Shown: one piece after another, positions 1 through 64,000 of the stretch
Layout of the letters: every line of letters starts with the position of its first letter
Position numbering within the stretch: the first letter of the stretch is position 1
NCBI RefSeq assembly: GCF_001528665.1
Contig: NZ_BBYJ01000020.1
Location: forward strand, 62,001 to 126,000
DNA length: 64,000 nt
Source of the DNA: Microtetraspora malaysiensis
Lineage (GTDB): Bacteria; Actinomycetota; Actinomycetes; Streptosporangiales; Streptosporangiaceae
Direction: 5' to 3'
Notes under the pieces: generated by a model
Told to the model about the DNA's origin: nothing
Seen by the model: the letters and a program-made list of their open reading frames with translations, nothing else
The model's database searches: none
Translations under genes and position numbers: made by a program

Positions 1-338
1 GACTGCGCCCCCGGGCCCCGCGGCGAAAAGGACGGCGACGGGGAGAAGGCGTCGTGCTTGCGGCTGTCGCCCCCGCCGGCCTCGTGCGGATCGACCATCA
101 CCGCGATGCGCATCGGCCGGCCGAACTCCTGCGAGAGGGCGTGCGCGATCAGCGGGCGGAGCCGTACCTCGATGACTTCCTTGGCGAAGTCGTTCGGTGC
201 GGCGAGGAGGATGGTGTCGTTGATGAGCCCGGACGGCTGGGTCATCTGGAGGAATGCCCGCTGCTGTCCTGAAACGCCCTCATCGAGAAGGGTCCCCAAC
301 GCGCGAGCCCACACCTCGTTGAGGTCGTCGGCCTCCAT
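1..338 (-). CDS. dnaA: Chromosomal replication initiator DnaA, N-terminal part (runs off the window)
   Basis: Only the first ~112 codons are present; the gene reads leftwards out of the window. The protein starts MEADDLNEVWARAL and contains ILLAAPNDFAKEVIE and RLRPLIAHALSQEFGRP, typical of DnaA domain I, which binds the helicase and DnaA partners. The last visible part is the Ser/Pro-rich start of the linker domain. The AAA+ and DNA-binding domains lie outside. The ATG at 338 is the natural start and is divergent from rpmH. Orientation implies that oriC and dnaN lie to the left of this window. Confidence 0.95.
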   Translation of the reverse strand, partial: MEADDLNEVWARALGTLLDEGVSGQQRAFLQMTQPSGLINDTILLAAPNDFAKEVIEVRLRPLIAHALSQEFGRPMRIAVMVDPHEAGGGDSRKHDAFSPSPSFSPRGPGAQ

Positions 339-441
339 GGTCCGGCACTCCTCCCTAGCGCGGCCCCCGCGTATTCGCCGCGATCTGTTCTTCCACGCCG
401 ATCCCGGCCGAGGCTCCCCGGCGGGGCCAGCCCCCGATACG

Positions 442-473
442 TGATCCACAGAGGGATCCACACGTTATGCACA
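442..473 (+). promoter_or_regulatory. DnaA-box-like cluster upstream of dnaA
   Basis: TGATCCACA (442-450), GATCCACA (455-462) and TTATGCACA (465-473) resemble the actinobacterial DnaA box TTGTCCACA/TTATCCACA. They sit about 100-135 bp upstream of the dnaA start codon, which fits autoregulation of dnaA by DnaA. The individual matches carry one or two mismatches, so the assignment rests on clustering. Confidence 0.5.
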
Positions 474-565
474 GGCCGTCGCACAGGTCCCGGGCGCATC
501 CACGTTCGATGGAGGAGAGTCCGGAGGGTTGACAGTAGTGGTGTGCGCGACCTGGGTTCAAGACG

Positions 566-574
566 TTGTCCACA
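566..574 (+). promoter_or_regulatory. Consensus DnaA box TTGTCCACA
   Basis: TTGTCCACA at 566-574 matches the preferred high-GC actinobacterial DnaA box exactly. It lies between divergent dnaA and rpmH. Confidence 0.65.
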
Positions 575-672
575 GCCTACTGGTAGCTGTGGCTGCCTCG
601 TGTGGGCGATCTGGCACCAGGGAAAAATCGCCTCGCCGAGGGGAGAGAGCCGCTCCTTGATCGCAGTCTGGT

Positions 673-702
673 TTGACCTGTGGCAGGATTCCCGCCTAAC
701 GT
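673..702 (+). promoter_or_regulatory. Candidate rpmH promoter
   Basis: TTGACC (673-678) and TAACGT (697-702) are separated by 18 bp and lie about 115 bp upstream of the rpmH GTG. They resemble -35/-10 elements of a vegetative actinobacterial promoter. This is judged by eye only. Confidence 0.45.
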
Positions 703-817
703 GTGGAGGTCGGCTGGTCGGCGACGGCTATTTCGCATGTCCACGCACTGGCGAGCCGCATCCTTTGGAATGTTGCGCGCCCGCTCTTGCGGGTGAATCT
801 GATCCTGGAGTCCACTC

Positions 818-955
818 GTGAGCAAGCGTACTTACCAGCCGAACAACCGTCGTCGCGCGAAGACCCACGGCTTCCGGTTGCGTATGCGCACGCGTGCCGG
901 CCGCGCCATCCTGGCCGCCCGCCGTCGCAAGGGTCGCGCCGAGCTGACCGTCTGA
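818..955 (+). CDS. rpmH: 50S ribosomal protein L34
   Basis: A 45-residue basic protein starting [19 protein letters not shown], with the Arg-rich body and RKGRAELTV end of ribosomal protein L34. It is a structural component of the large ribosomal subunit. It uses a GTG start and is full length for the family. It heads the conserved rpmH-rnpA-yidD-yidC-jag-rsmG-parAB run, with rnpA following after 68 bp. Confidence 0.97.
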
Positions 956-1023
956 CGAGCGAAACCGTTGTCGCCCGCCGTCGTATCGTCGGCGGGCGAT
1001 AGTCGTAGTTCAAGGAAGTTTCG

Positions 1024-1401
1024 GTGCTGCCGTCCGCGTCCCGTATGCGACGCGGTGATGAGTTCGCCGACGCGATCCGGCGCGGTCAACGCGCCGGACG
1101 CCCCACCCTGGTCGCCCACCTGAACGTGGGCGACAGCGAGGGGCAGCCGTTGGTGGGCTTCGTCGTGAGCAAGGCCGTCGGCGACGCCGTCACCAGAAAC
1201 CGGGTAAAGCGCAGGCTCAGACACCTGATGCGGGCCCGACTCCACCGGCTTCCGCGAGGTAGCCTGCTTGTGGTACGCGCCAACCCTGCTTCCGCGTCCG
1301 CGCGGAGCGAGGACCTGGCCGCCGAACTCGACACCGCGCTCGATCGTTTACTCCGGCGGCGGGGGTCCACGCCGCGGACCCTGACGGATGGACGGTCATG
1401 A
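1024..1401 (+). CDS. rnpA: Ribonuclease P protein component
   Basis: This 125-residue protein is the basic protein subunit that helps RNase P RNA remove 5' leaders from tRNA precursors. It starts [21 protein letters not shown] at a GTG codon and has the family signature block [19 protein letters not shown] (about residues 50-68), the RNA-binding RNR motif. Its stop overlaps the yidD start (ATGA), indicating translational coupling. Confidence 0.95.
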
Positions 1402-1706
1402 CAGTCGAGCAGTCGAGTCCCGGGCGAGCGGTCGCCTCTGACACGCGGCCCACGCTGGCCGCGCGCGTGCTGCTCGTCCCGATCAAGTTCTACCGGGCGT
1501 TCATCAGCCCGGTGCTCGGGCCGCGTTGCCGATTCGAGCCGTCCTGCAGCGCCTACGGGATGGAGGCCATCGCCGTACACGGAGCGGTGCGCGGATCATG
1601 GCTGACCATCAGGCGCATCGGGCGTTGCCACCCGTTCCATCCCGGAGGTTACGACCCGGTGCCCCCACCCCGAGGCCAGTCTCACGACACAACGCAAGGG
1701 AGCTAG
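1398..1706 (+). CDS. yidD: Membrane protein insertion efficiency factor YidD
   Basis: A 102-residue protein of the YidD family, which assists YidC-dependent insertion of inner-membrane proteins. The hallmark stretch is present: the conserved [20 protein letters not shown], then a conserved [13 protein letters not shown] motif. The ATG overlaps the rnpA stop by 4 bp, and yidC follows after 4 bp, so rnpA-yidD-yidC are co-transcribed. Confidence 0.95.
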
Positions 1707-1710
1707 CTCG

Positions 1711-2667
1711 GTGGAGCTGTCATTCCTCAACTGGCTGTATACCGCCGTGGCGTGGGTGATCACCCACATCCACGCCGGTTACAGCACTTTCCTCTCCCCG
1801 GACAGCGGACTGACCTGGGCGCTGACCATCATCACGCTGACCGTGGCGATGCGGATGCTCATCTTCCCCCTCTTCCTCAAGCAGATGCGCTCGTCGAGGA
1901 AGATGCAGGAGCTCGCTCCCAAGGTGCAGGAGCTGCGCAAGAAGTACAAGAACGACAAACAGCGCATGAACCAGGAGGTCATGCGCGTCTACCAGGAGGC
2001 GGGCGCCAACCCCCTGGGCGGCTGCCTGCCCATCGTGGCGCAGTTCCCGATCTTCATCTCCATGTTCACGGTGCTCCGGGCGATCGCCGAGGACAAGGCG
2101 AAGTTCGGCATGACCCAGGAACTCGTGGACAGCGCGCGGCACGCACACGTTCTCGGGGCGCCGCTTCCCGCCACGTTCTTCACAAGCAATGCCGACATCG
2201 CGGCATTCGGCGCCGACCCGCTCATGACGAAGGTCGTCCTCGGCTGTTTCGTCGCGGTCAGCTCGCTCACCACGTTCCTCACGGTTCGCCAGAGCGTGAA
2301 GCGGTCGATGCAGCAGATGGTCGACAACCCCATGGCGCAGCAGCAGAAGATCCTGATGTATATCTCGCCGCTGTTCGCCGTCTTCAGCCTCAACTTCCAG
2401 CTCGGTCTGATCCTCTACTGGGTCACCACGAACCTGTGGACGCTCAGCCAGCAGCACTGGTTCTACAGCCGGCACCCCATGCCGGTCGTGGACGAGAAGG
2501 GCAACGTCACGACGCCGCCGCCTTCCAACGGCGTCTTCGGGAAGATACTCGGCAAGCCGAAGGCGGCCGCCCCTTCGGACACTCCGGCCCCACCGGAACC
2601 TAAGATCGTTCGTCAGCAGCAGTCGCGACAGTCGCGCAGCAAGCGGACCGGCAGCAAGAAGTCGTAG
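1711..2667 (+). CDS. yidC: Membrane protein insertase YidC/Oxa1
   Basis: This 318-residue insertase (GTG start) integrates membrane proteins with or without SecYEG. The Oxa1 core is visible: an N-terminal membrane segment, MRMLIFPLFLKQMRSSRKMQ with the basic cytoplasmic loop, GGCLPIVAQFPIFISMF and later hydrophobic helices ending near LGLILYWVTTNLWTLSQQ. The C-terminus is long and basic (RQSRSKRTGSKKS), as in Gram-positive homologues that contact the ribosome. It lacks the large periplasmic domain of Gram-negative YidC. The jag gene follows after 18 bp. Confidence 0.95.
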   Translation: MELSFLNWLYTAVAWVITHIHAGYSTFLSPDSGLTWALTIITLTVAMRMLIFPLFLKQMRSSRKMQELAPKVQELRKKYKNDKQRMNQEVMRVYQEAGANPLGGCLPIVAQFPIFISMFTVLRAIAEDKAKFGMTQELVDSARHAHVLGAPLPATFFTSNADIAAFGADPLMTKVVLGCFVAVSSLTTFLTVRQSVKRSMQQMVDNPMAQQQKILMYISPLFAVFSLNFQLGLILYWVTTNLWTLSQQHWFYSRHPMPVVDEKGNVTTPPPSNGVFGKILGKPKAAAPSDTPAPPEPKIVRQQQSRQSRSKRTGSKKS

Positions 2668-2685
2668 GAGAAGGAGAGACCGGAC

Positions 2686-3180
2686 GTGACCGAAGCCGAG
2701 GAGAGCGTCAAACCTGCTCCCGATGTCGCCGCCCTGGAGCAGGAAGGTGAGATCGCGGCCGACTACGTCGAGGGCCTGTTGGACATCGCCGACATCGACG
2801 GCGACATCGACATGGACGTCGAGGGCGACCGGGCGGTCGTTTCGGTGGTCGGCATCAAGGGCAGCGACCTGGTCGGCCCCGGCGGCGAGGTGCTGGAGGC
2901 GCTCCAGGAGCTCACCCGGCTCGCCGTGCACCGCCAGACCGGCGAGCGCTCCCGGCTCATGCTCGATGTCGGCGGCTATCGGGAGCGTCGCAGGGCCGAG
3001 CTGACCAAGATCGGCGCTGCTGCCGCGGACGACGTGAAGCGCAGTGGGGAGCCCAAGGCGCTCCAGGCGATGACGCCGTTCGAGCGGAAGATCGTGCACG
3101 ACGCGGTCGCCGCGGCCGGGCTGCGCAGCGAGTCCGAGGGCGAGGAGCCCCAGCGTTTCGTCGTCGTACTTCCCGCGTAG
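2686..3180 (+). CDS. jag: Jag/KhpB-type RNA-binding protein (KH and R3H domains)
   Basis: A 164-residue protein next to yidC, the usual place for Jag (KhpB/EloR). An acidic N-terminus is followed by a KH-like fold with GSDLVGPGGEVLEALQELTR (the GxxG loop) at about residues 60-80, and a C-terminal R3H domain with YRERRRAEL and MTPFERKIVHDAV. Homologues bind RNA and influence cell division and envelope growth. GTG start, with RBS GGAGA upstream. Confidence 0.92.
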   Translation: MTEAEESVKPAPDVAALEQEGEIAADYVEGLLDIADIDGDIDMDVEGDRAVVSVVGIKGSDLVGPGGEVLEALQELTRLAVHRQTGERSRLMLDVGGYRERRRAELTKIGAAAADDVKRSGEPKALQAMTPFERKIVHDAVAAAGLRSESEGEEPQRFVVVLPA

Positions 3181-3196
3181 TCGCGCTTTCGTTCCG

Positions 3197-3232
3197 AAGG
3201 CCGCCGATCCTCCGAGGGTCGGCGGCCTTTTC
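3197..3232 (+). terminator. Rho-independent terminator after jag
   Basis: An inverted repeat (aGGCCGCCGA / TCGGCGGCCt) is followed by TTTT, 17 bp after the jag stop. It ends the rpmH-to-jag transcription unit before rsmG. Confidence 0.75.
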
Positions 3233-3367
3233 CGTACCCGCTGGGGGAGCGCGGGCGGACATACCGGGACAGTTCGCGGGGCCAGTGGGCGGGAACGGGG
3301 GCGACCATGCGGCTCCGGCCGGAGCGGGGCGGCTACCCTTACCCCGAGAGCATCCATAGATGAGTGA

Positions 3368-4060
3368 GTGATGACGGAAAGCAACGAACTGCCCGAGGCG
3401 CCCGAGGCGGCGCGTGAGGTGTTCACCGGTGAGGCGTTGGGCAGGGCCGAGGCGTTCGCGAAGCTACTCGCGGGCCCCGGAGTGGTGCGCGGACTGATCG
3501 GGCCACGCGAGGTTCCCCGGATCTGGGATCGCCATCTGCTCAACTGCGCGGTGGTGGAGGAAGCGGTGCCCGAGGGCACCCGGCTGGTGGACATCGGTTC
3601 CGGCGCCGGTCTGCCCGGCCTCGTCCTGGCGATCGTCCGCCCCGACATCACGGTGACGTTGCTCGAACCGCTGCTGCGCCGTACGAACTTCCTGGGGGAG
3701 TGCGTGGCGGCGCTGGAGCTGGACAACGTCGAAGTGCTGCGTGGTCGTGCCGAGGAGCTGGCGCGCAAGCGCACCTTCGACATCGCCACAGCGCGGGCGG
3801 TGGCTCCGCTTGACCGACTGCTGGCGTGGTCCATGCCTCTTCTTGAGGAAGGCGGCGAACTTCTCGCCATGAAGGGCGAGCGCGCGGCCGAGGAACTCGA
3901 CGCGGCCGGGCCGCAACTCAAGGCGTACGGAGCGCGTACTGCTGAGCTTGTTACGGTTGGGCGCGGTAAGGTCGAGCCGCCCACCACTCTCGTTCGCGTC
4001 GTCGCGGGCCAGTCCCCGGTGCGGAGTGGAAAGGGCACGCGGCACCGACGGAAGAGGTGA
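3368..4060 (+). CDS. rsmG: 16S rRNA (guanine-N7) methyltransferase RsmG
   Basis: A 230-residue SAM-dependent enzyme that methylates G527 (E. coli numbering) of 16S rRNA; loss gives low-level streptomycin resistance in other bacteria. The SAM-binding motif VDIGSGAGLPGLVLAI lies near residues 74-89, with TLLEPLLRRTNFLGE and ATARAVAPLDRLLAW following as in the family. The start can be GTG 3368 or the adjacent ATG 3371. It lies upstream of parA as in most actinobacteria. Confidence 0.94.
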   Translation: MMTESNELPEAPEAAREVFTGEALGRAEAFAKLLAGPGVVRGLIGPREVPRIWDRHLLNCAVVEEAVPEGTRLVDIGSGAGLPGLVLAIVRPDITVTLLEPLLRRTNFLGECVAALELDNVEVLRGRAEELARKRTFDIATARAVAPLDRLLAWSMPLLEEGGELLAMKGERAAEELDAAGPQLKAYGARTAELVTVGRGKVEPPTTLVRVVAGQSPVRSGKGTRHRRKR

Positions 4061-4200
4061 AGGTCGTGGCGGGTGCGGCTGGGGGCCTGGGTTGGCCGGA
4101 GAATCACATCGCCGTACCCTTGGAGATCGCGTCGGTAGGTCGGCCATCGGGGGTCGGCTGGCCTTTTATCTCTGTTTCGCAGGGTGAAAGGACGACGACC

Positions 4201-5139
4201 GTGTCCCAGACCCCCCTTACTCCCGGTGATTCGCCGCTGGTACGAGAGGCACTGAGCTCTGTGGTTTCACGTGAAACAGCGACGGCCGCTCCGGCGGCCA
4301 CGCATTCGATTGGTTACTCCACGCGGGACGAGGAGGCGTGGCCCCGTCCCCCGAAGTGCCGGGTGATGACCGTGGCGAACCAGAAGGGCGGCGTCGGGAA
4401 GACCACGACCACTGTCAATCTGGCCGCGGCGCTGTCGATGCACGGGCAGCGGGTCCTGGTGGTCGACCTTGACCCGCAGGGCAACGCGTCGACGGCGTTG
4501 GCGACGGAACACCGGTCGGGCGTGCCGTCTGTCTATCAGGTGTTGGTGGACGATCTCCCGCTGGCGTCGATTGTGAAGCCGGTCCCGGAGATGCCGAACC
4601 TCTACTGCGCGCCGGCGACCCTCGATCTCGCGGGCGCCGAGATCGAGCTTGTCCCCATGGTGGGCCGGGAGACCCGGCTGAAGCGGGCATTGAACGCTTT
4701 CGACTCCATGGAGCTGGACTACATCCTGATCGACTGCCCGCCGTCACTCGGCCTGCTCACGGTGAACGCCATGGCGGCGGCGCAGGAGATTCTGATCCCC
4801 ATCCAGTGCGAGTACTACGCGCTCGAAGGGCTCACCCAGTTGATGCAGAACGTCGAGCTGGTGCGGGTCCATCTGAACCAGGAGCTGAACGTCTCCACGA
4901 TCCTGTTGACCATGTACGACGGCCGCACCCGGCTGGCTGCCCAGGTGGCCGAGGAAGTGCGGTCACACTTCGGGGACACCGTACTCAAGGCGGTCATCCC
5001 GAGAAGCGTCCGCGTCTCCGAGGCGCCCAGCTACAGCCAGTCGGTCATCACCTATGATCCAGGCTCAAGCGGCGCCCTGGCGTACAAGGAGGCCGCCCGG
5101 GAGATGGCCTACCGCGGCGCGGCGGTCACCGGGGCGTAG
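4201..5139 (+). CDS. parA: Chromosome partitioning ATPase ParA
   Basis: A ParA/Soj-type deviant Walker ATPase that moves ParB-parS complexes during chromosome segregation. The Walker A motif is KGGVGKTT; the Walker B region is YILIDCPPSLGLLTVNA. I chose the GTG at 4201 (protein MSQTPLTPGD..., 312 residues) because GAAAGGA precedes it and the N-terminus is then of family length. The same frame is open back to 4057, overlapping the rsmG stop, but that extension looks non-homologous. A perfect parS site lies within codons 22-26. parB follows after 120 bp. Confidence 0.95.
   Translation: MSQTPLTPGDSPLVREALSSVVSRETATAAPAATHSIGYSTRDEEAWPRPPKCRVMTVANQKGGVGKTTTTVNLAAALSMHGQRVLVVDLDPQGNASTALATEHRSGVPSVYQVLVDDLPLASIVKPVPEMPNLYCAPATLDLAGAEIELVPMVGRETRLKRALNAFDSMELDYILIDCPPSLGLLTVNAMAAAQEILIPIQCEYYALEGLTQLMQNVELVRVHLNQELNVSTILLTMYDGRTRLAAQVAEEVRSHFGDTVLKAVIPRSVRVSEAPSYSQSVITYDPGSSGALAYKEAAREMAYRGAAVTGA
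4264..4277. promoter_or_regulatory. parS centromere site (inside parA)
   Basis: GTTTCACGTGAAAC at 4264-4277 is the perfect 14-bp parS palindrome bound by ParB. It lies within the parA coding sequence and reads V-S-R-E-T. It is one of four identical sites within about 4 kb. Confidence 0.95.
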
Positions 5140-5259
5140 CGGGTCGCGGGCCCGCGAAACGCCCGCACGGCGGTACCCTCTCGTGGTGGAGTGCCCGGCG
5201 ACTCTGTGATCGCTGGGCACTGTCTTTCGTACGGTGTTGTGCGGTGGTAAGGAGCAGCG

Positions 5260-6216
5260 GTGTCTCAGCAGCGTCGGGGACTGGGCAAGGGCCTGGGGGC
5301 ACTGATCCCCACCGGGCCGATCGTCGAGCCGACGATCGCGGCTAGTCCACCGGCGGAGGAGCCCGCGGACTCGGGGCTGCGGCCGGTCGAGGGAGCCTAT
5401 TTCCAGGAGATCCCCCTCGACGCGATCGTGCCCAACCCGCGCCAGCCGCGTGACGTCTTCGACGGGGAGCGCCTGGACGAGCTGGCGACCTCCATCTCCG
5501 AGGTCGGCCTGCTCCAGCCGGTCGTCGTACGTGCTCTCGGCGAGGGGCGCTTCGAGCTGGTCATGGGGGAGCGGCGGTGCCGCGCCTCCAAACTCGCCGG
5601 CCTGGAGAAGATCCCCGCGATCGTGCGGGGCACCCAGGACGACGAGATGCTCCGCGAGGCGTTGATCGAGAACCTCCAGCGCGAGCAGCTCAACGCGCTG
5701 GAGGAGGGCGCGGCGTACCGCCAGCTGCTCGACGACTTCGGGGCCACCCACGAGGTTCTGGCGAAGAAGATCGGCCGGTCCCGCTCGCACATCACCAACA
5801 CGCTTCGGCTGCTCAATCTGCCGTCGAACGTCCAGATCCGCCTGGCGGCCGGGACGATCAGCGCCGGCCACGCCCGCGCGCTGCTGACTCTGGACGACCC
5901 CGCGGCCCAGGAACGCCTGGCGACGCGGATCGTCGCGGAGGGCCTCTCGGTCCGGACAGTCGAAGAGATCGTCGCCCTGGGCGAGGCCACCGCCGGTCCC
6001 GCTCCGCGCAAGCCCCGCGAGAAGAAGCCGGCGGCGCCCGCCCTGGGGAGGCTGGCGCAGCAGCTCTCTGATCATTTCGAGACCCGGGTGAAGGTGGACC
6101 TGGGCAGTCGCAAGGGCCGGATCGTGGTCGAGTTCTCCACGATCGACGACCTGGAGCGCATCATCGGCACCATGGCACCCGACAGCATCAACAGCATGCG
6201 TGAAGGCGACGAATAG
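5260..6216 (+). CDS. parB: Chromosome partitioning CTPase/DNA-binding protein ParB
   Basis: A 318-residue ParB. Start GTG 5260 with TAAGGAG upstream. Near the N-terminus RRGLGKGLGALIP is the ParA-contact segment. The ParB/Srx CTP-binding domain includes NPRQPR and ELVMGERRCRA (GERR motif, about residues 105-109). A helix-turn-helix follows (GATHEVLAKKIGRSRSHITN), then a C-terminal dimerization domain ending around ERIIGTM. It binds the parS sites mapped here and spreads on DNA. Confidence 0.96.
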   Translation: MSQQRRGLGKGLGALIPTGPIVEPTIAASPPAEEPADSGLRPVEGAYFQEIPLDAIVPNPRQPRDVFDGERLDELATSISEVGLLQPVVVRALGEGRFELVMGERRCRASKLAGLEKIPAIVRGTQDDEMLREALIENLQREQLNALEEGAAYRQLLDDFGATHEVLAKKIGRSRSHITNTLRLLNLPSNVQIRLAAGTISAGHARALLTLDDPAAQERLATRIVAEGLSVRTVEEIVALGEATAGPAPRKPREKKPAAPALGRLAQQLSDHFETRVKVDLGSRKGRIVVEFSTIDDLERIIGTMAPDSINSMREGDE

Positions 6217-6239
6217 CCAGACCGTGTGAGCGGCGTCGT

Positions 6240-6253
6240 GTTTCACGTGAAAC
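6240..6253. promoter_or_regulatory. parS centromere site
   Basis: A perfect GTTTCACGTGAAAC palindrome 24 bp after the parB stop codon. Confidence 0.95.
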
Positions 6254-6545
6254 GCGGCGCCGTTTCCGTGTCTGCCTGCGGGTAGCCGCTGTGGTGAGGT
6301 CCCCTTCTGGCCGGTCGGTACGCCGTTGGGCTCGGTAGCAGATCGGGAAGGGGAGCGCTGATTCTGGTTGCGGGCGGCGAGGAGCACCTCCGCAAGCCGC
6401 CAGATCGAGGCGGACGGCCAGCACGGCGAAGGCCGTCGGCCGCGTCGACGTTTCCGGCCCGAAAGCCGAGGTCTCCAGGCCGAGTGGCGCGGTCCGGGGT
6501 GCCTCACACGCGGGGTGTCCTGCACGGGACACAACGATGCCGCGC

Positions 6546-6649
6546 GACCACCTTCAGAGTCGCCGGTTAGGGACCGACGGCACCCCATCAGTACCCCGAT
6601 GAAACTGAGCACGGTCACGGGAGTCCTCAGAGCGGCCGAGAGGGCCCAT
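6546..6649. repeat. Direct repeat copy 1 (~105 bp)
   Basis: This segment begins GACCACCTTCAGAGTCGCCG and ends near GCCCAT. It is repeated at 6821-6925 with one 1-base indel and about four substitutions, roughly 95% identity, in the same orientation. The start-to-start distance is 275 bp. A short ORF beginning MKLSTVTGVLRAAER crosses it on the plus strand, but whether the element is coding is not clear. Confidence 0.85.
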
Positions 6650-6820
6650 CAGGTCCAGAGAGTGGGAGGCTGCCGCCGGACCGAGGCAGATAGCGGGAAC
6701 CGAGACCGACGGGGCACCTGGGAGGCGGCCGATGCAAGCCGCAGCGACTACGCCTACGCGGGCCAGGTGGCATTGAGGCGGCCAGCCACGGCGAATTCGT
6801 CGGGCAACCGATCCTGATGA

Positions 6821-6925
6821 GACCACCTTCAGAGTCGCCGGTTAGGGACCCGACGGCACCCCATCTGTACCCCGATGAAAATGAGCACGGTCACGGGAGT
6901 CCTCAGAGCGGCTGAGAGCGCCCAT
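6821..6925. repeat. Direct repeat copy 2 (~105 bp)
   Basis: Second copy of the element at 6546-6649. Here the plus-strand short frame MKMSTVTGVLRAAESAH closes with a stop immediately at the repeat end, unlike copy 1 where it runs on. That difference argues against a conserved protein product. Confidence 0.85.
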
Positions 6926-7181
6926 TGAAGATAGATGGCCGAGGGCGGAGAAGGGCGAAGGAGAACGGAAGGCGCTGTCGATTCTGCTGGTGCTGGTGTG
7001 GTTGTCCTGATGATTAGCGGTGGTTGAGAGTGCGCCCCGGCGGCGCTGCCTCCTCCTGGCGGGGCATCCTTGGCCGCGGAGGTTGACCATCCGCGTGGCC
7101 GCGTTCGCCGCACTTGGCGTGCGCGGAGCCGTCGAGGCACCGAGCGGAAGGCCCAGCATGGCTATGAGCCGCGATCGTCAA

Positions 7182-7379
7182 TCAGGAAGTACGGCGGGAG
7201 AGTGTGTCGCGGAAGTAGATCCTGGCGGCCGCCCAGACGCCGACGTGGCGGCTGTTGCCGGCAAAGGCGGTCATCGCCTTGCGGAAGCGCTTGGGGTAGG
7301 CCCAGCGGAAGCCGAGTGCGCGGTGCCTGCCCGGCTGGCGGGTGACCGGAGCACATCCCCCGAGCAGCTCTCGGTGTAG
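7182..7379 (-). pseudogene. Decayed fragment of an IS110-family transposase
   Basis: The minus-strand frame from 7379 to a stop at 7182 reads GGCAPVTRQPGRHRALGFRW, then AYPKRFRKAMTAFAGNSRHV and WAAARIYFRD. This resembles the C-terminal transposase_20 region of IS110-type enzymes (AGCxPVTxxSGK, then RFxxALxxFAxxSRHxxPWA). An in-frame stop lies just upstream and the protein ends prematurely, so only ~65 residues remain. Family recognition is from memory of conserved blocks. Confidence 0.55.
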
Positions 7380-7522
7380 CGCCTACGGGCGCCAGCCACC
7401 GCCAGAGCGCACCCTCCGGTCGATTTCGCCTCGCGCGAGCAATCATCAGCTCGCGCTCAGCACGTTCGGTCATTCCATCTCGGCCCGTGACGGAGAGCGT
7501 GAGACGGCGTGGCCGGGGAGCA

Positions 7523-7536
7523 GTTTCACGTGAAAC
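7523..7536. promoter_or_regulatory. parS centromere site
   Basis: A perfect GTTTCACGTGAAAC palindrome in the gene-poor region. Confidence 0.95.
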
Positions 7537-8297
7537 AAGAGAGGCCCGCCGGGCGGCCGGGGCCAACGATCCGCTCACGTTCCCTTCCCGCCCAGGCCGC
7601 TCCTGTCCAGCGTGTGGTCAGCAAGCCGGGGTGTCAGTGCTCCCGACGCAGGCTCGTCGCCCTGTGAGGTCTTCGGGCGGCTTGAGCGGCACGGCAAGGC
7701 ATGTAGTGGGCGCATGTAAGTGGCGGCATGACAGAGGTGGGCAGCGGAACGCGGGAGCCATGGCGGAGCGGCGCGTGGGGCTGGGGTGGAACTGGAGGCG
7801 GAGTGGCGAGCTGAGGGCGGAGTGAATCGATGCGGTACTACGAGCGGCTCGCGAGAGGGACCGCCGCCCGTGACGGAAGCGCGGCGAATGACATGGCCGG
7901 AGAAGGAGAGCGTGGGAACGGCGGGACAGGAGAGAGAGCGTGAGGAACGGCGTGGGAATCGATGCCGCACGGGGCTGTGAGTGACTCGCCAGAGGTATCT
8001 CCGGCCGGTGAGGGAGAGTGTCGAGGGGTTCGACACTCAGGGGCTGGTGGGCGCTGTGGGCCCGCCACCACATCGGCCGGGCGACGCCAAGCCCCTTGCC
8101 GCGCCGGGCTCTGGGGCCACACGCGGCGCGATGAACACATGCGGCACGAACACACCGGGCCGGGGGCCGCACCCGGACTACGACCGCACCTGAGGGCGCC
8201 AGCAGGTCGTGGGGAACGGCGGGGCAACGGAGGGAGCGCTGCCGGAATCGGCCGGGCAAGGGAGGAGGAGCTTGGGGAACGACAGGTGAGGGGAGGG

Positions 8298-8311
8298 GTT
8301 TCACGTGAAAC
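8298..8311. promoter_or_regulatory. parS centromere site
   Basis: A perfect GTTTCACGTGAAAC palindrome, about 330 bp from the 3' end of the ddl-like gene. Confidence 0.95.
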
Positions 8312-8641
8312 GCGAGAGAGTCTTGCCGTCAACCCGCTCGCGGGCGGAGGTGAGAACGCGTCCGGAGGGCGGCGCAAGGCGGTCCGGTCGGCGGCGGTCA
8401 GCGTCCGGGGTGTCACGCTGACGCATCACCTCTGCGGACCGCCCCGACGGATCACCTGTCGAATCACCGCGGCACATCGCCGCGCCGGGTCACCTCGGTG
8501 CGTCGCCTCTATGCCGGGACGCGACGGCCTGGAGCGGACCCGGCAGGGCGCCGCGCTCGCCCGCCGTCCCGGCTCCTGGCGCCCCGTGGCGTACGAGTGA
8601 GCGCGGTGCGCTTCGACAGGTCCCTCTTATGTGGATGGGAG

Positions 8642-9592
8642 TCAGCCGCGTCGGGCGGCGAGTTCGAGGAGTCCCTTGCAGAGGGAGCCGAGATCCCGCC
8701 CGGCCGCCTCGGCCGCCATCGGGAGCAATGAGGTCTCGGTCATTCCGGGGGCGACGTTCACTTCGAGGAAGAAGGGGCGGCCGGTCTCGTCCACGATGAG
8801 GTCGGTACGGGAGACGTCCCGCAGCCCGAGCGCGGCATGCGCGGTGACGGCCATCGCGGCGCACGCCTCGGCGTCCTCCGGCGACAGGCGGGCGGGAGCG
8901 AAGAACTCGGTGTGCCCGGCCGTGTAGCGGGCGGCGTAGTCGTAGACGCCGCTGTCGGGCACGATCTCCACGGGCGGCAGGGCCACCGGGCCGTCACCGA
9001 GGTCCACGACGGACACGGCGACTTCCACGCCCGCGATGTACTTCTCGATCAGCACGGTGTCGCCGTACGCGAAGCAGCCGACCATCGCGGCGGGCAGCTC
9101 CTCGGCGGACCGCACGATGGAGGCGCCGAGCGCGGAGCCGCCGCGAGAAGGCTTGACGAACAGCGGCAGGCCGAGCCGGTCCACGATGCGGGCGAGGACC
9201 GCTGTCGCGCCGAGGTCGTGGAAGGTCTCCTTGGGCAGGGAGATCGAGTCGGGGGTGTTCAGCCCCCAGGAGCGGACGACCGCCTTGGCCGTCGGCTTGT
9301 CGTAGGCGACCCGGCAGGCGTCGGGGGTGGCCCCGACATACGGCACGTTGAGGAGTTCCAGCACGGAACGGATCGCGCCGTCCTCGCCGGCTCCGCCGTG
9401 CAGCGTCACGAAGACGGCGTCCGGCGGGTCGGCGAGCACGGCGGGGACGAGGGTGGCGTCGGTGTCGCGGGTCTCGACGACCACCCCGGCCGCGCGCAGG
9501 ACCTCGCTGACCCGGCGGCCGGAGCGGATGGAGACCTCGCGTTCGTAAGAAAGGCCCCCTGCCAACACCAGCACATGCGCCAAGTCACTCAT
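8642..9592 (-). CDS. ddl: D-alanine--D-alanine ligase family protein (ATP-grasp)
   Basis: A 316-residue ATP-grasp ligase. The N-terminus has VLAGGLSYEREVSIRSG and AVFVTLHGGAGEDGAI, as in Ddl. FVKPSRGGSALGAS supplies the ATP-binding lysine region, and LIVDETGRPFFLEVNVAPGM is the metal-binding end with Glu and Asn. It would join two D-Ala residues for peptidoglycan. Many actinobacteria carry another ddl elsewhere, so this origin-linked copy may have a narrower role. The ATG at 9592 is preferred over a GTG 21 bp upstream. It lies 69 bp downstream of the aminotransferase, same strand. Confidence 0.85.
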   Translation of the reverse strand: MSDLAHVLVLAGGLSYEREVSIRSGRRVSEVLRAAGVVVETRDTDATLVPAVLADPPDAVFVTLHGGAGEDGAIRSVLELLNVPYVGATPDACRVAYDKPTAKAVVRSWGLNTPDSISLPKETFHDLGATAVLARIVDRLGLPLFVKPSRGGSALGASIVRSAEELPAAMVGCFAYGDTVLIEKYIAGVEVAVSVVDLGDGPVALPPVEIVPDSGVYDYAARYTAGHTEFFAPARLSPEDAEACAAMAVTAHAALGLRDVSRTDLIVDETGRPFFLEVNVAPGMTETSLLPMAAEAAGRDLGSLCKGLLELAARRG

Positions 9593-9661
9593 AGGGAGAG
9601 GGCCCTTTCTCACTTCGGATTCCGGTACGGCCAGCCCGAACAGGCTAGCCGTACCGGAACC

Positions 9662-10987
9662 TCAGGCGAGGTCGGGACCCGGCGTGTCGACTCCGGGGTG
9701 GTCCGGCGCGGAGCCGGTGCCGAAGGTGTCGCGCAGCTGCAGCTCCTGTTCGATCACCCCGGCGAGCCGGCGCACGCCCTCGCGGATGCGCTCCGGCTTG
9801 GGGTAGCAGTAGGAGAGCCGCATGTGCTGCGCGCCGCCGCCGTCGGCGTAGAAGCCGGTGCCGGGGACGAACGCGACACGCTCGGCCACCGCGCGCGGCA
9901 GGATCGCCTTGGAGTTGAGCCCCTCGGGGAGGGTCATCCACACGAAGAACCCGCCGGCGGGACGGGTCCACGAGCAACCGGCGGGCATCAGCACCTCAAG
10001 TGCGCCGAGAAGGGCGTTGCGCCGTTCCCGGTACAACTCTCGGAAGGATTTGATCTGCTCGCGCCACGGCTGGGTGGCGAGGTACTGCCCGACGGCGAGT
10101 TGGGTGAAGGTCGAGTGTGACAACACCGCCGACTCCATCGCGAGGACCAGCTTCTCGCGGATCGCGTGCGGTGCGAGCGCCCAGCCCACCCGGAAACCGG
10201 GGGCGAGGGTCTTGGAGAACGAGCCGAGGTAGACCACCCCGTCGGGGTCGTCGGCGCGCAGCGCGCGATACGGCTCGCTGTCGAACCCGAGCAGCCCGTA
10301 CGGATTGTCCTCGACGACCAGGACGCCGGCCCGCTGGCAGATCTCCAGCACCTGCCGGCGGCGGACCTCGTTGAGGGTGACGCCCGCCGGGTTCTGGAAG
10401 GTGGGGATGGTGTAGAGGAACTTGACCCGCCGGCCGGCGGTGTGCAGCGCGTAGATCGTCTGCGCGAGTGACTCGGGGATGAGGCCCTGGTCGTCCATCG
10501 CGACGTGGATGACGTTCGCCTGGTACGCGCTGAACGTGCCGAGCGCTCCGACGTAGGAGGGGCCCTCGGCGAGAACCACGTCGCCCGGGTCGATGAAGAT
10601 CCGGGTGATCAGGTCGAGGGCCTGCTGGGAGCCCACGGTGACGACGACGTCGTCCGCCCCGGCCTCGATGCCCTCCAGGCGCATGACCTCGCAGATCTGC
10701 TCACGCAGATCGGGGTCTCCCTGGCCGGAGCCGTACTGCAGCGCGACCGGGCCGCGCCGGGCGACCAGGTCGGCGACCAGCTCGCCGACCACGTCGAGGG
10801 GGAGGGCGGTGACGTACGGCATGCCGCCGGCGAGCGAGACCACCTCGGGCCTCGACGCGACGGCGAAGAGAGCTCGAACCTCGGAGGCGACCATCCCGGT
10901 AGCTCGTGCGGCGTACCGATCGACATAGGCGTCAATTCGCGACCCTTGGGGCGCGGTCGTCCGACCGTGATCGAGCTCGTGCGTCAC
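9662..10987 (-). CDS. PLP-dependent aminotransferase, class I/II (2-aminoadipate/MocR-like fold)
   Basis: A 441-residue aminotransferase. It has ALQYGSGQGDPDLREQI near residue 83, VVTVGSQQALDLI, NPAGVTL and YLGSFSKTLAPGFRVGW, where the Lys of SFSKT binds PLP, and an Arg near the C-terminus (MRLSYCYP). The length and motifs match LysN-type or valine-pyruvate-type enzymes; there is no N-terminal GntR domain. GTG start. The downstream ddl suggests an amino-acid supply role for the wall, which is only a guess. Confidence 0.88.
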   Translation of the reverse strand: MTHELDHGRTTAPQGSRIDAYVDRYAARATGMVASEVRALFAVASRPEVVSLAGGMPYVTALPLDVVGELVADLVARRGPVALQYGSGQGDPDLREQICEVMRLEGIEAGADDVVVTVGSQQALDLITRIFIDPGDVVLAEGPSYVGALGTFSAYQANVIHVAMDDQGLIPESLAQTIYALHTAGRRVKFLYTIPTFQNPAGVTLNEVRRRQVLEICQRAGVLVVEDNPYGLLGFDSEPYRALRADDPDGVVYLGSFSKTLAPGFRVGWALAPHAIREKLVLAMESAVLSHSTFTQLAVGQYLATQPWREQIKSFRELYRERRNALLGALEVLMPAGCSWTRPAGGFFVWMTLPEGLNSKAILPRAVAERVAFVPGTGFYADGGGAQHMRLSYCYPKPERIREGVRRLAGVIEQELQLRDTFGTGSAPDHPGVDTPGPDLA

Positions 10988-11233
10988 GGTCCACCTCCGT
11001 TCATAGCCGAGAAACCAGACTACGGCAGCGCCGCGGTTTGATCGCCGCCGGGCTGCCGGCCGATGACGCGGTGCGACCCCGGAGGTGGCCCTCCGGAAGG
11101 CGTCCCAGTACGGCGACCGAGCGGGTTCGCTGAGTTACGATGCCAGCGGAAGGCGCGATGGCCGTGTGGTTTTCCACACATCCGGCGGCGTTTTCGGGGG
11201 CTCATGTACTCCTCTCGGGGATTGGGGCAACAC

Positions 11234-11851
11234 GTGTCGCGTCGGCTGGCCAACGTCACTTTGGACAATCTGGACGATCTGCCGAGGCGATGCCGACGCT
11301 GCGTCTTCTGGGAGCTCGACCCGATGAGCGGCGAGCGCGCGGTGCAGGCGGGCGACCCGGGCCTGGAGAAGGAGGCGTGGATCTCCGCCACCCTGCTGGA
11401 GTGGGGGAGCTGCGGCAAAATCGCGTACGTCGACGGGGTCGCGGCGGGCTTCGTGCTGTACGCGCCGCCGCTGTACGTGCCGCGCTCGGTGGCGTTCCCT
11501 ACATCGCCGGTCAGCTCGGACGCGGTGCTGCTGATGACGGCGCACATCATCCCGGAGTTCTCGGGGGGCGGCCTGGGCCGGATGCTCGTGCAGGGCGTCG
11601 CCAAGGACCTCACCCGGCGCGGCGTCCGGGCGATCGAGGCGTTCGGCGACCTGAAGTGGGAGCAGCCGAGCTGCATGGTGCCCGCCGAGTACCTGCTCTC
11701 CGTAGGGTTTAAGACGGTACGCCCGCATCTGAGGTTTCCCCGGCTCCGCCTGGAGCTGAAGTCGGCCGTCTCGTGGCGCGAGGACGTCGAGGTGGCCCTG
11801 GAGAGGCTGCTGGGCTCCATGAGTCCGGAGCGGGCGCTTCGCCCGGTCTAA
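11234..11851 (+). CDS. GNAT family N-acetyltransferase
   Basis: The 205-residue protein starts MSRRLANVTLDNLDDLPRRC with the CRRCVFWELDP block that typifies the conserved actinobacterial GNAT next to parAB/trx. The acetyl-CoA-binding part is HIIPEFSGGGLGRMLVQGVAKDL (about residues 106-128). I chose GTG 11234 because homologues begin there; the frame is open upstream to 11063 but the added 57 residues look non-homologous. Substrate is unknown. Convergent with trxA. Confidence 0.8.
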   Translation: MSRRLANVTLDNLDDLPRRCRRCVFWELDPMSGERAVQAGDPGLEKEAWISATLLEWGSCGKIAYVDGVAAGFVLYAPPLYVPRSVAFPTSPVSSDAVLLMTAHIIPEFSGGGLGRMLVQGVAKDLTRRGVRAIEAFGDLKWEQPSCMVPAEYLLSVGFKTVRPHLRFPRLRLELKSAVSWREDVEVALERLLGSMSPERALRPV

Positions 11852-11885
11852 GACGATCTCAGCGCCCCCCGTGGGCGGAGAAGCG

Positions 11886-11920
11886 GAAGCCCCCTGCGCC
11901 GCGGACGGCGAGGGGGCTTC
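11886..11920. terminator. Bidirectional terminator between GNAT gene and trxA
   Basis: The perfect stem GAAGCCCCCT / AGGGGGCTTC with a 15-nt loop lies in the convergent gap between the GNAT gene and trxA. Confidence 0.75.
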
Positions 11921-11966
11921 GCTGTGGGTGGGTGCCGCCGGGAAGGCGGTCGGGCACCAACCGGTG

Positions 11967-12290
11967 TCAGATGATGCCCTCGAGCTCGCGAAGCAGCATC
12001 GCCTTCGGCTTGGCGCCGATGATCTGCTTCACGACCTCTCCATCCTTGTAGACGTTCATCGTCGGGATCTGGAGTACGCCGTAGTCCCGAGGAGTGGCGG
12101 GGTTCTCGTCGATGTTCAGCTTGACGATGGTCAGCCGCTCGGCGTTCTCGGCCGCGATCTCCTCCAGGATCGGCGCGACCTGGCGGCACGGACCGCACCA
12201 CTCAGCCCAGAAGTCGACGAGGACGGGCTTGTCGCTCTTGAGGACTTCGGCTCCGAAGGTGGCGTCGGTCACGCTCTTGATGGCGCCCAA
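11967..12290 (-). CDS. trxA: Thioredoxin
   Basis: A full-length 107-residue thioredoxin with the redox motif WCGPC (VDFWAEWCGPCRQ, residues 26-38), cis-Pro segment QIPTMNVY and C-terminal helix. It reduces protein disulfides and is recycled by the thioredoxin reductase encoded just upstream on the same strand. A good RBS (GGGGAGA) precedes the ATG. Confidence 0.97.
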   Translation of the reverse strand: MGAIKSVTDATFGAEVLKSDKPVLVDFWAEWCGPCRQVAPILEEIAAENAERLTIVKLNIDENPATPRDYGVLQIPTMNVYKDGEVVKQIIGAKPKAMLLRELEGII

Positions 12291-12353
12291 TGTTCTCTCC
12301 CCTTGCTCGGTGTGGAGGGTTCAACCGCGGGGACCGGCCCCGCATTCCCCGGG

Positions 12354-13286
12354 TCAGCTGTTCTGGTGGGCGAGCCAGCGCTCGGCGTCGATGGAGGCGG
12401 CGCAGCCCGTGCCCGCGGCGGTGATCGCCTGGCGGTAGGTGTGGTCCACAACGTCGCCCGCCGCGAAGACACCCTCGATGTTGGTGCGAGTGCTCGGCGC
12501 CTCGACCTGGAGGTACCCCTCGGCATCCAGGTTCACCTGGCCCTTGAACAGCTCGGTGCGCGGGTCGTGGCCGATCGCGACGAACAGGCCGCCCGCGGGG
12601 ATCTCGGTCTCCTCGCCGGTCTTGCGGTTGCGGATCCGCACGGCGGTGACCTTGTTCTCGCCGACCACGTCGACGACCTCGCTGTCCCAGACGAACCGGA
12701 TCTTGTCGTTGGCGAACGCCCGCTCCTGCATGATCTTGCTGGCGCGCAGCTCGTCGCGACGGTGGATGACGGTCACGGACGACCCGAAGCGGGTGAGGAA
12801 GAGAGCCTCCTCCATCGCGGTGTCGCCGCCGCCGACCACGATGATGTCCTGACCGCGGAAGAAGAAGCCGTCGCAGGTGGCGCACCAGGAGACGCCGTGG
12901 CCGGACAGCCGCTTCTCGTTCTCCAGGCCCAGCTCCCGGTAGCCCGACCCGGTGGCGAGGATGACGGCCTTCGCGTAGAAGGTGCCGGAGTGGGTCTTGA
13001 CGACCTTCGGGTTGGCGTTCAGGTCGACCTCGACCACGTCGTCGGCGACCAGCTCGGCCCCGAACCGCTCGGCCTGCTTGCGCAGGTTGTCCATGAGATC
13101 GGGTCCCATGATGCCGTCGGGGAAGCCGGGGAAGTTCTCCACGTCGGTGGTGTTCATGAGGGCGCCGCCCGCGGTCACCGACCCCTCGAACACCAGGGGC
13201 TTCAGCTCCGCGCGGGCCGAGTAGACGGCCGCCGTGTAGCCGGCGGGCCCCGACCCGATGATGATCACGTTACGGACGTCGCTCAA
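12354..13286 (-). CDS. trxB: Thioredoxin reductase (NADPH)
   Basis: About 310 residues. FAD-binding [16 protein letters not shown] lies at the N-terminus; redox-active CATC ([11 protein letters not shown]) near residue 134; NADPH-binding [15 protein letters not shown] follows; and [15 protein letters not shown] lies near the end. It transfers electrons from NADPH to thioredoxin. A TTG at 13286 preceded by AAAGG gives [14 protein letters not shown]; a GTG 39 bp upstream is possible but adds a poor N-terminus. It sits between the sigM/anti-sigma pair and trxA, as in mycobacteria. Confidence 0.95.
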
Positions 13287-13385
13287 CGGTCTGCCTTTCG
13301 CTCCGGGTGATGCCAGTCGCGTCAACAGATCCTAGGCGTCCGGGATTCCCCTCAGTCCTTTCCGCCGCTCCGGGCCGTTAACGAA

Positions 13386-13418
13386 GGCAGCCCTCCGCCG
13401 TGGTGGCGGAGGGCTGCC
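13386..13418 (-). terminator. Terminator after the anti-sigma gene
   Basis: A perfect 14-bp stem GGCAGCCCTCCGCC / GGCGGAGGGCTGCC with a 5-nt loop lies 22 bp past the stop of the anti-sigma gene, separating it from trxB. Confidence 0.75.
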
Positions 13419-13439
13419 GGAGATCGTCTGTACGGTGGG

Positions 13440-14333
13440 TCACTTCCAGGTGGCGAGGCCATCGGAACGGAGGCTCTTGCAGGAGGAGTCGACCACCACC
13501 ACGCGGACCGCGTTGATGTTCTGGTCCTCCCAGAAGGCCATGATCGTGGCCTCGTTGCCGTTGTAGAACGCCTTGTCCACCCCGATGGGCTGGCGGTCGA
13601 GCTGGTCGGAGAACCGCTTGACGCACTTGTCGAGCGACTCGTTGTCGTTGGTTCCGAACGCGGGGGCGGGACCGAAGTACTCAAGCAGCGAGCCGCTCAG
13701 CTCCCGGTTCGTGTAGTTGTGGTCGCTCTTGGAGACCGTGTAGGCCAGGACCGACGTGTCGGTCGAGGGCGTCCCGGTTGGTTTGGCGATGTGGATCCTG
13801 GACGGCGCCGAGCCACCCTGGGCGGACAGCATGGTCGTGGCCACTCCGGTGCCGCCGATGACGACCGCGGCCGCGGCCGCCGCCACGGCGGGCATCCGCC
13901 ACATGCGTCGTTGCTTCCTGGGGACGACCGGGACGACGGTGCCGTCGTCCGCGACCACGCCGAGGGAGGCCACGGCGGGCGCGTCCTCCTCCTTGGGCGC
14001 CGCGGTCTCCCACGGAGCGTCCCGCATGATCCGGCCCCAGTCGGGGGTCTCCACGAGGCGGAGTCCCCGGTCGCCGAGGTCGCCTGTGCTCTCCACGTCG
14101 CGGGACGCTTCGGCGGCCAGCGCGCGATCGATGCGCATGGCGACACCCAACGGCATCGCCGGCACCGGGACCGCGGCCAGCACCTCCCGAACCGCCGCCA
14201 GGTCGGCAAGGCTCTCCCCGCAGGGATCGCAGACCGCGAGATGCCCGCGGACCCGCCGTGCCGTGGCGTCGTCGAGGAGTCCCTCCGCCAATTCGGCGAG
14301 GATCTCCAGGTCGTAGTGCGTATCACCCGTCAC
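13440..14333 (-). CDS. Zinc-type anti-sigma factor for SigM
   Basis: A 297-residue membrane protein. The N-terminus has HLAVCDPCGESLA, the H-x3-C-x2-C zinc anti-sigma signature (about residues 31-38). One transmembrane helix ([20 protein letters not shown]) lies around residues 142-161, leaving an extracytoplasmic C-terminal domain. The GTG start at 14333 overlaps the sigM 3' end by 11 bp, so the two are translationally coupled. It should hold the adjacent sigma factor inactive, by analogy with the mycobacterial RsmA position (Rv3912). Confidence 0.88.
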   Translation of the reverse strand: MTGDTHYDLEILAELAEGLLDDATARRVRGHLAVCDPCGESLADLAAVREVLAAVPVPAMPLGVAMRIDRALAAEASRDVESTGDLGDRGLRLVETPDWGRIMRDAPWETAAPKEEDAPAVASLGVVADDGTVVPVVPRKQRRMWRMPAVAAAAAAVVIGGTGVATTMLSAQGGSAPSRIHIAKPTGTPSTDTSVLAYTVSKSDHNYTNRELSGSLLEYFGPAPAFGTNDNESLDKCVKRFSDQLDRQPIGVDKAFYNGNEATIMAFWEDQNINAVRVVVVDSSCKSLRSDGLATWK

Positions 14334-14967
14334 GAAGTTCTGCTCCCTTCGCGGATGAGACGCGGGCGCGCCCCGATCGGTTCCGCAGATGCGAAAGAAT
14401 CGGGGCAAGTTTGGCGCGTCCACGCGCGCAGCGGCTCTTCACGGTGCCGGCGGGGACGCCGAGCACCCCGGCCGCGTCCTCTACCGAATAGCCCATCATG
14501 TCGACCAGGACCAGGGCCGCCCGCTGGTCGGCGGGCAGCATCTTGAGCGCGGACGAGACGTCCATCGACACCTCGCGCTCACTGGCCTGATCGGCCATGG
14601 GCGCGTCCCGCTCGGCGGCCTCGATCAGCTCGTCGTCGGCCACCGGCCGTACCGACTTGCGCCGCATCCTGTCGAGGCAGGCGTTCACCACGATGCGGTG
14701 CAGCCACGTCGTGACCGCGGCCTCGCCGCGGAAGCTCTCCGCCTTGCGGTAGGCGGACACGAACGCGTCCTGCACGGCGTCAGCCGCCTCGTCCGGGTCG
14801 CCGAGGGTCCGCAGGGCGACGGCCCACATGCGGTCCCGGTGGCGCTTGACGATCTCACTGAACGCGTGCGGATCGCCGTTGATGTGGCGGCTGAGGAGGT
14901 CGGCATCGCTCACCGCCGACCGGGCAGCGTGCTCAGCCGGGGGAGGGTTCTCAGGTGGGGAGTTCAC
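14323..14967 (-). CDS. sigM: ECF RNA polymerase sigma factor SigM
   Basis: A 214-residue extracytoplasmic-function sigma factor. Region 2 includes HAFSEIVKRHRDRMWAVALR and DAFVSAYRKAESFRGEAAVT; region 4 includes LPADQRAALVLVDMMGYSVE and GVPAGTVKSRCARGRAKL, the DNA-binding helix-turn-helix. The gene order murJ-pseudokinase-sigM-anti-sigma-trxB-trxA matches the mycobacterial sigM locus. GTG start, only 8 bp after the upstream pseudokinase stop, so they share a transcript. Confidence 0.93.
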   Translation of the reverse strand: MNSPPENPPPAEHAARSAVSDADLLSRHINGDPHAFSEIVKRHRDRMWAVALRTLGDPDEAADAVQDAFVSAYRKAESFRGEAAVTTWLHRIVVNACLDRMRRKSVRPVADDELIEAAERDAPMADQASEREVSMDVSSALKMLPADQRAALVLVDMMGYSVEDAAGVLGVPAGTVKSRCARGRAKLAPILSHLRNRSGRARVSSAKGAELRDG

Positions 14968-14975
14968 TTGGCCTG

Positions 14976-16481
14976 CTATGCCGATCCGGGGGAATGCACG
15001 ATTACCTCATAGATGGTGCCACGATACCTACCCTCATGGGGCGGAAGCCGGGTGAACCAGATCAAAACGTATTGACCTGTGACCGGCTTGCCGGGTGTGA
15101 GGGTGACCGTCCCGGAGACGTTCTTGACCTCGGCCACGGTCTTCAGCACGCTCAGGTCGGCGGCGTTCCCGACCTTGAGCTGCACGGACGCGCCGGGCGT
15201 GTTCGCCAGCGTCACCATGACGTCGGAGATCGCGACCGGCTGGTTCATGTCGAGGATGAGCCCGACACCCTCCTTCAACCGGCCGAAGTCCGCGCTGTTG
15301 TAGCTCGTGGTGTGCCAGTCGGTGGACGGCTTGCCGTCAATGGCGAAGTGGGAGAGCTGAGGGTTCTCCTCCTGGTCGTCCCCGAGCGGGTCGAACCCGA
15401 CCGCGCTGCCCGGCTTGACGACCACCGGCGAAGGCGTGGCCGTCGGCGCCTCGGTCGGCGTGGGTGTGGCGACCGGGTTGTTCCCGAGGCTGCGGCCCAC
15501 CGTCCAGGCGCCGAGCCCGACCACCAGCATGACCGCGATCACCAGGACGGCGACCAGGACCCGGCTGAGCGTCCCCGACGATGAGGGAGGGCGCATGCCG
15601 GGGTTCGTGTTGTGCGCCATCGGGGGAGCGGGCGGCATGGTGGGCGGCCGCGAGGTGAGCGTGTCCGGCGCCTCGGACGGCAGCACCGCCGGAGGAACCG
15701 AGCCCACCGGGGCGGGGGCGGGGCGCGGCACCTCCGAGAGGGCCTCGGCGACCTCCGCCGGGGTGGACAGCGGAGCCAGCCCGCGCCGGCTCTCCGGCAG
15801 CAGCGCTCGGCAGGTGATGGTGTCCAGGTAGCCCGGCACACCCGCGGTGACCTGGCGCGGGGTGCACACCTTGTCGTCGTCCATGGGCGCCGGGGGGAGA
15901 CCGGTGTCCTCGTCGCTCGGCCAATGGCCGGTCAACGCGGCGTACAGCAGCCGGCCGAGGCCCTCGGCGTCGTCCCGGGCCGGGTCGTCGCTGGTCAGGC
16001 CGACGATCGCGGCGTCCACGGCGAGGCCGAGCAGCTTGACCGTGCCGCTGGAGGTCCACATCAGCCGGGCGGGCGTGAGCTGCAGATGGGTCAACCCCGC
16101 CTCGTGCGCGTGCGCCAGCGCCTCGGCCGCCTCCGCGACCAGCGAGGCGCCGCGCTCGGGCTCCAGCCCGCCGGCCGAGAGCAGGTCGGCGAGCGAGTCG
16201 CCGCTCACCCACTCGCTCACGACGTACGCGGTGCCGTCCTCGTCGGCCGCGTCGAACACCTGGGTCAGGCGGGGGTCGGTGAGGCGGCTCGCCGCGCGTG
16301 CGGCCAGCACGACCTCGTTCACCCGGTCGAACTCGGGGGCGAAGGTGTGTACGGCGACCGGGCGGGCCAGGATCTCGTCGATGGCCTTCCAGAGGGTGAC
16401 GCCGTTGGACTCGCTCACGCGGTCTTCAAGCCGGAACCGATCGGCCAGATGAGACCCCGGTTCGACCGTGGACATACTCAT
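14976..16481 (-). CDS. MurJ-associated protein kinase-like (pseudokinase) membrane protein
   Basis: This 501-residue protein has an N-terminal Ser/Thr kinase-like fold (residues ~15-245) in which the catalytic HRD-K-N loop is replaced by THLQLTPARLM, so catalysis is unlikely. A Pro-rich linker follows, then one membrane helix (LVAVLVIAVMLVVGLGAWTV, ~310-329) and an extracellular discoidin/F5-8-like beta domain (SHFAIDGKPSTDWHTT). In M. tuberculosis the pseudokinase is fused to MviN/MurJ (Rv3910); here it is a separate gene just downstream of murJ. A role as partner of MurJ or FhaA-like proteins is inferred. Confidence 0.82.
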   Translation of the reverse strand: MSMSTVEPGSHLADRFRLEDRVSESNGVTLWKAIDEILARPVAVHTFAPEFDRVNEVVLAARAASRLTDPRLTQVFDAADEDGTAYVVSEWVSGDSLADLLSAGGLEPERGASLVAEAAEALAHAHEAGLTHLQLTPARLMWTSSGTVKLLGLAVDAAIVGLTSDDPARDDAEGLGRLLYAALTGHWPSDEDTGLPPAPMDDDKVCTPRQVTAGVPGYLDTITCRALLPESRRGLAPLSTPAEVAEALSEVPRPAPAPVGSVPPAVLPSEAPDTLTSRPPTMPPAPPMAHNTNPGMRPPSSSGTLSRVLVAVLVIAVMLVVGLGAWTVGRSLGNNPVATPTPTEAPTATPSPVVVKPGSAVGFDPLGDDQEENPQLSHFAIDGKPSTDWHTTSYNSADFGRLKEGVGLILDMNQPVAISDVMVTLANTPGASVQLKVGNAADLSVLKTVAEVKNVSGTVTLTPGKPVTGQYVLIWFTRLPPHEGRYRGTIYEVIVHSPGSA

Positions 16482-16653
16482 CAGGCCGCCTTACCCCACC
16501 GCCGACCGGCACGCATTGGACGATGCCGGGTGGATCTGCCCACGCCATCTCGCTTCCGCTCGCCGGTCGAACTCTTTTGGCGCACCATGCTAGTGCCGTA
16601 CTGGTCCTGCCCGCCTTCCCCTTGGGGCACGGCTGGCACGCGGCAGGCGTTCC

Positions 16654-18258
16654 CTAGCGCCTTACCCGTCCCGCGACCATTCCAATGATGGAGCTGACCT
16701 CCGGGATCCGCATCTTGTGCGCCGTGGCGAGGTAAAGCACCAGACCCAGCCCGCCGCCGACCGCCAGCACGATTGCCGAGGTGAGGGCGGTGATGTCGGC
16801 GAACTGCCGGGTCAGCCACAGCGCGACCAGCGCGACCAGCGCGGCCGGGATCGCCGCGAAGTACATCTGCGAGAGCCCCGCGACCACGTCGCGGCCGCCG
16901 AGGCCGCCGACCTTGCGGCTGGCCAGCGTCCACGCCACTCCGGTGCCCAGCACGTACGCGATCATGAAGGAGAACGCCAGCCCGATCACGATGTAGCGCG
17001 GCGGGAGCACCAAGTACGCGACGAGGCTGAGCGCCGCGTTGATCGCGACGTTCACAGCGCCGAGGATCGTGGGCGTCCTCGTGTCGCCGAAGCTGTAGAA
17101 CACCCGCAGCAGGAGCTGGAAGATCGAGAACGGCACCAGCGCCAGCCCGAAGACCTGCAGCACGTTGCCGATGTAGAGCGCGTTGCCCCCGGTCATCCGG
17201 CCCCAGGAGAAGATCAGGGTCGTCACCGCGGGGCCGAGCACCATGAGCAGCAGCCCGGCCGGCACGATGACCGCCGAGATGAGCCGCACCGCCGACCCGA
17301 ACTCGCCGCGCGCCGAGTCGAACTCGCCGTCCGTGACGTACCGGCTCATCCGGGGCAGCATGGCCGTGATCACCGACACCGCGATGATGCCGTACGGGAG
17401 CTGGAAGAGCTGGAAGGCGTAGGCGTAGGCGCTGTTGCCCGCGCCCGGAGCCCGCTCGCCCGCGCCGGTGGCGAGCTTCGTGGTGACCAGGAAGCCGAGC
17501 TGGGTGATGCCGACGTAGACGAAGGTCCAGCTCGCCGTCTTGGCGGCCTCGCCGAGCCCGGTGCCGCGCAGCCCGAAGCGGGGGCGGAACCGGAACCCGG
17601 CCCGGTGCAGCGCGATGATCAGGATGATCGCCTGCGCCACGATGCCCGCCGTCGTCCCCGCGCCGAGGAGCACCAGGTCGCGGTCGGTGACCTCCTCGAT
17701 GTTCGCCGAGGCGCCGCCGACGACGATGTAGGTGATGCCGACCCCGATGACCACGATGTTGTTCAGCACCGGCGCCCACATCGGGGCGGCGAACCTGTCC
17801 CGGGTGTTGAGGATGGCGCCGGCCAGCGCGCCGATCCCGAAGAACGCGATCTGCGGCAGGATCAGCATCGCCAGCGTGGTGGCGATCTCGACCTTGCGTG
17901 GCGTCCAGTTGTCGGCCGTGTAGAGCTGCATGAGCGGCCCGGCCAGGACCACGCCCAGCACGGCGATCGCCGTGAGGATGAGGATGGCGAGGGTCATCAG
18001 CCGCTGCTCGAACGCCTCGCCCGAGTCGGCGTCCTGCTTCTGTGCGCGAACGATCAGCGGCACGATCACGCTGCTCAGCACGCCGCCGATGAGCAGGTCG
18101 AACAGGATGTACGGGATCTGGTAGGCGGCGTTGTAGGCGTCCCCGAGGGCCCATGTGCCGATGGCCGCGGCGATCACCGCGGTCCGCAGGAAGCCGGTGA
18201 GCCGGGACACCATCGTCCCGGCCATCATGATCGCGCTCGCGCGCAGCATCCTGCTCAT
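16654..18258 (-). CDS. murJ: Lipid II flippase MurJ (MviN)
   Basis: A 534-residue integral membrane protein of the MOP superfamily with about 14 transmembrane helices. It starts MSRMLRASAIMMAGTMVSRL and continues TGFLRTAVIAAAIG; later blocks include FFGIGALAGAILNTRDRFAAP and PFSIFQLLLRVFYSFGDTRTP. MurJ flips lipid II to the outer face for peptidoglycan synthesis. Unlike mycobacterial MviN it lacks the fused kinase-like tail, which is encoded downstream. Confidence 0.94.
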   Translation of the reverse strand: MSRMLRASAIMMAGTMVSRLTGFLRTAVIAAAIGTWALGDAYNAAYQIPYILFDLLIGGVLSSVIVPLIVRAQKQDADSGEAFEQRLMTLAILILTAIAVLGVVLAGPLMQLYTADNWTPRKVEIATTLAMLILPQIAFFGIGALAGAILNTRDRFAAPMWAPVLNNIVVIGVGITYIVVGGASANIEEVTDRDLVLLGAGTTAGIVAQAIILIIALHRAGFRFRPRFGLRGTGLGEAAKTASWTFVYVGITQLGFLVTTKLATGAGERAPGAGNSAYAYAFQLFQLPYGIIAVSVITAMLPRMSRYVTDGEFDSARGEFGSAVRLISAVIVPAGLLLMVLGPAVTTLIFSWGRMTGGNALYIGNVLQVFGLALVPFSIFQLLLRVFYSFGDTRTPTILGAVNVAINAALSLVAYLVLPPRYIVIGLAFSFMIAYVLGTGVAWTLASRKVGGLGGRDVVAGLSQMYFAAIPAALVALVALWLTRQFADITALTSAIVLAVGGGLGLVLYLATAHKMRIPEVSSIIGMVAGRVRR

Positions 18259-18316
18259 GCCCGTCCCTCACCCGGTGGCTCGGGACCGCGGTCGCCGGGG
18301 GCGTCGATCCGCTCGC

Positions 18317-20548
18317 TCACGATTTGTCTCCCTGGTCGGCGGCCACGGGCGGCTGCTCGGCGGCCTGGCCGGAGGAAGCCTGGGCGCCCCGGGGAAGCGA
18401 CTTGCCGGACCGGCGTCGCAGGACGCGCATGACCACGGCCGCCAGCATGATCGCGAGAGCGGCGCCGACGATGACGAGGGCGATGCCGGTGTACCCGGTG
18501 GCGCGGACCATCACGTGGACCTGCTTGCCGTACGGCCGGCCGTCCGCGGTGAGGAGCTGCACGGCGATCGTGCTGTCCCCGCCGTTGCCGTGCACGGTCA
18601 CCGGGACGTTCACCAGTTGGCTGCGGTTGTCGAGAATGGTGAGCTGCTCGGTCTCGTAGACCCCTCCGCGGGCGTCGATCGCGAGGCGGGACCTGTCGTC
18701 GGACGTCACCCTGATCTTGAGCGAGATCCTCTCGGACAGCGAGTTGTCCACGCTGACCGGGACCTGCCCGTTGGTGCCCGCGAGCGCTCGGGGCGTGTCG
18801 ATGACCGACACCAGGGCCATCCGCTGGTCGATGGACGTGCGCACCTGCTTGACGAAGCCGGCCACCCGCTTCGCGTCGCCCCGCCAGGACGCCGAGGCGA
18901 GCCGGAGCACGGCGTCGCCGAACAGGTTCTGCGGTTCGGTGGCCACCGCCTCGGCGATGTCCGCCTCACGGGCGAGCTTCTTCACGCCGCCGAGATAGGT
19001 CCGGGGCAGCTCGGCCCCGCGGTCCTGGTCGGTGTAGACGAGGTCGGACCGCGGCACCTGCGTCTTCCCCGGCCGGATCGAGTTGAGCGTGGTCAGCTGC
19101 AGCCACGGGGCCGACGAGGCGGCCTTGATCAGACCGGACACGAACTCGGGATCGGGGTTCCACAGGCGTGTCGTCGGCGCCGCGATCACGGTCCTGACCG
19201 GCTGACCCTGCGGCGCGACCTGCTGCTGTCGCTGAACCGCCCCCGACTGCTGCCCGACCCCGCCCTGCGTGGCCTGCTGCGGCTGCTCGAGCGCGATCAT
19301 CGCGGTCTCGGCGAGGAAGCGCTGCCGCGCGAGCAGGCCGGCCCCCGGCAGGGAGGTGTCCGTGCTGAGCGCCTCGCTCAGTGTGGGATCGGAGAGCAGC
19401 GCGGTGACCGGTCCGGAGACGGTGTCCACCGTCGTGGCCGCGTCCGGGGTCATGGTGATCTGCGGATCCGGCGGCAGAGTCGCGCCGGACATCAGGAGGG
19501 TGTGTACCCCTGAGGACGCCAGCTCGTCCAGGCCGTCGCGGTCCAGGGCGCCGCCGACCGGCCAGGCGGTCGCGGTCGAGATCTCACGGCCGAGCACGTC
19601 GCCCGCGACCTCGGCGCCCCGCTTCACCGCGTCCTGCGTCGGCGTGTCCAGCCCGGCGTGGACCAGCGCGGTCACGTCCGGATCCGCGTACGGCGTGGCC
19701 ACCACGGGCCGGCTGCCGAGCGCGGCGTTCAGGCCGTCGAGCCAGCGGCGGGCGCCGGGGTCGGCGGCCTTCTTCGCACCCCCGCTCGCGGTCCTGACCG
19801 TGTATTCGCCGGTGGCGGTGCGACGGGCGTCGTCGAGCAGCGCGGGATCGACGAACCAGGTCACCGTGCGCCCGCTCTTCTGCACGAGGTCGAGCAGCGA
19901 CGCGAGGCGGCCGGTGGAGACCGACGCGCGCAGGTCGTCGTCCATGAAGTCGGAGTCGCCCGCCCGGTGCGGCCGGTCCACGATCGGCATCGCGAGGGCG
20001 AGCTTCACCTTGGGCACGGGCTGCTCGGGCGGCACGTACGTCAGGAAGGTGCGCTCGATCTCGATCGGCTGGAGGGTGACGGCGTCCTGCACCTCGATGG
20101 CCAGGGGATAGACGCCCAGGCGCGACATGCCGAGATCGCGCGGCGTCAGGGCGAACTCGAACCGCAGCTTGCCCGAGCCGTCGAGCGGCGTGGCCTGCAC
20201 CTTGGTGCTGTAGGACGGTGTGGGGTAGCCCTGGCCGGCCGCGAAGGCCGCCATCTGCTCCCGCGACTGGAACGGCTGGCCCCAGTGGACGCGGACCCGG
20301 ACCGGGGCCGACGGCGTGCCGGTGACCACGCCGGAGATCGTGACGGGCGCCGCCTGATCGCGCAGCACTCCTGAGCTGATCTGCTCCAGGACGAGCGGGT
20401 CCACCGCTCGCGCCTTCGCCGAGGTCTCGGCCGTCGCCCTGGCCGGTACGACGCTCGTCGCCGCCGTGCCCGCGACAGCCGTACCGGCCATGCTCGTCGG
20501 GGCGAGCAGGGCGGACAGCAGGATCAGCGGAGCGGCCTTACGAATCAC
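18317..20548 (-). CDS. DUF6049 family secreted/anchored envelope protein
   Basis: A 743-residue protein starting at a GTG with a signal peptide (MIRKAAPLILLSALLAPTSM). The large extracytoplasmic part includes beta domains; the C-terminus has a transmembrane helix (GIALVIVGAALAIMLAAVVM) and a basic tail. It is the counterpart of mycobacterial Rv3909, always beside murJ in actinobacteria. Function is not established; envelope biogenesis is inferred from neighbours. A Gln-rich stretch occurs mid-protein (QQATQGGVGQQSGAVQRQQQ). Confidence 0.82.
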   Translation of the reverse strand: MIRKAAPLILLSALLAPTSMAGTAVAGTAATSVVPARATAETSAKARAVDPLVLEQISSGVLRDQAAPVTISGVVTGTPSAPVRVRVHWGQPFQSREQMAAFAAGQGYPTPSYSTKVQATPLDGSGKLRFEFALTPRDLGMSRLGVYPLAIEVQDAVTLQPIEIERTFLTYVPPEQPVPKVKLALAMPIVDRPHRAGDSDFMDDDLRASVSTGRLASLLDLVQKSGRTVTWFVDPALLDDARRTATGEYTVRTASGGAKKAADPGARRWLDGLNAALGSRPVVATPYADPDVTALVHAGLDTPTQDAVKRGAEVAGDVLGREISTATAWPVGGALDRDGLDELASSGVHTLLMSGATLPPDPQITMTPDAATTVDTVSGPVTALLSDPTLSEALSTDTSLPGAGLLARQRFLAETAMIALEQPQQATQGGVGQQSGAVQRQQQVAPQGQPVRTVIAAPTTRLWNPDPEFVSGLIKAASSAPWLQLTTLNSIRPGKTQVPRSDLVYTDQDRGAELPRTYLGGVKKLAREADIAEAVATEPQNLFGDAVLRLASASWRGDAKRVAGFVKQVRTSIDQRMALVSVIDTPRALAGTNGQVPVSVDNSLSERISLKIRVTSDDRSRLAIDARGGVYETEQLTILDNRSQLVNVPVTVHGNGGDSTIAVQLLTADGRPYGKQVHVMVRATGYTGIALVIVGAALAIMLAAVVMRVLRRRSGKSLPRGAQASSGQAAEQPPVAADQGDKS

Positions 20549-20594
20549 GTGCGGGCCAGGTGTGAGGATCGGCGCACGCCCAGAATGGTATGGC

Positions 20595-21131
20595 CTAAGC
20601 CGTCCTCATTGGGCTTCCCAGGGTCGTCAGAGCGCGCGGCCGGGGCGTCGCGAGGTCCGCCGAGTCGCCCGCCACCAGCGAGAAGAGGTGCCGGGCACGG
20701 ATTCGCAGCGCGGTGCGGCGTTCGCCCGTGACGGTGTAGACGGATTCGTCAGGATGGACGCCGTCGGCGAGTCGCCGGTCGACGAGGACCGTCAGGCCGT
20801 CGGGGAGCAGCAGCGGGCAGACGAGCCCCGCGGCGTAGTCGGTCACCGAGTTCACCAGGAAGGCCGAGGCGGCCGAGACGCGGTCGGCCCCGAGCAGGGC
20901 CGCCACCGCGGAGGGCGTGGGCGCCGCCCCGACGGCGCCGACCACGGCCACCGGCTCGGCCACCCCGCGCGTCACGGCGTCGAAAACGGTGACGCAGACG
21001 CAGCGCGCGGCGGGGGCGTCGAGGATCTCGGGCAACTCGTCGGCGCATGTCAAGGGGCGAGGAAGACGTACGATCTCATGGTGGATCTGGTGGGCGAGGA
21101 GCCAGCGGTGGATGGCGAGAGCGTCCTTCAT
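20595..21131 (-). CDS. YbaK/ProX-type aminoacyl-tRNA deacylase-like protein
   Basis: A 178-residue protein with features of the YbaK/prolyl-tRNA editing fold: AIHRWLLAHQIHHEIVRLPR at the N-terminus, the central VAVVGAVGAAPTPSAVAALL segment and GLVCPLLLPDGLTVLVDRRL toward the end. Such proteins hydrolyse mischarged tRNA in trans. The classic catalytic Lys (K46 in H. influenzae YbaK) is not obvious here, so activity is uncertain. It lies divergent from cca, a tRNA-maturation gene. Confidence 0.7.
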   Translation of the reverse strand: MKDALAIHRWLLAHQIHHEIVRLPRPLTCADELPEILDAPAARCVCVTVFDAVTRGVAEPVAVVGAVGAAPTPSAVAALLGADRVSAASAFLVNSVTDYAAGLVCPLLLPDGLTVLVDRRLADGVHPDESVYTVTGERRTALRIRARHLFSLVAGDSADLATPRPRALTTLGSPMRTA

Positions 21132-21234
21132 CTCATTGCTCCTTGCCTCGTCCCAGAGCCCCCGGCACGGCCGTAAGAGGTGATCGCAGCGTGTCGGGGG
21201 AAACCTGTTCCGTGACCGAAGGACGTACCCAGCC

Positions 21235-22671
21235 TTGTCCGTTTCAAATCTGAGCGATATTCAGAAACGCTCCGTGGACGACCTTTTCCGGCGGATCGCT
21301 CCGGTCGCCGACGAGATCGGCGAGATGTTCGCCGCGCGCGGCCACGAGCTGGCCCTCGTCGGAGGGTCCGTTCGTGACGTCTTCCTCAGCCGGATCGGGA
21401 ACGACCTCGACATGACCACGGACGCCAGGCCCGAACAGGTACTGGAGATCGTCAAGGACTGGGCGGACGCCGTCTGGACCATCGGCATCGACTTCGGCAC
21501 CATCGGCGTCCGCAAGGGCGGCTGGATGCTGGAGATCACCACCTATCGCGACGAGTCATACGACCGGACCTCGCGCAAGCCCGAGGTCTCGTACGGCGAC
21601 ACGCTGGAGGGCGACCTCGCCCGGCGGGACTTCGCCGTCAACGCGATGGCGGTGCGGCTGCCCGGCCACGAGTTCGTGGACCCGCACGGCGGGCTCTCCG
21701 ACCTGATGGCCAAGGTGCTGCGGACGCCGGCCACGCCGGAGCAGTCCTTCGACGACGACCCGCTGCGGATGCTGCGCGCGGCGCGGTTCGCCTCGCAGCT
21801 CGGGTTCGCCGTCGATCCGAAGGCCGTCGAGGCCATGACCGCGATGGCCGGGCGGATCGAGATCGTCTCCGCGGAGCGCATCCGCGACGAGCTGGACAAG
21901 CTCGTCTGCGGCGGGCAGCCGCGCGAGGGCCTGTCGCTGCTCGTGGAGACCGGGCTGGCCGCGCACGTCCTGCCCGAGCTGCCCAAGCTCCGCCTGGAGA
22001 TCGACGAGCACCACCGGCACAAGGACGTCTACGAGCACACGCTGATCGTCCTGGAGCAGGCGATCGCGCTGGAGGATCCCGGCCCGGACCGGGTGCTGCG
22101 CTGGGCCGCGCTCCTCCACGACGTGGGCAAGCCCAAGACCCGCAGGAACGAGTCCGGAGGCCGGGTCTCCTTCCACCACCACGAGGTCGTCGGCGCCCAG
22201 ATGGCCAAGAAGCGGCTGGCGGAGCTGCGCTTCCCCAAGGATGTCGTGTCGGACGTGTCGCAGCTGGTGGAGCTGCACCTGCGCTTCCACGGGTACGGCA
22301 CCGGCGAGTGGACCGACAGCGCCGTCCGGCGGTACGTGCGCGACGCGGGCCACCTGCTCGACCGTCTGCACAAGCTCACCCGCGCCGACTGCACCACGCG
22401 CAACAAGCGCAAGGCGGCCGCGCTGTCCCGGACGTACGACCAGCTTGAGGTGCGCATCGCGCGGCTGGCCGATGAGGAGGAGCTGTCCAAGATCCGGCCC
22501 GAGCTCGACGGGAACGAGATCCAGGAGATCCTCGGCGTGTCCCCGGGCCCGGTCGTCGGCCGCGCGTACAAGCACATGCTGGAGGTGCGCATGGACCAGG
22601 GCGTGATCGGCAAGGAGGCGGCGCGCGAGGAACTGCTCGCCTGGGCGCGGGCGGAGAACGTCCTGCCCTGA
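21235..22671 (+). CDS. cca: CCA tRNA nucleotidyltransferase
   Basis: A 478-residue class II nucleotidyltransferase that adds or repairs the 3' CCA of tRNA. ELALVGGSVRDVFLSR and NDLDMTTDARPEQ supply the GGSVRD and DxD catalytic motifs; RRDFAVNAMAV and DPLRMLRAARFASQLG follow; an HD domain (WAALLHDVGKPKTRR) lies around residue 300, as in actinobacterial PcnA/Cca proteins. The likely start is TTG 21235. The gene is in the Rv3907c-equivalent position. Confidence 0.95.
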   Translation: MSVSNLSDIQKRSVDDLFRRIAPVADEIGEMFAARGHELALVGGSVRDVFLSRIGNDLDMTTDARPEQVLEIVKDWADAVWTIGIDFGTIGVRKGGWMLEITTYRDESYDRTSRKPEVSYGDTLEGDLARRDFAVNAMAVRLPGHEFVDPHGGLSDLMAKVLRTPATPEQSFDDDPLRMLRAARFASQLGFAVDPKAVEAMTAMAGRIEIVSAERIRDELDKLVCGGQPREGLSLLVETGLAAHVLPELPKLRLEIDEHHRHKDVYEHTLIVLEQAIALEDPGPDRVLRWAALLHDVGKPKTRRNESGGRVSFHHHEVVGAQMAKKRLAELRFPKDVVSDVSQLVELHLRFHGYGTGEWTDSAVRRYVRDAGHLLDRLHKLTRADCTTRNKRKAAALSRTYDQLEVRIARLADEEELSKIRPELDGNEIQEILGVSPGPVVGRAYKHMLEVRMDQGVIGKEAAREELLAWARAENVLP

Positions 22672-22695
22672 TCGGGCCACCTCTAGGGTGAGGGC

Positions 22696-23958
22696 GTGGA
22701 CGCCGACGAGATCCTGCGGCTGGACCTGCGGCACGTGTGGCATCCCTACGCCGCCGTGCCGGCGGGCGTCCCGGCGCACGTGGTGCGCCGGGCGGAGGGC
22801 GTCCGGCTGACGCTCGCCGACGGGCGGGAGCTCGTCGACGGCATGTCGTCCTGGTGGGCGGCCGTTCACGGGTACAACCACCCGCGGCTGAACGAGGCGC
22901 TCCGCGCCCAGCTCGACGACATGGCGCACGTCATGTTCGGCGGCCTCACCCACGAGCCGGCCGTACGGCTGGCCCGGACGCTCGCCGGGATGACCGGCAT
23001 GGACCGGGTGTTTCTCGTCGACTCGGGGTCGGTGGCCGTGGAGGCTGCGATCAAGATGGCGATCCAGCACGACGCCGGGCACCGGGGCCGCTCGACGCTG
23101 CTGACCGTGCGCGGCGGCTACCACGGCGACACGTTCGGCGCCATGTCGGTGTGCGACCCCGTCAACGGGATGCACCACCTCTTCTCCGGGGTCCTGCCGC
23201 GCCACGTCTTCGCGCCCCGTCCGCCCGCGTACGGGCCGGCCTACGACGATCCGCGGCTGGCGGCGTACCTGGACGAGCTGTCGGCCCTCGTCGCGGCGCA
23301 CGCGGACGAGCTGGCCGCGATCATCGTGGAGCCGGTGGTGCAGGGGGCGGGCGGGATGCGCTTCTACCACCCGGCCTGCCTGCGGCGGCTGCGCGAGCTG
23401 GCCGACGAACACGACGTGCTGCTGATCGCCGACGAGATCGCCACCGGGTTCGGCCGCACCGGGGAGCTGTTCGGCTGCGACCACGCCGGGATCCGGCCCG
23501 ACATCATGTGCGTGGGCAAGGCGCTGACCGGCGGCTATCTCTCGCTGGCGGCCACTCTCTGTACGGAGCGGGTGGCCGAGCGCGTGGGCGTGCTGATGCA
23601 CGGCCCCACCTTCATGGGGAACCCGCTCGCCGCCGCCGTCGCGAACGCCTCGCTCGATCTGCTGGCGGAGCGGCCCTGGCGGGCCGAGGTGGCCCAGATC
23701 GAGGCGGGGCTCGCCGCGGGCCTGGCGGAGGCCCGCGACGCCCCCGGCGTGAAGGACGTACGGGTGCTGGGCGCGATCGGTGTGATCGAGACCCACCGCC
23801 CCGTCGATGTCGCGAAAATTCAGGACATCGTGATGGCGCAGGGCGTCTGGCTCCGCCCCTTCGGCACCCTGATCTACGCGATGCCGCCGTACGCCTGTAC
23901 GCCGGAGGATGTGGACCGGATCGCCGCCGCCATGGTGGCCGCCTCAGGCGTTCTTTGA
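22696..23958 (+). CDS. bioA: Adenosylmethionine--8-amino-7-oxononanoate transaminase
   Basis: A 420-residue class III aminotransferase converting KAPA to DAPA in biotin synthesis. HVWHPYAAV at the start, [68 protein letters not shown] and the PLP lysine in [12 protein letters not shown] are all BioA hallmarks. GTG start, 24 bp after cca. No bioB/D/F genes are adjacent. Its 3' end overlaps the convergent MFS gene by 15 bp. Confidence 0.93.
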
Positions 23959-25245
23959 CGTCTCGAGCGCGGCGGGGCGGTGCGAGGGGACGAGCAGGCG
24001 GTATCCCAGCGCTCCCAGCACATACGCGCCGGCGATGACGCAGAGCGCGGCGTAGGACTTGCCGTTCGGCGGGAGAATCGTCGCCGCGATCAACGCGCCG
24101 AGCACGGTCGTGGCGTTGAAGAGCATGTCGTAGATCGAGAACACCCGGCCGAGATAGACGTCGTCGACGTCCCGCTGCACGACCGTGTCGGCGCAGATCT
24201 TGACGCTCTGGCCGCCCACACCGAGCACGAATCCGCCGATGAGGAACCCCCACTGGTGGAACGGCAGGCAGAGCACCAGCTCCAGCACCCCGCAGCTCGC
24301 GAGCATCATCGGGACCCAGTTCTCGATGCCGAACCGCTGGCTGCCCCATGGCGTGATCAGTGCGGCGACGAAGAAGCCCGCGCCCGAGGTCGCCACCACC
24401 AGCGTGATCCCCTTGAGCGCCACCTCGGCGTCGGTCGTGAAGTAGTACCGGTAGAGCATGACCACCAGCGCGATGGACAGGCCGTACAGCAGGCGGTGGG
24501 TGGCCATGGCGCCGAGCGCGGCCGCCGCGGGGCGACGGGCCAGGATGTGCCGCGCGCCGTTCAGGAGCCCGGCCAGCACGTCCCGGATCATCTCGCTCGC
24601 CCGCGGCCGGTCCGGATCGTACGCCGGGCCGAGCAGCTCACGCGGCATGGTGCGCGCGATCAGGGCGCTGAACCCGAAGACCACGCCCGAGACGACGAGC
24701 AGGGCGACGGTGCCGCCGGTTTCCGGGCCGATGGCGAAGCGGAGCAGGAACCCGACGCCCGCGCCGACGAAGGTCAGCACGGTGCCCGACGTCGGCGTCA
24801 CCGCGTTCGCGATCATGAGTCGGTCGGACGGCACGACATGGGGCAGCGAGGCCCCGAGCGCGGCCAGGAAGAAGCGGTTGACGCCGAGCACGGCGAGCGC
24901 CGCGGTGTAGAAGACGACGTCCGAGGCCCCGGCGGCCAGCAGGACCGCGGTCAGGACCAGCAGCGTGCCCCGCACGAACGGCGCGACGACCAGGATCTGC
25001 CGTCGCGACCAGCGGTCGATGAACACCCCGACGAACGGCCCGAGCAGGCTGTACGGCAGGAACAGCACGGCCATGCCGGCGGCGATCTCCGCCGCGGTGG
25101 CCTGCTTCTCCGGGCTGAAGAATGCGAAGCCGGCGACGGCGACCTGGAAGATCCCGTCGGAGAACTGCGACAACAGACGGGTTCCGAAGAGCCGTCTGAA
25201 GTCCCGCCCCTGCAGGACAACGCGCAGATCTGAGACGTAGGACAC
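23944..25245 (-). CDS. MFS transporter
   Basis: About 433 residues with roughly 12 transmembrane helices. The MFS motif is seen in [19 protein letters not shown] after helix 2, and a second-half counterpart lies around [20 protein letters not shown] prefer the GTG at 25245 (protein [20 protein letters not shown]); in-frame alternatives are ATG 25290 and the 25356 start, which add a basic N-terminus. Substrate is unknown. Convergent with bioA, overlapping 15 bp. Confidence 0.85.
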
Positions 25246-25409
25246 GGCGGCCAGCCTACGCGCGCGGTCCGACAGGCGTATCCGGATCATCCCTGACCCG
25301 TCCCTGATGATGCGCGGCACTTCCCGGGAGGCGGCGGCGGGGAAAGGGCTTGTCACCGGATCCGCCGGTTCGCCAGGTTTCCGGGGACGGACCCCGTAAC
25401 CTCGGTCGT

Positions 25410-25991
25410 GTGACCAATGACGAACATGTCGTGCTGGTCGACGGCGAGGGAAACCCCGTGGGCACGGCCCCGAAGGCCGCGGTGCACGGCACCGACACTC
25501 CGTTGCACATGGCGTTCTCCAGCTACGTCTTCGACCGTGAGGGGCGCCTCCTGCTCTCGCGGAGGGCCGGGCACAAGAAGACCTGGCCGGCGCAATGGAC
25601 GAACAGCTGCTGCGGGCATCCGCTGCCGGGCGAGGCGCTTCCCGCGGCGGTGATCAGGCGGCTGGAGTACGAGCTCGGGCTCGTCGTCGAGAGCGTCGAC
25701 CTCCTGCTGCCCCGGTTCGCGTACCGGGCGGTGATGGACAACGGGACGGTCGAGAACGAGCTGTGCCCGGTCTACCGGGCGATCGTCTCTGCGGAGCCGG
25801 CGCCTAACCCGGACGAGGTCGACGCGGTGCGCTGGATGCCCTGGAAGCAGTTCGCCGACACGGTGATGAGCGGGGAGCTGGACATCTCACCCTGGGCACG
25901 GGAGCAGGTGCCGCAGCTTGTGGCGCTCGGCCCCGACCCGCTGACCTGGCCCGTCGGCGACCCGGCCCGCCTGCCTGCCGCCGTACGGTGA
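25410..25991 (+). CDS. idi: Isopentenyl-diphosphate delta-isomerase, type I
   Basis: A 193-residue NUDIX-fold isomerase interconverting IPP and DMAPP in isoprenoid synthesis. [13 protein letters not shown] (about residues 66-78) carries the catalytic Cys, and [12 protein letters not shown] holds the catalytic Glu; [20 protein letters not shown] is also typical. GTG 25410 is chosen because homologues begin with [10 protein letters not shown]. The frame is open upstream to 25350 without homology. Confidence 0.95.
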
Positions 25992-26007
25992 CCCATACAA
26001 ACGAAGA

Positions 26008-26034
26008 CGCCCCGGCTCACGACGAGCCGGGGCG
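26008..26034. terminator. Bidirectional terminator between idi and ino1
   Basis: A perfect 11-bp stem CGCCCCGGCTC / GAGCCGGGGCG with a 5-nt loop sits in the convergent gap between idi and ino1. Confidence 0.8.
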
Positions 26035-26039
26035 GTGCG

Positions 26040-27119
26040 TCAGCGATCGACCTCGCCGCGGATGAAGCGCTCGACGGCCTCGTGGGCCACGTCGTCGGAG
26101 TACTGCTCCGGCGGCGACTTCATGAAGTAGGACGACGGCGAGAGCAGCGGGCCACCGATGCCCCGGTCCAGCGCGATCTTGGCGGCGCGGACCGCGTCGA
26201 TGATGATGCCGGCGGAGTTGGGGGAGTCCCAGACCTCCAGCTTGTACTCCAGGTTGAGCGGGGTGTCGCCGAAGGAGCGGCCCTCCAGGCGAACGTAGGC
26301 CCACTTGCGGTCGTCGAGCCACGGCACGTGGTCCGAGGGGCCGATGTGGACGTCGGCCTTGGCCATCTCGTGCGGGATCTGCGAGGTGACCGACTGGGTC
26401 TTGGAGATCTTCTTGGACTGGAGCCGCTTCCGCTCCAGCATGTTCATGAAGTCCATGTTGCCGCCGAAGTTGAGCTGGTACGTGCGCAGCAGCTCGACCC
26501 CGCGGTCTTCGAACAGCTTGGCCATCACCCGGTGCGTGATGGTGGCGCCCACCTGCGATTTGATGTCGTCGCCGACGATCGGCACGCCCGCCTCGGTGAA
26601 CTTGGCCGCCCACTCCGGGTCGGACGCGATGAAGACCGGCAGCGCGTTGACGAAGGCCACCTTGGCGTCGATCGCGCACTGGGCGTAGAACCGGTCGGCC
26701 TCCTCGGAGCCGACGGGCAGATAGGACACCAGGACGTCGACCTTCGCGTCCTTGAGCGCCTGGACCACGTCGACCGGCTGCTCGTCGGACTCCTCGATGA
26801 TCTCGCGGTAGAACTCGCCGAGACCGTCGAAGGTGTGCCCACGCTGCACGGTGACGCCGAGGGGCGGCACGTCGCAGATCTTGATGGTGTTGTTCTCGGA
26901 GGCCACGATCGCCTCCGACAGGTCACGGCCGACCTTCTTGGCGTCCACGTCGAAGGCGGCGACGAACTCGACGTCGCCGACGTGGTAGTCGCCGAACTTC
27001 ACGTGCATCAGGCCCGGCACTCGGCTGGCCGGGTCGGCGTCCTTGTAGTAGTGGACGCCCTGCACCAGTGACGCGGCACAGTTCCCCACGCCCACGATGG
27101 CTACGCGTACCGAACCCAT
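26040..27119 (-). CDS. ino1: Inositol-3-phosphate synthase
   Basis: A 359-residue myo-inositol-1-phosphate synthase that cyclizes glucose-6-phosphate for inositol, phosphatidylinositol and mycothiol. [20 protein letters not shown] is the NAD-binding start; [20 protein letters not shown] and [19 protein letters not shown] are conserved core blocks. ATG 27119 is preceded by AAAGGAG; an upstream in-frame ATG at 27185 lies inside padR. It is 13 bp downstream of padR on the same strand, implying an operon controlled by PadR. Confidence 0.95.
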
Positions 27120-27132
27120 CGCACTCGCTCCT

Positions 27133-27771
27133 TTACTTATCTGCCTCGGGCGTGTCCGCCCTCTTGGTTCCGTCCTGTACGACATGCGGTGGCTCTGTCG
27201 TCGTGCTCGGGTCCTCGCGGGCCGTGGCGCCGCGCCGTTCCGAGTCGATCAGCTCGTTGAGCCACCTGACCTCGCGCTCGACCGATTCGAGCCCGTGGCG
27301 CTGGAGCTCCAGCGTGTAGCTGTCGAGCCGTTCCCTCGTCCGGGCGAGAGCCGTACGGACGCTGTCCAGGCGCTCTTCCAGCCGGCTGCGGCGGCCTTCC
27401 AGGATGCGCAGGCGCACCTCCGCCTCGGTGTGGCCGAAGAAGGCGAAGCGGATGCCGAAGCTCTCGTCTTCCCAGGAGGAGGGGCCCGACTGGGTGAGGA
27501 GCTCGTGCAGCCGTTCCTTGCCCTCGGCGGTCAGCTTGTACACGATCTTCGACCTGCGGCCGATGACGGTGTCCGCCGGCGGCTCTTCTTCGGTGATGAG
27601 ACCGTCGTTGAGCAGCGCCCTGAGGCAGGGGTACAGCGAGCCGTACGAGAACGCACGGAACATCCCGAGCAGGGTGTTGAGCCGTTTCCGCAGCTCGTAC
27701 CCGTGCAGGGGGGTTTCGTGTAGCGAGCCAAGGACGGCGAGCTCCAGCATGCCACCACGCGGGCCGGTCAC
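27133..27771 (-). CDS. PadR family transcriptional regulator
   Basis: A 212-residue PadR: N-terminal winged helix ([40 protein letters not shown]) and a C-terminal coiled-coil dimerization region rich in Arg/Glu. GTG 27771 is chosen because AAGGGGG lies 7 nt upstream; ATG 27750 is an alternative. Downstream ino1 is 13 bp away. A 41-bp dyad immediately upstream (27786-27826) is a probable operator, suggesting autoregulation and control of inositol synthesis. In Streptomyces a PadR gene also precedes ino1. Confidence 0.9.
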
Positions 27772-27785
27772 CGGAACACCCCCTT

Positions 27786-27826
27786 GTATCTCGCAGATGT
27801 ATCGAACCGATACATCCGCAGGATAC
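27786..27826. promoter_or_regulatory. PadR operator candidate, 41-bp dyad
   Basis: GATGTATCG-AAC-CGATACATC (27796-27816) is a perfect 9-bp inverted repeat, and outer arms GTATC (27786-27790) and GATAC (27822-27826) are symmetric about the same centre (27806). The core contains ATGT...ACAT, the known type of PadR operator. It lies 15 bp upstream of the padR start. Confidence 0.8.
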
Positions 27827-28307
27827 GTCCGCGCTGGCATACCGTGCAACGTGTCAAGGGCGGGGCGCGATCCGGTAAAGAGCCGTAATCTGTGTCACAT
27901 GCGGTCAGAGTGGACGCCCGGGACGGGGCGTGCTGAGCGGACGGCGCGCGTGCCGATCCGCCGGGACCGCATGGAATCGCGCGCTCCCCGCGGTCGCGCG
28001 GGATACCCCTTTTTCCCGCCTTATATCGCTAATGTGACCAAGATCACGCCCCTGGAGCGTGATCGGCGTGAACACTTGGCGGCCAGGGTAAAAGGCGCGC
28101 CGTTCCCTCCCGTGATGCCCCGGGAATGCGGTGAAGTCCCCGTCCATGTGGTTCAGGTCTGCCAAGGTTGGGGCTGGAACCACAGGAACCGCCCACCCGT
28201 TCCCGGCACGGACGGCGGTCCGCCGGTTCGGGGCGGTCTCCTGAGGAGGCGCGCTCACCCGCCGGCCCGCACCGGCGACATTCCCCCTGATGACTGAACG
28301 AGGACGC
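27827..28307. other. Intergenic region between padR and the class A PBP gene
   Basis: About 480 bp with no convincing gene, between divergent padR and the PBP gene. It contains a CRP-type palindrome (28033-28048) overlapping a second short dyad (28042-28064). It should hold the promoters of both units. Confidence 0.55.
28033..28048. promoter_or_regulatory. CRP/FNR-family binding site candidate
   Basis: TGTGACCAAGATCACG fits the CRP consensus TGTGA-N6-TCACA with one mismatch. It is about 260 bp upstream of the PBP start. A second dyad, GATCACG (28042-28048) / CGTGATC (28058-28064), shares its right arm. Confidence 0.45.
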
Positions 28308-31163
28308 GTGACTTACAGCAGCTATGGACCGGAGCCGACCGGCCGTCCCGAGGATCCCTCGGGCTCCGGTGGATCAGCCCGCTCTGGGCGCCGCCGTCGC
28401 GCGGACGCCGCGCCCGGTGATCAGTACGGCCGTGCCCCCCAGGGACCTCCCGGCGAACGGCCGGGCGCCCCGCGTCGCAGCGAGGCGGCCTACGAGGACA
28501 CGCAGGGCATGTCGCCCGTGCCGCCCCCACAGCGCCCGGGACCCGATCCGCGTAGGAACGGTCCCGGTGGCCCTGGCGGACAGGAGCGCACCCAGCACAT
28601 GCCCCGGCCGGACGGCCCCGGCGGTCCTGGTCAGCCCGGGAGGCCGGGCGGTCCCGGCGGCCCTGGTGGCCCTGGTGGCCGGCCGGGTGGGGACCGGACG
28701 CAGGTCATGGGCGCGCCTTCGGGTGAGCCGCGTCGCCGGAGCGACGGTGAGGAGACCCAGGCGCTGGGCGCGGACGGGCGGCGCCGCAGGGGCGAGCCCG
28801 GCCCGGGTGGTCGCGGTCGCGGAGGGCCGGGAGGCCGGGGTCCGGGAGGGCCCGGAGGCCGCGGGCCGCGGGATCCGCGCGACATCGACGACGACGATGA
28901 CGACCGCAAGCCGCGCCGTACCGGGTGGAAGCGGTTCATCCCCAGCTGGAAGATCATCGTGGCCGGGTTCACCGTTTTGGTGGCCGGCGTCTTCGGCATG
29001 ATCGCCATCGCGTACGCGAACACGCCGGTCCCCGTGGGGGCGCAGAAGGACGCCACGGCCGAGGGCAGCGTGATCTACTACCGCGACGGCAAGACCGCCA
29101 TCGGCCGCGTGGGCCAGACACGAGTGAACATCGAGGACATCAACAAGATCCCCCGGCATGTGCAGGACGCGGTGATCGCCGCGGAGAACCGCAGCTTCCG
29201 CGAGGACTCCGGCATCTCCTTCAGCGGCCTGATGCGGTCGGTCTGGATGACCGTCACCGGCGAGCAGGTCCAGGGCGCTTCGACGATCACCCAGCAGATG
29301 GCCAGGAACTACTACGACGGCCTCAGCAGGGAGGTCAGCGCGCAGCGCAAGATCAAGGAGATCTTCGTCGCGGTCAAGCTCAACAAGGAGAAGAGCAAGG
29401 ACTTCATCCTCCTGCAGTACCTCAACACGGTTCCGTTCGGTCGTGGCGCCAACGGGATCGAGGCGGCGGCGCGGGCCTTCTTCAAGAAGCACGTCTGGGA
29501 GCTGAACGAGGCCCAGGCCGCCTACCTCGCCGGCCGCATCCAGAGCCCCAGCCGGTTCGACGTGGACGAGCAGAAGAAGAACTTCGCCCCCACCCAGGAG
29601 CGCTTCGCGTACGTCATCGACGGCATGGCCAAGCTGGACCCGGCCAAGTACGGCGGGCTCCCGGCGAAGTACGGCGTGCAGGACGCCAAGCTCGTCGACC
29701 CCAAGAAGTTCCCCAAGCTGGCGAAGGAGAACAACAAGGACGTCATGGGCGGGCTCAAGGGCTACATGATCATCCAGGTCATGGAGGAGCTCAAGCAGCA
29801 GGGCGTGTCACCGGACATGGTCAGGAGCGGCGGCTACAAGATCATTTCGACGTTCGACAAGCGGTTGATGGTCGAGGCGCAGAAGGCCGTGAAGGGCGTC
29901 ACCAACGGCATGTCGAGGGAGTACAACGCCGGGCTCGCCGCGGTCGATCCGCGCAACGGCAGGGTGATCGCCTTCTACGGCGGCGACAACTACGTGACCA
30001 GGAACTGGAACAACGCGTTCGACTCCAGGAAGCAGGCGGCCTCGGCCTTCAAGCCGTACGTGCTGGCTGCCTGGCTGGACGCCGGCCACAGCCTCAACAG
30101 CTACGTGCCGGGCAACGTGACGGTGCCAGAGAAGCTGCCCGGGACGACCCCGATCAAGAACAGCCACAACGTCGGCCAGGCCATCGACCTGGTCAAGGCC
30201 ACCGCCCAGTCGGTCAACACCGCGTTCGCGTCCATGGCGTACACGATGGACGAGCAGAGCGGCACGATCGGCCAGCTCGCCGCGGTGAAGCAGATCGCCA
30301 TCGGCGCCGGCCTCAGCAAGCAGTGGATGGACAAGGACGTCGCGGACCACAAGTACCTGTTCTCCATCGGCAGTGCCCTGGTGACCCCCGTCGAGCAGGC
30401 GGCGGGTTATTCGATCTTCGCCAACGCCGGCAAGCACGTGGACTACCACGTCGTCAAGGAGGTCAAGAAGGGCAACCTCGTCATCGTGCGCGAGCAGGCG
30501 ACAGCCAGGGACGTGATCAGCGCTGAAGCGGCGGCGGACGCCACTGTGGCGATGGAAGAGGTGCTCAAGACCGGTACGGCCGGGGGCAAGGGCATCGGCC
30601 GTCCCGCGGCGGGCAAGACCGGCACGAACAACGACACGAAGGAAGCCTGGTTCGTCGGCTACACCCCGCAGCTCGTCACCGCCGTCGGCATGTACCGCGA
30701 GCAGTGCTACACCAAGAGCGGCAAGTTCGTCCCGCTCAAGAGACTGGCCTGTCCCAAGGGATCCTCGGCCAAGGAGGCCTCGCTCGGCTTCGAAGGTGCC
30801 GACAAGCCGACCAGCATCTGGCGCACGTTCATGCTGGAGGCGATGAAGGACGAGAAGGTCGAGGAGTTCCCCGGCAAGTCCGGCATCGGCCAGCCCGAGA
30901 ACATCGTGCCCAGCCCGACACCGACGCCGACGGCCACGCCCGAGGACGATGGGTTCCCCCCGGACGACTTCGGGTTCCCGCCGGACGACACGACCGGCTG
31001 CGACCCCATGGACCTCTCCTGCAACGGCGGGAACATGGATCCGGGCGGTGACGGCGGGGAGGGCCCGGTGGACGTCGGCAACGGCTTCGGCCAGGCCCCG
31101 GCGCTGGCCCCCGCGCCCTCGCCGTCCGGCGCCAGGAGGACCACGCCCAGCACGGGCAGGTAG
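28308..31163 (+). CDS. Class A penicillin-binding protein (transglycosylase/transpeptidase)
   Basis: About 951 residues; a bifunctional peptidoglycan synthase. A ~210-residue cytoplasmic Gly/Pro/Arg-rich tail precedes one membrane helix (IIVAGFTVLVAGVFGMIAIA). The GT51 domain has AAENRSFREDSGISFSG and GASTITQQMARNYY. The transpeptidase domain has SAFKPYVLA (SxxK, serine near 575), SVNTAFA (SxN) and GKTGTNND (KTG). A Pro/Gly/acid-rich tail ends it. GTG 28308 with GAGGA upstream is preferred; ATG 28290 is possible. Confidence 0.93.
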   Translation: MTYSSYGPEPTGRPEDPSGSGGSARSGRRRRADAAPGDQYGRAPQGPPGERPGAPRRSEAAYEDTQGMSPVPPPQRPGPDPRRNGPGGPGGQERTQHMPRPDGPGGPGQPGRPGGPGGPGGPGGRPGGDRTQVMGAPSGEPRRRSDGEETQALGADGRRRRGEPGPGGRGRGGPGGRGPGGPGGRGPRDPRDIDDDDDDRKPRRTGWKRFIPSWKIIVAGFTVLVAGVFGMIAIAYANTPVPVGAQKDATAEGSVIYYRDGKTAIGRVGQTRVNIEDINKIPRHVQDAVIAAENRSFREDSGISFSGLMRSVWMTVTGEQVQGASTITQQMARNYYDGLSREVSAQRKIKEIFVAVKLNKEKSKDFILLQYLNTVPFGRGANGIEAAARAFFKKHVWELNEAQAAYLAGRIQSPSRFDVDEQKKNFAPTQERFAYVIDGMAKLDPAKYGGLPAKYGVQDAKLVDPKKFPKLAKENNKDVMGGLKGYMIIQVMEELKQQGVSPDMVRSGGYKIISTFDKRLMVEAQKAVKGVTNGMSREYNAGLAAVDPRNGRVIAFYGGDNYVTRNWNNAFDSRKQAASAFKPYVLAAWLDAGHSLNSYVPGNVTVPEKLPGTTPIKNSHNVGQAIDLVKATAQSVNTAFASMAYTMDEQSGTIGQLAAVKQIAIGAGLSKQWMDKDVADHKYLFSIGSALVTPVEQAAGYSIFANAGKHVDYHVVKEVKKGNLVIVREQATARDVISAEAAADATVAMEEVLKTGTAGGKGIGRPAAGKTGTNNDTKEAWFVGYTPQLVTAVGMYREQCYTKSGKFVPLKRLACPKGSSAKEASLGFEGADKPTSIWRTFMLEAMKDEKVEEFPGKSGIGQPENIVPSPTPTPTATPEDDGFPPDDFGFPPDDTTGCDPMDLSCNGGNMDPGGDGGEGPVDVGNGFGQAPALAPAPSPSGARRTTPSTGR

Positions 31164-31167
31164 CGCC

Positions 31168-31210
31168 CGAAGCCCCCGCGCGTCCCGTACGCGCGGGGGC
31201 TTCGCCTTTT
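31168..31210 (+). terminator. Strong terminator after the PBP gene
   Basis: A perfect 16-bp stem, from CGAAGCCCCCGCGCGT to ACGCGCGGGGGCTTCG, with a 5-nt loop, is followed by CC and TTTT, starting 5 bp after the stop. Confidence 0.9.
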
Positions 31211-31437
31211 CCGTGAACGGGAGAATCCTCATGAAAGATTCAGCGAGGAACGCGGTGAATTCGCCGCCCGTGACCCGGTATACGCGGTGATCCAGGTGAA
31301 CATCACGAAAGACCGTTCCACCGTTCTTGGCTTATTGTGCGTACGGCGCCGCTGCTGAAAAGCTGATCGTCGGTGGGCGGAGAGCCGCCCGTACGCCCCC
31401 CGCAACCATTTCCCCCGAAGTGAACGATAGGCGCGTG

Positions 31438-32766
31438 ATGACTCGGACCACCAACGCTCCTGGGCCGCTCGGCACGGCCGCGCAGAGGGCCGTGCCGTAC
31501 CTGCCGCTCGGTCTCCTCGCCGGTCTCGGCGCGGTGCTCGCGTTTCTGTGGAAATGGCCGTGCCGGTTCGGAGGCGCGTGGAACGGCGGCATCGGGCAGT
31601 ACACGAACTTCTGCTACACCGACATCTATCCGCTCTGGTGGGCCGAGCACCTGAGCGAGGGGAAGATCCCCTACGTCGACTATCCGGTCGAATACCCCGT
31701 CGGCATCGGCGCGATCATGGAGTTCGTCCGGCGGCTGGCGAGCGGCGACGGTGTCGCGTTCTACGACATCACGGTCATCCTCATGGGCGGCTCCCTGGTC
31801 GCCGGCGTGCTCGTCATGGCGGCCCTGGCCGGGCCGGCCCGCCGCTGGGACGCCCTCTGGTACGCCATCGGCCCGGCGGTCATCCTCTGCGCGTACATCA
31901 ACTGGGACCTGGCGGCCGGGGCGCTCGCGCTGGGCGGGCTGCTCGCCTGGTCGCGCGACCGGCACGTCCTCGCCGGGGTGCTCCTCTCGCTCTCGGTGGC
32001 GACGAAGTTCTATCCGCTGATGTTCTTCGGCGCGCTGTTCCTGCTCACCGTGCGCACCGGGAAGTGGACGCCGTTCCTGCGTACGGCGCTCGCGGCGGCC
32101 GGGACCTGGCTGATCGCCAACGTGCCGGTCATGCTGATCAACTTCGAGGGCTGGAAGCGGTTCTACTCCTTCAGCAGCGAACGCGGCGCCGACTGGGGTG
32201 GCCTGTGGTTCTTCTTCCAGCGCAAGGACTGGGGCTTCCTCGCCGACGCGGAGTCGCTGAACACGATGGCCATGGGCGCGCTCGCCGTGCTGCTGCTGGG
32301 CATCGCGGTTCTCGCCGTGGCGGCCCCGCGCCGTCCCCGGCTGATGCAGCTCTGCTTCCTCGCGCTCGCCGCGTTCATGGTGACGAACAAGGTGTGGTCG
32401 CCGCAGTACGTGCTCTGGCTGGTGCCGTTCGCCGTCCTGGCCCGGCCGAAGTGGGGCGCGCTGCTCGCCTGGCAGATCGCCGAGTGCTGGTACTTCTTCT
32501 CGATCTGGCTCTACCTCACCGCGCAGTATCCGGAGGGGGCGGACCTCGGCATCGGCGACACCGCGTACTTCCTGTCGGTCTGGGCTCGAGCGATCACGAT
32601 CGTCGTCCTGATGGCCCTGGTCGTGCGGGACATCCTGCGGCCGGAGCTGGACACGGTGCGGGCATCCGGGGCCGACGATCCGTCCGGCGGCGTGTTCGAC
32701 GGGGCCGAGGACCGGTTCACGCTCCCGCCCCGGCCGAAGGCCGACGCCCCGGTCGTGGAAGCCTGA
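31438..32766 (+). CDS. GT87-like polytopic membrane glycosyltransferase (DUF2029)
   Basis: About 442 residues with some 10 transmembrane helices. YPLWWAEHLSEGKIPYVDYP carries the short acidic/tyrosine-rich loop typical of GT-C mannosyl- and arabinosyltransferases, and NKVWSPQYVLWLVP is a recurring GT87 motif. Such enzymes use polyprenyl-phosphate sugars for cell-wall glycans. ATG 31438 is preferred over a longer frame from 31327. It and the next gene are a tandem pair sharing the SPQY block. Confidence 0.83.
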   Translation: MTRTTNAPGPLGTAAQRAVPYLPLGLLAGLGAVLAFLWKWPCRFGGAWNGGIGQYTNFCYTDIYPLWWAEHLSEGKIPYVDYPVEYPVGIGAIMEFVRRLASGDGVAFYDITVILMGGSLVAGVLVMAALAGPARRWDALWYAIGPAVILCAYINWDLAAGALALGGLLAWSRDRHVLAGVLLSLSVATKFYPLMFFGALFLLTVRTGKWTPFLRTALAAAGTWLIANVPVMLINFEGWKRFYSFSSERGADWGGLWFFFQRKDWGFLADAESLNTMAMGALAVLLLGIAVLAVAAPRRPRLMQLCFLALAAFMVTNKVWSPQYVLWLVPFAVLARPKWGALLAWQIAECWYFFSIWLYLTAQYPEGADLGIGDTAYFLSVWARAITIVVLMALVVRDILRPELDTVRASGADDPSGGVFDGAEDRFTLPPRPKADAPVVEA

Positions 32767-32770
32767 AAGG

Positions 32771-34036
32771 GTGCGACATCGGTTTCCCTGGCCGGTCCTG
32801 CCGGTCTGGCTGATCACGCGCCTGGCGCTCTTCCTCGCCGCGACGCAGGTCATCCCGGTCGGGCACGAGGGGTCGTTCGAGGGTGACGTCACGCTGTACG
32901 GCAACTGGTCGCGGATCCTGCTCGGCGGTGAGTTCCCCGCCGGGGACGAGAAGTGGCAGTACCCGCCCTACGCGGCGCTGCCCCTGCTCGCGCCGCACCT
33001 GCTGCCGTGGAGCTACCGGATCGACTTCTACGTGCTCGCGCTGGGGTGCGACCTGGCGATCCTGCTGCTGCTGTGCCGGTTCACCGTCAAGACCGGCGGC
33101 AGCCGTACCGGCGTGTGGGCGTGGACGATCGGCGCGGCCCTGCTCGGGCCGCTACTGATCTCCCGGTACGACCTGATGGTGACCCTGGTCGCGGTCCTCG
33201 CGCTCACGCTCTCGACGAACCCGGCGGTGCGGGGAGCGCTGATCGGGTTCGGTCTGGCGATCAAGGTGTGGCCGGTCGCGCTGCTCGCCGGGCTGCGCCG
33301 CTGGCGCGAGCTGCTGACCGGCGGCGCCTCGGCCCTGGTCGTCGTGGTGCTCGGCTGCGGCGTGGCCACCCTGGTCCTGCCGCACGCGCTCGACTTCCTC
33401 ACCGCCCAGCAGGACCGGGGGCTGCAGATCGAGTCGCTCGCGGCCACGCCGTTCGCGCTCGCCCGCGCGCTCGGGTGGTGGGGCGGGTTCACCACGTACC
33501 AGCACGGCGCGATGGAGCTCGTCGGGCCCGGCGTGGAGGCGGCCACCCTGGTGAGCGTCGCCGCGACGCCGGTCGCGCTCGTCCTGCTCGCGGTCTGGTG
33601 GTTCCGCGCCGCGCCGACCGAGAAGACCTACTATGACGCGGCGCTGACCACGGTCCTGTTCCTGGTGGTGACCAGCCGGGTGCTGTCGCCGCAGTACCTG
33701 ATCTGGATCCTCGGCGTCACGGCCGTGGTGTTCGCCGCGCGGACCCGGCAGCGGCCCGCCGCCTGGCTCATCCTCGTCGCGACCCTGCTGACCGGGATCA
33801 TGTACCCCTGGGTGGAGGAGGACTACAGCTGGAGCGGCCGGCTGCCCGGCACGCTGATCCTGGTCGCGCGCAACCTCGTCTTCCTCGCGGCGGCCGTCGT
33901 GTCGTTCGTCCAGCTTTGGCGGAGCACCCGCAGGCCGGGCCGGGGCCGGCGCGACGAACTCGCCGCGGTCGGCGAGGACCTGGGCGTTTCCCGGGACGGC
34001 ATGGCCGCGCGCGGTCCCGGGATCCGAACGGCGTAG
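32771..34036 (+). CDS. GT87-like polytopic membrane glycosyltransferase (DUF2029)
   Basis: A 421-residue paralogue of the preceding gene, beginning at a GTG 4 bp after its stop. GDVTLYGNWSRILLGGEFPA and EKWQYPPYAALPLLAP near the N-terminus and SRVLSPQYLIWILG near residue 300 correspond to the upstream protein's loops. About 10 transmembrane helices. Likely function is transfer of a sugar from a polyprenyl-phosphate donor; the acceptor is unknown. Confidence 0.83.
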   Translation: MRHRFPWPVLPVWLITRLALFLAATQVIPVGHEGSFEGDVTLYGNWSRILLGGEFPAGDEKWQYPPYAALPLLAPHLLPWSYRIDFYVLALGCDLAILLLLCRFTVKTGGSRTGVWAWTIGAALLGPLLISRYDLMVTLVAVLALTLSTNPAVRGALIGFGLAIKVWPVALLAGLRRWRELLTGGASALVVVVLGCGVATLVLPHALDFLTAQQDRGLQIESLAATPFALARALGWWGGFTTYQHGAMELVGPGVEAATLVSVAATPVALVLLAVWWFRAAPTEKTYYDAALTTVLFLVVTSRVLSPQYLIWILGVTAVVFAARTRQRPAAWLILVATLLTGIMYPWVEEDYSWSGRLPGTLILVARNLVFLAAAVVSFVQLWRSTRRPGRGRRDELAAVGEDLGVSRDGMAARGPGIRTA

Positions 34037-34074
34037 GCCCTTACCCGCTTTTACGCGCGCTCAATCCAGAGAAG

Positions 34075-34095
34075 TTATCCACAGGCTGTGGATCC
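34075..34095. promoter_or_regulatory. DnaA box within a short dyad
   Basis: TTATCCACA (34075-34083) matches the DnaA box exactly; the following GGC then TGTGGAT forms a perfect 7-bp inverted repeat (ATCCACA/TGTGGAT). It lies in the 69-bp convergent gap before the endonuclease IV stop, so it is not near a promoter. Confidence 0.55.
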
Positions 34096-34105
34096 GCGGT
34101 GGGGA

Positions 34106-34900
34106 TCAGAGGTGCTTGCGTAGGAAGGCGATGTCGTCCACCTGGCCCTCGAACGGCGTCTCCACCACGATCGGCGCCTGCGCCTGGCGGCAGATCGCGA
34201 TGATCCGCTCCGTGTCGATCTGGCCCGCCCCCAGGTTGGCGTGGCGGTCCGCGCCCGAGTCGAAGGCGTCGCGCGAGTCGTTGCAGTGGATCAGGTCGAT
34301 CCGGCCGGTGATGGCCTTCACCCGGTCCACGACGTCGGCGAGGTCCTCGCCGCCCGCGTGGGCGTGGCAGGTGTCCAGGCAGAACCCGATCATCGAGGCG
34401 TCGCGCGCGCCCGAGGTCACCGCGTCCCACAGGCGGGCGATCCGGTCGAGCCGCCGGGCCATCGCGTTGCCGCCGCCCGCGGTGTTCTCGATCAGCACCG
34501 GGATGGGGCAGTCCATCCGCTCGAAGACCTTGCGCCAGTTGTCGAACCCGATCTGCGGGTCGTCGTCCTTGTTGACGTGCCCGCCGTGGACGATCAGCCC
34601 CTTGGCGCCGATGGAGGCGGCGGCCTTGAGGTGACTCTCCAGCAGCTTGCGGCTCGGGATGCGGATCCGGTTGTTCGCCGTCGCCACGTTGATCACGTAG
34701 GGCGCGTGGATGTAGACCTCCACGTCCGAGTCCCTGATCGCGTCCGCGCTCTCCGGGAGGACGGGGCCCTTCCAGCCCTGCGGGTCGCCGAGGAAGAACT
34801 GCACGACGTCGGCGTCGCGCGCCGCCGCGTGGGCGAGCGGGTCGTCCTGGTCGACGTGCGCGCCGATGCGCGGGAGGCGCCCGTCCTGGCCACTGCCCAT
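34106..34900 (-). CDS. nfo: Deoxyribonuclease IV (AP endonuclease)
   Basis: A 264-residue xylose-isomerase-like TIM-barrel AP endonuclease for base-excision repair. Metal ligands are recognizable: VYIHAPYVINVA, LIENTAGGGN (Glu), GFCLDTCHAHAGG (Asp, His), HCNDSRDAFDSGADRHANLG (Asp, Asp, His) and VETPFEG (Glu). ATG 34900 has GGAGG upstream; the frame continues to 34999 without homology. The upstream region has a 16-bp tandem repeat. Confidence 0.92.
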   Translation of the reverse strand: MGSGQDGRLPRIGAHVDQDDPLAHAAARDADVVQFFLGDPQGWKGPVLPESADAIRDSDVEVYIHAPYVINVATANNRIRIPSRKLLESHLKAAASIGAKGLIVHGGHVNKDDDPQIGFDNWRKVFERMDCPIPVLIENTAGGGNAMARRLDRIARLWDAVTSGARDASMIGFCLDTCHAHAGGEDLADVVDRVKAITGRIDLIHCNDSRDAFDSGADRHANLGAGQIDTERIIAICRQAQAPIVVETPFEGQVDDIAFLRKHL

Positions 34901-34988
34901 CGTCGTCGTACCTCCGTGGGTCGGGGAAACGTGTGTGGAAGGAGCCGCGTGCTCCTCCGTACGGCCGGGCACGGCGGGAGCGTCCCGC

Positions 34989-35018
34989 CGTACCGACACT
35001 AGGTCGTACCGACACTAG
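34989..35018. repeat. Tandem 14-bp repeat upstream of nfo
   Basis: CGTACCGACACTAG occurs at 34989-35002 and again at 35005-35018, a 16-bp period. It sits about 90-120 bp upstream of nfo, so it may be a promoter/operator element bound by a dimer in direct orientation. Confidence 0.6.
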
Positions 35019-35149
35019 ACGGTCCGGTCAGCGCGCGTCCCGATGGCGAGGGGGACCTTAAGCCACCAGTAAAGAGCGTTTCAAGGAAGCGTGACCGGGC
35101 AGCCTCCTCGTCAGTGGCGCCGCACGCGCCGGATCGCGAGGAGGCCGAT

Positions 35150-35326
35150 ATGACCCCCCGGCTGTTCCGTGTCTTCTTTCTGATCTATCTCGCCGTCGGC
35201 GTCTATGTCGCCTGGACGCACCACTATCTGACGCCCGGCGTTCTGCGGCAGATCGCCGAGGCGTTCCTCTCCGTCTTCCTCTGGGTCCTCGTGCTGCTGG
35301 GCGTGGACCTCCACCTGGCACGCTGA
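35150..35326 (+). CDS. Small membrane protein (58 aa), unknown function
   Basis: Starting MTPRLFRVFFLIYLAVGVYV with a strong RBS (GAGGAGG, 7 nt upstream), it has two hydrophobic segments (residues ~4-21 and ~37-54) separated by a short polar loop HHYLTPGVLRQ. No family recognized. Hydrophobic pattern and RBS support coding. Confidence 0.65.
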   Translation: MTPRLFRVFFLIYLAVGVYVAWTHHYLTPGVLRQIAEAFLSVFLWVLVLLGVDLHLAR

Positions 35327-35357
35327 ACGGCCGGGCCCGGCGACCCGGTGTCACGCG

Positions 35358-35675
35358 TCAGTGGGTCGGGAGGAACCCGCCGTGGGCGATCCCCAGCGCG
35401 GCGCCCACGAAGGAGCCCACGATCCCGATGATGATGAGGCTGCGTTGCGGGGTCGTCACGGAGACATACTGCGCGTACAGCCCGCCGCAGAAGCCGATCG
35501 TGCCCACCCATGAGGCGACCGGGTGGAGACTGACGACGAACCCGGTGACGAGCGCCAGGAGACCGACGACCAGCGTGCTGACCGCCAGGGCGTTCTCCAG
35601 AGTGTGCGGCTTGCCGTCCGTGTTGAGGGTGAGGCGGTGGGTCGGCCTTCTGACGCGGCCAAGAACGTTCGGCAT
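35358..35675 (-). CDS. Small integral membrane protein (105 aa), unknown function
   Basis: MPNVLGRVRRPTHRLTLNTD with a basic N-terminus, then three hydrophobic helices (AVSTLVVGLLALVTGFVVSL, WVGTIGFCGGLYAQYVSV and IIIGIVGSFVGAALGIAHGG). AAAGGGG precedes the ATG at 35675. Divergent from rpsF. No function recognized, though similar short proteins occur next to rpsF in related actinomycetes. Confidence 0.68.
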   Translation of the reverse strand: MPNVLGRVRRPTHRLTLNTDGKPHTLENALAVSTLVVGLLALVTGFVVSLHPVASWVGTIGFCGGLYAQYVSVTTPQRSLIIIGIVGSFVGAALGIAHGGFLPTH

Positions 35676-35856
35676 GTGCGTCACCCCTTTCTGCTGCTCA
35701 GTTTCCCTCGCGGGGGCGCGTACGGCCAGGGGACTGGTAGCCTGAATCGGCTGTGTTGGATATGCGTGGGGTGGAATTTCCCCGCGCCGCCCGCAGCGTC
35801 CTCCTGTCACGGCAAGGCGTCGTGACCGCAAGAGTCCAGAGGAGGTTGGATTCCGC

Positions 35857-36147
35857 ATGCGTCGTTACGAGCTGATGGTCATCCTCGACCCGGCCCTCGA
35901 TGAGCGCACCGTGCAGCCCTCGCTCGACCAGTTCCTCAGCGTCATCCGCAACGATGGCGGCACCGTGGAGAAGGTCGACGTCTGGGGTCGCCGCCGGCTG
36001 TCCTACGACATCGCGAAGAAGGCCGAGGGCATCTACGCCGTGGTCGACCTGACCGCGGAGCCCGCCACGGTGAAGGAGCTGGACCGCCAGCTCAACCTGA
36101 ACGAGGGCATTCTCCGCACCAAGGTCATCCGTCCCGAGCTCCACTGA
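35857..36147 (+). CDS. rpsF: 30S ribosomal protein S6
   Basis: A 96-residue S6 protein: [20 protein letters not shown] start, [20 protein letters not shown] core, [13 protein letters not shown] end. First gene of the rpsF-ssb-rpsR-rplI operon. AGGAGG precedes the ATG. Confidence 0.97.
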
Positions 36148-36242
36148 CCGAGAACGGCCGAGCCCGGCTCTTTTGTCGGACCATGGCCGTACTCTGAGCC
36201 CTTGACGGCTGAGCTGACGGGATAGGAAGGCGAAAGCGACCG

Positions 36243-36782
36243 ATGGCAGCAGGCGACACCACGATCACCATCGTCGGCAACCTTGTCGACGACCCGGAGC
36301 TGCGCTTCACCCCGACGGGGCAGGCTGTGGCCCGGTTCCGCATCGCATCCACTCCGCGGTTTCTGGACCGCCAGACCAACGAGTGGAAGGACGGCGAAGG
36401 CCTGTTCCTGACCTGCAACGTGTGGCGACAGGCGGCGGAGAACGTCGCCGAGAGCCTGCAGCGTGGCATGCGGGTCATCGTGCAGGGACGGCTGCGCCAA
36501 CGGTCGTATGAGACCAAGGAAGGCGAGAAGCGCACGGTCTACGAGGTCGAGGTCGACGAGGTCGGCCCCTCGCTGCGCAACGCCACCGCCAAGGTGAACA
36601 AGACCGCCCGGCAGGGTGGTGGCGGCGGTGGTGGCTTCGGCGGCCCCGCGAACGACCCCTGGGCGTCGGCCAGCCCCGCTCCTTCGAGCGGCGGCGGCTA
36701 CAACCAGGGCGGCGGCGGCAGCAGCAGCGGTGGTGGCGGCGGCTTCGGCGGCGGCGACTTCAGCGACGAACCGCCTTTCTAG
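36243..36782 (+). CDS. ssb: Single-stranded DNA-binding protein
   Basis: A 179-residue SSB. The OB fold begins [20 protein letters not shown] and runs to about residue 112 ([13 protein letters not shown]). A Gly-rich flexible linker follows, ending in the acidic protein-interaction tip DFSDEPPF. It sits between rpsF and rpsR as usual. Confidence 0.97.
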
Positions 36783-36868
36783 ATCACCTTTCCAGGTGAC
36801 ACCAACCCACGAAAACGTATCCGAGCGACCATTCCCGCATCTTGCGGGGCTCTGAAAGGAGCACCACG

Positions 36869-37105
36869 ATGGCGAAGCCGGCACTGCGCAAGCCGAAGAA
36901 GAAGGTTTGCCTGTTCTGCCACGACAAGATCTCCTACGTCGACTACAAGGACACGGCGCTGCTGCGGAAGTTCATCTCCGACCGCGGCAAGATCCGTGCT
37001 CGCCGGGTGACGGGCAACTGCACCCAGCACCAGCGCGACGTGGCCACCGCTATCAAGAACGCTCGTGAGATGGCCCTGCTGCCGTACACGAGCACCGCGC
37101 GCTAA
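36869..37105 (+). CDS. rpsR: 30S ribosomal protein S18, zinc-binding type
   Basis: A 78-residue S18 with [17 protein letters not shown] and GNCTQHQRD, i.e. C-x2-C plus C-x2-H, suggesting the zinc-binding (C+) form. A zinc-free paralogue would be expected elsewhere under Zur control. ATG 36869 has GAAAGGAG upstream; an in-frame upstream start at 36842 is not credible. Confidence 0.96.
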
Positions 37106-37123
37106 GGAAAGGAGTCTCAGGAC

Positions 37124-37570
37124 ATGAAGCTCATTCTCACCACTGAGGTCTCCGGCCTCGGCGCCCCCGGTGACATCGTCGAGGTCAAGGACGGCTACGG
37201 CCGTAACTACCTCATCCCGCGCGGCTTCGCGATCCGGTGGACCCGCGGCGCCGAGTCGCAGGTCGCCTCGATCAAGAAGGCCCGTCAGGCCCGCGACATC
37301 CGCGACCTGGGCACGGCCAAGGAGGTCGCCGGCCGGCTCGGCGCTCTCAAGGTGGTCCTGAAGACCCGCGCCGGCGAGGGCGGCCGTCTCTTCGGCTCGG
37401 TCACCACCGGTGACATCGCCGAGGCCGTCACCGTGGCCGGCGGTCCGCAGCTCGACCGCCGCCGCATCGAGATCGGCAATGCGATCAAGAGCGTGGGCTC
37501 CCACCGGGTCAGCGTCAAGCTGCACCCCGAGGTGTCCGCGACCCTGGACGTCGAGGTCGTCGCCGGCTGA
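37124..37570 (+). CDS. rplI: 50S ribosomal protein L9
   Basis: A 148-residue L9: [37 protein letters not shown], the linker helix and [16 protein letters not shown] of the C-terminal domain. Ends the rpsF-ssb-rpsR-rplI operon. Confidence 0.97.
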
Positions 37571-37592
37571 CCCAGCCGTCACCCGACCGAAT

Positions 37593-37627
37593 CGAAGGGC
37601 CCTTCCCGTGCCGGGAGGGGCCCTTCG
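37593..37627 (+). terminator. Terminator after rplI
   Basis: A perfect 10-bp stem CGAAGGGCCC / GGGCCCTTCG with a 15-nt loop, 23 bp after the rplI stop. Confidence 0.8.
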
Positions 37628-37732
37628 ACGTGCGCGGCCCTTCCCCAGTGGGCCTGAAATAAACGGCCGATAGTATCTAGCCCGTCCCAAACGCGGACCA
37701 TGCACGATCTTTATGCCATGGAGGCTGAAATG

Positions 37733-38608
37733 CACCGTCCTTCGCTGTTGCTGGCGCTCGGCGTCCTCACGACGGCGGCGGTCGCGTGCGCACCGGCCAC
37801 CAACGACGCGGCTCAGCCGGCGGGGGGTGCCGCGGGCAGCCCGGCCGCCGCGGCGAGCTGCGCGAAGGACCAGCTCACGCTGATCACCCCGGGCAAGCTG
37901 ACCATCGGCACCGACAAGCCCGCGTACGAGCCGTGGTTCAAGAACGACGACCCCACGAGCGGCGAGGGCTTCGAGAGCGCGATCGCCTACGCCGTGGCCG
38001 ACAAGCTCGGCTTCACCAAGGACGAGGTCGCCTGGGCCACCATTCCGTTCGACACCGCGTACGCGCCGGGGGGCAAGAAGTTCGACTTCGACCTCAACCA
38101 GATCTCGATCACCCCCGACCGGGCCAAGGTCGTCGACTTCAGCGAGGGGTACTACACGGTCAAGCAGGGCATCGTGGCGCTGGGCGGCGGCAAGTACGCC
38201 TCGGCCACGGGGCTGGCCGACCTCAAGGACGCCACCATCGGCGTCCAGGTCGGCACCACCGCGCTCGACGCGGTCAAGAGCGTGATCCAGCCGGCGAAGG
38301 AGACCAAGGTCTACACCCAGCAGGTGGACGCCGTGAACGCGCTCAAGAACAAGCAGGTCGACGCCATCGTGGTGGACCTGCCGACCGCGTTCTACGTCAC
38401 CGCCGCCCAGGTGGAGAACTCCAAGATCGTCGGCCAGTTCGCCGCCACCGGCGGAACGCCCGAGGAGTTCGGGCTCGTCTTCCAGAAGGGCAGCTCCCTG
38501 GTCTCCTGCGTCAACGAGGCCATCGGCGCGCTGAAGTCCTCCGGTGAGTTCGCCAAGATCGAGCAGCAGTGGCTGAGCGCGGCGGCTGGCGCGCCGGAGA
38601 TGAAGTGA
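37733..38608 (+). CDS. Amino-acid ABC transporter substrate-binding lipoprotein
   Basis: About 291 residues. Start MHRPSLLLALGVLTTAAVAC; the Cys after TTAAVA is a lipobox-type site. The mature part is a family 3 periplasmic-binding fold: LTIGTDKPAYEPWF, GEGFESAIAYAVADKLGF, FDFDLNQISITPDRAKVVDF. It presumably captures an amino acid and delivers it to the downstream permease. ATG 37733 has GGAGG 5 nt upstream. Confidence 0.9.
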   Translation, partial: HRPSLLLALGVLTTAAVACAPATNDAAQPAGGAAGSPAAAASCAKDQLTLITPGKLTIGTDKPAYEPWFKNDDPTSGEGFESAIAYAVADKLGFTKDEVAWATIPFDTAYAPGGKKFDFDLNQISITPDRAKVVDFSEGYYTVKQGIVALGGGKYASATGLADLKDATIGVQVGTTALDAVKSVIQPAKETKVYTQQVDAVNALKNKQVDAIVVDLPTAFYVTAAQVENSKIVGQFAATGGTPEEFGLVFQKGSSLVSCVNEAIGALKSSGEFAKIEQQWLSAAAGAPEMK

Positions 38609-39453
38609 CGCAGCCTCCCAAGAGCCCCCGGCAGCAGGAGAGGGAGCGGATCCGCCGTCGGCAGGCGATCCGCTCCAGCTCGGTCGCCACGGCGTCCACC
38701 ATCGTCTTCCTGGCCCTGGTGGGCGTCCTGGTCACCACCTCTCCGGGCTGGCCGCGGGTGCAGGAGACGTTCTTCAGCCCCGAGGCGTTCGCCCGGTCCC
38801 TGCCCGACGTGCTCCACGGCTTCTGGATCAACGTCCAGATCTTCCTCATCGCGGAGCCGATCATCCTGGTGCTCGGGCTGCTGGTCGCCCTGGCCCGGGG
38901 GCTGCGGGCGCCGGTCTTCTTCCCGCTGCGGGTGCTGGCCGTGGTCTACACCGACGTGTTCCGCGGGGTGCCGACCCTGCTCGTCATCATGCTCGTCGGC
39001 TTCGGCCTGCCCGCGCTCCAGCTGTCCGGCGTGCCGTCCGACGAGATCACCCTCGGCGTCATCGCGCTCGTCCTCGCGTACAGCGGGTACGTCGCGGAGG
39101 TCTTCCGCGCGGGCATCGACACGGTGCACCCGAGCCAGATCGCGGCGGCACGCTCGCTCGGGCTGTCCCACGGGCAGGCCATGCGCCACGTCGTGCTCCC
39201 GCAGGCGGTGCGCCGGGTGATCCCGCCGCTGCTCAACGACTTCGTCTCCCTGCAGAAGGACACCGCGCTGGTCTCCACGATCGGTGTGATCGAGTCGCTG
39301 CGGCAGGCGCAGATCTACGCCGCCGGGAAGTTCAACTACACCCCCTATCTCGTCGCGGCGCTGCTGTTCATCCTGCTCACGATCCCGATGGCGCGGTTCA
39401 CCGACTATCTGTCGGCGCGGGCCGCCCGCCGCCGCGGCCCCGGAGGTGCCTGA
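38605..39453 (+). CDS. Amino-acid ABC transporter permease
   Basis: A 282-residue HisM/GlnP-type permease. GVPTLLVIMLVGFGLPALQL and the EAA loop YSGYVAEVFRAGIDTVHPSQ ... AAARSLGLSHGQAMRHVVLP are typical. GTG 38605 overlaps the upstream stop (GTGA). About five helices. It is the membrane channel of this importer. Confidence 0.9.
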   Translation: MTQPPKSPRQQERERIRRRQAIRSSSVATASTIVFLALVGVLVTTSPGWPRVQETFFSPEAFARSLPDVLHGFWINVQIFLIAEPIILVLGLLVALARGLRAPVFFPLRVLAVVYTDVFRGVPTLLVIMLVGFGLPALQLSGVPSDEITLGVIALVLAYSGYVAEVFRAGIDTVHPSQIAAARSLGLSHGQAMRHVVLPQAVRRVIPPLLNDFVSLQKDTALVSTIGVIESLRQAQIYAAGKFNYTPYLVAALLFILLTIPMARFTDYLSARAARRRGPGGA

Positions 39454-40196
39454 TGACGCTCCTGCGCATCGAGGGCGTGTGGAAGAACTACCACGACCAG
39501 AGCGTGCTGCGCGGCATCGACCTCGACGTGGCGGCGCACGAGGTGGTCACCCTGATCGGGGCCTCCGGCTCCGGCAAGTCCACGCTGCTGCGTTGCGTCA
39601 ACCTGCTGGAGACCGTCGACGACGGCGCCATCCACCTGGACGGCGACGAGATCACGGACGTACGCGCCGACGTGGACGAGGTCCGCAAGCGGATCGGCAT
39701 GGTCTTCCAGTCCTACAACCTCTTCCCGCACATGACCGTGCTGGAGAACATCACCCTGGCCCCGCGCAAGGTCCACAAGGTCGCCCAGGCGCAGGCCGAG
39801 GAGCAGGCGCGGGAGCTGCTGGCCCGGTTCGGCCTCGCGGACAAGGCGGGGGAGTACCCCGACCGGCTCTCCGGCGGCCAGCAGCAGCGGGTGGCCGTCA
39901 TCCGGGCCATCGCCACCCAGCCGCGGCTGCTGCTGCTCGACGAGGTGACCTCCGCGCTCGACCCGATCCTCGTCACCGAGGTGCTGAGCATCATCCGCGA
40001 GCTCAAGGACACCGGGATGACGATGATCCTGGCCACCCACGAGATGAGCTTCGCCAGGGACATCTCCGACACCGTCTGCTTCCTCGACGGAGGCGTCCTG
40101 CTCGAACGCGGCGCTCCCGACCAGATCTTCTCCTCGCCCGAGCATCCGCGTACCCGCGAGTTCCTCCAGCGCGTACTGGACTCCGGACGACTCTGA
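39453..40196 (+). CDS. Amino-acid ABC transporter ATP-binding protein
   Basis: A 247-residue GlnQ-type ATPase: Walker A GASGSGKSTLLRCVN, Q-loop VFQSYNLFPHMTV, signature LSGGQQQRVAVIRAIA, Walker B LLLLDEVTSALDP and switch His in LATHEMSFA. Overlaps the permease stop by 1 bp. Completes the SBP-permease-ATPase operon. Confidence 0.94.
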   Translation: MTLLRIEGVWKNYHDQSVLRGIDLDVAAHEVVTLIGASGSGKSTLLRCVNLLETVDDGAIHLDGDEITDVRADVDEVRKRIGMVFQSYNLFPHMTVLENITLAPRKVHKVAQAQAEEQARELLARFGLADKAGEYPDRLSGGQQQRVAVIRAIATQPRLLLLDEVTSALDPILVTEVLSIIRELKDTGMTMILATHEMSFARDISDTVCFLDGGVLLERGAPDQIFSSPEHPRTREFLQRVLDSGRL

Positions 40197-40292
40197 CGCT
40201 CCCCGGGGGCGGCCGGCGGCGGTGACGGCCGCGTCCGTGGCGCGTGCGCGGCGCGAGCGGGCCGCGCCGTACAGCGCCTTACTTCCGGCCGG

Positions 40293-41615
40293 TCACGCCC
40301 CCGTGACCAGCCAGGCCGTGCCGTACGCGCGGAAGGAGAGCGTGAGCATCCGGGCCAGCATCCACACGCCGAAGGCCGCCCACAGCGCGACGAGGCTCCC
40401 CGCGACCAAGGCGAACGGCAGGTACGCGAGCGTGGTGACCAACCCGGCCCAGGCGAGGTAACGCCGGTCGCCCGCGCCGATCAGCACGCCGTCGAGCACG
40501 AACACGACACCCGCCACCGGCTGGAACAGCGCCACCAGCCACAGCACCTCGTCCAGCCGCTCGGACACCGCGCCGGGAGTGTCGAACACCGCCGGGATCA
40601 GCGGGCGGAGCGCGAGAACGGCCAGGCCGAAGACGACGCCGCACCCCACCCCCCACGCGACCATGCGGCGGGTGGCCGACCGGGTCGCGGCCGTGTCGCC
40701 CGCGCCCAGGGTCCGGCCGGTGATCGCCTGCCCCGCGATGGCGATGGCGTCCAGGGCGAACGCGAGGAACGTCCAGATCCGCGTCGCGATGGTGTGCGCG
40801 GAGATCTGCGCGTCGCCCATCCGGGTCGCCAACGACGTGGCGGTCAGCAGCACCACCTGCAGGCACGCCGTACGGATGACCAGGGCCAGACCGGCGGTGC
40901 CGGCGGCCCGGATTCCGGCGAGGTCGGGCCGGAGCGGGGCGCCGTGCCGCCGGGCGCCCCTGATCACCATGACGAGGTAGACGGCCGCGCCGAGCGCCTG
41001 GGCGATGACCGTGCCCCAGGCCGACCCGGCGACGCCCCAGCCGAGCCCGAGGACGAACCAGGCGTTCAGCACGCCGTTCAGCAGGAAGGAGCCCACCGAG
41101 ACCGCGAGAGGCGTCACCGTGTCCTGGAGGCCGCGCAGCACGCCCGTGCCCGCGAGCACGAGAAGCAGCGCGGGCGTGCCGAGCAGGCTGACCCGCAGAT
41201 AGGTGGTCGCCAGCTCGGCCAGCCGGTCGGAGGCGCCGAAGAGGTCGACGATGCCCGGGGCGAGCGGCCAGCAGACGGCGATGACGGCGACGCCCACCGC
41301 CGCGGCCAGCCACATGCCGTCCACACCCTGCCGCATCGCCCGGCGCGCCTCGCCCGCGCCCATCTGCCGCGCCACCGCCGCGGTCGTGCCGTACGCGAGG
41401 AAGACGCACAGGCCGACGATCGCGGAGAGGGCGGCGCTCGCCACGCCGAGAGCGCCGAGGGCCGGATCGGGCAGCCGTCCGACGATGACGGAGTCGGTCA
41501 GCAGGAACAACGGCTCGGCGACCAGGGCCCCGAACGCGGGGACGGCGAGCCGGAGGATCTCCCGGTGCCCGGCGCCGGAGGCTCCCCGCCGATCGGCGTC
41601 CCTTGTCAGTGGCAT
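40293..41615 (-). CDS. MATE family efflux transporter
   Basis: About 440 residues, 12 transmembrane helices. AVPAFGALVAEPLFLLTDSV and IVGRLPDPALGALGVASA are the MATE N-terminal blocks, with a second repeat around ATSLATRMGDAQISAHTIAT. Probably cation-coupled drug/metabolite export. ATG 41615 is preferred; the frame is open to 41774 but that extension overlaps a DnaA-box region and lacks homology. Confidence 0.9.
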   Translation of the reverse strand: MPLTRDADRRGASGAGHREILRLAVPAFGALVAEPLFLLTDSVIVGRLPDPALGALGVASAALSAIVGLCVFLAYGTTAAVARQMGAGEARRAMRQGVDGMWLAAAVGVAVIAVCWPLAPGIVDLFGASDRLAELATTYLRVSLLGTPALLLVLAGTGVLRGLQDTVTPLAVSVGSFLLNGVLNAWFVLGLGWGVAGSAWGTVIAQALGAAVYLVMVIRGARRHGAPLRPDLAGIRAAGTAGLALVIRTACLQVVLLTATSLATRMGDAQISAHTIATRIWTFLAFALDAIAIAGQAITGRTLGAGDTAATRSATRRMVAWGVGCGVVFGLAVLALRPLIPAVFDTPGAVSERLDEVLWLVALFQPVAGVVFVLDGVLIGAGDRRYLAWAGLVTTLAYLPFALVAGSLVALWAAFGVWMLARMLTLSFRAYGTAWLVTGA

Positions 41616-41941
41616 AAGGGTATTTTGCCAGTTACATATCGATGCTCGGCATTGATACCCGGCGTCGCGGAGCCGCCATGCCGATCCGGTCTCGGCTATC
41701 GTCCGATTTTTCTTCCTCCACAGCCCTTGGATAATGTTTCGGCTGCTCAGCGCGGCTTGAGTGGCGTTGGCCACAGGGTTATCCCCAGGCTCGTCCCCAG
41801 GGTGTTCACACCTGAGCGGCCGAAGTGCACACGTTATCCACAGGCGGCTCCACAGGTCGCGTTGCCGGTAGGGTGCGGCAGCCGCGAAACTGTCAGACCG
41901 GCGGATTACAACTGGGATTGCTGTGTTGGGGGGTGTCTGCA
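41616..41941. other. Intergenic region between MATE gene and dnaB
   Basis: A 326-bp divergent region with no convincing gene. It contains the DnaA-box-like cluster at 41767-41854 and must hold the promoters of both flanking genes. Confidence 0.6.
41767..41854. promoter_or_regulatory. DnaA-box-like cluster upstream of dnaB
   Basis: TTATCCACA (41834-41842) is an exact DnaA box. TTGGCCACA (41767-41775) and TTATCCCCA (41779-41787) have one mismatch each, with weaker TCGTCCCCA, TGTTCACA and GGCTCCACA nearby. Six box-like elements within 88 bp, all in the same orientation, directly precede dnaB. Confidence 0.6.
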
Positions 41942-44581
41942 GTGAGCGTGCTTGATTTCCCGGGCGGGCCGGGGGGTTCCGGGGGCTCCGGAGGTCCCGG
42001 TGGCCCGGGGGGCTCCGACGTCGCCTTCGAGCGGACCCCGCCGCACAATATCGAGGCCGAGCAGTCCGTTCTCGGCGGCATGATGCTGTCGAAGGACGCG
42101 ATCGCCGACGTGGTCGAGGTGCTGCGCGGCGACGACTTCTACCGCCCCGCGCACCAGATCATCTACGACGTCATCACCGACCTCTACGGCCGGGGCGAGC
42201 CCGCCGACTCGATCATGATCCTGGACGATCTGCAGAAGCGCGGCGAGCTGGGCCGGGTCGGCGGCGCTCCCTACCTCCATACGCTGACCGCGGTCGTGCC
42301 CACCGCGGCCAACGCGGGTTACTACGCCAAGATCGTGCGGGAGCAGGCCGTCCTGCGCCGGCTGATCGAGGCCGGCACGCGCATCGTCTCCTACGGGTAC
42401 GGCGGCCAGGGCGAGGAGGTCGACGACCTGGTCGACCGCGCGCAGGGCGAGATCTACAAGGTGACCGAGCGGCGTACCTCCGAGGACTACCTGCCGCTGT
42501 CGGAGATCATGCCGGGCGCGCTGGACGAGATCGAGGCCATCGGCAGCCGCCACGGCCAGATGGTCGGCGTCCCCACCGGCTTCCAGGACCTCGACGCCCT
42601 CACCAACGGCCTGCACCCCGGCCAGATGATCGTTGTGGCCGCCCGACCCGCCATCGGTAAGGCGCTCGCGCTCGATACCCCGCTGCCCACTCCTGATGGC
42701 TGGACAACCATGGGTGAGGTGAAGGTCGGCGACTACCTGATCGGGGCCGACGGTAAGCCCACTCGCGTGGTGGCTGCTACCGACATCATGCACGGCCGCC
42801 CGTGCTACGAGGTGGAGTTCAGCGATGGCACGGTGATCACGGCCGACGCCCAGCACCAATGGCTCACCGACACACGTGCGTCCCGCAAATCGGCTCAGGC
42901 GGCTGCGTCCGACTACAACAGGTACCGGAACCAGAAGACATTCGCTGATGTGCGCACAACGGAAGAGATCGCCGCAACGCTGTGGTGCAACACCGCGGAC
43001 AAGCGGCTCAATCACACCGTCGTCAATGCCCGGCCGCTGGACCTGCCCGACCGTGACCTGCTGATCCCTCCGTACGCACTGGGTGTCTGGCTCGGAGACG
43101 GCCACTCTGACAGTGCCCGGTTCACCACCGGGGACCCGGAGATCGCCGAGCATGTGGCCGCCGACGGTCTTCGGGTGGAGCACCGCGGCGGGCTGCTGTA
43201 CGCAATGCTGCTGCCCGAGCCGGAGTCGATCGCCGAACGGCCGTGCATTGTGTGCGGAAAGCCGTTCACACCCCAAACAGCGCAGGTACGCACCTGCGGC
43301 AGGGTATGCGGCTGCCGGTCGAGGAGTTCCGAACACGGCCCCTCGCAGTCGCCCAGGTGCCCCGACTGCGGCGGCCCGTCCAGTGGGCTTCGCCAGTGCC
43401 AGGAGTGCCGCAACGACCACGGCACTATGAACGCCCGACTGAGGAAGCTGGGCGTGCTGGGCAACAAGCACATCCCGAGCGAATATCTGCGCGCTTCTGA
43501 GGCGCAGCGCAGAGCGCTCCTGGCCGGGCTGCTGGACACCGACGGCTATATCAACGCCGCCGGGACAGCCCAGTTCGCCGTCACGAACCGTCGCCTGGCA
43601 GAGGACACCTGGGAACTGATCCTGAGCCTGGGATACAAAGCAACCTGGACATCCAAGGAGGTGTCAGGGCGCACCGAAGCCAGCTCAACCAGCTATGCGA
43701 TCACATTCACCCCCTCCGACAAGGTCTTCCGGCTGAGCCGGAAGAACGCCCGCGTGAACACCAACACCCACCCCAAGGCGACGTACCGCACCATCACCGA
43801 CGTCCGCCCGGTGACGTCGGTGCCAGTGCGTTGCGTCGAGGTGGACAACACCGATCACATGTACCTGGCGGGGCAGACATGGATACCCACCCACAACTCC
43901 ACCCTTGGATTGGATTTCGCCAGATCTGCCGCTATCAAGCACGGCATGACGACTGTCGTCTTCTCGCTGGAAATGTCGCGTAATGAGATCACGATGCGAC
44001 TGCTTTCGGCGGAGGCGAGGGTCGCGCTGCACACCATGCGCTCGGGGACGATGAGCGACGACGACTGGACCCGCATGGCCCGCCGCATGGGCGAGGTCGC
44101 CGAGGCGCCGCTGTTCATCGACGACTCCCCGAACATGTCGATGATGGAGATCCGGGCCAAGTGCCGCCGTCTCAAGCAGCGCAACGACCTGCGGTTCGTC
44201 ATCGTCGACTACCTCCAGCTGATGAGCTCTCCCAAGCGGACCGAGAGCCGCCAGCAGGAGGTCTCCGAGCTGTCCCGGTCGCTCAAGCTCCTCGCGAAGG
44301 AGCTGGAGGTGCCCGTCATCGCGATCTCGCAGCTCAACCGTGGTCCTGAGCAACGCACCGACAAGCGTCCCCAGGTGTCCGACCTGAGAGAGTCTGGGTC
44401 GATTGAGCAGGATGCCGACATGGTGATCCTCTTGCATCGAGAGGACGCCTACGAGCGGGAGTCGCCGCGGGCGGGCGAGGCCGACCTGATCGTGGCCAAG
44501 CACCGTAACGGCCCCACCGCCACCGTCACGGTGGCGTTCCAGGGCCACTACAGCCGCTTCGTGGACATGGCCACGCACTGA
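41942..44581 (+). CDS. dnaB: Replicative DNA helicase DnaB, interrupted by an intein
   Basis: An 879-residue precursor; the exteins total 467 residues, the normal DnaB length. The N-extein (1-240) has PHNIEAEQSVLGGMMLSKDA and ends with the P-loop VAARPAIGK; the C-extein (653-879) resumes STLGLDFARSAAIKHG, so the intein splits Walker A between Lys and Ser. Further helicase motifs: VVFSLEMSRNEITMR, FVIVDYLQLMSS (Walker B) and VIAISQLNRGPEQR. It must be spliced to be functional. GTG 41942 follows a G-rich RBS; a longer frame from 41825 is less likely. Confidence 0.95.
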   Translation: MSVLDFPGGPGGSGGSGGPGGPGGSDVAFERTPPHNIEAEQSVLGGMMLSKDAIADVVEVLRGDDFYRPAHQIIYDVITDLYGRGEPADSIMILDDLQKRGELGRVGGAPYLHTLTAVVPTAANAGYYAKIVREQAVLRRLIEAGTRIVSYGYGGQGEEVDDLVDRAQGEIYKVTERRTSEDYLPLSEIMPGALDEIEAIGSRHGQMVGVPTGFQDLDALTNGLHPGQMIVVAARPAIGKALALDTPLPTPDGWTTMGEVKVGDYLIGADGKPTRVVAATDIMHGRPCYEVEFSDGTVITADAQHQWLTDTRASRKSAQAAASDYNRYRNQKTFADVRTTEEIAATLWCNTADKRLNHTVVNARPLDLPDRDLLIPPYALGVWLGDGHSDSARFTTGDPEIAEHVAADGLRVEHRGGLLYAMLLPEPESIAERPCIVCGKPFTPQTAQVRTCGRVCGCRSRSSEHGPSQSPRCPDCGGPSSGLRQCQECRNDHGTMNARLRKLGVLGNKHIPSEYLRASEAQRRALLAGLLDTDGYINAAGTAQFAVTNRRLAEDTWELILSLGYKATWTSKEVSGRTEASSTSYAITFTPSDKVFRLSRKNARVNTNTHPKATYRTITDVRPVTSVPVRCVEVDNTDHMYLAGQTWIPTHNSTLGLDFARSAAIKHGMTTVVFSLEMSRNEITMRLLSAEARVALHTMRSGTMSDDDWTRMARRMGEVAEAPLFIDDSPNMSMMEIRAKCRRLKQRNDLRFVIVDYLQLMSSPKRTESRQQEVSELSRSLKLLAKELEVPVIAISQLNRGPEQRTDKRPQVSDLRESGSIEQDADMVILLHREDAYERESPRAGEADLIVAKHRNGPTATVTVAFQGHYSRFVDMATH
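42662..43897 (+). mobile_element. DnaB intein (412 aa), class 3 type with LAGLIDADG endonuclease
   Basis: The intein is residues 241-652 of the precursor. It begins with Ala (ALALDTPLPTPDGW), not Cys/Ser. Block B GTVITADAQHQWLTD carries His and Trp; block F SVPVRCVEVDNTDHMYLAG carries Cys; block G WIPTHN has Thr-His-Asn, followed by Ser+1. Trp(B12)/Cys(F4)/Thr(G5) is the class 3 signature, in which the block F Cys starts splicing. LAGLIDADG motifs are LGVWLGDGH (residue ~380) and LLAGLLDTDGYI (~525). The codons look AT-richer than in the exteins. A nine-Cys insert lies between the two motifs. Confidence 0.92.
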
Positions 44582-44600
44582 CGACTCCCGCAGAGGGCGG

Positions 44601-45428
44601 CTACCGCCAGAGGGCGGCGACGGTCGCGGCGGCCGCCCGTCCCTGGACGTACCCCGCCTCGGCGGACGGCGTCCGCACCTCCGGGTCGAGCGGGTCGGGG
44701 CCGATGGCCGCGCGGGAGGCGTCGTCGGGCTGGATGACCTCGACGGTCGCACCAAGTGTCGCGACCTGCCCGGCCAGCATCGGATCCTCAAGCGGCGAAA
44801 GCACGAGCACGCGGTCATGACCGGCCGCGAGGTCGGCGTTGTTCGACGAGCGCATGCCGCCGTCCATGTAGCGGGTGTCGCCGATGGTCACCGCGGGCCA
44901 GACGCACGGCACGGCGCAGCTCGCCGCCACCGCGTCCACCAGATTCACGCCCGACCGCGGCGTGAACAGGATCGGCTCGCCCGTGTACGCGTCGACGGCG
45001 ACGATGACCAGGTCGCGGTCGGGCCATTCGTGGACGGGCAGCCGTGCCGAGATGACCTCGCGCCGCCGTTCCTCCGTCACGGTGGACGCGGCGAGCGCGA
45101 GCGCTCCGGCCTTCCTGCGCGCCTCGGCAGGGTCGGAGGTCTGGGTGTAGATCTCGACCCATTGCTCCATCAGCTCGGCGATCGCCACGCCGCTGGGGAT
45201 CTCCGGAGCCTGCGCCGCCGGGTCGATCTGCCGCCTGAGCAGTTCGTCGAGTGTCAGGCCGCTGGTGATCTGGGCGGCGACGGTGGAGCCGGCCGAGGTG
45301 CCCACGATCCGGTCCGCGCCGGCGACGTCGACCCCGGCGTCGGAGAGCCCGGCCAGCACGCCGGTCTCCCAGGCGATCCCGGCGACGCCCCCTCCACCGA
45401 GCACCAGCGCGCGGGTCGTCGTGTCCAT
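44601..45428 (-). CDS. Patatin-like phospholipase family protein
   Basis: A 275-residue patatin-like hydrolase: RALVLGGGGVAGIAWETGV gives the oxyanion loop, IVGTSAGSTVAA the GxSxG nucleophile (Ser near residue 42), and RYMDGGMRSSNNADLA the catalytic Asp in D-G-G. ATG 45428 with AAGGGG upstream is chosen; more upstream starts are in frame. Cytoplasmic by sequence. A palindrome (45464-45479) lies in its promoter. Confidence 0.88.
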   Translation of the reverse strand: MDTTTRALVLGGGGVAGIAWETGVLAGLSDAGVDVAGADRIVGTSAGSTVAAQITSGLTLDELLRRQIDPAAQAPEIPSGVAIAELMEQWVEIYTQTSDPAEARRKAGALALAASTVTEERRREVISARLPVHEWPDRDLVIVAVDAYTGEPILFTPRSGVNLVDAVAASCAVPCVWPAVTIGDTRYMDGGMRSSNNADLAAGHDRVLVLSPLEDPMLAGQVATLGATVEVIQPDDASRAAIGPDPLDPEVRTPSAEAGYVQGRAAAATVAALWR

Positions 45429-45463
45429 GGGCATCCCCTTACACATAAGCCGATACTTCACAA

Positions 45464-45479
45464 GATGATCTAGATCATC
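45464..45479. promoter_or_regulatory. 16-bp palindromic operator candidate upstream of the patatin gene
   Basis: GATGATCTAGATCATC is a perfect palindrome 36 bp upstream of the patatin start, followed by a partially repeated CTAGATC. A repressor dimer site is plausible. Confidence 0.5.
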
Positions 45480-45510
45480 TAGATCGTAGTGAAGCAGAAA
45501 GAAGATGAGC

Positions 45511-46233
45511 TCACCGGCACTGGGCGAGCATCGTCGCCTTGTCCGCCCGGGTCACCGGAAGGTGGTACTTGAGCGCGACCTGGGCGAACCGGGTGACGTA
45601 CGCGCAACGGATCTTCCGGTTCGGAGGCAGCCACGAGGCGGGCCCGGAACCGCCCTTGGCCTCGTTGGCCGGGCCGTACACGGGAAGCAGGTTGAGCGGG
45701 TCGTTCGCGATGCGCAGCCGTTTCGCCATCGGCCAGTGGGCGGCGCCCATCCGCCATGAGTACGACATCGGCACCACGTGATCGACCTGGACGAGGTCGG
45801 CGCGCTGCTTCCGCCACCGGATGGTCCGGCCGGTGTACGGGTCCTTGAGCGTCATCATGGTCACCACGCAGGGGGAGCCCTGGCGATATCGGACGTTTCG
45901 GCCGTCCCGGGCGAGCAGGTCGTTCCGGGTGCTGCAGCCGTTCCCCGCGTACGGCACGCCGTCGGCGGTGTCCGCCCAGTTCTCTCCGAAGCGGGTCCGC
46001 GCGTACCCGGTCTTGGGGCCGCTTCCCTTGACCCGCAGCTTCCGGATCAGCGCGACCGCGGCGGCCCGGTCCTTGCCGGAGGTGATCGGGGCGAGCCCCG
46101 GCTTGGTGCCGCGGGTGTTGTTCAGCGGCATGGCCCGCGCCGCGCCGGTCGCGGCCCGCGCACCCGAGGCGCCGGCGGCGCTGTGTTGGGTCCCTTTGGC
46201 GGCGACGGCGGCGAGCAGGACGCCCGCGACCAC
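45511..46233 (-). CDS. Secreted HNH endonuclease family protein (DUF1524/GmrSD-like)
   Basis: A ~240-residue protein with a hydrophobic N-terminus (VAGVLLAAVAAKG), probably a signal peptide, and a C-terminal HNH core: LVQVDHVVPMSYSWRMGAAH, then NDPLNLLPVYGPANEAKGG, and WLPPNRKIRCAYVTRFA. It resembles extracellular nucleases of actinomycetes. The true start is unclear: GTG 46233 lacks a good RBS, and a CTG at 46260 would give a fuller signal peptide. Two Cys pairs may form disulfides. Confidence 0.78.
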   Translation of the reverse strand: MVAGVLLAAVAAKGTQHSAAGASGARAATGAARAMPLNNTRGTKPGLAPITSGKDRAAAVALIRKLRVKGSGPKTGYARTRFGENWADTADGVPYAGNGCSTRNDLLARDGRNVRYRQGSPCVVTMMTLKDPYTGRTIRWRKQRADLVQVDHVVPMSYSWRMGAAHWPMAKRLRIANDPLNLLPVYGPANEAKGGSGPASWLPPNRKIRCAYVTRFAQVALKYHLPVTRADKATMLAQCR

Positions 46234-46384
46234 GACGACGACAACCTCGCGCGTTTCCAGAGCCGCCTCCCCGATGAAGCCCGGCTAAAGAAATCCCCAA
46301 AAAACGGGTGCCTGACCCATCGGGGAGGTGAGGTCCCCGTTTGCGAGATGGTCGCGCCCGCGCTGAGAGGCAGCAGGCGCGACC

Positions 46385-47131
46385 TCACCCCACCGGGCGA
46401 TAGTGCGTGGTGATCCGCCCCTCGTCGAAGACGTGCAGGGCGACGGCCGGAGGGAGGTCGAGGTCGATCGGCGGGTGGGCCTTCGTCTCGAACGGCGCCA
46501 GCAAGGTGTTCACCACGCCCGGCGCCACCAGCAGGGGCAGGCCCGCGAACGTCGTCGCCGCGCCCGTGTGGGCGTGCCCGGCCAGCACCGCCACCACCTG
46601 GGGGTGCCGGGCGAGCACCGCCGCCAGCCGCTCCGGTTCGCCCAGCCTGATCTCGTCGACGTACGGGATGCCCAGCGGGACGGCGGGGTGGTGCATCCCG
46701 ACGAAGGCGGGGACGTCGGGAGTGGCGGCGAGGACGGCGTCGAGCCAGTCGAGGGTCTCGTCGCCGAGGAGCCCGTCGTGCTGTCCGGGGATGCTCGAGT
46801 CGCACAGCGCGATCGTCGCGCCCGGCAGGCGGAGGACCTGGTTGACCGGCCCGCCGGCGGCCGGGCCGTCCTCCGTTCCGTCGAGCATGACCTTGCGGAG
46901 GTTCTCGCGGACGTCGTGGTTGCCCGGGCACAGCACGAAGGGAACGTCGGCCGGGACCAGGCCGCGAGCGATCTCGTACTCCTCGACGGCCCCGTGGTCG
47001 GCGATGTCTCCGGTGAGGAGGATCGCGTCGACGGGCAGGCCGCCGACGTGATCGAGGACTCTCGCGGCGCGCGCGGTGTTCCGCTCGCTCCCGTCGATGT
47101 GGATGTCGCTCACATGCGCCAGCACGAGCAC
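46385..47131 (-). CDS. Metallophosphoesterase (CpdA/3',5'-cAMP phosphodiesterase-like)
   Basis: A 248-residue calcineurin-like phosphoesterase. Metal motifs in order: VSDIHID, ILLTGDIADHG, LCPGNHDVRE, VGMHHPAVPLG and LAGHAHTGA. Class III cyclic-nucleotide phosphodiesterases share this arrangement, but substrate cannot be told from sequence. GTG start. Monocistronic or loosely linked to the SRPBCC gene 40 bp upstream. Confidence 0.85.
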   Translation of the reverse strand: MLVLAHVSDIHIDGSERNTARAARVLDHVGGLPVDAILLTGDIADHGAVEEYEIARGLVPADVPFVLCPGNHDVRENLRKVMLDGTEDGPAAGGPVNQVLRLPGATIALCDSSIPGQHDGLLGDETLDWLDAVLAATPDVPAFVGMHHPAVPLGIPYVDEIRLGEPERLAAVLARHPQVVAVLAGHAHTGAATTFAGLPLLVAPGVVNTLLAPFETKAHPPIDLDLPPAVALHVFDEGRITTHYRPVG

Positions 47132-47171
47132 GGGGCCTCCTCGGCGTCGGGGATCTCAGCCTCCCACAGGC

Positions 47172-47618
47172 TCAGCCGACGGGTACGGCGAGGCGCTCGG
47201 CGAGGATGCCCGCGCGGGCGAGCTGGACCTTGCGCGCCTGGCCGGCCGCGAATGCCGTGAGGAACCAGGGTGCGGTGATCTCCAGCCGGTCGTCCACCCG
47301 GGTGCCGGCCCCGTCCGGCGTCAGATCGAACCGGTAGACGAGGCGGACGTTGCCCGGGCTCGTCACGTCACCGCGTACGGAGAGTCCCTCGGTGAGGAGG
47401 GTCACCGCGATCGGGTTGTCGTGTGTGAAGACGCCGAGGAACCGGAACCGCTCGATGGAGGTGTAGCGGATTACGCCGGGTTCGGAACGATCCACATCCT
47501 TGACCGCCACGACGAGCGGCGACAGCCCGATGTAGCTCTCGGGCGTGGTGAGATGCTCGAACACCACCTCGGGGGTGGCGTCGACGTGGAACGTATTGGT
47601 CAGCACCTTCTGCGGCAC
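47172..47618 (-). CDS. SRPBCC family protein
   Basis: A 148-residue START/Bet v1-like protein: NTFHVDATPEVVFEHLTTPE at the start, YRFDLTPDGAGTRVDDRLEI in the middle, and the long C-terminal helix WFLTAFAAGQARKVQLARAG. These bind hydrophobic ligands; the ligand here is unknown. Confidence 0.75.
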   Translation of the reverse strand: MPQKVLTNTFHVDATPEVVFEHLTTPESYIGLSPLVVAVKDVDRSEPGVIRYTSIERFRFLGVFTHDNPIAVTLLTEGLSVRGDVTSPGNVRLVYRFDLTPDGAGTRVDDRLEITAPWFLTAFAAGQARKVQLARAGILAERLAVPVG

Positions 47619-47775
47619 GTATGGCCTCCGGACTTGGAACGTGATCTATGCCGGGAATTGTGACAAAGACCGCGCTTGGCGAGAAGTCCAGATCATGGTT
47701 TCGCAGGAGATCATATGCGGCCGCCCGGCGCGCGGGGCTCCCTCGGGCGGAGACGGGCGGCCGCCACGACAGGGT

Positions 47776-48564
47776 TCACCCGACGTCGCGGAGGAAGCGG
47801 GTGGTCTCCTCGTCGGCCGGGAAGAACGACTCGATCATCATCTCGGCGATCGTGACGTCGAGGGGTGTGCCGAACGTCGCCACGACGCTGAAGAACGACA
47901 GCTCCTGATCCCGGTGCCGTAGCCGGAGCGGGACGAAGATGTCGCCCGGCCCCGGCAGCTCCACCTCGGGCTCCGGCTGGTCGCAGGGATAGTCCCGCAG
48001 CTCCGCGTACAGCTCGGCCAGCTCGGCGTCTCCGGTCAGGGCGATCTGCCGCTTGAGCCGTCCGAGCAGGTGCGCCCGCCACTCCCCGAGGTTCGCGATC
48101 CGCGGGGCGAGCCCGTCGGGGTGCAGACTCGCACGCAGCACGTTCGACAGCAGGTCGGGGGCGATCCCGGCCACGAGCATGCGGAGGCCCGTGTTGGCGT
48201 CCACCAGGTTCCACCCCCGGTCCACCACCACGGCGGGGTACGGCTCGTGCCCCGCCAGCAGCTTCCCGATCGCGTCGCGTACGGCTGCCATCTGCGGCGA
48301 GTTCAGCGTGGATTCCGTGTAGACGGGGGCGTAACCGGCGGCGAGCAGCAGGTGGTTCCGCTCCCGGAGCGGGACGTCGAGGTGCTCGGAGAGATGGAGG
48401 ACCATCTCCCGGCTGGGCGTGGAACGCCCCGTCTCCATGAAGCTCACATGCCGGGTCGAGATCTCGGCCTGGATCGAGAGGTCGAGCTGGCTCAACCGGC
48501 GGTGCTCGCGCCACGTGCGGAGCAACTCGCCGATCGGCCGGTGATGGATCGAAGCTGTGGTCAC
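47776..48564 (-). CDS. XRE-type transcriptional regulator with MmyB-like ligand domain
   Basis: A 262-residue protein. An N-terminal helix-turn-helix (RTWREHRRLSQLDLSIQAEI, STRHVSFMETGRSTPS) at residues ~14-55 is followed by the MmyB-like PAS-related domain starting PYPAVVVDRGWNLVDANTGL. GTG 48564 is preferred. The next genes upstream on the same strand are the ABC-2 exporter. Confidence 0.88.
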   Translation of the reverse strand: MTTASIHHRPIGELLRTWREHRRLSQLDLSIQAEISTRHVSFMETGRSTPSREMVLHLSEHLDVPLRERNHLLLAAGYAPVYTESTLNSPQMAAVRDAIGKLLAGHEPYPAVVVDRGWNLVDANTGLRMLVAGIAPDLLSNVLRASLHPDGLAPRIANLGEWRAHLLGRLKRQIALTGDAELAELYAELRDYPCDQPEPEVELPGPGDIFVPLRLRHRDQELSFFSVVATFGTPLDVTIAEMMIESFFPADEETTRFLRDVG

Positions 48565-48644
48565 GCGCACGACGTTATGCCCCGCCGGTGAACGGTCGCG
48601 ATTCCCCGAGAGGTAATGGACCGGGCGCACCCCGGCCGGGCGGA

Positions 48645-49391
48645 TCACTCCCAGCGGAACATGCGGGCGGCGGCGATCCCCGCGATCAACGCCCACCCGG
48701 TGAGCACCGCGAGATGCGTGAGCGAGGGTGCGTGCCCTCCCATCGTGTCCCGCAGCGCCTGCCCGAACGCACCCGTCGGCATGAAGTCGCTGACCACGCG
48801 CAGCGGGGACGGCATGAGGTCGCGCGGAACCCACATGCCGCCGAGGAACAGCAGCGGGAACAGCACCGCGGCGCCCGCGCCCTGCACGACCTTCGCGTTC
48901 GGCGCCACGGCGGCGAGCCACAGCCCGATGGAGAACAGGGCGACCGAGCCGAGCAGGAGCACCCCGGTGAAGCCGGCGAGCAGCCGCGGCACCGGGACGT
49001 CGAGCACCAGATGTCCCAGCGTCAGCGTCAGGGCGGTGCTCAGGACGGCGACGGCCGCGCTGATCGCGATCTGCGCCACGAGCAGCGCCCCGGGGCGTAC
49101 CGGCGTCGTGGACATCCGTCGCAGCACCCCTTTCTCCCGGTACATGACCAGCGTCGCGGGAAGCGCGCTCACCGCGAGCGTCGCGACCGAGAGCAGCACC
49201 ATCATCGCGGGGAACTGGGCGTCGATGGGCCGCTCGCCCCCGAGGGCCGGATCCGGCTGGCTGAACCCGGGGACGGAAAGGCCGAGCACCAGCAGCAGCG
49301 CGATGGGCAGGAGGGTCACGAAGAACACCGCGGCCGGCTCGCGTAGGAACAGCTTCGCCTCGGTGAGGATCAGTTTTTTCTGGACCAGCAT
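48645..49391 (-). CDS. ABC-2 type transporter permease
   Basis: A 248-residue membrane protein with six helices; FPAMMVLLSVATLAVSALPA, LVMYREKGVLRRMSTTPVRP and FLGGMWVPRDLMPSPLRVVS are the ABC2_membrane signatures. Forms an exporter with the ATPase gene 160 bp upstream. Confidence 0.9.
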   Translation of the reverse strand: MLVQKKLILTEAKLFLREPAAVFFVTLLPIALLLVLGLSVPGFSQPDPALGGERPIDAQFPAMMVLLSVATLAVSALPATLVMYREKGVLRRMSTTPVRPGALLVAQIAISAAVAVLSTALTLTLGHLVLDVPVPRLLAGFTGVLLLGSVALFSIGLWLAAVAPNAKVVQGAGAAVLFPLLFLGGMWVPRDLMPSPLRVVSDFMPTGAFGQALRDTMGGHAPSLTHLAVLTGWALIAGIAAARMFRWE

Positions 49392-49551
49392 CAGGATTCT
49401 CCGGTTTCAGCAGAGCCGGTACGCGACGGCGTACGGGCGGGGGGACGGGTCACTGGGGGCCAAGGGCGTCCGGTGGGCCGGAGCACGCGCCGAGAGCCGA
49501 AGGGAAGTGCGGTGGTGACCGCGGCGGCCGGGGCGTGCGCCGGGGGAGGCG

Positions 49552-50430
49552 TCACGACGAGACGGGCGCGTTCCCGGTGAGGGCGAGGAAGGCGTCGTCG
49601 AAGGTGGTCCGCTCGGTGCGCAGGCCGCTGACCTGCCCCGGTGTAAGGGCGCCGACCACGGTGACGAGCAGGTCGCCGGTGCCGGTCACCACCACCTCGT
49701 CACCGTTCCGCCGGACGGAGGTGACCTCGGGCAACGCCGTGAGGGCGTCGACGGGCCCGGTCGTGTGGAAGACGATCCGCTGCCCGCCGCCGGCGCGCTC
49801 GATGAGCCCGTCCGGGGTGTCCACCGCGAGCACGCGGCCGGCCGAGATCACCGCGACCCGGTCGCAGAGCCGCTCGACCTCCTCCATGAAGTGCGTGACC
49901 AGCAGCACCGTCACGCCCATCTCGCGGACGCGCTCGATCAGGTCCCAGGTGTCGCGGCGGGCCTGCGGGTCGAGGCCGGTGGTCAGCTCGTCGAGGATCG
50001 CGACCCGCGGGTTGCCGACCAGCGCGAGCGCGACGGACAGCCGCTGGCGCTGCCCGCCGGACAGCTTGGCGAACGCGACGCGCGGGTCGAGGCCGATCTC
50101 GCCGAGCAGCGCGCGCCAGTCCGCGGGCCGCGGGTAGAAGGACGCGTAGAGCTCCAGCGCCTCCCCGACCTTCAGCTTGTCCGGCAGCGAGCAGTCCTGG
50201 AGCTGGATGCCGATCTGCTCCTTCGCGTCGGTCAGGCCGGCGCCGAACTCCACGACGCCGGACGACGGCGTGCGCAACCCGGCGACGCACTCGACCGTGG
50301 TCGTCTTTCCGGCGCCGTTGCGGCCGACGATCCCGAAGATCTCGCCTTTCTCGACCGCGAACGACACGTCGTCGACCGCGACCGTCTCGCCGTACGTCTT
50401 GCGCAGGTTGCGGACAGAGATGATTGCCAT
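49552..50430 (-). CDS. ABC transporter ATP-binding protein (DrrA-like)
   Basis: A 292-residue ATPase: Walker A VGRNGAGKTTTVECVAG, Q-loop GIQLQDCSLPDKLKV, signature LSGGQRQRLSVALALVGNP, Walker B VAILDELTTGLDP, and H-loop LLVTHFMEEVERL. A C-terminal regulatory segment of ~80 residues is as in DrrA-type drug exporters. Divergent from a sensor kinase, a common arrangement in which the kinase pair controls the exporter. Confidence 0.92.
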   Translation of the reverse strand: MAIISVRNLRKTYGETVAVDDVSFAVEKGEIFGIVGRNGAGKTTTVECVAGLRTPSSGVVEFGAGLTDAKEQIGIQLQDCSLPDKLKVGEALELYASFYPRPADWRALLGEIGLDPRVAFAKLSGGQRQRLSVALALVGNPRVAILDELTTGLDPQARRDTWDLIERVREMGVTVLLVTHFMEEVERLCDRVAVISAGRVLAVDTPDGLIERAGGGQRIVFHTTGPVDALTALPEVTSVRRNGDEVVVTGTGDLLVTVVGALTPGQVSGLRTERTTFDDAFLALTGNAPVSS

Positions 50431-50584
50431 GCCACGAAGCTAGAAATCTCGCGCTCCGGGGAGAATGCGGGTGCGGACCCGGTTGTGGTGCACTTTTGCC
50501 CGACAGGGGGTGGGGATAACTCCACCCCTCCCGGGCGTCTCGGGTCACTGCGCACGCCCGTTCCCTCTGTACAGACTGAGACGC

Positions 50585-52072
50585 ATGAACCGACGTACTC
50601 TCGCGGCGCTGGGCCACGCGACCGGCCTTCTCGGGATGGTGATCATCGGGCAGCTGGTCGGCCTGGTGATGCTGGTCGCCGTCCTGCTCAGCTTCCTCTT
50701 GGGTTTGGTGTTCGTGCTCCCCTCTGCGGTACGGCTCACGCGGGCGACGACAGGGGCGCAGCGGAGGCTCGCCGCCAGGTGGTCCGGCGTGACGATCGAC
50801 GAGCCGTACCGGCCCGCCCCGCCGCCCCCGCGGCCACAGCGGGACGGCTGGTACCGCGACGGCCGCAACCTGTACAAGACGCCGCGCGTCCCGGCGTTCA
50901 ACCGGCGGCTCACCTGGATGGTGAACGACCCCGCGACCTGGCGTGATCTCGCCTACCTCATGCTGAACCCGTGGGCCGGCGGTCTGATCGTCGCCCTTCC
51001 GGTGCTGCTCGTCGCGGCCGGGCTCCCCATGCTGCTCGACGGCAACATGCTCGGCCTGCTGCCTGCTGTCATCGCGGTGGCCACGGCGCCGGTCGTCATC
51101 CCGTGGAGCCTCCGGGCCCACGGGCAGATCGCGCACGGGCTGCTCGCGCCGACCGAGAAGGCGCGGCTCGCCCAGCGGGTCAGCCACCTGGCCAGGACCC
51201 GGATCGACGCGGTCGACTCGCAGGCGGCCGAGCTGCGCCGCATCGAGCGCGACCTGCACGACGGCGCGCAGGCGCGGCTGGTCGCGATCGGCATGACCAT
51301 CGGCGCCGCCGAGCAGCTCGTGGACACCGACCCGGCCGCCGCCAAGGCGCTGCTCGCCAAGGCGAGCGAGGCGTCGGCCACCGCGCTGCGCGAGCTGCGT
51401 CAGGTCGTGCGCGGCATCCATCCGCCGGTGCTCGCCGAGCGCGGGCTCGGCGACGCCGTACGCGCTCTCGCCCTGGACACCCCGCTCACCGCGCATGTGA
51501 CCGTCGACCTGCCGGTACGGCCGGACGCCCCGGTGGAGTCCGCCGCCTACTTCGCGATCAGCGAGCTGCTGACCAACACGGTGAAGCACGGCGGCGCGAC
51601 CGAGGTGTGGATCGACATCAGCCACCAGGGGACCACCCTGCGGGCCACGGTGACCGATGACGGCCAGGGTGGAGCGGACCCCGAACGGGGGACCGGACTG
51701 CAGGGCATCGAACGCAGGCTCGCGGCGTTCGACGGTGTGCTCGCGCTGAACAGCCCGATCGGCGGCCCCACCACGGCGGTCCTGGAGCTGACCCGCGCCC
51801 TGGACAGCGTGGTCCCGCCGCTCGCGAGGTGGAAGAGCACGACCCTGGGCGTGTGCTGGGGCCTGTGCTGGCTCCCGATGATCCCGCAGGGGTTCGTCGC
51901 GATGGTCATGAAGCTGACCGGTGCCCCGGAGAAGTCGTGGTTCCTGGCGCTCCACATGCCGGAGGCACTGCAGTGGCCGACGATCGTCGGGATGATCATC
52001 CTGGGCGGTGGAATGCTGGCGACCGCGGTGACCCTCACCAACCAGGCGAAGCGTGACAAGGTAGACCGGTGA
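50585..52072 (+). CDS. NarL-type two-component sensor histidine kinase
   Basis: A 495-residue HisKA_3 kinase. Two N-terminal membrane helices, a basic linker with RPAPPPPRPQRDGWYRDG, two more helices, then ELRRIERDLHDGAQARLVAI (phospho-His near residue 224) and HATPase motifs SELLTNTVKHGGATEVWI and TVTDDGQGGADPERGTGLQG. Unusually, two further hydrophobic segments follow the ATPase domain (LGVCWGLCWLPMIPQGFVAM and PTIVGMIILGGGMLATAVTL). Stop overlaps the response regulator start. Confidence 0.9.
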   Translation: MNRRTLAALGHATGLLGMVIIGQLVGLVMLVAVLLSFLLGLVFVLPSAVRLTRATTGAQRRLAARWSGVTIDEPYRPAPPPPRPQRDGWYRDGRNLYKTPRVPAFNRRLTWMVNDPATWRDLAYLMLNPWAGGLIVALPVLLVAAGLPMLLDGNMLGLLPAVIAVATAPVVIPWSLRAHGQIAHGLLAPTEKARLAQRVSHLARTRIDAVDSQAAELRRIERDLHDGAQARLVAIGMTIGAAEQLVDTDPAAAKALLAKASEASATALRELRQVVRGIHPPVLAERGLGDAVRALALDTPLTAHVTVDLPVRPDAPVESAAYFAISELLTNTVKHGGATEVWIDISHQGTTLRATVTDDGQGGADPERGTGLQGIERRLAAFDGVLALNSPIGGPTTAVLELTRALDSVVPPLARWKSTTLGVCWGLCWLPMIPQGFVAMVMKLTGAPEKSWFLALHMPEALQWPTIVGMIILGGGMLATAVTLTNQAKRDKVDR

Positions 52073-52725
52073 GCGTAGTCATCGCCGAAGACCTGCACCT
52101 CCTCCGCGAGGGACTGGTCGCCCTGCTCCAGGCACACGGGTTCAAGGTCGTCGCGGCCGTCGAGTCCGGCCCCGATCTTCTCGCCGCCCTGCTCAGGGAG
52201 CGCCCCGACGTGGCCGTCGTCGACGTACGGCTACCGCCGACCTTCACCGACGAGGGCCTCCAGGCCGCCCTGGAGGCCCGCCGCCGGATCCCCGGCCTGC
52301 CCGTGCTCGTCCTCTCCCAGCACGTCGAGCAGTTGTACGCCCGGGAGCTGCTGGCCGACGGCTCGGGCGGTGTCGGCTATCTCCTCAAGGACCGGGTCTT
52401 CAACGCCGGCCAGTTCATCGACGCGGTGCGCCGGGTGGCGGAGGGGGGCACCGCCATGGACCCCGAGGTGATCGCCAAGCTGCTGGCCCGCAACGCGCGC
52501 AACGAGCCGATCGGCCGGCTCACTCCCCGAGAGCGCGAGGTCCTCGAACTGATGGCCGAGGGCCGCTCCAACGCCGCCATCGGGCAGCGGCTCTTCCTCA
52601 GCGACAGCGCCGTGGGCAAGCACACCGCGAACATCTTCGCCAAGCTGGGGCTGGCCCCCTCGGACGACGACAACCGCCGCGTGCTCGCCGTACTCGCCTT
52701 CCTGAACGGCAAACAGGCCCCCTGA
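52069..52725 (+). CDS. NarL/LuxR-type response regulator
   Basis: A 218-residue regulator paired with the preceding kinase (GTGA overlap). The receiver has VVIAEDLHLLREGL and phospho-Asp in VAVVDVRLPP (near residue 50); the output is a LuxR HTH, LTPREREVLELMAEGRSNAA, then SAVGKHTANIFAKLGL. Likely controls the divergent ABC exporter. Confidence 0.93.
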   Translation: MSVVIAEDLHLLREGLVALLQAHGFKVVAAVESGPDLLAALLRERPDVAVVDVRLPPTFTDEGLQAALEARRRIPGLPVLVLSQHVEQLYARELLADGSGGVGYLLKDRVFNAGQFIDAVRRVAEGGTAMDPEVIAKLLARNARNEPIGRLTPREREVLELMAEGRSNAAIGQRLFLSDSAVGKHTANIFAKLGLAPSDDDNRRVLAVLAFLNGKQAP

Positions 52726-52735
52726 GGGGCCTGTT
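52712..52735. terminator. Bidirectional terminator overlapping the response regulator stop
   Basis: AACAGGCCCC / GGGGCCTGTT with the TGA stop in the loop, between two convergent genes. Confidence 0.75.
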
Positions 52736-52751
52736 CGAGGTCGGGAGCGGA

Positions 52752-54134
52752 TCAGGGGAGCAGCTGGCCCCAGTAGAGCGCCCAGGGGATGAAGAGCAGG
52801 CCACCGGTGATCAGCACCCACTCCCGGAGCCGTGCCGTACGCCACCGGGTCGCCGTGACCACCGTCGAGATGAGGGTGGTGAAGGCGAGCAGCTGCACGA
52901 CCAGCCAGAGGATCGGCCGACCGGCGATCAGCGGGCCGAGGTCGATGCCGTGGCCGTTGGCGGAGCCGATCATGGATACGGCCGCGTACACGGAGAGGGG
53001 CACGCTGATGAGACCGGACGTCGCGAGGATCCGGGCGGGCCAGGAACCGCCGGTGCCGCCTCGGCGACGACGGACCAGAGCGGCCACCGGATAGGTCGCG
53101 AACGCCACGATCAGCAGCACCAGCACGATGAGCTGGGCCTGCCAGCCCTCCCACCACGCCGACTCGGGGAGCGGCACGCTCCTGGTCGGCTGTGTGGGCA
53201 GCGGGTCGGCGCTCGACGCGGGGACGTGCCCGCCGGTGACGTCGCGGACCCAGGCGCCGACGGTTTCGGCGTAGCCGGGCACCAGCTCGTCGGCGGCCCA
53301 CAGCGCGTGCGGGGCGTGGGGGAAGAACTTGATCGTCACACTGCCGGGAAGGGTCTTACCGAAGACCTCCGCACTCTCCGCCGGCGGGACTTGGTTGTCC
53401 TCGGCGCCCCACAGGGCGAGCACCGGCTGGTTGATCTTCTTCAGCGTCGGAACGGGGTCGTAGTGGGCCTCGGGGAACATCCCGGCATCCGCGCCCACGC
53501 GGTAGAAGCGCTCGTTGAGCAGGGTCCGGGCCGATCCCTCGATCCCGGCTCTGTCCACCTTGTTGGCCATGTTCCAGGCCTGGGCGCGCAGCGGTTCCAG
53601 GCCGGGCCCGCCCACCGTGATCACGAACTTGATGTCCGAGTTCCGGGTGACGGCGATCGGCGCCACCCACCCCCCTTCGCTGAGGCCCCAGACGCCGGTC
53701 TTCGCCGGGTCCACCTCCGGACGGTTCCGCAGTACGGCGAAGGCCTTCAGCGCGTCGTCGGCGAGTTGGGAGTAGTCCCGATTCAGCTTGGAATAGCCGA
53801 CGCTGCGCTTGTCGGGCGCCAGCACCACCATGCCCTGCTTGGCGAACTCCTCGGCCTCCTTCTGGAGCTCGCTCCATTTGTTGCCCTGGCCCGACCCGTG
53901 GACGAGCAACAGTCCGGGCAGCTTGCCGGTGGCGTTCGCGGGTTCGAAGATCCGGCCGCCGAGCGTCTGTCCGTCGCTGGTACGGAAGCTCACGTCGGCG
54001 GTCTTGAGCTCGGACGCCCCGGCGCTCTTCGTCCCGGCGGCGTCGGCGGCGGCCGGTGCCACGGTGGCGGCCACGGCGCCGAGGGCGAGAGCGAGGGAGG
54101 CGGCGCCAAGAGCGATCTTCACGGGGTTCTCCAA
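52752..54134 (-). CDS. Membrane-anchored alpha/beta hydrolase
   Basis: A 460-residue protein with a signal peptide (KIALGAASLALALGAVAATV). The alpha/beta hydrolase domain (residues ~45-310) has LLVHGSGQGNKW (oxyanion), GVWGLSEGGWVAPIAV (nucleophile Ser), LALWGAEDNQVPP (Asp) and FPHAPHALW (His). The C-terminus has three or four membrane helices, an uncommon addition. Substrate unknown; probably extracytoplasmic esterase or peptidase. Confidence 0.86.
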   Translation of the reverse strand: MENPVKIALGAASLALALGAVAATVAPAAADAAGTKSAGASELKTADVSFRTSDGQTLGGRIFEPANATGKLPGLLLVHGSGQGNKWSELQKEAEEFAKQGMVVLAPDKRSVGYSKLNRDYSQLADDALKAFAVLRNRPEVDPAKTGVWGLSEGGWVAPIAVTRNSDIKFVITVGGPGLEPLRAQAWNMANKVDRAGIEGSARTLLNERFYRVGADAGMFPEAHYDPVPTLKKINQPVLALWGAEDNQVPPAESAEVFGKTLPGSVTIKFFPHAPHALWAADELVPGYAETVGAWVRDVTGGHVPASSADPLPTQPTRSVPLPESAWWEGWQAQLIVLVLLIVAFATYPVAALVRRRRGGTGGSWPARILATSGLISVPLSVYAAVSMIGSANGHGIDLGPLIAGRPILWLVVQLLAFTTLISTVVTATRWRTARLREWVLITGGLLFIPWALYWGQLLP

Positions 54135-54412
54135 GGTGGTGTGTCAGAAGTCGGGAGACGCGACGTGAGCGACGTGGATCCGACGCGGAGCTGTCGCGAT
54201 GTCCGCCGTGTCGCGCCGGGGCAGGTCGTGTTGTGTCGTGTCGGGCATCGCGTCGTGAAATGCGATGGCCTCATGGTTTCCCGGCGGGGCACTCCGCGGG
54301 ATCGCCGATTCGAGCGGTCTTCCCGCTCCATCACGCGAGGGAGGTGGTCCCGAAGGGGGATCCCTCGCACGACGGAGGAAACGATGCCGATCGCCCGCAA
54401 TACTTGGGCTCT
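54135..54412. other. Divergent intergenic region with a short reading frame
   Basis: 278 bp between the hydrolase and the second kinase gene. A GGAGGAA (54374-54380) precedes an ATG at 54384 that opens a 23-codon frame ending at 54455 and overlapping the kinase start out of frame. No other feature recognized. Confidence 0.4.
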
Positions 54413-55636
54413 ATGTCACCGATGGCGCGATTTCGGGCGCTTCATCCACTTCTGATTGACGCCGTACTGACGGCCGTGGTGCTCGCCGCGCAATCGGTCC
54501 CGTTCTTCTACACGAGACGGATGGCCGGCCCGGAGCCGTGGACGGTCATGGAGTACCTCCCGGTCATCGGCGCCTCCCTGCCACTGATCGTGCGCCGCAA
54601 GTACCCCTTGGCCGTGCTCATCGCGATCATCCTGGCGACCAATGCGTACTCGATGCATGATCCGGACATTCCCCCGCAGCCCCTCTGGTACGGACATCTC
54701 GTCGCCACGTACACCGTCGCTCAACTCGCGCCGCGGTGGCAGCGCATGGGGGTCATCCTGATCATGGTGCCGGGATCGCTCCTCTTCGGTGGCAACTCGG
54801 TCCCCACCCTGGTCCGCGGCCTGCTGACGTGGGCCGCCTCCTACGCCCTCGGCCGGGCGGTCACCGTCCACCAGGCGTACGCGAGGGTCCTGGAGGAGCG
54901 GGCGGCCCAACTGGAACGCGAGCGGCAGCTGGAGGCGGAACGCGCCGCCGAGCGCGAACGCGCCAGGATCGCCCGGGACATGCACGACATCCTCGCCCAC
55001 GCGGTCAGCATCATGGTCGTGCAGGCCGAGGCCGGTCCGCTCGCCGTACGGACCAATCCCGACCGGGCGGAGGCCGCCTTCGACGCGATCGGCGCGGCGG
55101 GCCGGGAGGCGATGGCGCAGCTCCGGCGGATGCTCGGCCTGCTGAAGGAGACCGAGGGGCCCAGGGAACCGCAACCCACGATCGACCGGATCCCCGAACT
55201 GGTCGGCGGAGTCGGCGACACGGGTCCACGGGTGTCACTGACGACCACGGGACAGCCGGTCGCCGTCTCGTCGGATGTGGAGATCGCCGCCTACCGGATC
55301 GTCCAGGAATCCCTGACGAACATGCTCAAGCACGCCGCCGCCACTGAGGCGGAGGTCCGGCTCGACTGGCAGGACGACGCGCTGTCGATCACCGTCACAG
55401 ATGACGGGCGGGGTCCCGCGGCCGACTCGCGTGGGGCGGACACGCCCAGCCCTGATCCGCGCGGTGCGGAGAGGCGCGGTCCTGATCTGCGCGGGCCCGG
55501 TTTCTCCGGCGGAAACGGGCTGATCGGGATCCGTGAGCGGGCCGCGGCCTGCGGCGGCACCGCGTCCTTCGGCACGCCACCGGGCCGCACGCACGGCTTC
55601 CAGGTGGCCGCACGGCTACCGCTCGCCGGTGTGTGA
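54413..55636 (+). CDS. NarL-type sensor histidine kinase
   Basis: A 407-residue kinase. N-terminal helices spanning residues ~10-145, coiled-coil LERERQLEAERAAERERARI, then ARDMHDILAHAVSIMVVQAE (phospho-His near residue 189), RMLGLLKETEGP, and ATPase motifs QESLTNMLKHAAATEAEVRL and VTDDGRGPA, GNGLIGIRERAAACGGT. A Pro/Arg-rich insertion of about 35 residues lies within the ATPase domain between the G1 and G2 boxes. ATG 54413 has no clear RBS; see the short upstream frame. Confidence 0.9.
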   Translation: MSPMARFRALHPLLIDAVLTAVVLAAQSVPFFYTRRMAGPEPWTVMEYLPVIGASLPLIVRRKYPLAVLIAIILATNAYSMHDPDIPPQPLWYGHLVATYTVAQLAPRWQRMGVILIMVPGSLLFGGNSVPTLVRGLLTWAASYALGRAVTVHQAYARVLEERAAQLERERQLEAERAAERERARIARDMHDILAHAVSIMVVQAEAGPLAVRTNPDRAEAAFDAIGAAGREAMAQLRRMLGLLKETEGPREPQPTIDRIPELVGGVGDTGPRVSLTTTGQPVAVSSDVEIAAYRIVQESLTNMLKHAAATEAEVRLDWQDDALSITVTDDGRGPAADSRGADTPSPDPRGAERRGPDLRGPGFSGGNGLIGIRERAAACGGTASFGTPPGRTHGFQVAARLPLAGV

Positions 55637-55696
55637 GGGTGAAGCGCGGCAGCTCCCACCTCCCGGGCATACGACGACCTCTGGCAGGGTTGCCAC

Positions 55697-56356
55697 GTGA
55701 CGATCAATGTTGTGGTGGCCGACGACCAGGAACTCGTCCGGAGCGGTTTCTCGATGATCCTCGACGCTCAGCCGGACATATCCGTGGTCGCGGAGGCGGG
55801 TGACGGAGCCGAGGCGATCGAGGCCGTCCGCCGTCATGCGCCGGACGTGCTGTTGCTCGACATACGCATGCCCCGCATGGACGGCATCGAGGCCGCCCGC
55901 GTGGTGTGCGACGAGACCGACACGAAGGTCCTCATGCTGACCACCTTCGACCAGGACGACTACGTGTACGACGCCTTGCACGCGGGCGCGAGCGGCTTCC
56001 TGCTCAAGGACGTCCGCCGGGACGACCTCGTCCATGCCGTACGCGTCGTGGCGGCGGGCGATTCCCTTCTGGCGCCGGCGGTGACCCGCAGGCTGATCGA
56101 CGACATGGTGCGCAGGCAGCCGCGTCCCGCCATCGCTCCCGTGGGATTGGACGTGCTGACCGACCGCGAGCGGGAGACCCTGGTCCTTCTCGGGCGCGGC
56201 CTGTCCAACGCCGAGATCGCCGCCGAGCTGGTGGTCAGCGAGCACACGGTCAAGACGCACGTCAGCAACGTGCTGATGAAGCTCGGGCTGCGCGACCGCG
56301 TCCAGGCCGTCGTCGCGGCGTACGAGTCGGGGCTGCTCCAGCCCGGCGCGCGCTGA
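55697..56356 (+). CDS. NarL/LuxR-type response regulator
   Basis: A 219-residue regulator: NVVVADDQELVRSGFSMIL, phospho-Asp in VLLLDIRMPRMDGIEAA, TTFDQDDYVYDALHAGASGF, and LuxR HTH LTDRERETLVLLGRGLSNAE, HTVKTHVSNVLMKLGL. Pairs with the kinase 60 bp upstream. Confidence 0.94.
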   Translation: MTINVVVADDQELVRSGFSMILDAQPDISVVAEAGDGAEAIEAVRRHAPDVLLLDIRMPRMDGIEAARVVCDETDTKVLMLTTFDQDDYVYDALHAGASGFLLKDVRRDDLVHAVRVVAAGDSLLAPAVTRRLIDDMVRRQPRPAIAPVGLDVLTDRERETLVLLGRGLSNAEIAAELVVSEHTVKTHVSNVLMKLGLRDRVQAVVAAYESGLLQPGAR

Positions 56357-56425
56357 GCCGGCCGGTTCGTTCTGTCGGTCCCGGCCGATACCTTTGCCTG
56401 GCAGGCAGGCGCGACAGGAGGTCCC

Positions 56426-57538
56426 GTGAAGTTCGAGGTGAACCGTGATGTTCTCGCCGACGCGGTGGCGTGGGCGGCCCGTGTCCTGCCCGGGCGGCCG
56501 GCCGTTCCGGTGCTCTCCGGTCTGCTGCTGGAGGCCGGCGACGATCTGCGGATCTCCGCGTTCGACTACGAGGTCTCCGCGCAGGTGGTGATCGAGGCCG
56601 TTGTGGCCGAGCCCGGCCGGGCGCTGATCCCGGGAAAGGTGCTCGCGGAGATCACCAGAAGCCTGCCCAGCGAGCCGGTGCGGATCGCCCTCGACGGCTC
56701 CGAGGCGCTGCTCACCTGCGGCAGCGTCGAGTTCGGTCTGATCACCATGCCCGCCGAGGACTTCCCGTCCCTGCCCGCGATGCCGTCCAAGGTCGGAGCG
56801 GTCGGCGGCGGAGTGTTCGCCACCGCGATCGGCCAGGTCGCCGCCGCGTCGAGCCGGGACGAGACGCTCCCGATGCTCACCGGCATCCGCATCGACATCG
56901 ACGGCGTCTCGGTGTCCATGGCCGCCACCGACCGCTACCGGATCGCGGGGCGCGACTTCCTGTGGCATCCCGTCCACGAAAGTGAGCGGCACGCCGCGGT
57001 CGTGCCCGCCCGGGTGCTGGTCGACGTGGCCCGCTCGCTGCGCGGCGGCGAGGTGTCCATCGGCCTCGGCGACAGCGTCGCCGGCTTCGAGAGCCAGGGG
57101 CGCACGACCACCGTCCGCCTGCTCGACGAGCAGTTCATCGACTACCGCTCCCGGCTCTCCACCGAGTGGGCCATGCACGCCGAGGTGCGGGTGGCGCCCT
57201 TCATCGAGGCGATCAAGCGGGTGGCCCTGGTGGCCGAGCGGAACACCGCGATCCGGCTCTCGTTCTCCGCGGGCGAGGGAGGTTCGGCGGACGGCAGGTG
57301 CCTGATCCAGGCGGGCGGCGGTGACATCGGCCGCGGCGCCGAGGTCGTCGACGCCCGCTTCACGGGAGACGACATCCAGATCGCGTTCCAGCCGCAGTGG
57401 CTGCTGGACGGCCTGACCGGGGTGGAGACGGAGCACGCCCGCATCAGCATGGATTCGCCCACCCGGCCGGCGCTCATCTCGAACGAGGGTGACGACCCCG
57501 ACTTCCGTTACCTGGTGATGTCGCTGCGCCTGGGCTGA
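56426..57538 (+). CDS. DNA polymerase III beta subunit (sliding clamp) paralogue
   Basis: A 370-residue protein with the three-domain clamp architecture: MKFEVNRDVLADAVAWAARV, AVPVLSGLLLEAGDDLRISA, FATAIGQVAAASSRDETLPM, LTGIRIDIDGVSVSMAATDR, and FRYLVMSLRLG at the end. AGGAGG precedes the GTG. The principal dnaN should be beside dnaA to the left of this window, so this is a second clamp-like gene. The C-terminal end is SLRLG instead of the canonical PVRL(S) type, so partner binding may differ. Confidence 0.85.
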   Translation: MKFEVNRDVLADAVAWAARVLPGRPAVPVLSGLLLEAGDDLRISAFDYEVSAQVVIEAVVAEPGRALIPGKVLAEITRSLPSEPVRIALDGSEALLTCGSVEFGLITMPAEDFPSLPAMPSKVGAVGGGVFATAIGQVAAASSRDETLPMLTGIRIDIDGVSVSMAATDRYRIAGRDFLWHPVHESERHAAVVPARVLVDVARSLRGGEVSIGLGDSVAGFESQGRTTTVRLLDEQFIDYRSRLSTEWAMHAEVRVAPFIEAIKRVALVAERNTAIRLSFSAGEGGSADGRCLIQAGGGDIGRGAEVVDARFTGDDIQIAFQPQWLLDGLTGVETEHARISMDSPTRPALISNEGDDPDFRYLVMSLRLG

Positions 57539-57572
57539 GCCCCTCCCACCGGCCAGGGCGCCGGGAGGGGGC
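57539..57572 (+). terminator. Terminator after the dnaN paralogue
   Basis: GCCCCTCCC / GGGAGGGGGC inverted repeat directly after the stop codon. Confidence 0.6.
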
Positions 57573-57668
57573 GTGCATGGCTGACCGACCGGCGGGGATC
57601 GTTCGGGTGAAGAGCGAGGCCGGGGCAGCCGTGCGCGCCGATCAGCGGGCTGGAGTCGGCCGCGTGAC

Positions 57669-57694
57669 GGGCTGAGTCCGGCTGGACTCAGCCC
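57669..57694 (-). terminator. Terminator overlapping the FadR-type gene stop
   Basis: A perfect 11-bp stem GGGCTGAGTCC / GGACTCAGCCC with a 4-nt loop; the stop codon lies within the first-transcribed arm. Confidence 0.75.
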
Positions 57695-58377
57695 GCGAGG
57701 TCCTGCGACTCGGTGAGGGCGATCAGGATGTGCTCGATGCAGGCGTGTCCGGCCCGCTCGGCCGCCGCGGCGTCACCGGCCACGATCGCGCGCACGATCG
57801 CGTCGTGCGGGATGTAGTTCTGCTTCAGCGAGCCGCCCGCCGCCGCGATGCTGGCGCGCAGCGCGGCCGCGAAGTCGCCGTACAGGTCCATCAGCACGTT
57901 GTTGTGCGTCGCCTCGACGACGGCGATGTGGAACTCCAGATCGGCTTCCACGAACGCGTCCACGTGCCCGCCGGACCAGGTCTCCTCCCGCTTGGAGAGA
58001 GCCTTCTCGATCTTCCCGATGTCCTCCGCCGTACGACGCGTGGCCGCGAGCCGCGCGGCCTCCACCTCGAACGCCCGGCGGACCTCAAGGATCTCCAACT
58101 GCTCGGCGGCACGCAGCCGGCGCGCCATCGCGCCGGACAGCTCGCTGGTGGCCCGCACGTACGTGCCGTCGCCCTGGCGGCACTCCAGCAAGCCGGCGTG
58201 GGTGAGGGCCCGCACCGCCTCACGTACGGTGTTTCGGCCGACACCGAGGTGCTCCGCGAGCACGGTCTCCGTGGGGATCTTGGCGTTCATCTGCCAAGAG
58301 CCAGAGGTGATCTGCTCCTTGAGCTGATCGATCACCTGGTCGACCAGTGACGCCCGTTGCGCGGTACGCAGGCTCAC
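57688..58377 (-). CDS. FadR/GntR-family transcriptional regulator
   Basis: A 229-residue protein: winged helix (VDQVIDQLKEQITSGSWQMN, PTETVLAEHLGVGRNTVREA) and a C-terminal FCD ligand domain (LEVRRAFEVEAARLAATRRT, EADLEFHIAVVEATHNNVLM, HDAIVRAIVAGDAAAAERAG). The FCD metal-binding Asp/His residues are present. No metabolic operon is adjacent, so the target is unclear. Confidence 0.9.
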   Translation of the reverse strand: MSLRTAQRASLVDQVIDQLKEQITSGSWQMNAKIPTETVLAEHLGVGRNTVREAVRALTHAGLLECRQGDGTYVRATSELSGAMARRLRAAEQLEILEVRRAFEVEAARLAATRRTAEDIGKIEKALSKREETWSGGHVDAFVEADLEFHIAVVEATHNNVLMDLYGDFAAALRASIAAAGGSLKQNYIPHDAIVRAIVAGDAAAAERAGHACIEHILIALTESQDLAG

Positions 58378-58473
58378 ATCCGCCTCCTCGGGGGACAGTC
58401 ATCCGATGAGTCAATGACCGGTCGACCCTGATTATTCCAGAGCCCCCGAACGGGCCGAGAGCTCAGGGAGGGG

Positions 58474-59805
58474 TTATCGGACGAGCGCCGCCGATGCGGT
58501 GGATCCCGGCATGTTCGCACGGATTCCGACGGCTTCGAGAGCCCTACGATACGCCTTGGCCTGTTCCTCGCCGGAACCGGCCTGCCCCCAGAGGTCGCCG
58601 AGCTGGCGCCAGGCGCGGGCGGTCTCCCGGTCGATGCCGGCGGCGGTCCCTTCCAGCAGATCCTGCGCCGTCCGCAGCGCCGGACCGGCGTCCTGGGAGC
58701 GTGCCAAGGCGATCTCGGCCAGTACGAGATGGGCGGTGGCCGGCACCGTCCCTCCCGTCCCCACGAGCAGATCGAGCGCCCGGACGGCGAAATCCGTCGC
58801 CGCTTCGACGTCACCCGAACGGAAACGTACGTGCGACAGCACGATCAGGCTGCGCGCGTGCTCGGCCACCCTGCCGGGCAGCTCGGCGAGGATCTGGGTC
58901 GCGGACGCGGCCAACTCGTTGGCTCGGTCCAAATCGGTGTCCTCGGCGGCCACCGAGGTGTGCCTCGCCCAGTTCATCGCAATTCGGGCGAAGCGGAACG
59001 CGAGCCGCTCGGGCCTGCCGGTCGCGATCGCGTCCTCCGCGAGCTGTACGGCGAGGGCCGAGTCTTCGCCTTCGGAGGCGGTGACGCTCGCCTTCCAGAG
59101 CGCCATCACCTCGTCGACGCGGTGGTGGGCGCACTCCGGGGTGTCGTGCGCGGCCAGAACACGCTCGACGTATGGGAGGCCGGTCTCGGTCTCGGCCAGC
59201 GCGTCGGCGAGCTCCATCGCCAGCTCGCCGTGCTCGATGCCGAGCGGCTCCACCTGGGACAGCGCCTGCGCGCCCAGGTCCCGGGCGCGCAACGTGTCAC
59301 CGGCCCGCTGGTAGCAACGACAGAGAGCGACGGTGATGGGCAGGTCGGCCAGGCGCTCGGGGTGTGCGGTCGCCTCCCTGCGCAGCCGCTCGTACGCCTC
59401 GACGGCGGAGCCGGTGAGCCCCTGGGCCTCCAGCGCCCGCGCCAGCCCGAGCTGAGCGTGCGCGGCGAGCATCGCGTTCTCCTCGCCGGCGGCCTTGACA
59501 ATGTCGCCGAATCGGTCGGCCGCAATTGCCGGATCGCCGTGGAAAAGCTCAAGCTGGGCGTGACGGAGCCCCAGCTCGGTGTCGATGCGTTGCCGTGGTT
59601 CGATCCCGTGCAGGAGGAACTCAGTGGTGCATCCGAGCCGTTCCGCGAGCAGCCGCGCCACGACGGGCGTGGGCGTTCGCTTTCCGGACTCGATGAGCGA
59701 GACATAACTGTCGGAAAGGTCGGGTCCGGCCAGCTGGGCCTGAGACATGCGCCTGCTCAACCGCAGTCCGCGGACGCGGTCACCGATGGTTCCCTGACTC
59801 GGCAT
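58474..59805 (-). CDS. XRE family regulator with TPR repeats
   Basis: About 443 residues. The HTH (GDRVRGLRLSRRMSQAQLAG, LSDSYVSLIESGKRTPTPVV) is followed by ~350 residues of Ala-rich helical repeats of TPR type (AAHAQLGLARALEAQGLTGS, AVEAYERLRR). ATG 59805 gives MPSQGTIGDRVRGLRLSRRM, the start I recall for homologues; GTG 59841 with CATTAT close upstream could be a leaderless start. Such regulators often sense peptides or cell density. Confidence 0.82.
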   Translation of the reverse strand: MPSQGTIGDRVRGLRLSRRMSQAQLAGPDLSDSYVSLIESGKRTPTPVVARLLAERLGCTTEFLLHGIEPRQRIDTELGLRHAQLELFHGDPAIAADRFGDIVKAAGEENAMLAAHAQLGLARALEAQGLTGSAVEAYERLRREATAHPERLADLPITVALCRCYQRAGDTLRARDLGAQALSQVEPLGIEHGELAMELADALAETETGLPYVERVLAAHDTPECAHHRVDEVMALWKASVTASEGEDSALAVQLAEDAIATGRPERLAFRFARIAMNWARHTSVAAEDTDLDRANELAASATQILAELPGRVAEHARSLIVLSHVRFRSGDVEAATDFAVRALDLLVGTGGTVPATAHLVLAEIALARSQDAGPALRTAQDLLEGTAAGIDRETARAWRQLGDLWGQAGSGEEQAKAYRRALEAVGIRANMPGSTASAALVR

Positions 59806-59926
59806 CTGATCTCTCAGGGCGGGGAAATGGTCAATGGTCACGTCATAATGGCACGAAGCTAGCGAATCGTGTAACCCTTGGTCAGGAATCGCCGCGGTGA
59901 AGGTTCGATCACAACCTCACAGGCCA

Positions 59927-60457
59927 TCAGTCGTCCGCATCGTCCTTGCTCGGGAAGATCATCTGACAGACCTCGAGATACAGGGTCTCGGGGTAGGGGA
60001 TGTGGGGAACCGTACGAAGGGCCTGATCTTGCCCGGCCGACTCCATGACGAACTCCCCGTAACCGAGCATCCGGCCCAGCAGTGAGCGCTGGAAGCTCAT
60101 GTCGGTGACCTTCGCCAGTGGCATCATCGCGACCTTGCGCGTGATCAGGCCCGTGGTGAGGAGCATGCGCTGGGACGTGACCACGAAGTAGTCGACCGAC
60201 CACTCCGCGACCTTCCAGACGAAGCGGATGAGGAGCAGCAGCCAGGCCCACCAGACGACGACGAGTGCCTCGCCGCCTCCGGCGTCGCTCAGCCACTTGC
60301 TGAGCAGGCCTGCCACGACGAGCCCGCCGAAGATCTCGCCGATGGGCCGGAGAAGTACGGCGGGGTGTCGCCGCACCATGATGACCTGGTGTTCATGGGG
60401 GAGGAGGTAACGGTTGACCGACGACGGGGCGGAGTCCCCGTGGGTCACTAGTCTCAT
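59927..60457 (-). CDS. PH domain-containing membrane protein (bPH2)
   Basis: A 176-residue protein with two membrane helices (IFGGLVVAGLLSKWL, ALVVVWWAWLLLLIRFVW) and a bacterial PH-like domain: VDYFVVTSQRMLLTTGLITR, KVAMMPLAKVTDMSFQRSLL, GYGEFVMESAGQDQALRTV. Overlaps the upstream small gene (ATGA). Confidence 0.85.
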   Translation of the reverse strand: MRLVTHGDSAPSSVNRYLLPHEHQVIMVRRHPAVLLRPIGEIFGGLVVAGLLSKWLSDAGGGEALVVVWWAWLLLLIRFVWKVAEWSVDYFVVTSQRMLLTTGLITRKVAMMPLAKVTDMSFQRSLLGRMLGYGEFVMESAGQDQALRTVPHIPYPETLYLEVCQMIFPSKDDADD

Positions 60458-60636
60458 GTCAGCTTTGCGAAGAACTGGGCCATCGAGTCCGCCGCCTTCA
60501 TGACGCCGCTGACGGCGCCTTGCACTGTGTGGGCCGCGTCATCCGGCCTCGACAACAGGTAGAAGGCCACCAGACCGAGCGCTCCCCACTTCACGACTTT
60601 CTTGAGCTGCACCGCCGTCACCACTCCCATGACCAA
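60454..60636 (-). CDS. Small membrane protein (60 aa)
   Basis: MVMGVVTAVQLKKVVKWGAL, then one membrane helix GLVAFYLLS and an amphipathic tail. Its stop overlaps the PH-domain gene start by 4 bp, which supports coding. Function unknown; likely a partner of the PH protein. An internal ATG two codons in is an alternative start. Confidence 0.65.
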   Translation of the reverse strand: MVMGVVTAVQLKKVVKWGALGLVAFYLLSRPDDAAHTVQGAVSGVMKAADSMAQFFAKLT

Positions 60637-60702
60637 TAGATTACCCAGCCGCCTACTTCGGTAAAGCGGTAAAACCGGAAGAACCGGCTTCGGTGTCGAC
60701 GG

Positions 60703-60921
60703 TCATGCGCGCCCTTCGGCGGCCACGGCGAGAACTTGTAGGTGCTTGCGTGCGATTCGCTCGACCAGGGCGGGGTATGCGTGGCCGGTGACCTCCTCGG
60801 CGCCGTGGTGGGCGACCTCGATGCACCGTGTCACGGTGGCGGCGGGGTGGATGCCCGCGAACTCGTCGCGGAGCGCCGCCTCGACCAACTCGTAGCGTCC
60901 GCCATGCGGAAGCTGACTCAT
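60703..60921 (-). CDS. Small helical protein (72 aa), three-helix-bundle type
   Basis: MSQLPHGGRYELVEAALRDE and HPAATVTRCIEVAHHGAEEV then HAYPALVERIARKHLQVLAV give three helices like the small actinobacterial three-helix-bundle dimerization proteins. GGGGGAG precedes the ATG. Function unknown. Confidence 0.65.
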   Translation of the reverse strand: MSQLPHGGRYELVEAALRDEFAGIHPAATVTRCIEVAHHGAEEVTGHAYPALVERIARKHLQVLAVAAEGRA

Positions 60922-61035
60922 GACTCCCCCTGATGAGCGGCCCCGGTGGCCGGGAACGCAAAGACACGTCGTCGTTACTCTACGTACCCAGACGAGTACA
61001 TGCTGTAACTAGACGCGGGAAAGTCTGGGAAAAGT

Positions 61036-61674
61036 TCAGACGACGCCGTAGAGGCGGTCGCCGGCGTCGCCGAGACCCGGGACGATGTACCCGTTCTCGT
61101 TGAGCCGCTCGTCCATGCCCGCCGTCACCACGCGGATCGGCTTGCCCGAGCCCTGGAACATCTTGTCCAGGTACGCCACGCCTTCGGGCGCCGCGAGCAG
61201 GCAGAGCGCGGTGACGTCCTCGGCTCCCCGGTCGAAGAGGAACTGGATCGCCGCGCCGAGCGTGCCGCCGGTGGCCAGCATCGGGTCGAGCACGTAGCAC
61301 TGCCGGCCGGAGAGGTCCTCGGGCAGGCGGGTCGCGTAGGTCTGGGCCTCGAGGGTGGACTCGTCGCGGATCATGCCGAGGAAGCCGACCTCGGCCGTGG
61401 GAAGCAGGCGCATCATTCCGTCGAGCATGCCGAGGCCGGCCCGCAGGATCGGCACCACGAGCGGCGCGGGGCGCGACAGCCGTATGCCGTGGGCGGGCGC
61501 GAGCGGGGTCTGCACGGTCACGTCCGTGATGCGGACGTCCCGGGTCGCCTCGTACGCGAGAAGTGTCACCAGTTCGTCAGCGAGACGGCGGAACGTCGGC
61601 GAGTCGGTGCGGACGTCACGCAGCGTGGTCAGCTTGTGGGCGACGAGAGGGTGGTCAACGACGAGGCTTTCCAT
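61036..61674 (-). CDS. upp: Uracil phosphoribosyltransferase
   Basis: A 212-residue enzyme converting uracil and PRPP to [62 protein letters not shown] (PRPP loop) and [13 protein letters not shown] are conserved. ATG 61674; an in-frame start at 61716 is not needed. Confidence 0.96.
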
Positions 61675-61807
61675 GCCACAGAAGGTACCGTCCGGAGCAA
61701 TAGGGACGAACGTCACCGGCGGTTTTGATCACAATTTGGCGCGGAAGCCGTACGGTTGGGACCGGATTCTGCGACGATTGCCTGACGTTAGGACCGCATC
61801 GGTGGGG

Positions 61808-63261
<1,454 letters not shown>

Positions 63262-63305
63262 AACGACGGCGCGGGCATAAGCGTTTGTCCGGTAAGCTGA
63301 CCAAC

Positions 63306-63393
63306 GGTGGCGTCGCCTAGTGGCCGAGGGCGCACGCCTCGAAAGCGTGTGTAGGGCAACCTACCGTGGGTTCAAATCCCACCGCCACCGCCA
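63306..63393 (+). tRNA. tRNA-Ser (anticodon CGA)
   Basis: A type II tRNA with acceptor GGTGGCG pairing CGCCACC, discriminator G and encoded CCA. The anticodon loop is CTCGAAA (anticodon CGA) with stem CACGC/GCGTG; T-arm GTGGG-TTCAAAT-CCCAC; a long variable arm between. It reads UCG codons. Confidence 0.95.
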
Positions 63394-63398
63394 GCACG

Positions 63399-63437
63399 AA
63401 GAGCCGCTGACCTGCGTGAAAAGGTCGGCGGCTCTTT
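63399..63437 (+). terminator. Terminator after tRNA-Ser
   Basis: AAGAGCCGCTGACCT / AGGTCGGCGGCTCTT stem (one G-U pair), followed by T. Just 6 bp after the tRNA. Confidence 0.85.
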
Positions 63438-63490
63438 CGCTTTCCACCTCATGAGGCGCCGGTGGGGTACGGGACCCCGCTGATCAACGC

Positions 63491-63523
63491 AAGAGCCGCT
63501 GACCTGCGCGAGGCCGGCGGCCC
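63491..63523. repeat. Partial duplicate of the tRNA-Ser terminator
   Basis: AAGAGCCGCTGACCTGCG (63491-63508) repeats 63399-63416 exactly over 18 nt, then GGCCGGCGGCCC provides an eroded right arm. Looks like a degenerate copy of the terminator hairpin. Confidence 0.7.
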
Positions 63524-63561
63524 TGTCGCCTGTCGTGTCGCCCCCGTCCGGGCGGCGTGGC

Positions 63562-63858
63562 TCAGCCCTCGAGTTCGAGCACCCGGGCGTGCAACATGGA
63601 ACGCTGGTGCAGCGCGGCGCGCAACGCCCGGTGCAGGCCGTCCTCCAGGTAGAGGTCGCCGTTCCACTGGACCACGTGCGGGAACAGGTCGCCGTAGAAC
63701 GTGGAGTCCCTGGCGAGCAGGGAGTGCAGGTCGAGAACCGCTTTCGTCGTGATCAGTGAGTCCAGCCTGACCTGCCGCGGGGGGATCTTGGCCCACTCGC
63801 GGTTCGACAGGCTGTGCTCGGGGTAGGGGCGTCCGTCGCCGACCAACTTAAAGATCAC
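63562..63858 (-). CDS. Conserved actinobacterial protein (98 aa), ParB-like/antitoxin-like
   Basis: MIFKLVGDGRPYPEHSLSNR, IPPRQVRLDSLITTKAVLDL, DSTFYGDLFPHVVQWNGDLY, LEDGLHRALRAALHQRSMLH. The pattern (REWAKIPPxQVxLDxL ... EDGLHRALRA) recalls the small ParB/Srx-like fold (a D-G-x-H-R motif). Some homologues are labelled VapB-family antitoxin, but no toxin gene is adjacent. Real by conservation pattern; function unknown. Confidence 0.72.
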   Translation of the reverse strand: MIFKLVGDGRPYPEHSLSNREWAKIPPRQVRLDSLITTKAVLDLHSLLARDSTFYGDLFPHVVQWNGDLYLEDGLHRALRAALHQRSMLHARVLELEG

Positions 63859-63906
63859 GGTACGTAGTCTAGGAGAGAAAGCCGCCCCGCGACGTGGGGG
63901 ATCTCG

Positions 63907-64000
63907 TCAGATCGCCCCGGAGAAGGTGTCGCAGCGCCGCGGATCGCCGGAGCTGTAGCCGGTTTTGAACCACTTCATTCGCTGGGCGGACGTGCCGTGC
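63907..64000 (-). CDS. Putative neutral zinc metallopeptidase, C-terminal end (runs off window)
   Basis: Only the last 31 codons are present: [20 protein letters not shown] then [10 protein letters not shown] and stop. This is the characteristic C-terminus of the YpfJ-like neutral zinc metallopeptidase family. The catalytic HExxH region is outside the window. Confidence 0.75.

Follow-up and report, generated by a model that had tools for sequence, protein, structure and literature searches.

A conserved, helically phased row of DnaA-box-like sites upstream of the helicase gene dnaB in Actinomycetes and its likely part in dnaB control

The stretch of DNA analysed here (64,000 nucleotides, referred to as the window) carries a row of DnaA-box-like sites directly in front of dnaB, the gene of the replicative helicase, which raises the question of what the initiator DnaA may do at a place that lies ~43 kb from oriC. 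A preliminary description of the sequence had offered three answers, namely that the sites couple dnaB expression to DnaA, that they titrate DnaA, or that they form a secondary assembly site. By sequence likeness the source genome is near Microtetraspora, and the closest dnaB among the matches listed (best 80 of 584) has been found in M. fusca (100% over the N-terminal query residues 2-211). The intergenic region between dnaB and a MATE-family transporter gene measures 326 bp (41616-41941) and carries the whole array, the end of which lies 87 bp upstream of the GTG start of dnaB (Table 1), while oriC itself (dnaA-dnaN side) is located just outside the window start. Inside DnaB, an intein (42600-43900) sits by eye after the GK of the Walker A motif, with an apparent Ala and not Cys as its first residue (by eye), and long open frames at many of the relatives' dnaB genes suggest inteins there as well.

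Table 1. Features of the dnaB control region and related box sites (window positions, unless a locus is named)
Feature	Position	Strand	Remark
MATE-family transporter gene	40293..41615	-	divergent from dnaB, common intergenic region
Weak inverted DnaA-box-like pair	41714..41734		TCCTCCACA on + (41714), TTATCCAAG on - (41726); upstream of array
Weak DnaA box TTGGCCACA	41767..41775	+	
32-bp oriC-like segment	41774..41805	+	28/32 bases as in own oriC (L142 10685-10716); spans two boxes 12 bp apart
DnaA box TTATCCCCA	41779..41787	+	one mismatch to TTATCCACA
Weak DnaA box TCGTCCCCA	41791..41799	+	same 9-mer present in oriC
Weak DnaA box GTGTTCACA	41802..41810	+	
Exact DnaA box TTATCCACA	41834..41842	+	
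Very weak box GGCTCCACA	41846..41854	+	6/9 matches
TTGC	41862..41865	+	invariant in 15-sequence alignment
Predicted dnaB promoter element TGTCAG-N10-TACAAC	41891..41912	+	from alignments; without final T of TA-N3-T
dnaB, replicative helicase	41942..44581	+	GTG start 41942; TIGR00665
Three non-oriC box peaks, far side of oriC	L142:5761, 7144, 7994 (G000:C20:55761, 57144, 57994)		scores 5.0, 4.5, 4.5

Composition and density of the box array

The array consists of six DnaA-box-like 9-mers between 41767 and 41854, all on the + strand; reading and scoring have confirmed the count of the preliminary description, one exact box and five near-matches in 88 bp on one strand before dnaB. Compared with TTATCCACA, one box is exact, one has a single mismatch (41779) and four are weaker. 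In an alignment of 15 sequences (the window plus the 15 closest named loci with the exception of L008), the columns of the GGCTCCACA box hold TTGTCCACA or TTATCCACA in several relatives, and the inverted pair at 41714-41734 aligns in relatives to the consensus TTTCTTTCCTCCACAGCCGGTGGACA. Relative to the wider consensus TT[A/G]TCCACA, the five inexact boxes carry 1, 1, 2, 2, and 3 mismatches, which might be taken to mean that near-matches have accumulated by chance and without function. At the sequence level this explanation is rejected by shuffles, conservation and phasing, and we regard it as barely conceivable. Box clusters were scored over 120 bp with 3, 1.5, and 0.4 for 9, 8, and 7 matches to TT[A/G]TCCACA, respectively. 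The best score within 41616-41941 is 7.2, a value that 5000 dinucleotide shuffles of this intergenic sequence never reach (maximum 4.2). Likewise, TTATCCACA with at most one mismatch has nine occurrences in the window where 1.8 would be expected (0/100 shuffles reach nine), two of the nine being located in the dnaB cluster and three in the rpmH-dnaA gap. The dnaB cluster has the highest score in the window, followed by the rpmH-dnaA gap (4.9, genes assigned by eye) and by positions 34015 (4.2) and 11150 (3.4), and a survey of 340 kb from elsewhere in this genome (17 stretches of 20 kb each) has yielded a single peak of at least 4, with a score of 6.0; four of these stretches include places from a genome-wide box search, which can only raise the background. 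Whether such a density is unusual, a point raised in the preliminary description, is hence answered in the affirmative by the shuffles as well as by the 340 kb of own genome.

The dnaB cluster is not unique, as the 14 kb ahead of the window, on the oriC side, hold five more peaks of at least 4.5 besides the rpmH-dnaA gap, two of them at oriC (7.2 and 6.1) and three elsewhere (Table 1). Genome-wide, 52 sites (36 forward, 16 reverse) match TTATCCACAGG with at most one mismatch vs 23 for a reversed control pattern, and two own-genome stretches picked for genome-wide box matches score 9.8 and 6.0. The strongest cluster among the own-genome stretches scanned (L143:10417-10537, G000:C27:106417-106537; score 9.8) has boxes in both orientations and is a candidate titration site; it is situated within a convergent gap, or at its border, flanked by a sigma-factor-like and an amino-acid-permease-like ORF (by eye). 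A further cluster (L144:10580-10820, G000:C17; scores 6.0 and 4.5) lies between pilus/secretion-like ORFs (by eye). Within the window, a palindromic DnaA-box pair, TTATCCACAGGCTGTGGATCC, has been noticed at 34075-34095 in the convergent gap beside the deoxyribonuclease IV gene and resembles the palindromic DnaA site of M. tuberculosis Rv0010c-Rv0011c, while the DnaA-box-like sites of the rpmH-dnaA gap (442-574) constitute the expected DnaA autoregulation region.

Conservation, phasing and orientation upstream of dnaB

Conservation of the array has been followed in 171 loci of the window's class, 170 of which are distinct (L131 equals L001, with identical upstream sequence). The first 141 comprise the window, the best 80 of 584 named loci (L001-L080) and 60 more genomes (L081-L140), of which 50 represent 30 families of the class other than the window's and 10 the window's own; the sampling covered 30 of ~118 families, with one to three genomes chosen per family. 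Another 10 + 20 loci have been added, 18 of the 20 from the window's family. The set is phylogenetically uneven, and since only the best 80 of 584 are included, its named part leans to close relatives and Streptomyces, the latter being present in large number. A score of at least 3 upstream of dnaB has been obtained for 162/170 distinct loci, the eight with lower scores being L019, L021, L081, L092, L099, L117, L126, and L192, so that the conservation in relatives, likewise left to be checked by the preliminary description, is evident. The other-family draw alone (50 loci, 30 families) yields 45/50, and outside the class, yet within the same phylum, 7/29 dnaB loci qualify. Moreover, the densest box window of the locus (3.2-6.8 kb scanned) lies just upstream of dnaB at 167 of the 170 distinct class loci. 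With the duplicate counted, this holds for 138 of the first 141 (exceptions L092, L093, and L098) and for all of the loci added afterwards.

The common intergenic region would also permit a role of the array at the divergent MATE gene, or a repression of dnaB by DnaA, which is known as activator or repressor according to the available account (PMC8203912). The cluster qualifies, however, in 118/121 loci with a MATE homologue at most 3 kb upstream and still in 43/48 loci where none was found nearby (duplicate counted), and therefore the array goes with dnaB. It also does not overlap with the predicted promoter element described below, and we consider both variants quite improbable.

A pronounced periodicity has been observed for the box positions. 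In 50 genomes (L081-L130), the spacing of boxes on the + strand is mainly 11-12, 21-23, 32-34, 43-45, 53-57, and 64-67 bp, and the best period of 10.9 bp has a strength of 0.78, a value compared with 1000 random placements that keep the box counts and spans of the real loci (50 genomes, 30 other families) and do not exceed 0.26. The steps in the window are 12, 12, 11, 32, and 12 bp. Strong boxes (8 or 9 of 9) predominantly point to dnaB, namely 497 of 625 over the 170 distinct loci. For E. coli oriC, the arrangement of the strong and the weak boxes is described to guide a specific DnaA oligomer, and elsewhere a common box orientation may indicate ordered DnaA binding, as far as the review covers these cases (PMC4285127); by analogy, we infer that such ordered binding and oligomer guidance may apply to the dnaB array.

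The 32-bp segment of the array that matches own oriC in 28/32 positions, where 170 control stretches without chosen boxes do not exceed 22, and a 40-bp stretch at 41603 that is as AT-rich (60%) as any 40-mer of the scanned oriC stretch, could both point to a secondary replication start or a helicase-loading site. But the rpmH-dnaA gap nearly equals this likeness (26/32; seven other box-bearing own-genome stretches reach 20-23, either strand), and as other box stretches come up to 26/32, the resemblance to oriC partly reflects what is common to boxes at such spacing. The AT-rich stretch, for its part, includes the start codon of the MATE gene and is ~125 bp away from the array (a second 40-mer, 41700 with 55% AT, overlaps the inverted pair), and next to dnaA the genome has its usual oriC region. 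Beyond the 32-mer and the AT-rich stretch, no positive evidence has been found for the secondary assembly site of the preliminary description, and we consider an origin-like role extremely improbable.

The titration of DnaA deserves closer inspection. In this case the array would act as a reservoir near oriC, taking up free DnaA soon after the origin has been copied and delaying re-initiation, and its place upstream of dnaB would be secondary. The frequent box peaks on the oriC side are in line with such a role, as is the dnaA-dnaB distance of 24-144 kb in 30/30 genomes of one or two contigs. In the outgroup, a cluster (score at least 3) has been found in 5/9 genomes with dnaB at most 54 kb from dnaA and in 0/5 at 79 kb or more, a small count that was made by hand for dnaA and dnaB on one contig, is confounded by kinship and has no distance for G318. 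Streptomyces coelicolor likewise possesses DnaA-box clusters near oriC, H24, H69, and D78, of which D78 acts in replication control by titration; H24 may be the dnaB site, judged by the cosmid name. A pure reservoir, on the other hand, need not precede the same gene in nearly all genomes of the class, nor point mostly to dnaB, nor adjoin a conserved promoter-like element. Other strong clusters of the own genome lie in convergent gaps, which indicates that a reservoir needs no promoter, and outgroup G307 (L190) has a cluster (3.4) with dnaB on a contig that lacks dnaA and whose nearer end is ~114 kb away from dnaB. Among the class genomes, none with dnaB far from oriC has been found, all 30 distances being within 144 kb, and the comparison of gene linkage with origin linkage consequently does not decide. 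The neighbourhood of the origin thus stands from the titration proposal of the preliminary description, whereas the recurrent place before dnaB speaks against it, and we hold titration as the main function to be unlikely. Coupling of dnaB to DnaA is the best supported of the three initial readings, since the array stays with dnaB and since, in the part of the literature considered, mycobacterial reports point the same way (PMC7738170). With a probability of about two thirds (0.68), the cluster is a DnaA-binding array of the dnaB control region that tunes, and most likely raises, dnaB transcription. As the row of likely DnaA sites is kept in nearly all related genomes of the set examined, these actinomycetes probably tie the production of their helicase to the state of DnaA.

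A predicted PafBC-like promoter element between array and gene

A classical sigma-70 promoter has not been found in 41560-42000, and TAGGGT at 41869, picked by eye as a candidate -10 element, has been dropped because it is not conserved in relatives. The alignments reveal a second conserved block between array and dnaB, TGTC[A/G]G-N10-TA, which is present in the window (41891-41908) at the spacing of the mycobacterial PafBC motif, given as TGTCGG (or TGTCAG, TGTCAC)-N10-TA-N3-T in the account used here (PMC8151990). Scanning a 330-bp region upstream of and at the conserved DnaB domain in three locus sets has returned the block in 15/26, 52/65, and 18/50 loci vs 1.7, 0.4, and 0.8% of equal-length background windows. 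Overall it occurs in 85/141 loci, or in 94 of 170 distinct loci and is absent in the other 76. A matrix derived from 60 matches (L001-L080) exceeds the 99th percentile of the background in 21/50 and 19/40 other loci and in 3/29 outgroups, where two of the 50 belong to the Streptomyces-type family, and among the 40 are relatives of the training set and one duplicate of it. The full TA-N3-T form is rare at dnaB (1/26, 3/65, and 3/50 loci, hence 7/141; 10/170 distinct loci), and the window element, ending in TACAAC without the last T, has been rejected as a full PafBC promoter. Given the missing T and the rarity of the full form, the element is termed PafBC-like, not a member of the PafBC group.

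Two neighbouring genes of the genome encode WYL/WCX proteins. The second of them has the helix-turn-helix domain of PafC, and the first is termed PafB on account of its position and domains; NCBIfam names neither gene. The region upstream of recA carries TGTCGG-N10-TAGCTT. Exact copies of TGTCGG-N10-TAGAAC have been seen at two further places of the genome (G000:C10:204575 and G000:C4:426542) as possible PafBC-type promoters. In M. tuberculosis, dnaB has been reported to be overexpressed after mitomycin with recA deleted and pafBC tuned down, and its mitomycin induction is described as depending on PafBC only in part, a putative SOS box being present (PMC8151990). For S. venezuelae, an initial search has suggested a lack of conservation of the PafBC motif known from M. 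smegmatis, as far as the available text conveys (PMC9380542); Streptomyces dnaB regions with sequences like TTGTCAGTGCCGTGCCGTAGAA suggest that the question of the PafBC motif merits a second look there. Between the last strong box and the promoter element, the distance varies from 4 to 207 bp (median 107, 95 loci). A fixed distance, in which DnaA would touch RNA polymerase at one position, has accordingly been rejected, and a single contact geometry is not supported.

Proposed control of dnaB and relation to known systems

DnaA control of dnaB, the reading preferred here, may be pictured as follows. DnaA would bind the exact box and then spread head-to-tail, presumably in a cooperative manner, onto the weaker boxes, which would share one face of the helix. 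Placed upstream of the PafBC-like promoter, this complex would adjust, and most likely raise, transcription of dnaB from a putative start near 41919, activation being the assumed sign of the DnaA effect. With the dnaB promoter adjusted in this way, the supply of helicase would follow the state of the initiator, and the damage-type promoter could add output after DNA damage. The picture presupposes that PafBC is used at dnaB here and that the host follows a DnaA control of the mycobacterial type. In a wider form, the dnaB promoter of Actinomycetes might be a two-input element, in which a phased, head-to-tail and oriC-like DnaA array, responding to the same state of the initiator as oriC does, is combined with a PafBC-like promoter reading single-stranded DNA damage, so that helicase supply would be set by initiation and fork damage, Streptomyces included; we advance this generalisation tentatively and do not expect it to hold with even odds.

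Action of DnaA at dnaB is already published for mycobacteria and Caulobacter. DnaA has been found bound upstream of dnaB (Rv0057 region) in M. tuberculosis and at the homologue in M. smegmatis, and the M. tuberculosis DnaA mutant I282T, in the account at hand, shows less binding upstream of dnaB together with under-expression of the gene (PMC7738170). Lower and not higher dnaB expression upon reduced DnaA binding argues against repression. Of the DnaA-bound mycobacterial regions named in the accessible part of that report, oriC, rpmH-dnaA, and dnaB have box clusters here. What is added by the present analysis is the class-wide conservation, the helical phasing and the damage-type promoter element at dnaB, none of which we have found described outside mycobacteria in the open-licence literature searched. 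The conserved row offers a testable initiator-helicase link in actinomycetes, antibiotic producers and mycobacteria included. Being helically phased, the dnaB site provides a second natural array besides oriC for studying how actinomycete DnaA assembles, and the promoter-like element gives a starting point in the search for a PafBC-type damage response of Streptomyces.

Among known systems, M. tuberculosis and M. smegmatis, likewise actinomycetes, have DnaA sites ahead of the gene for the replicative helicase. Binding there is experimental, whereas the site described here is known from its sequence; phasing, class-wide conservation and a PafBC-type element do not figure in the accessible description of the mycobacterial site (PMC7738170). 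Mycobacterial PafBC promoters have the TGTC[A/G]G-N10-TA spacing in common with the dnaB element but differ, by the motif as cited, in the last T of TA-N3-T, which is absent in the window and in most loci (PMC8151990). In Caulobacter crescentus, a member of a different phylum, dnaB is listed in the DnaA regulon with predicted boxes upstream, as here, and with a DnaA-dependent transcript (Hottes 2005, as summarised in PMC8203912). The DnaA-box clusters of Streptomyces coelicolor named above, finally, are like the dnaB cluster in lying near oriC of an actinomycete.
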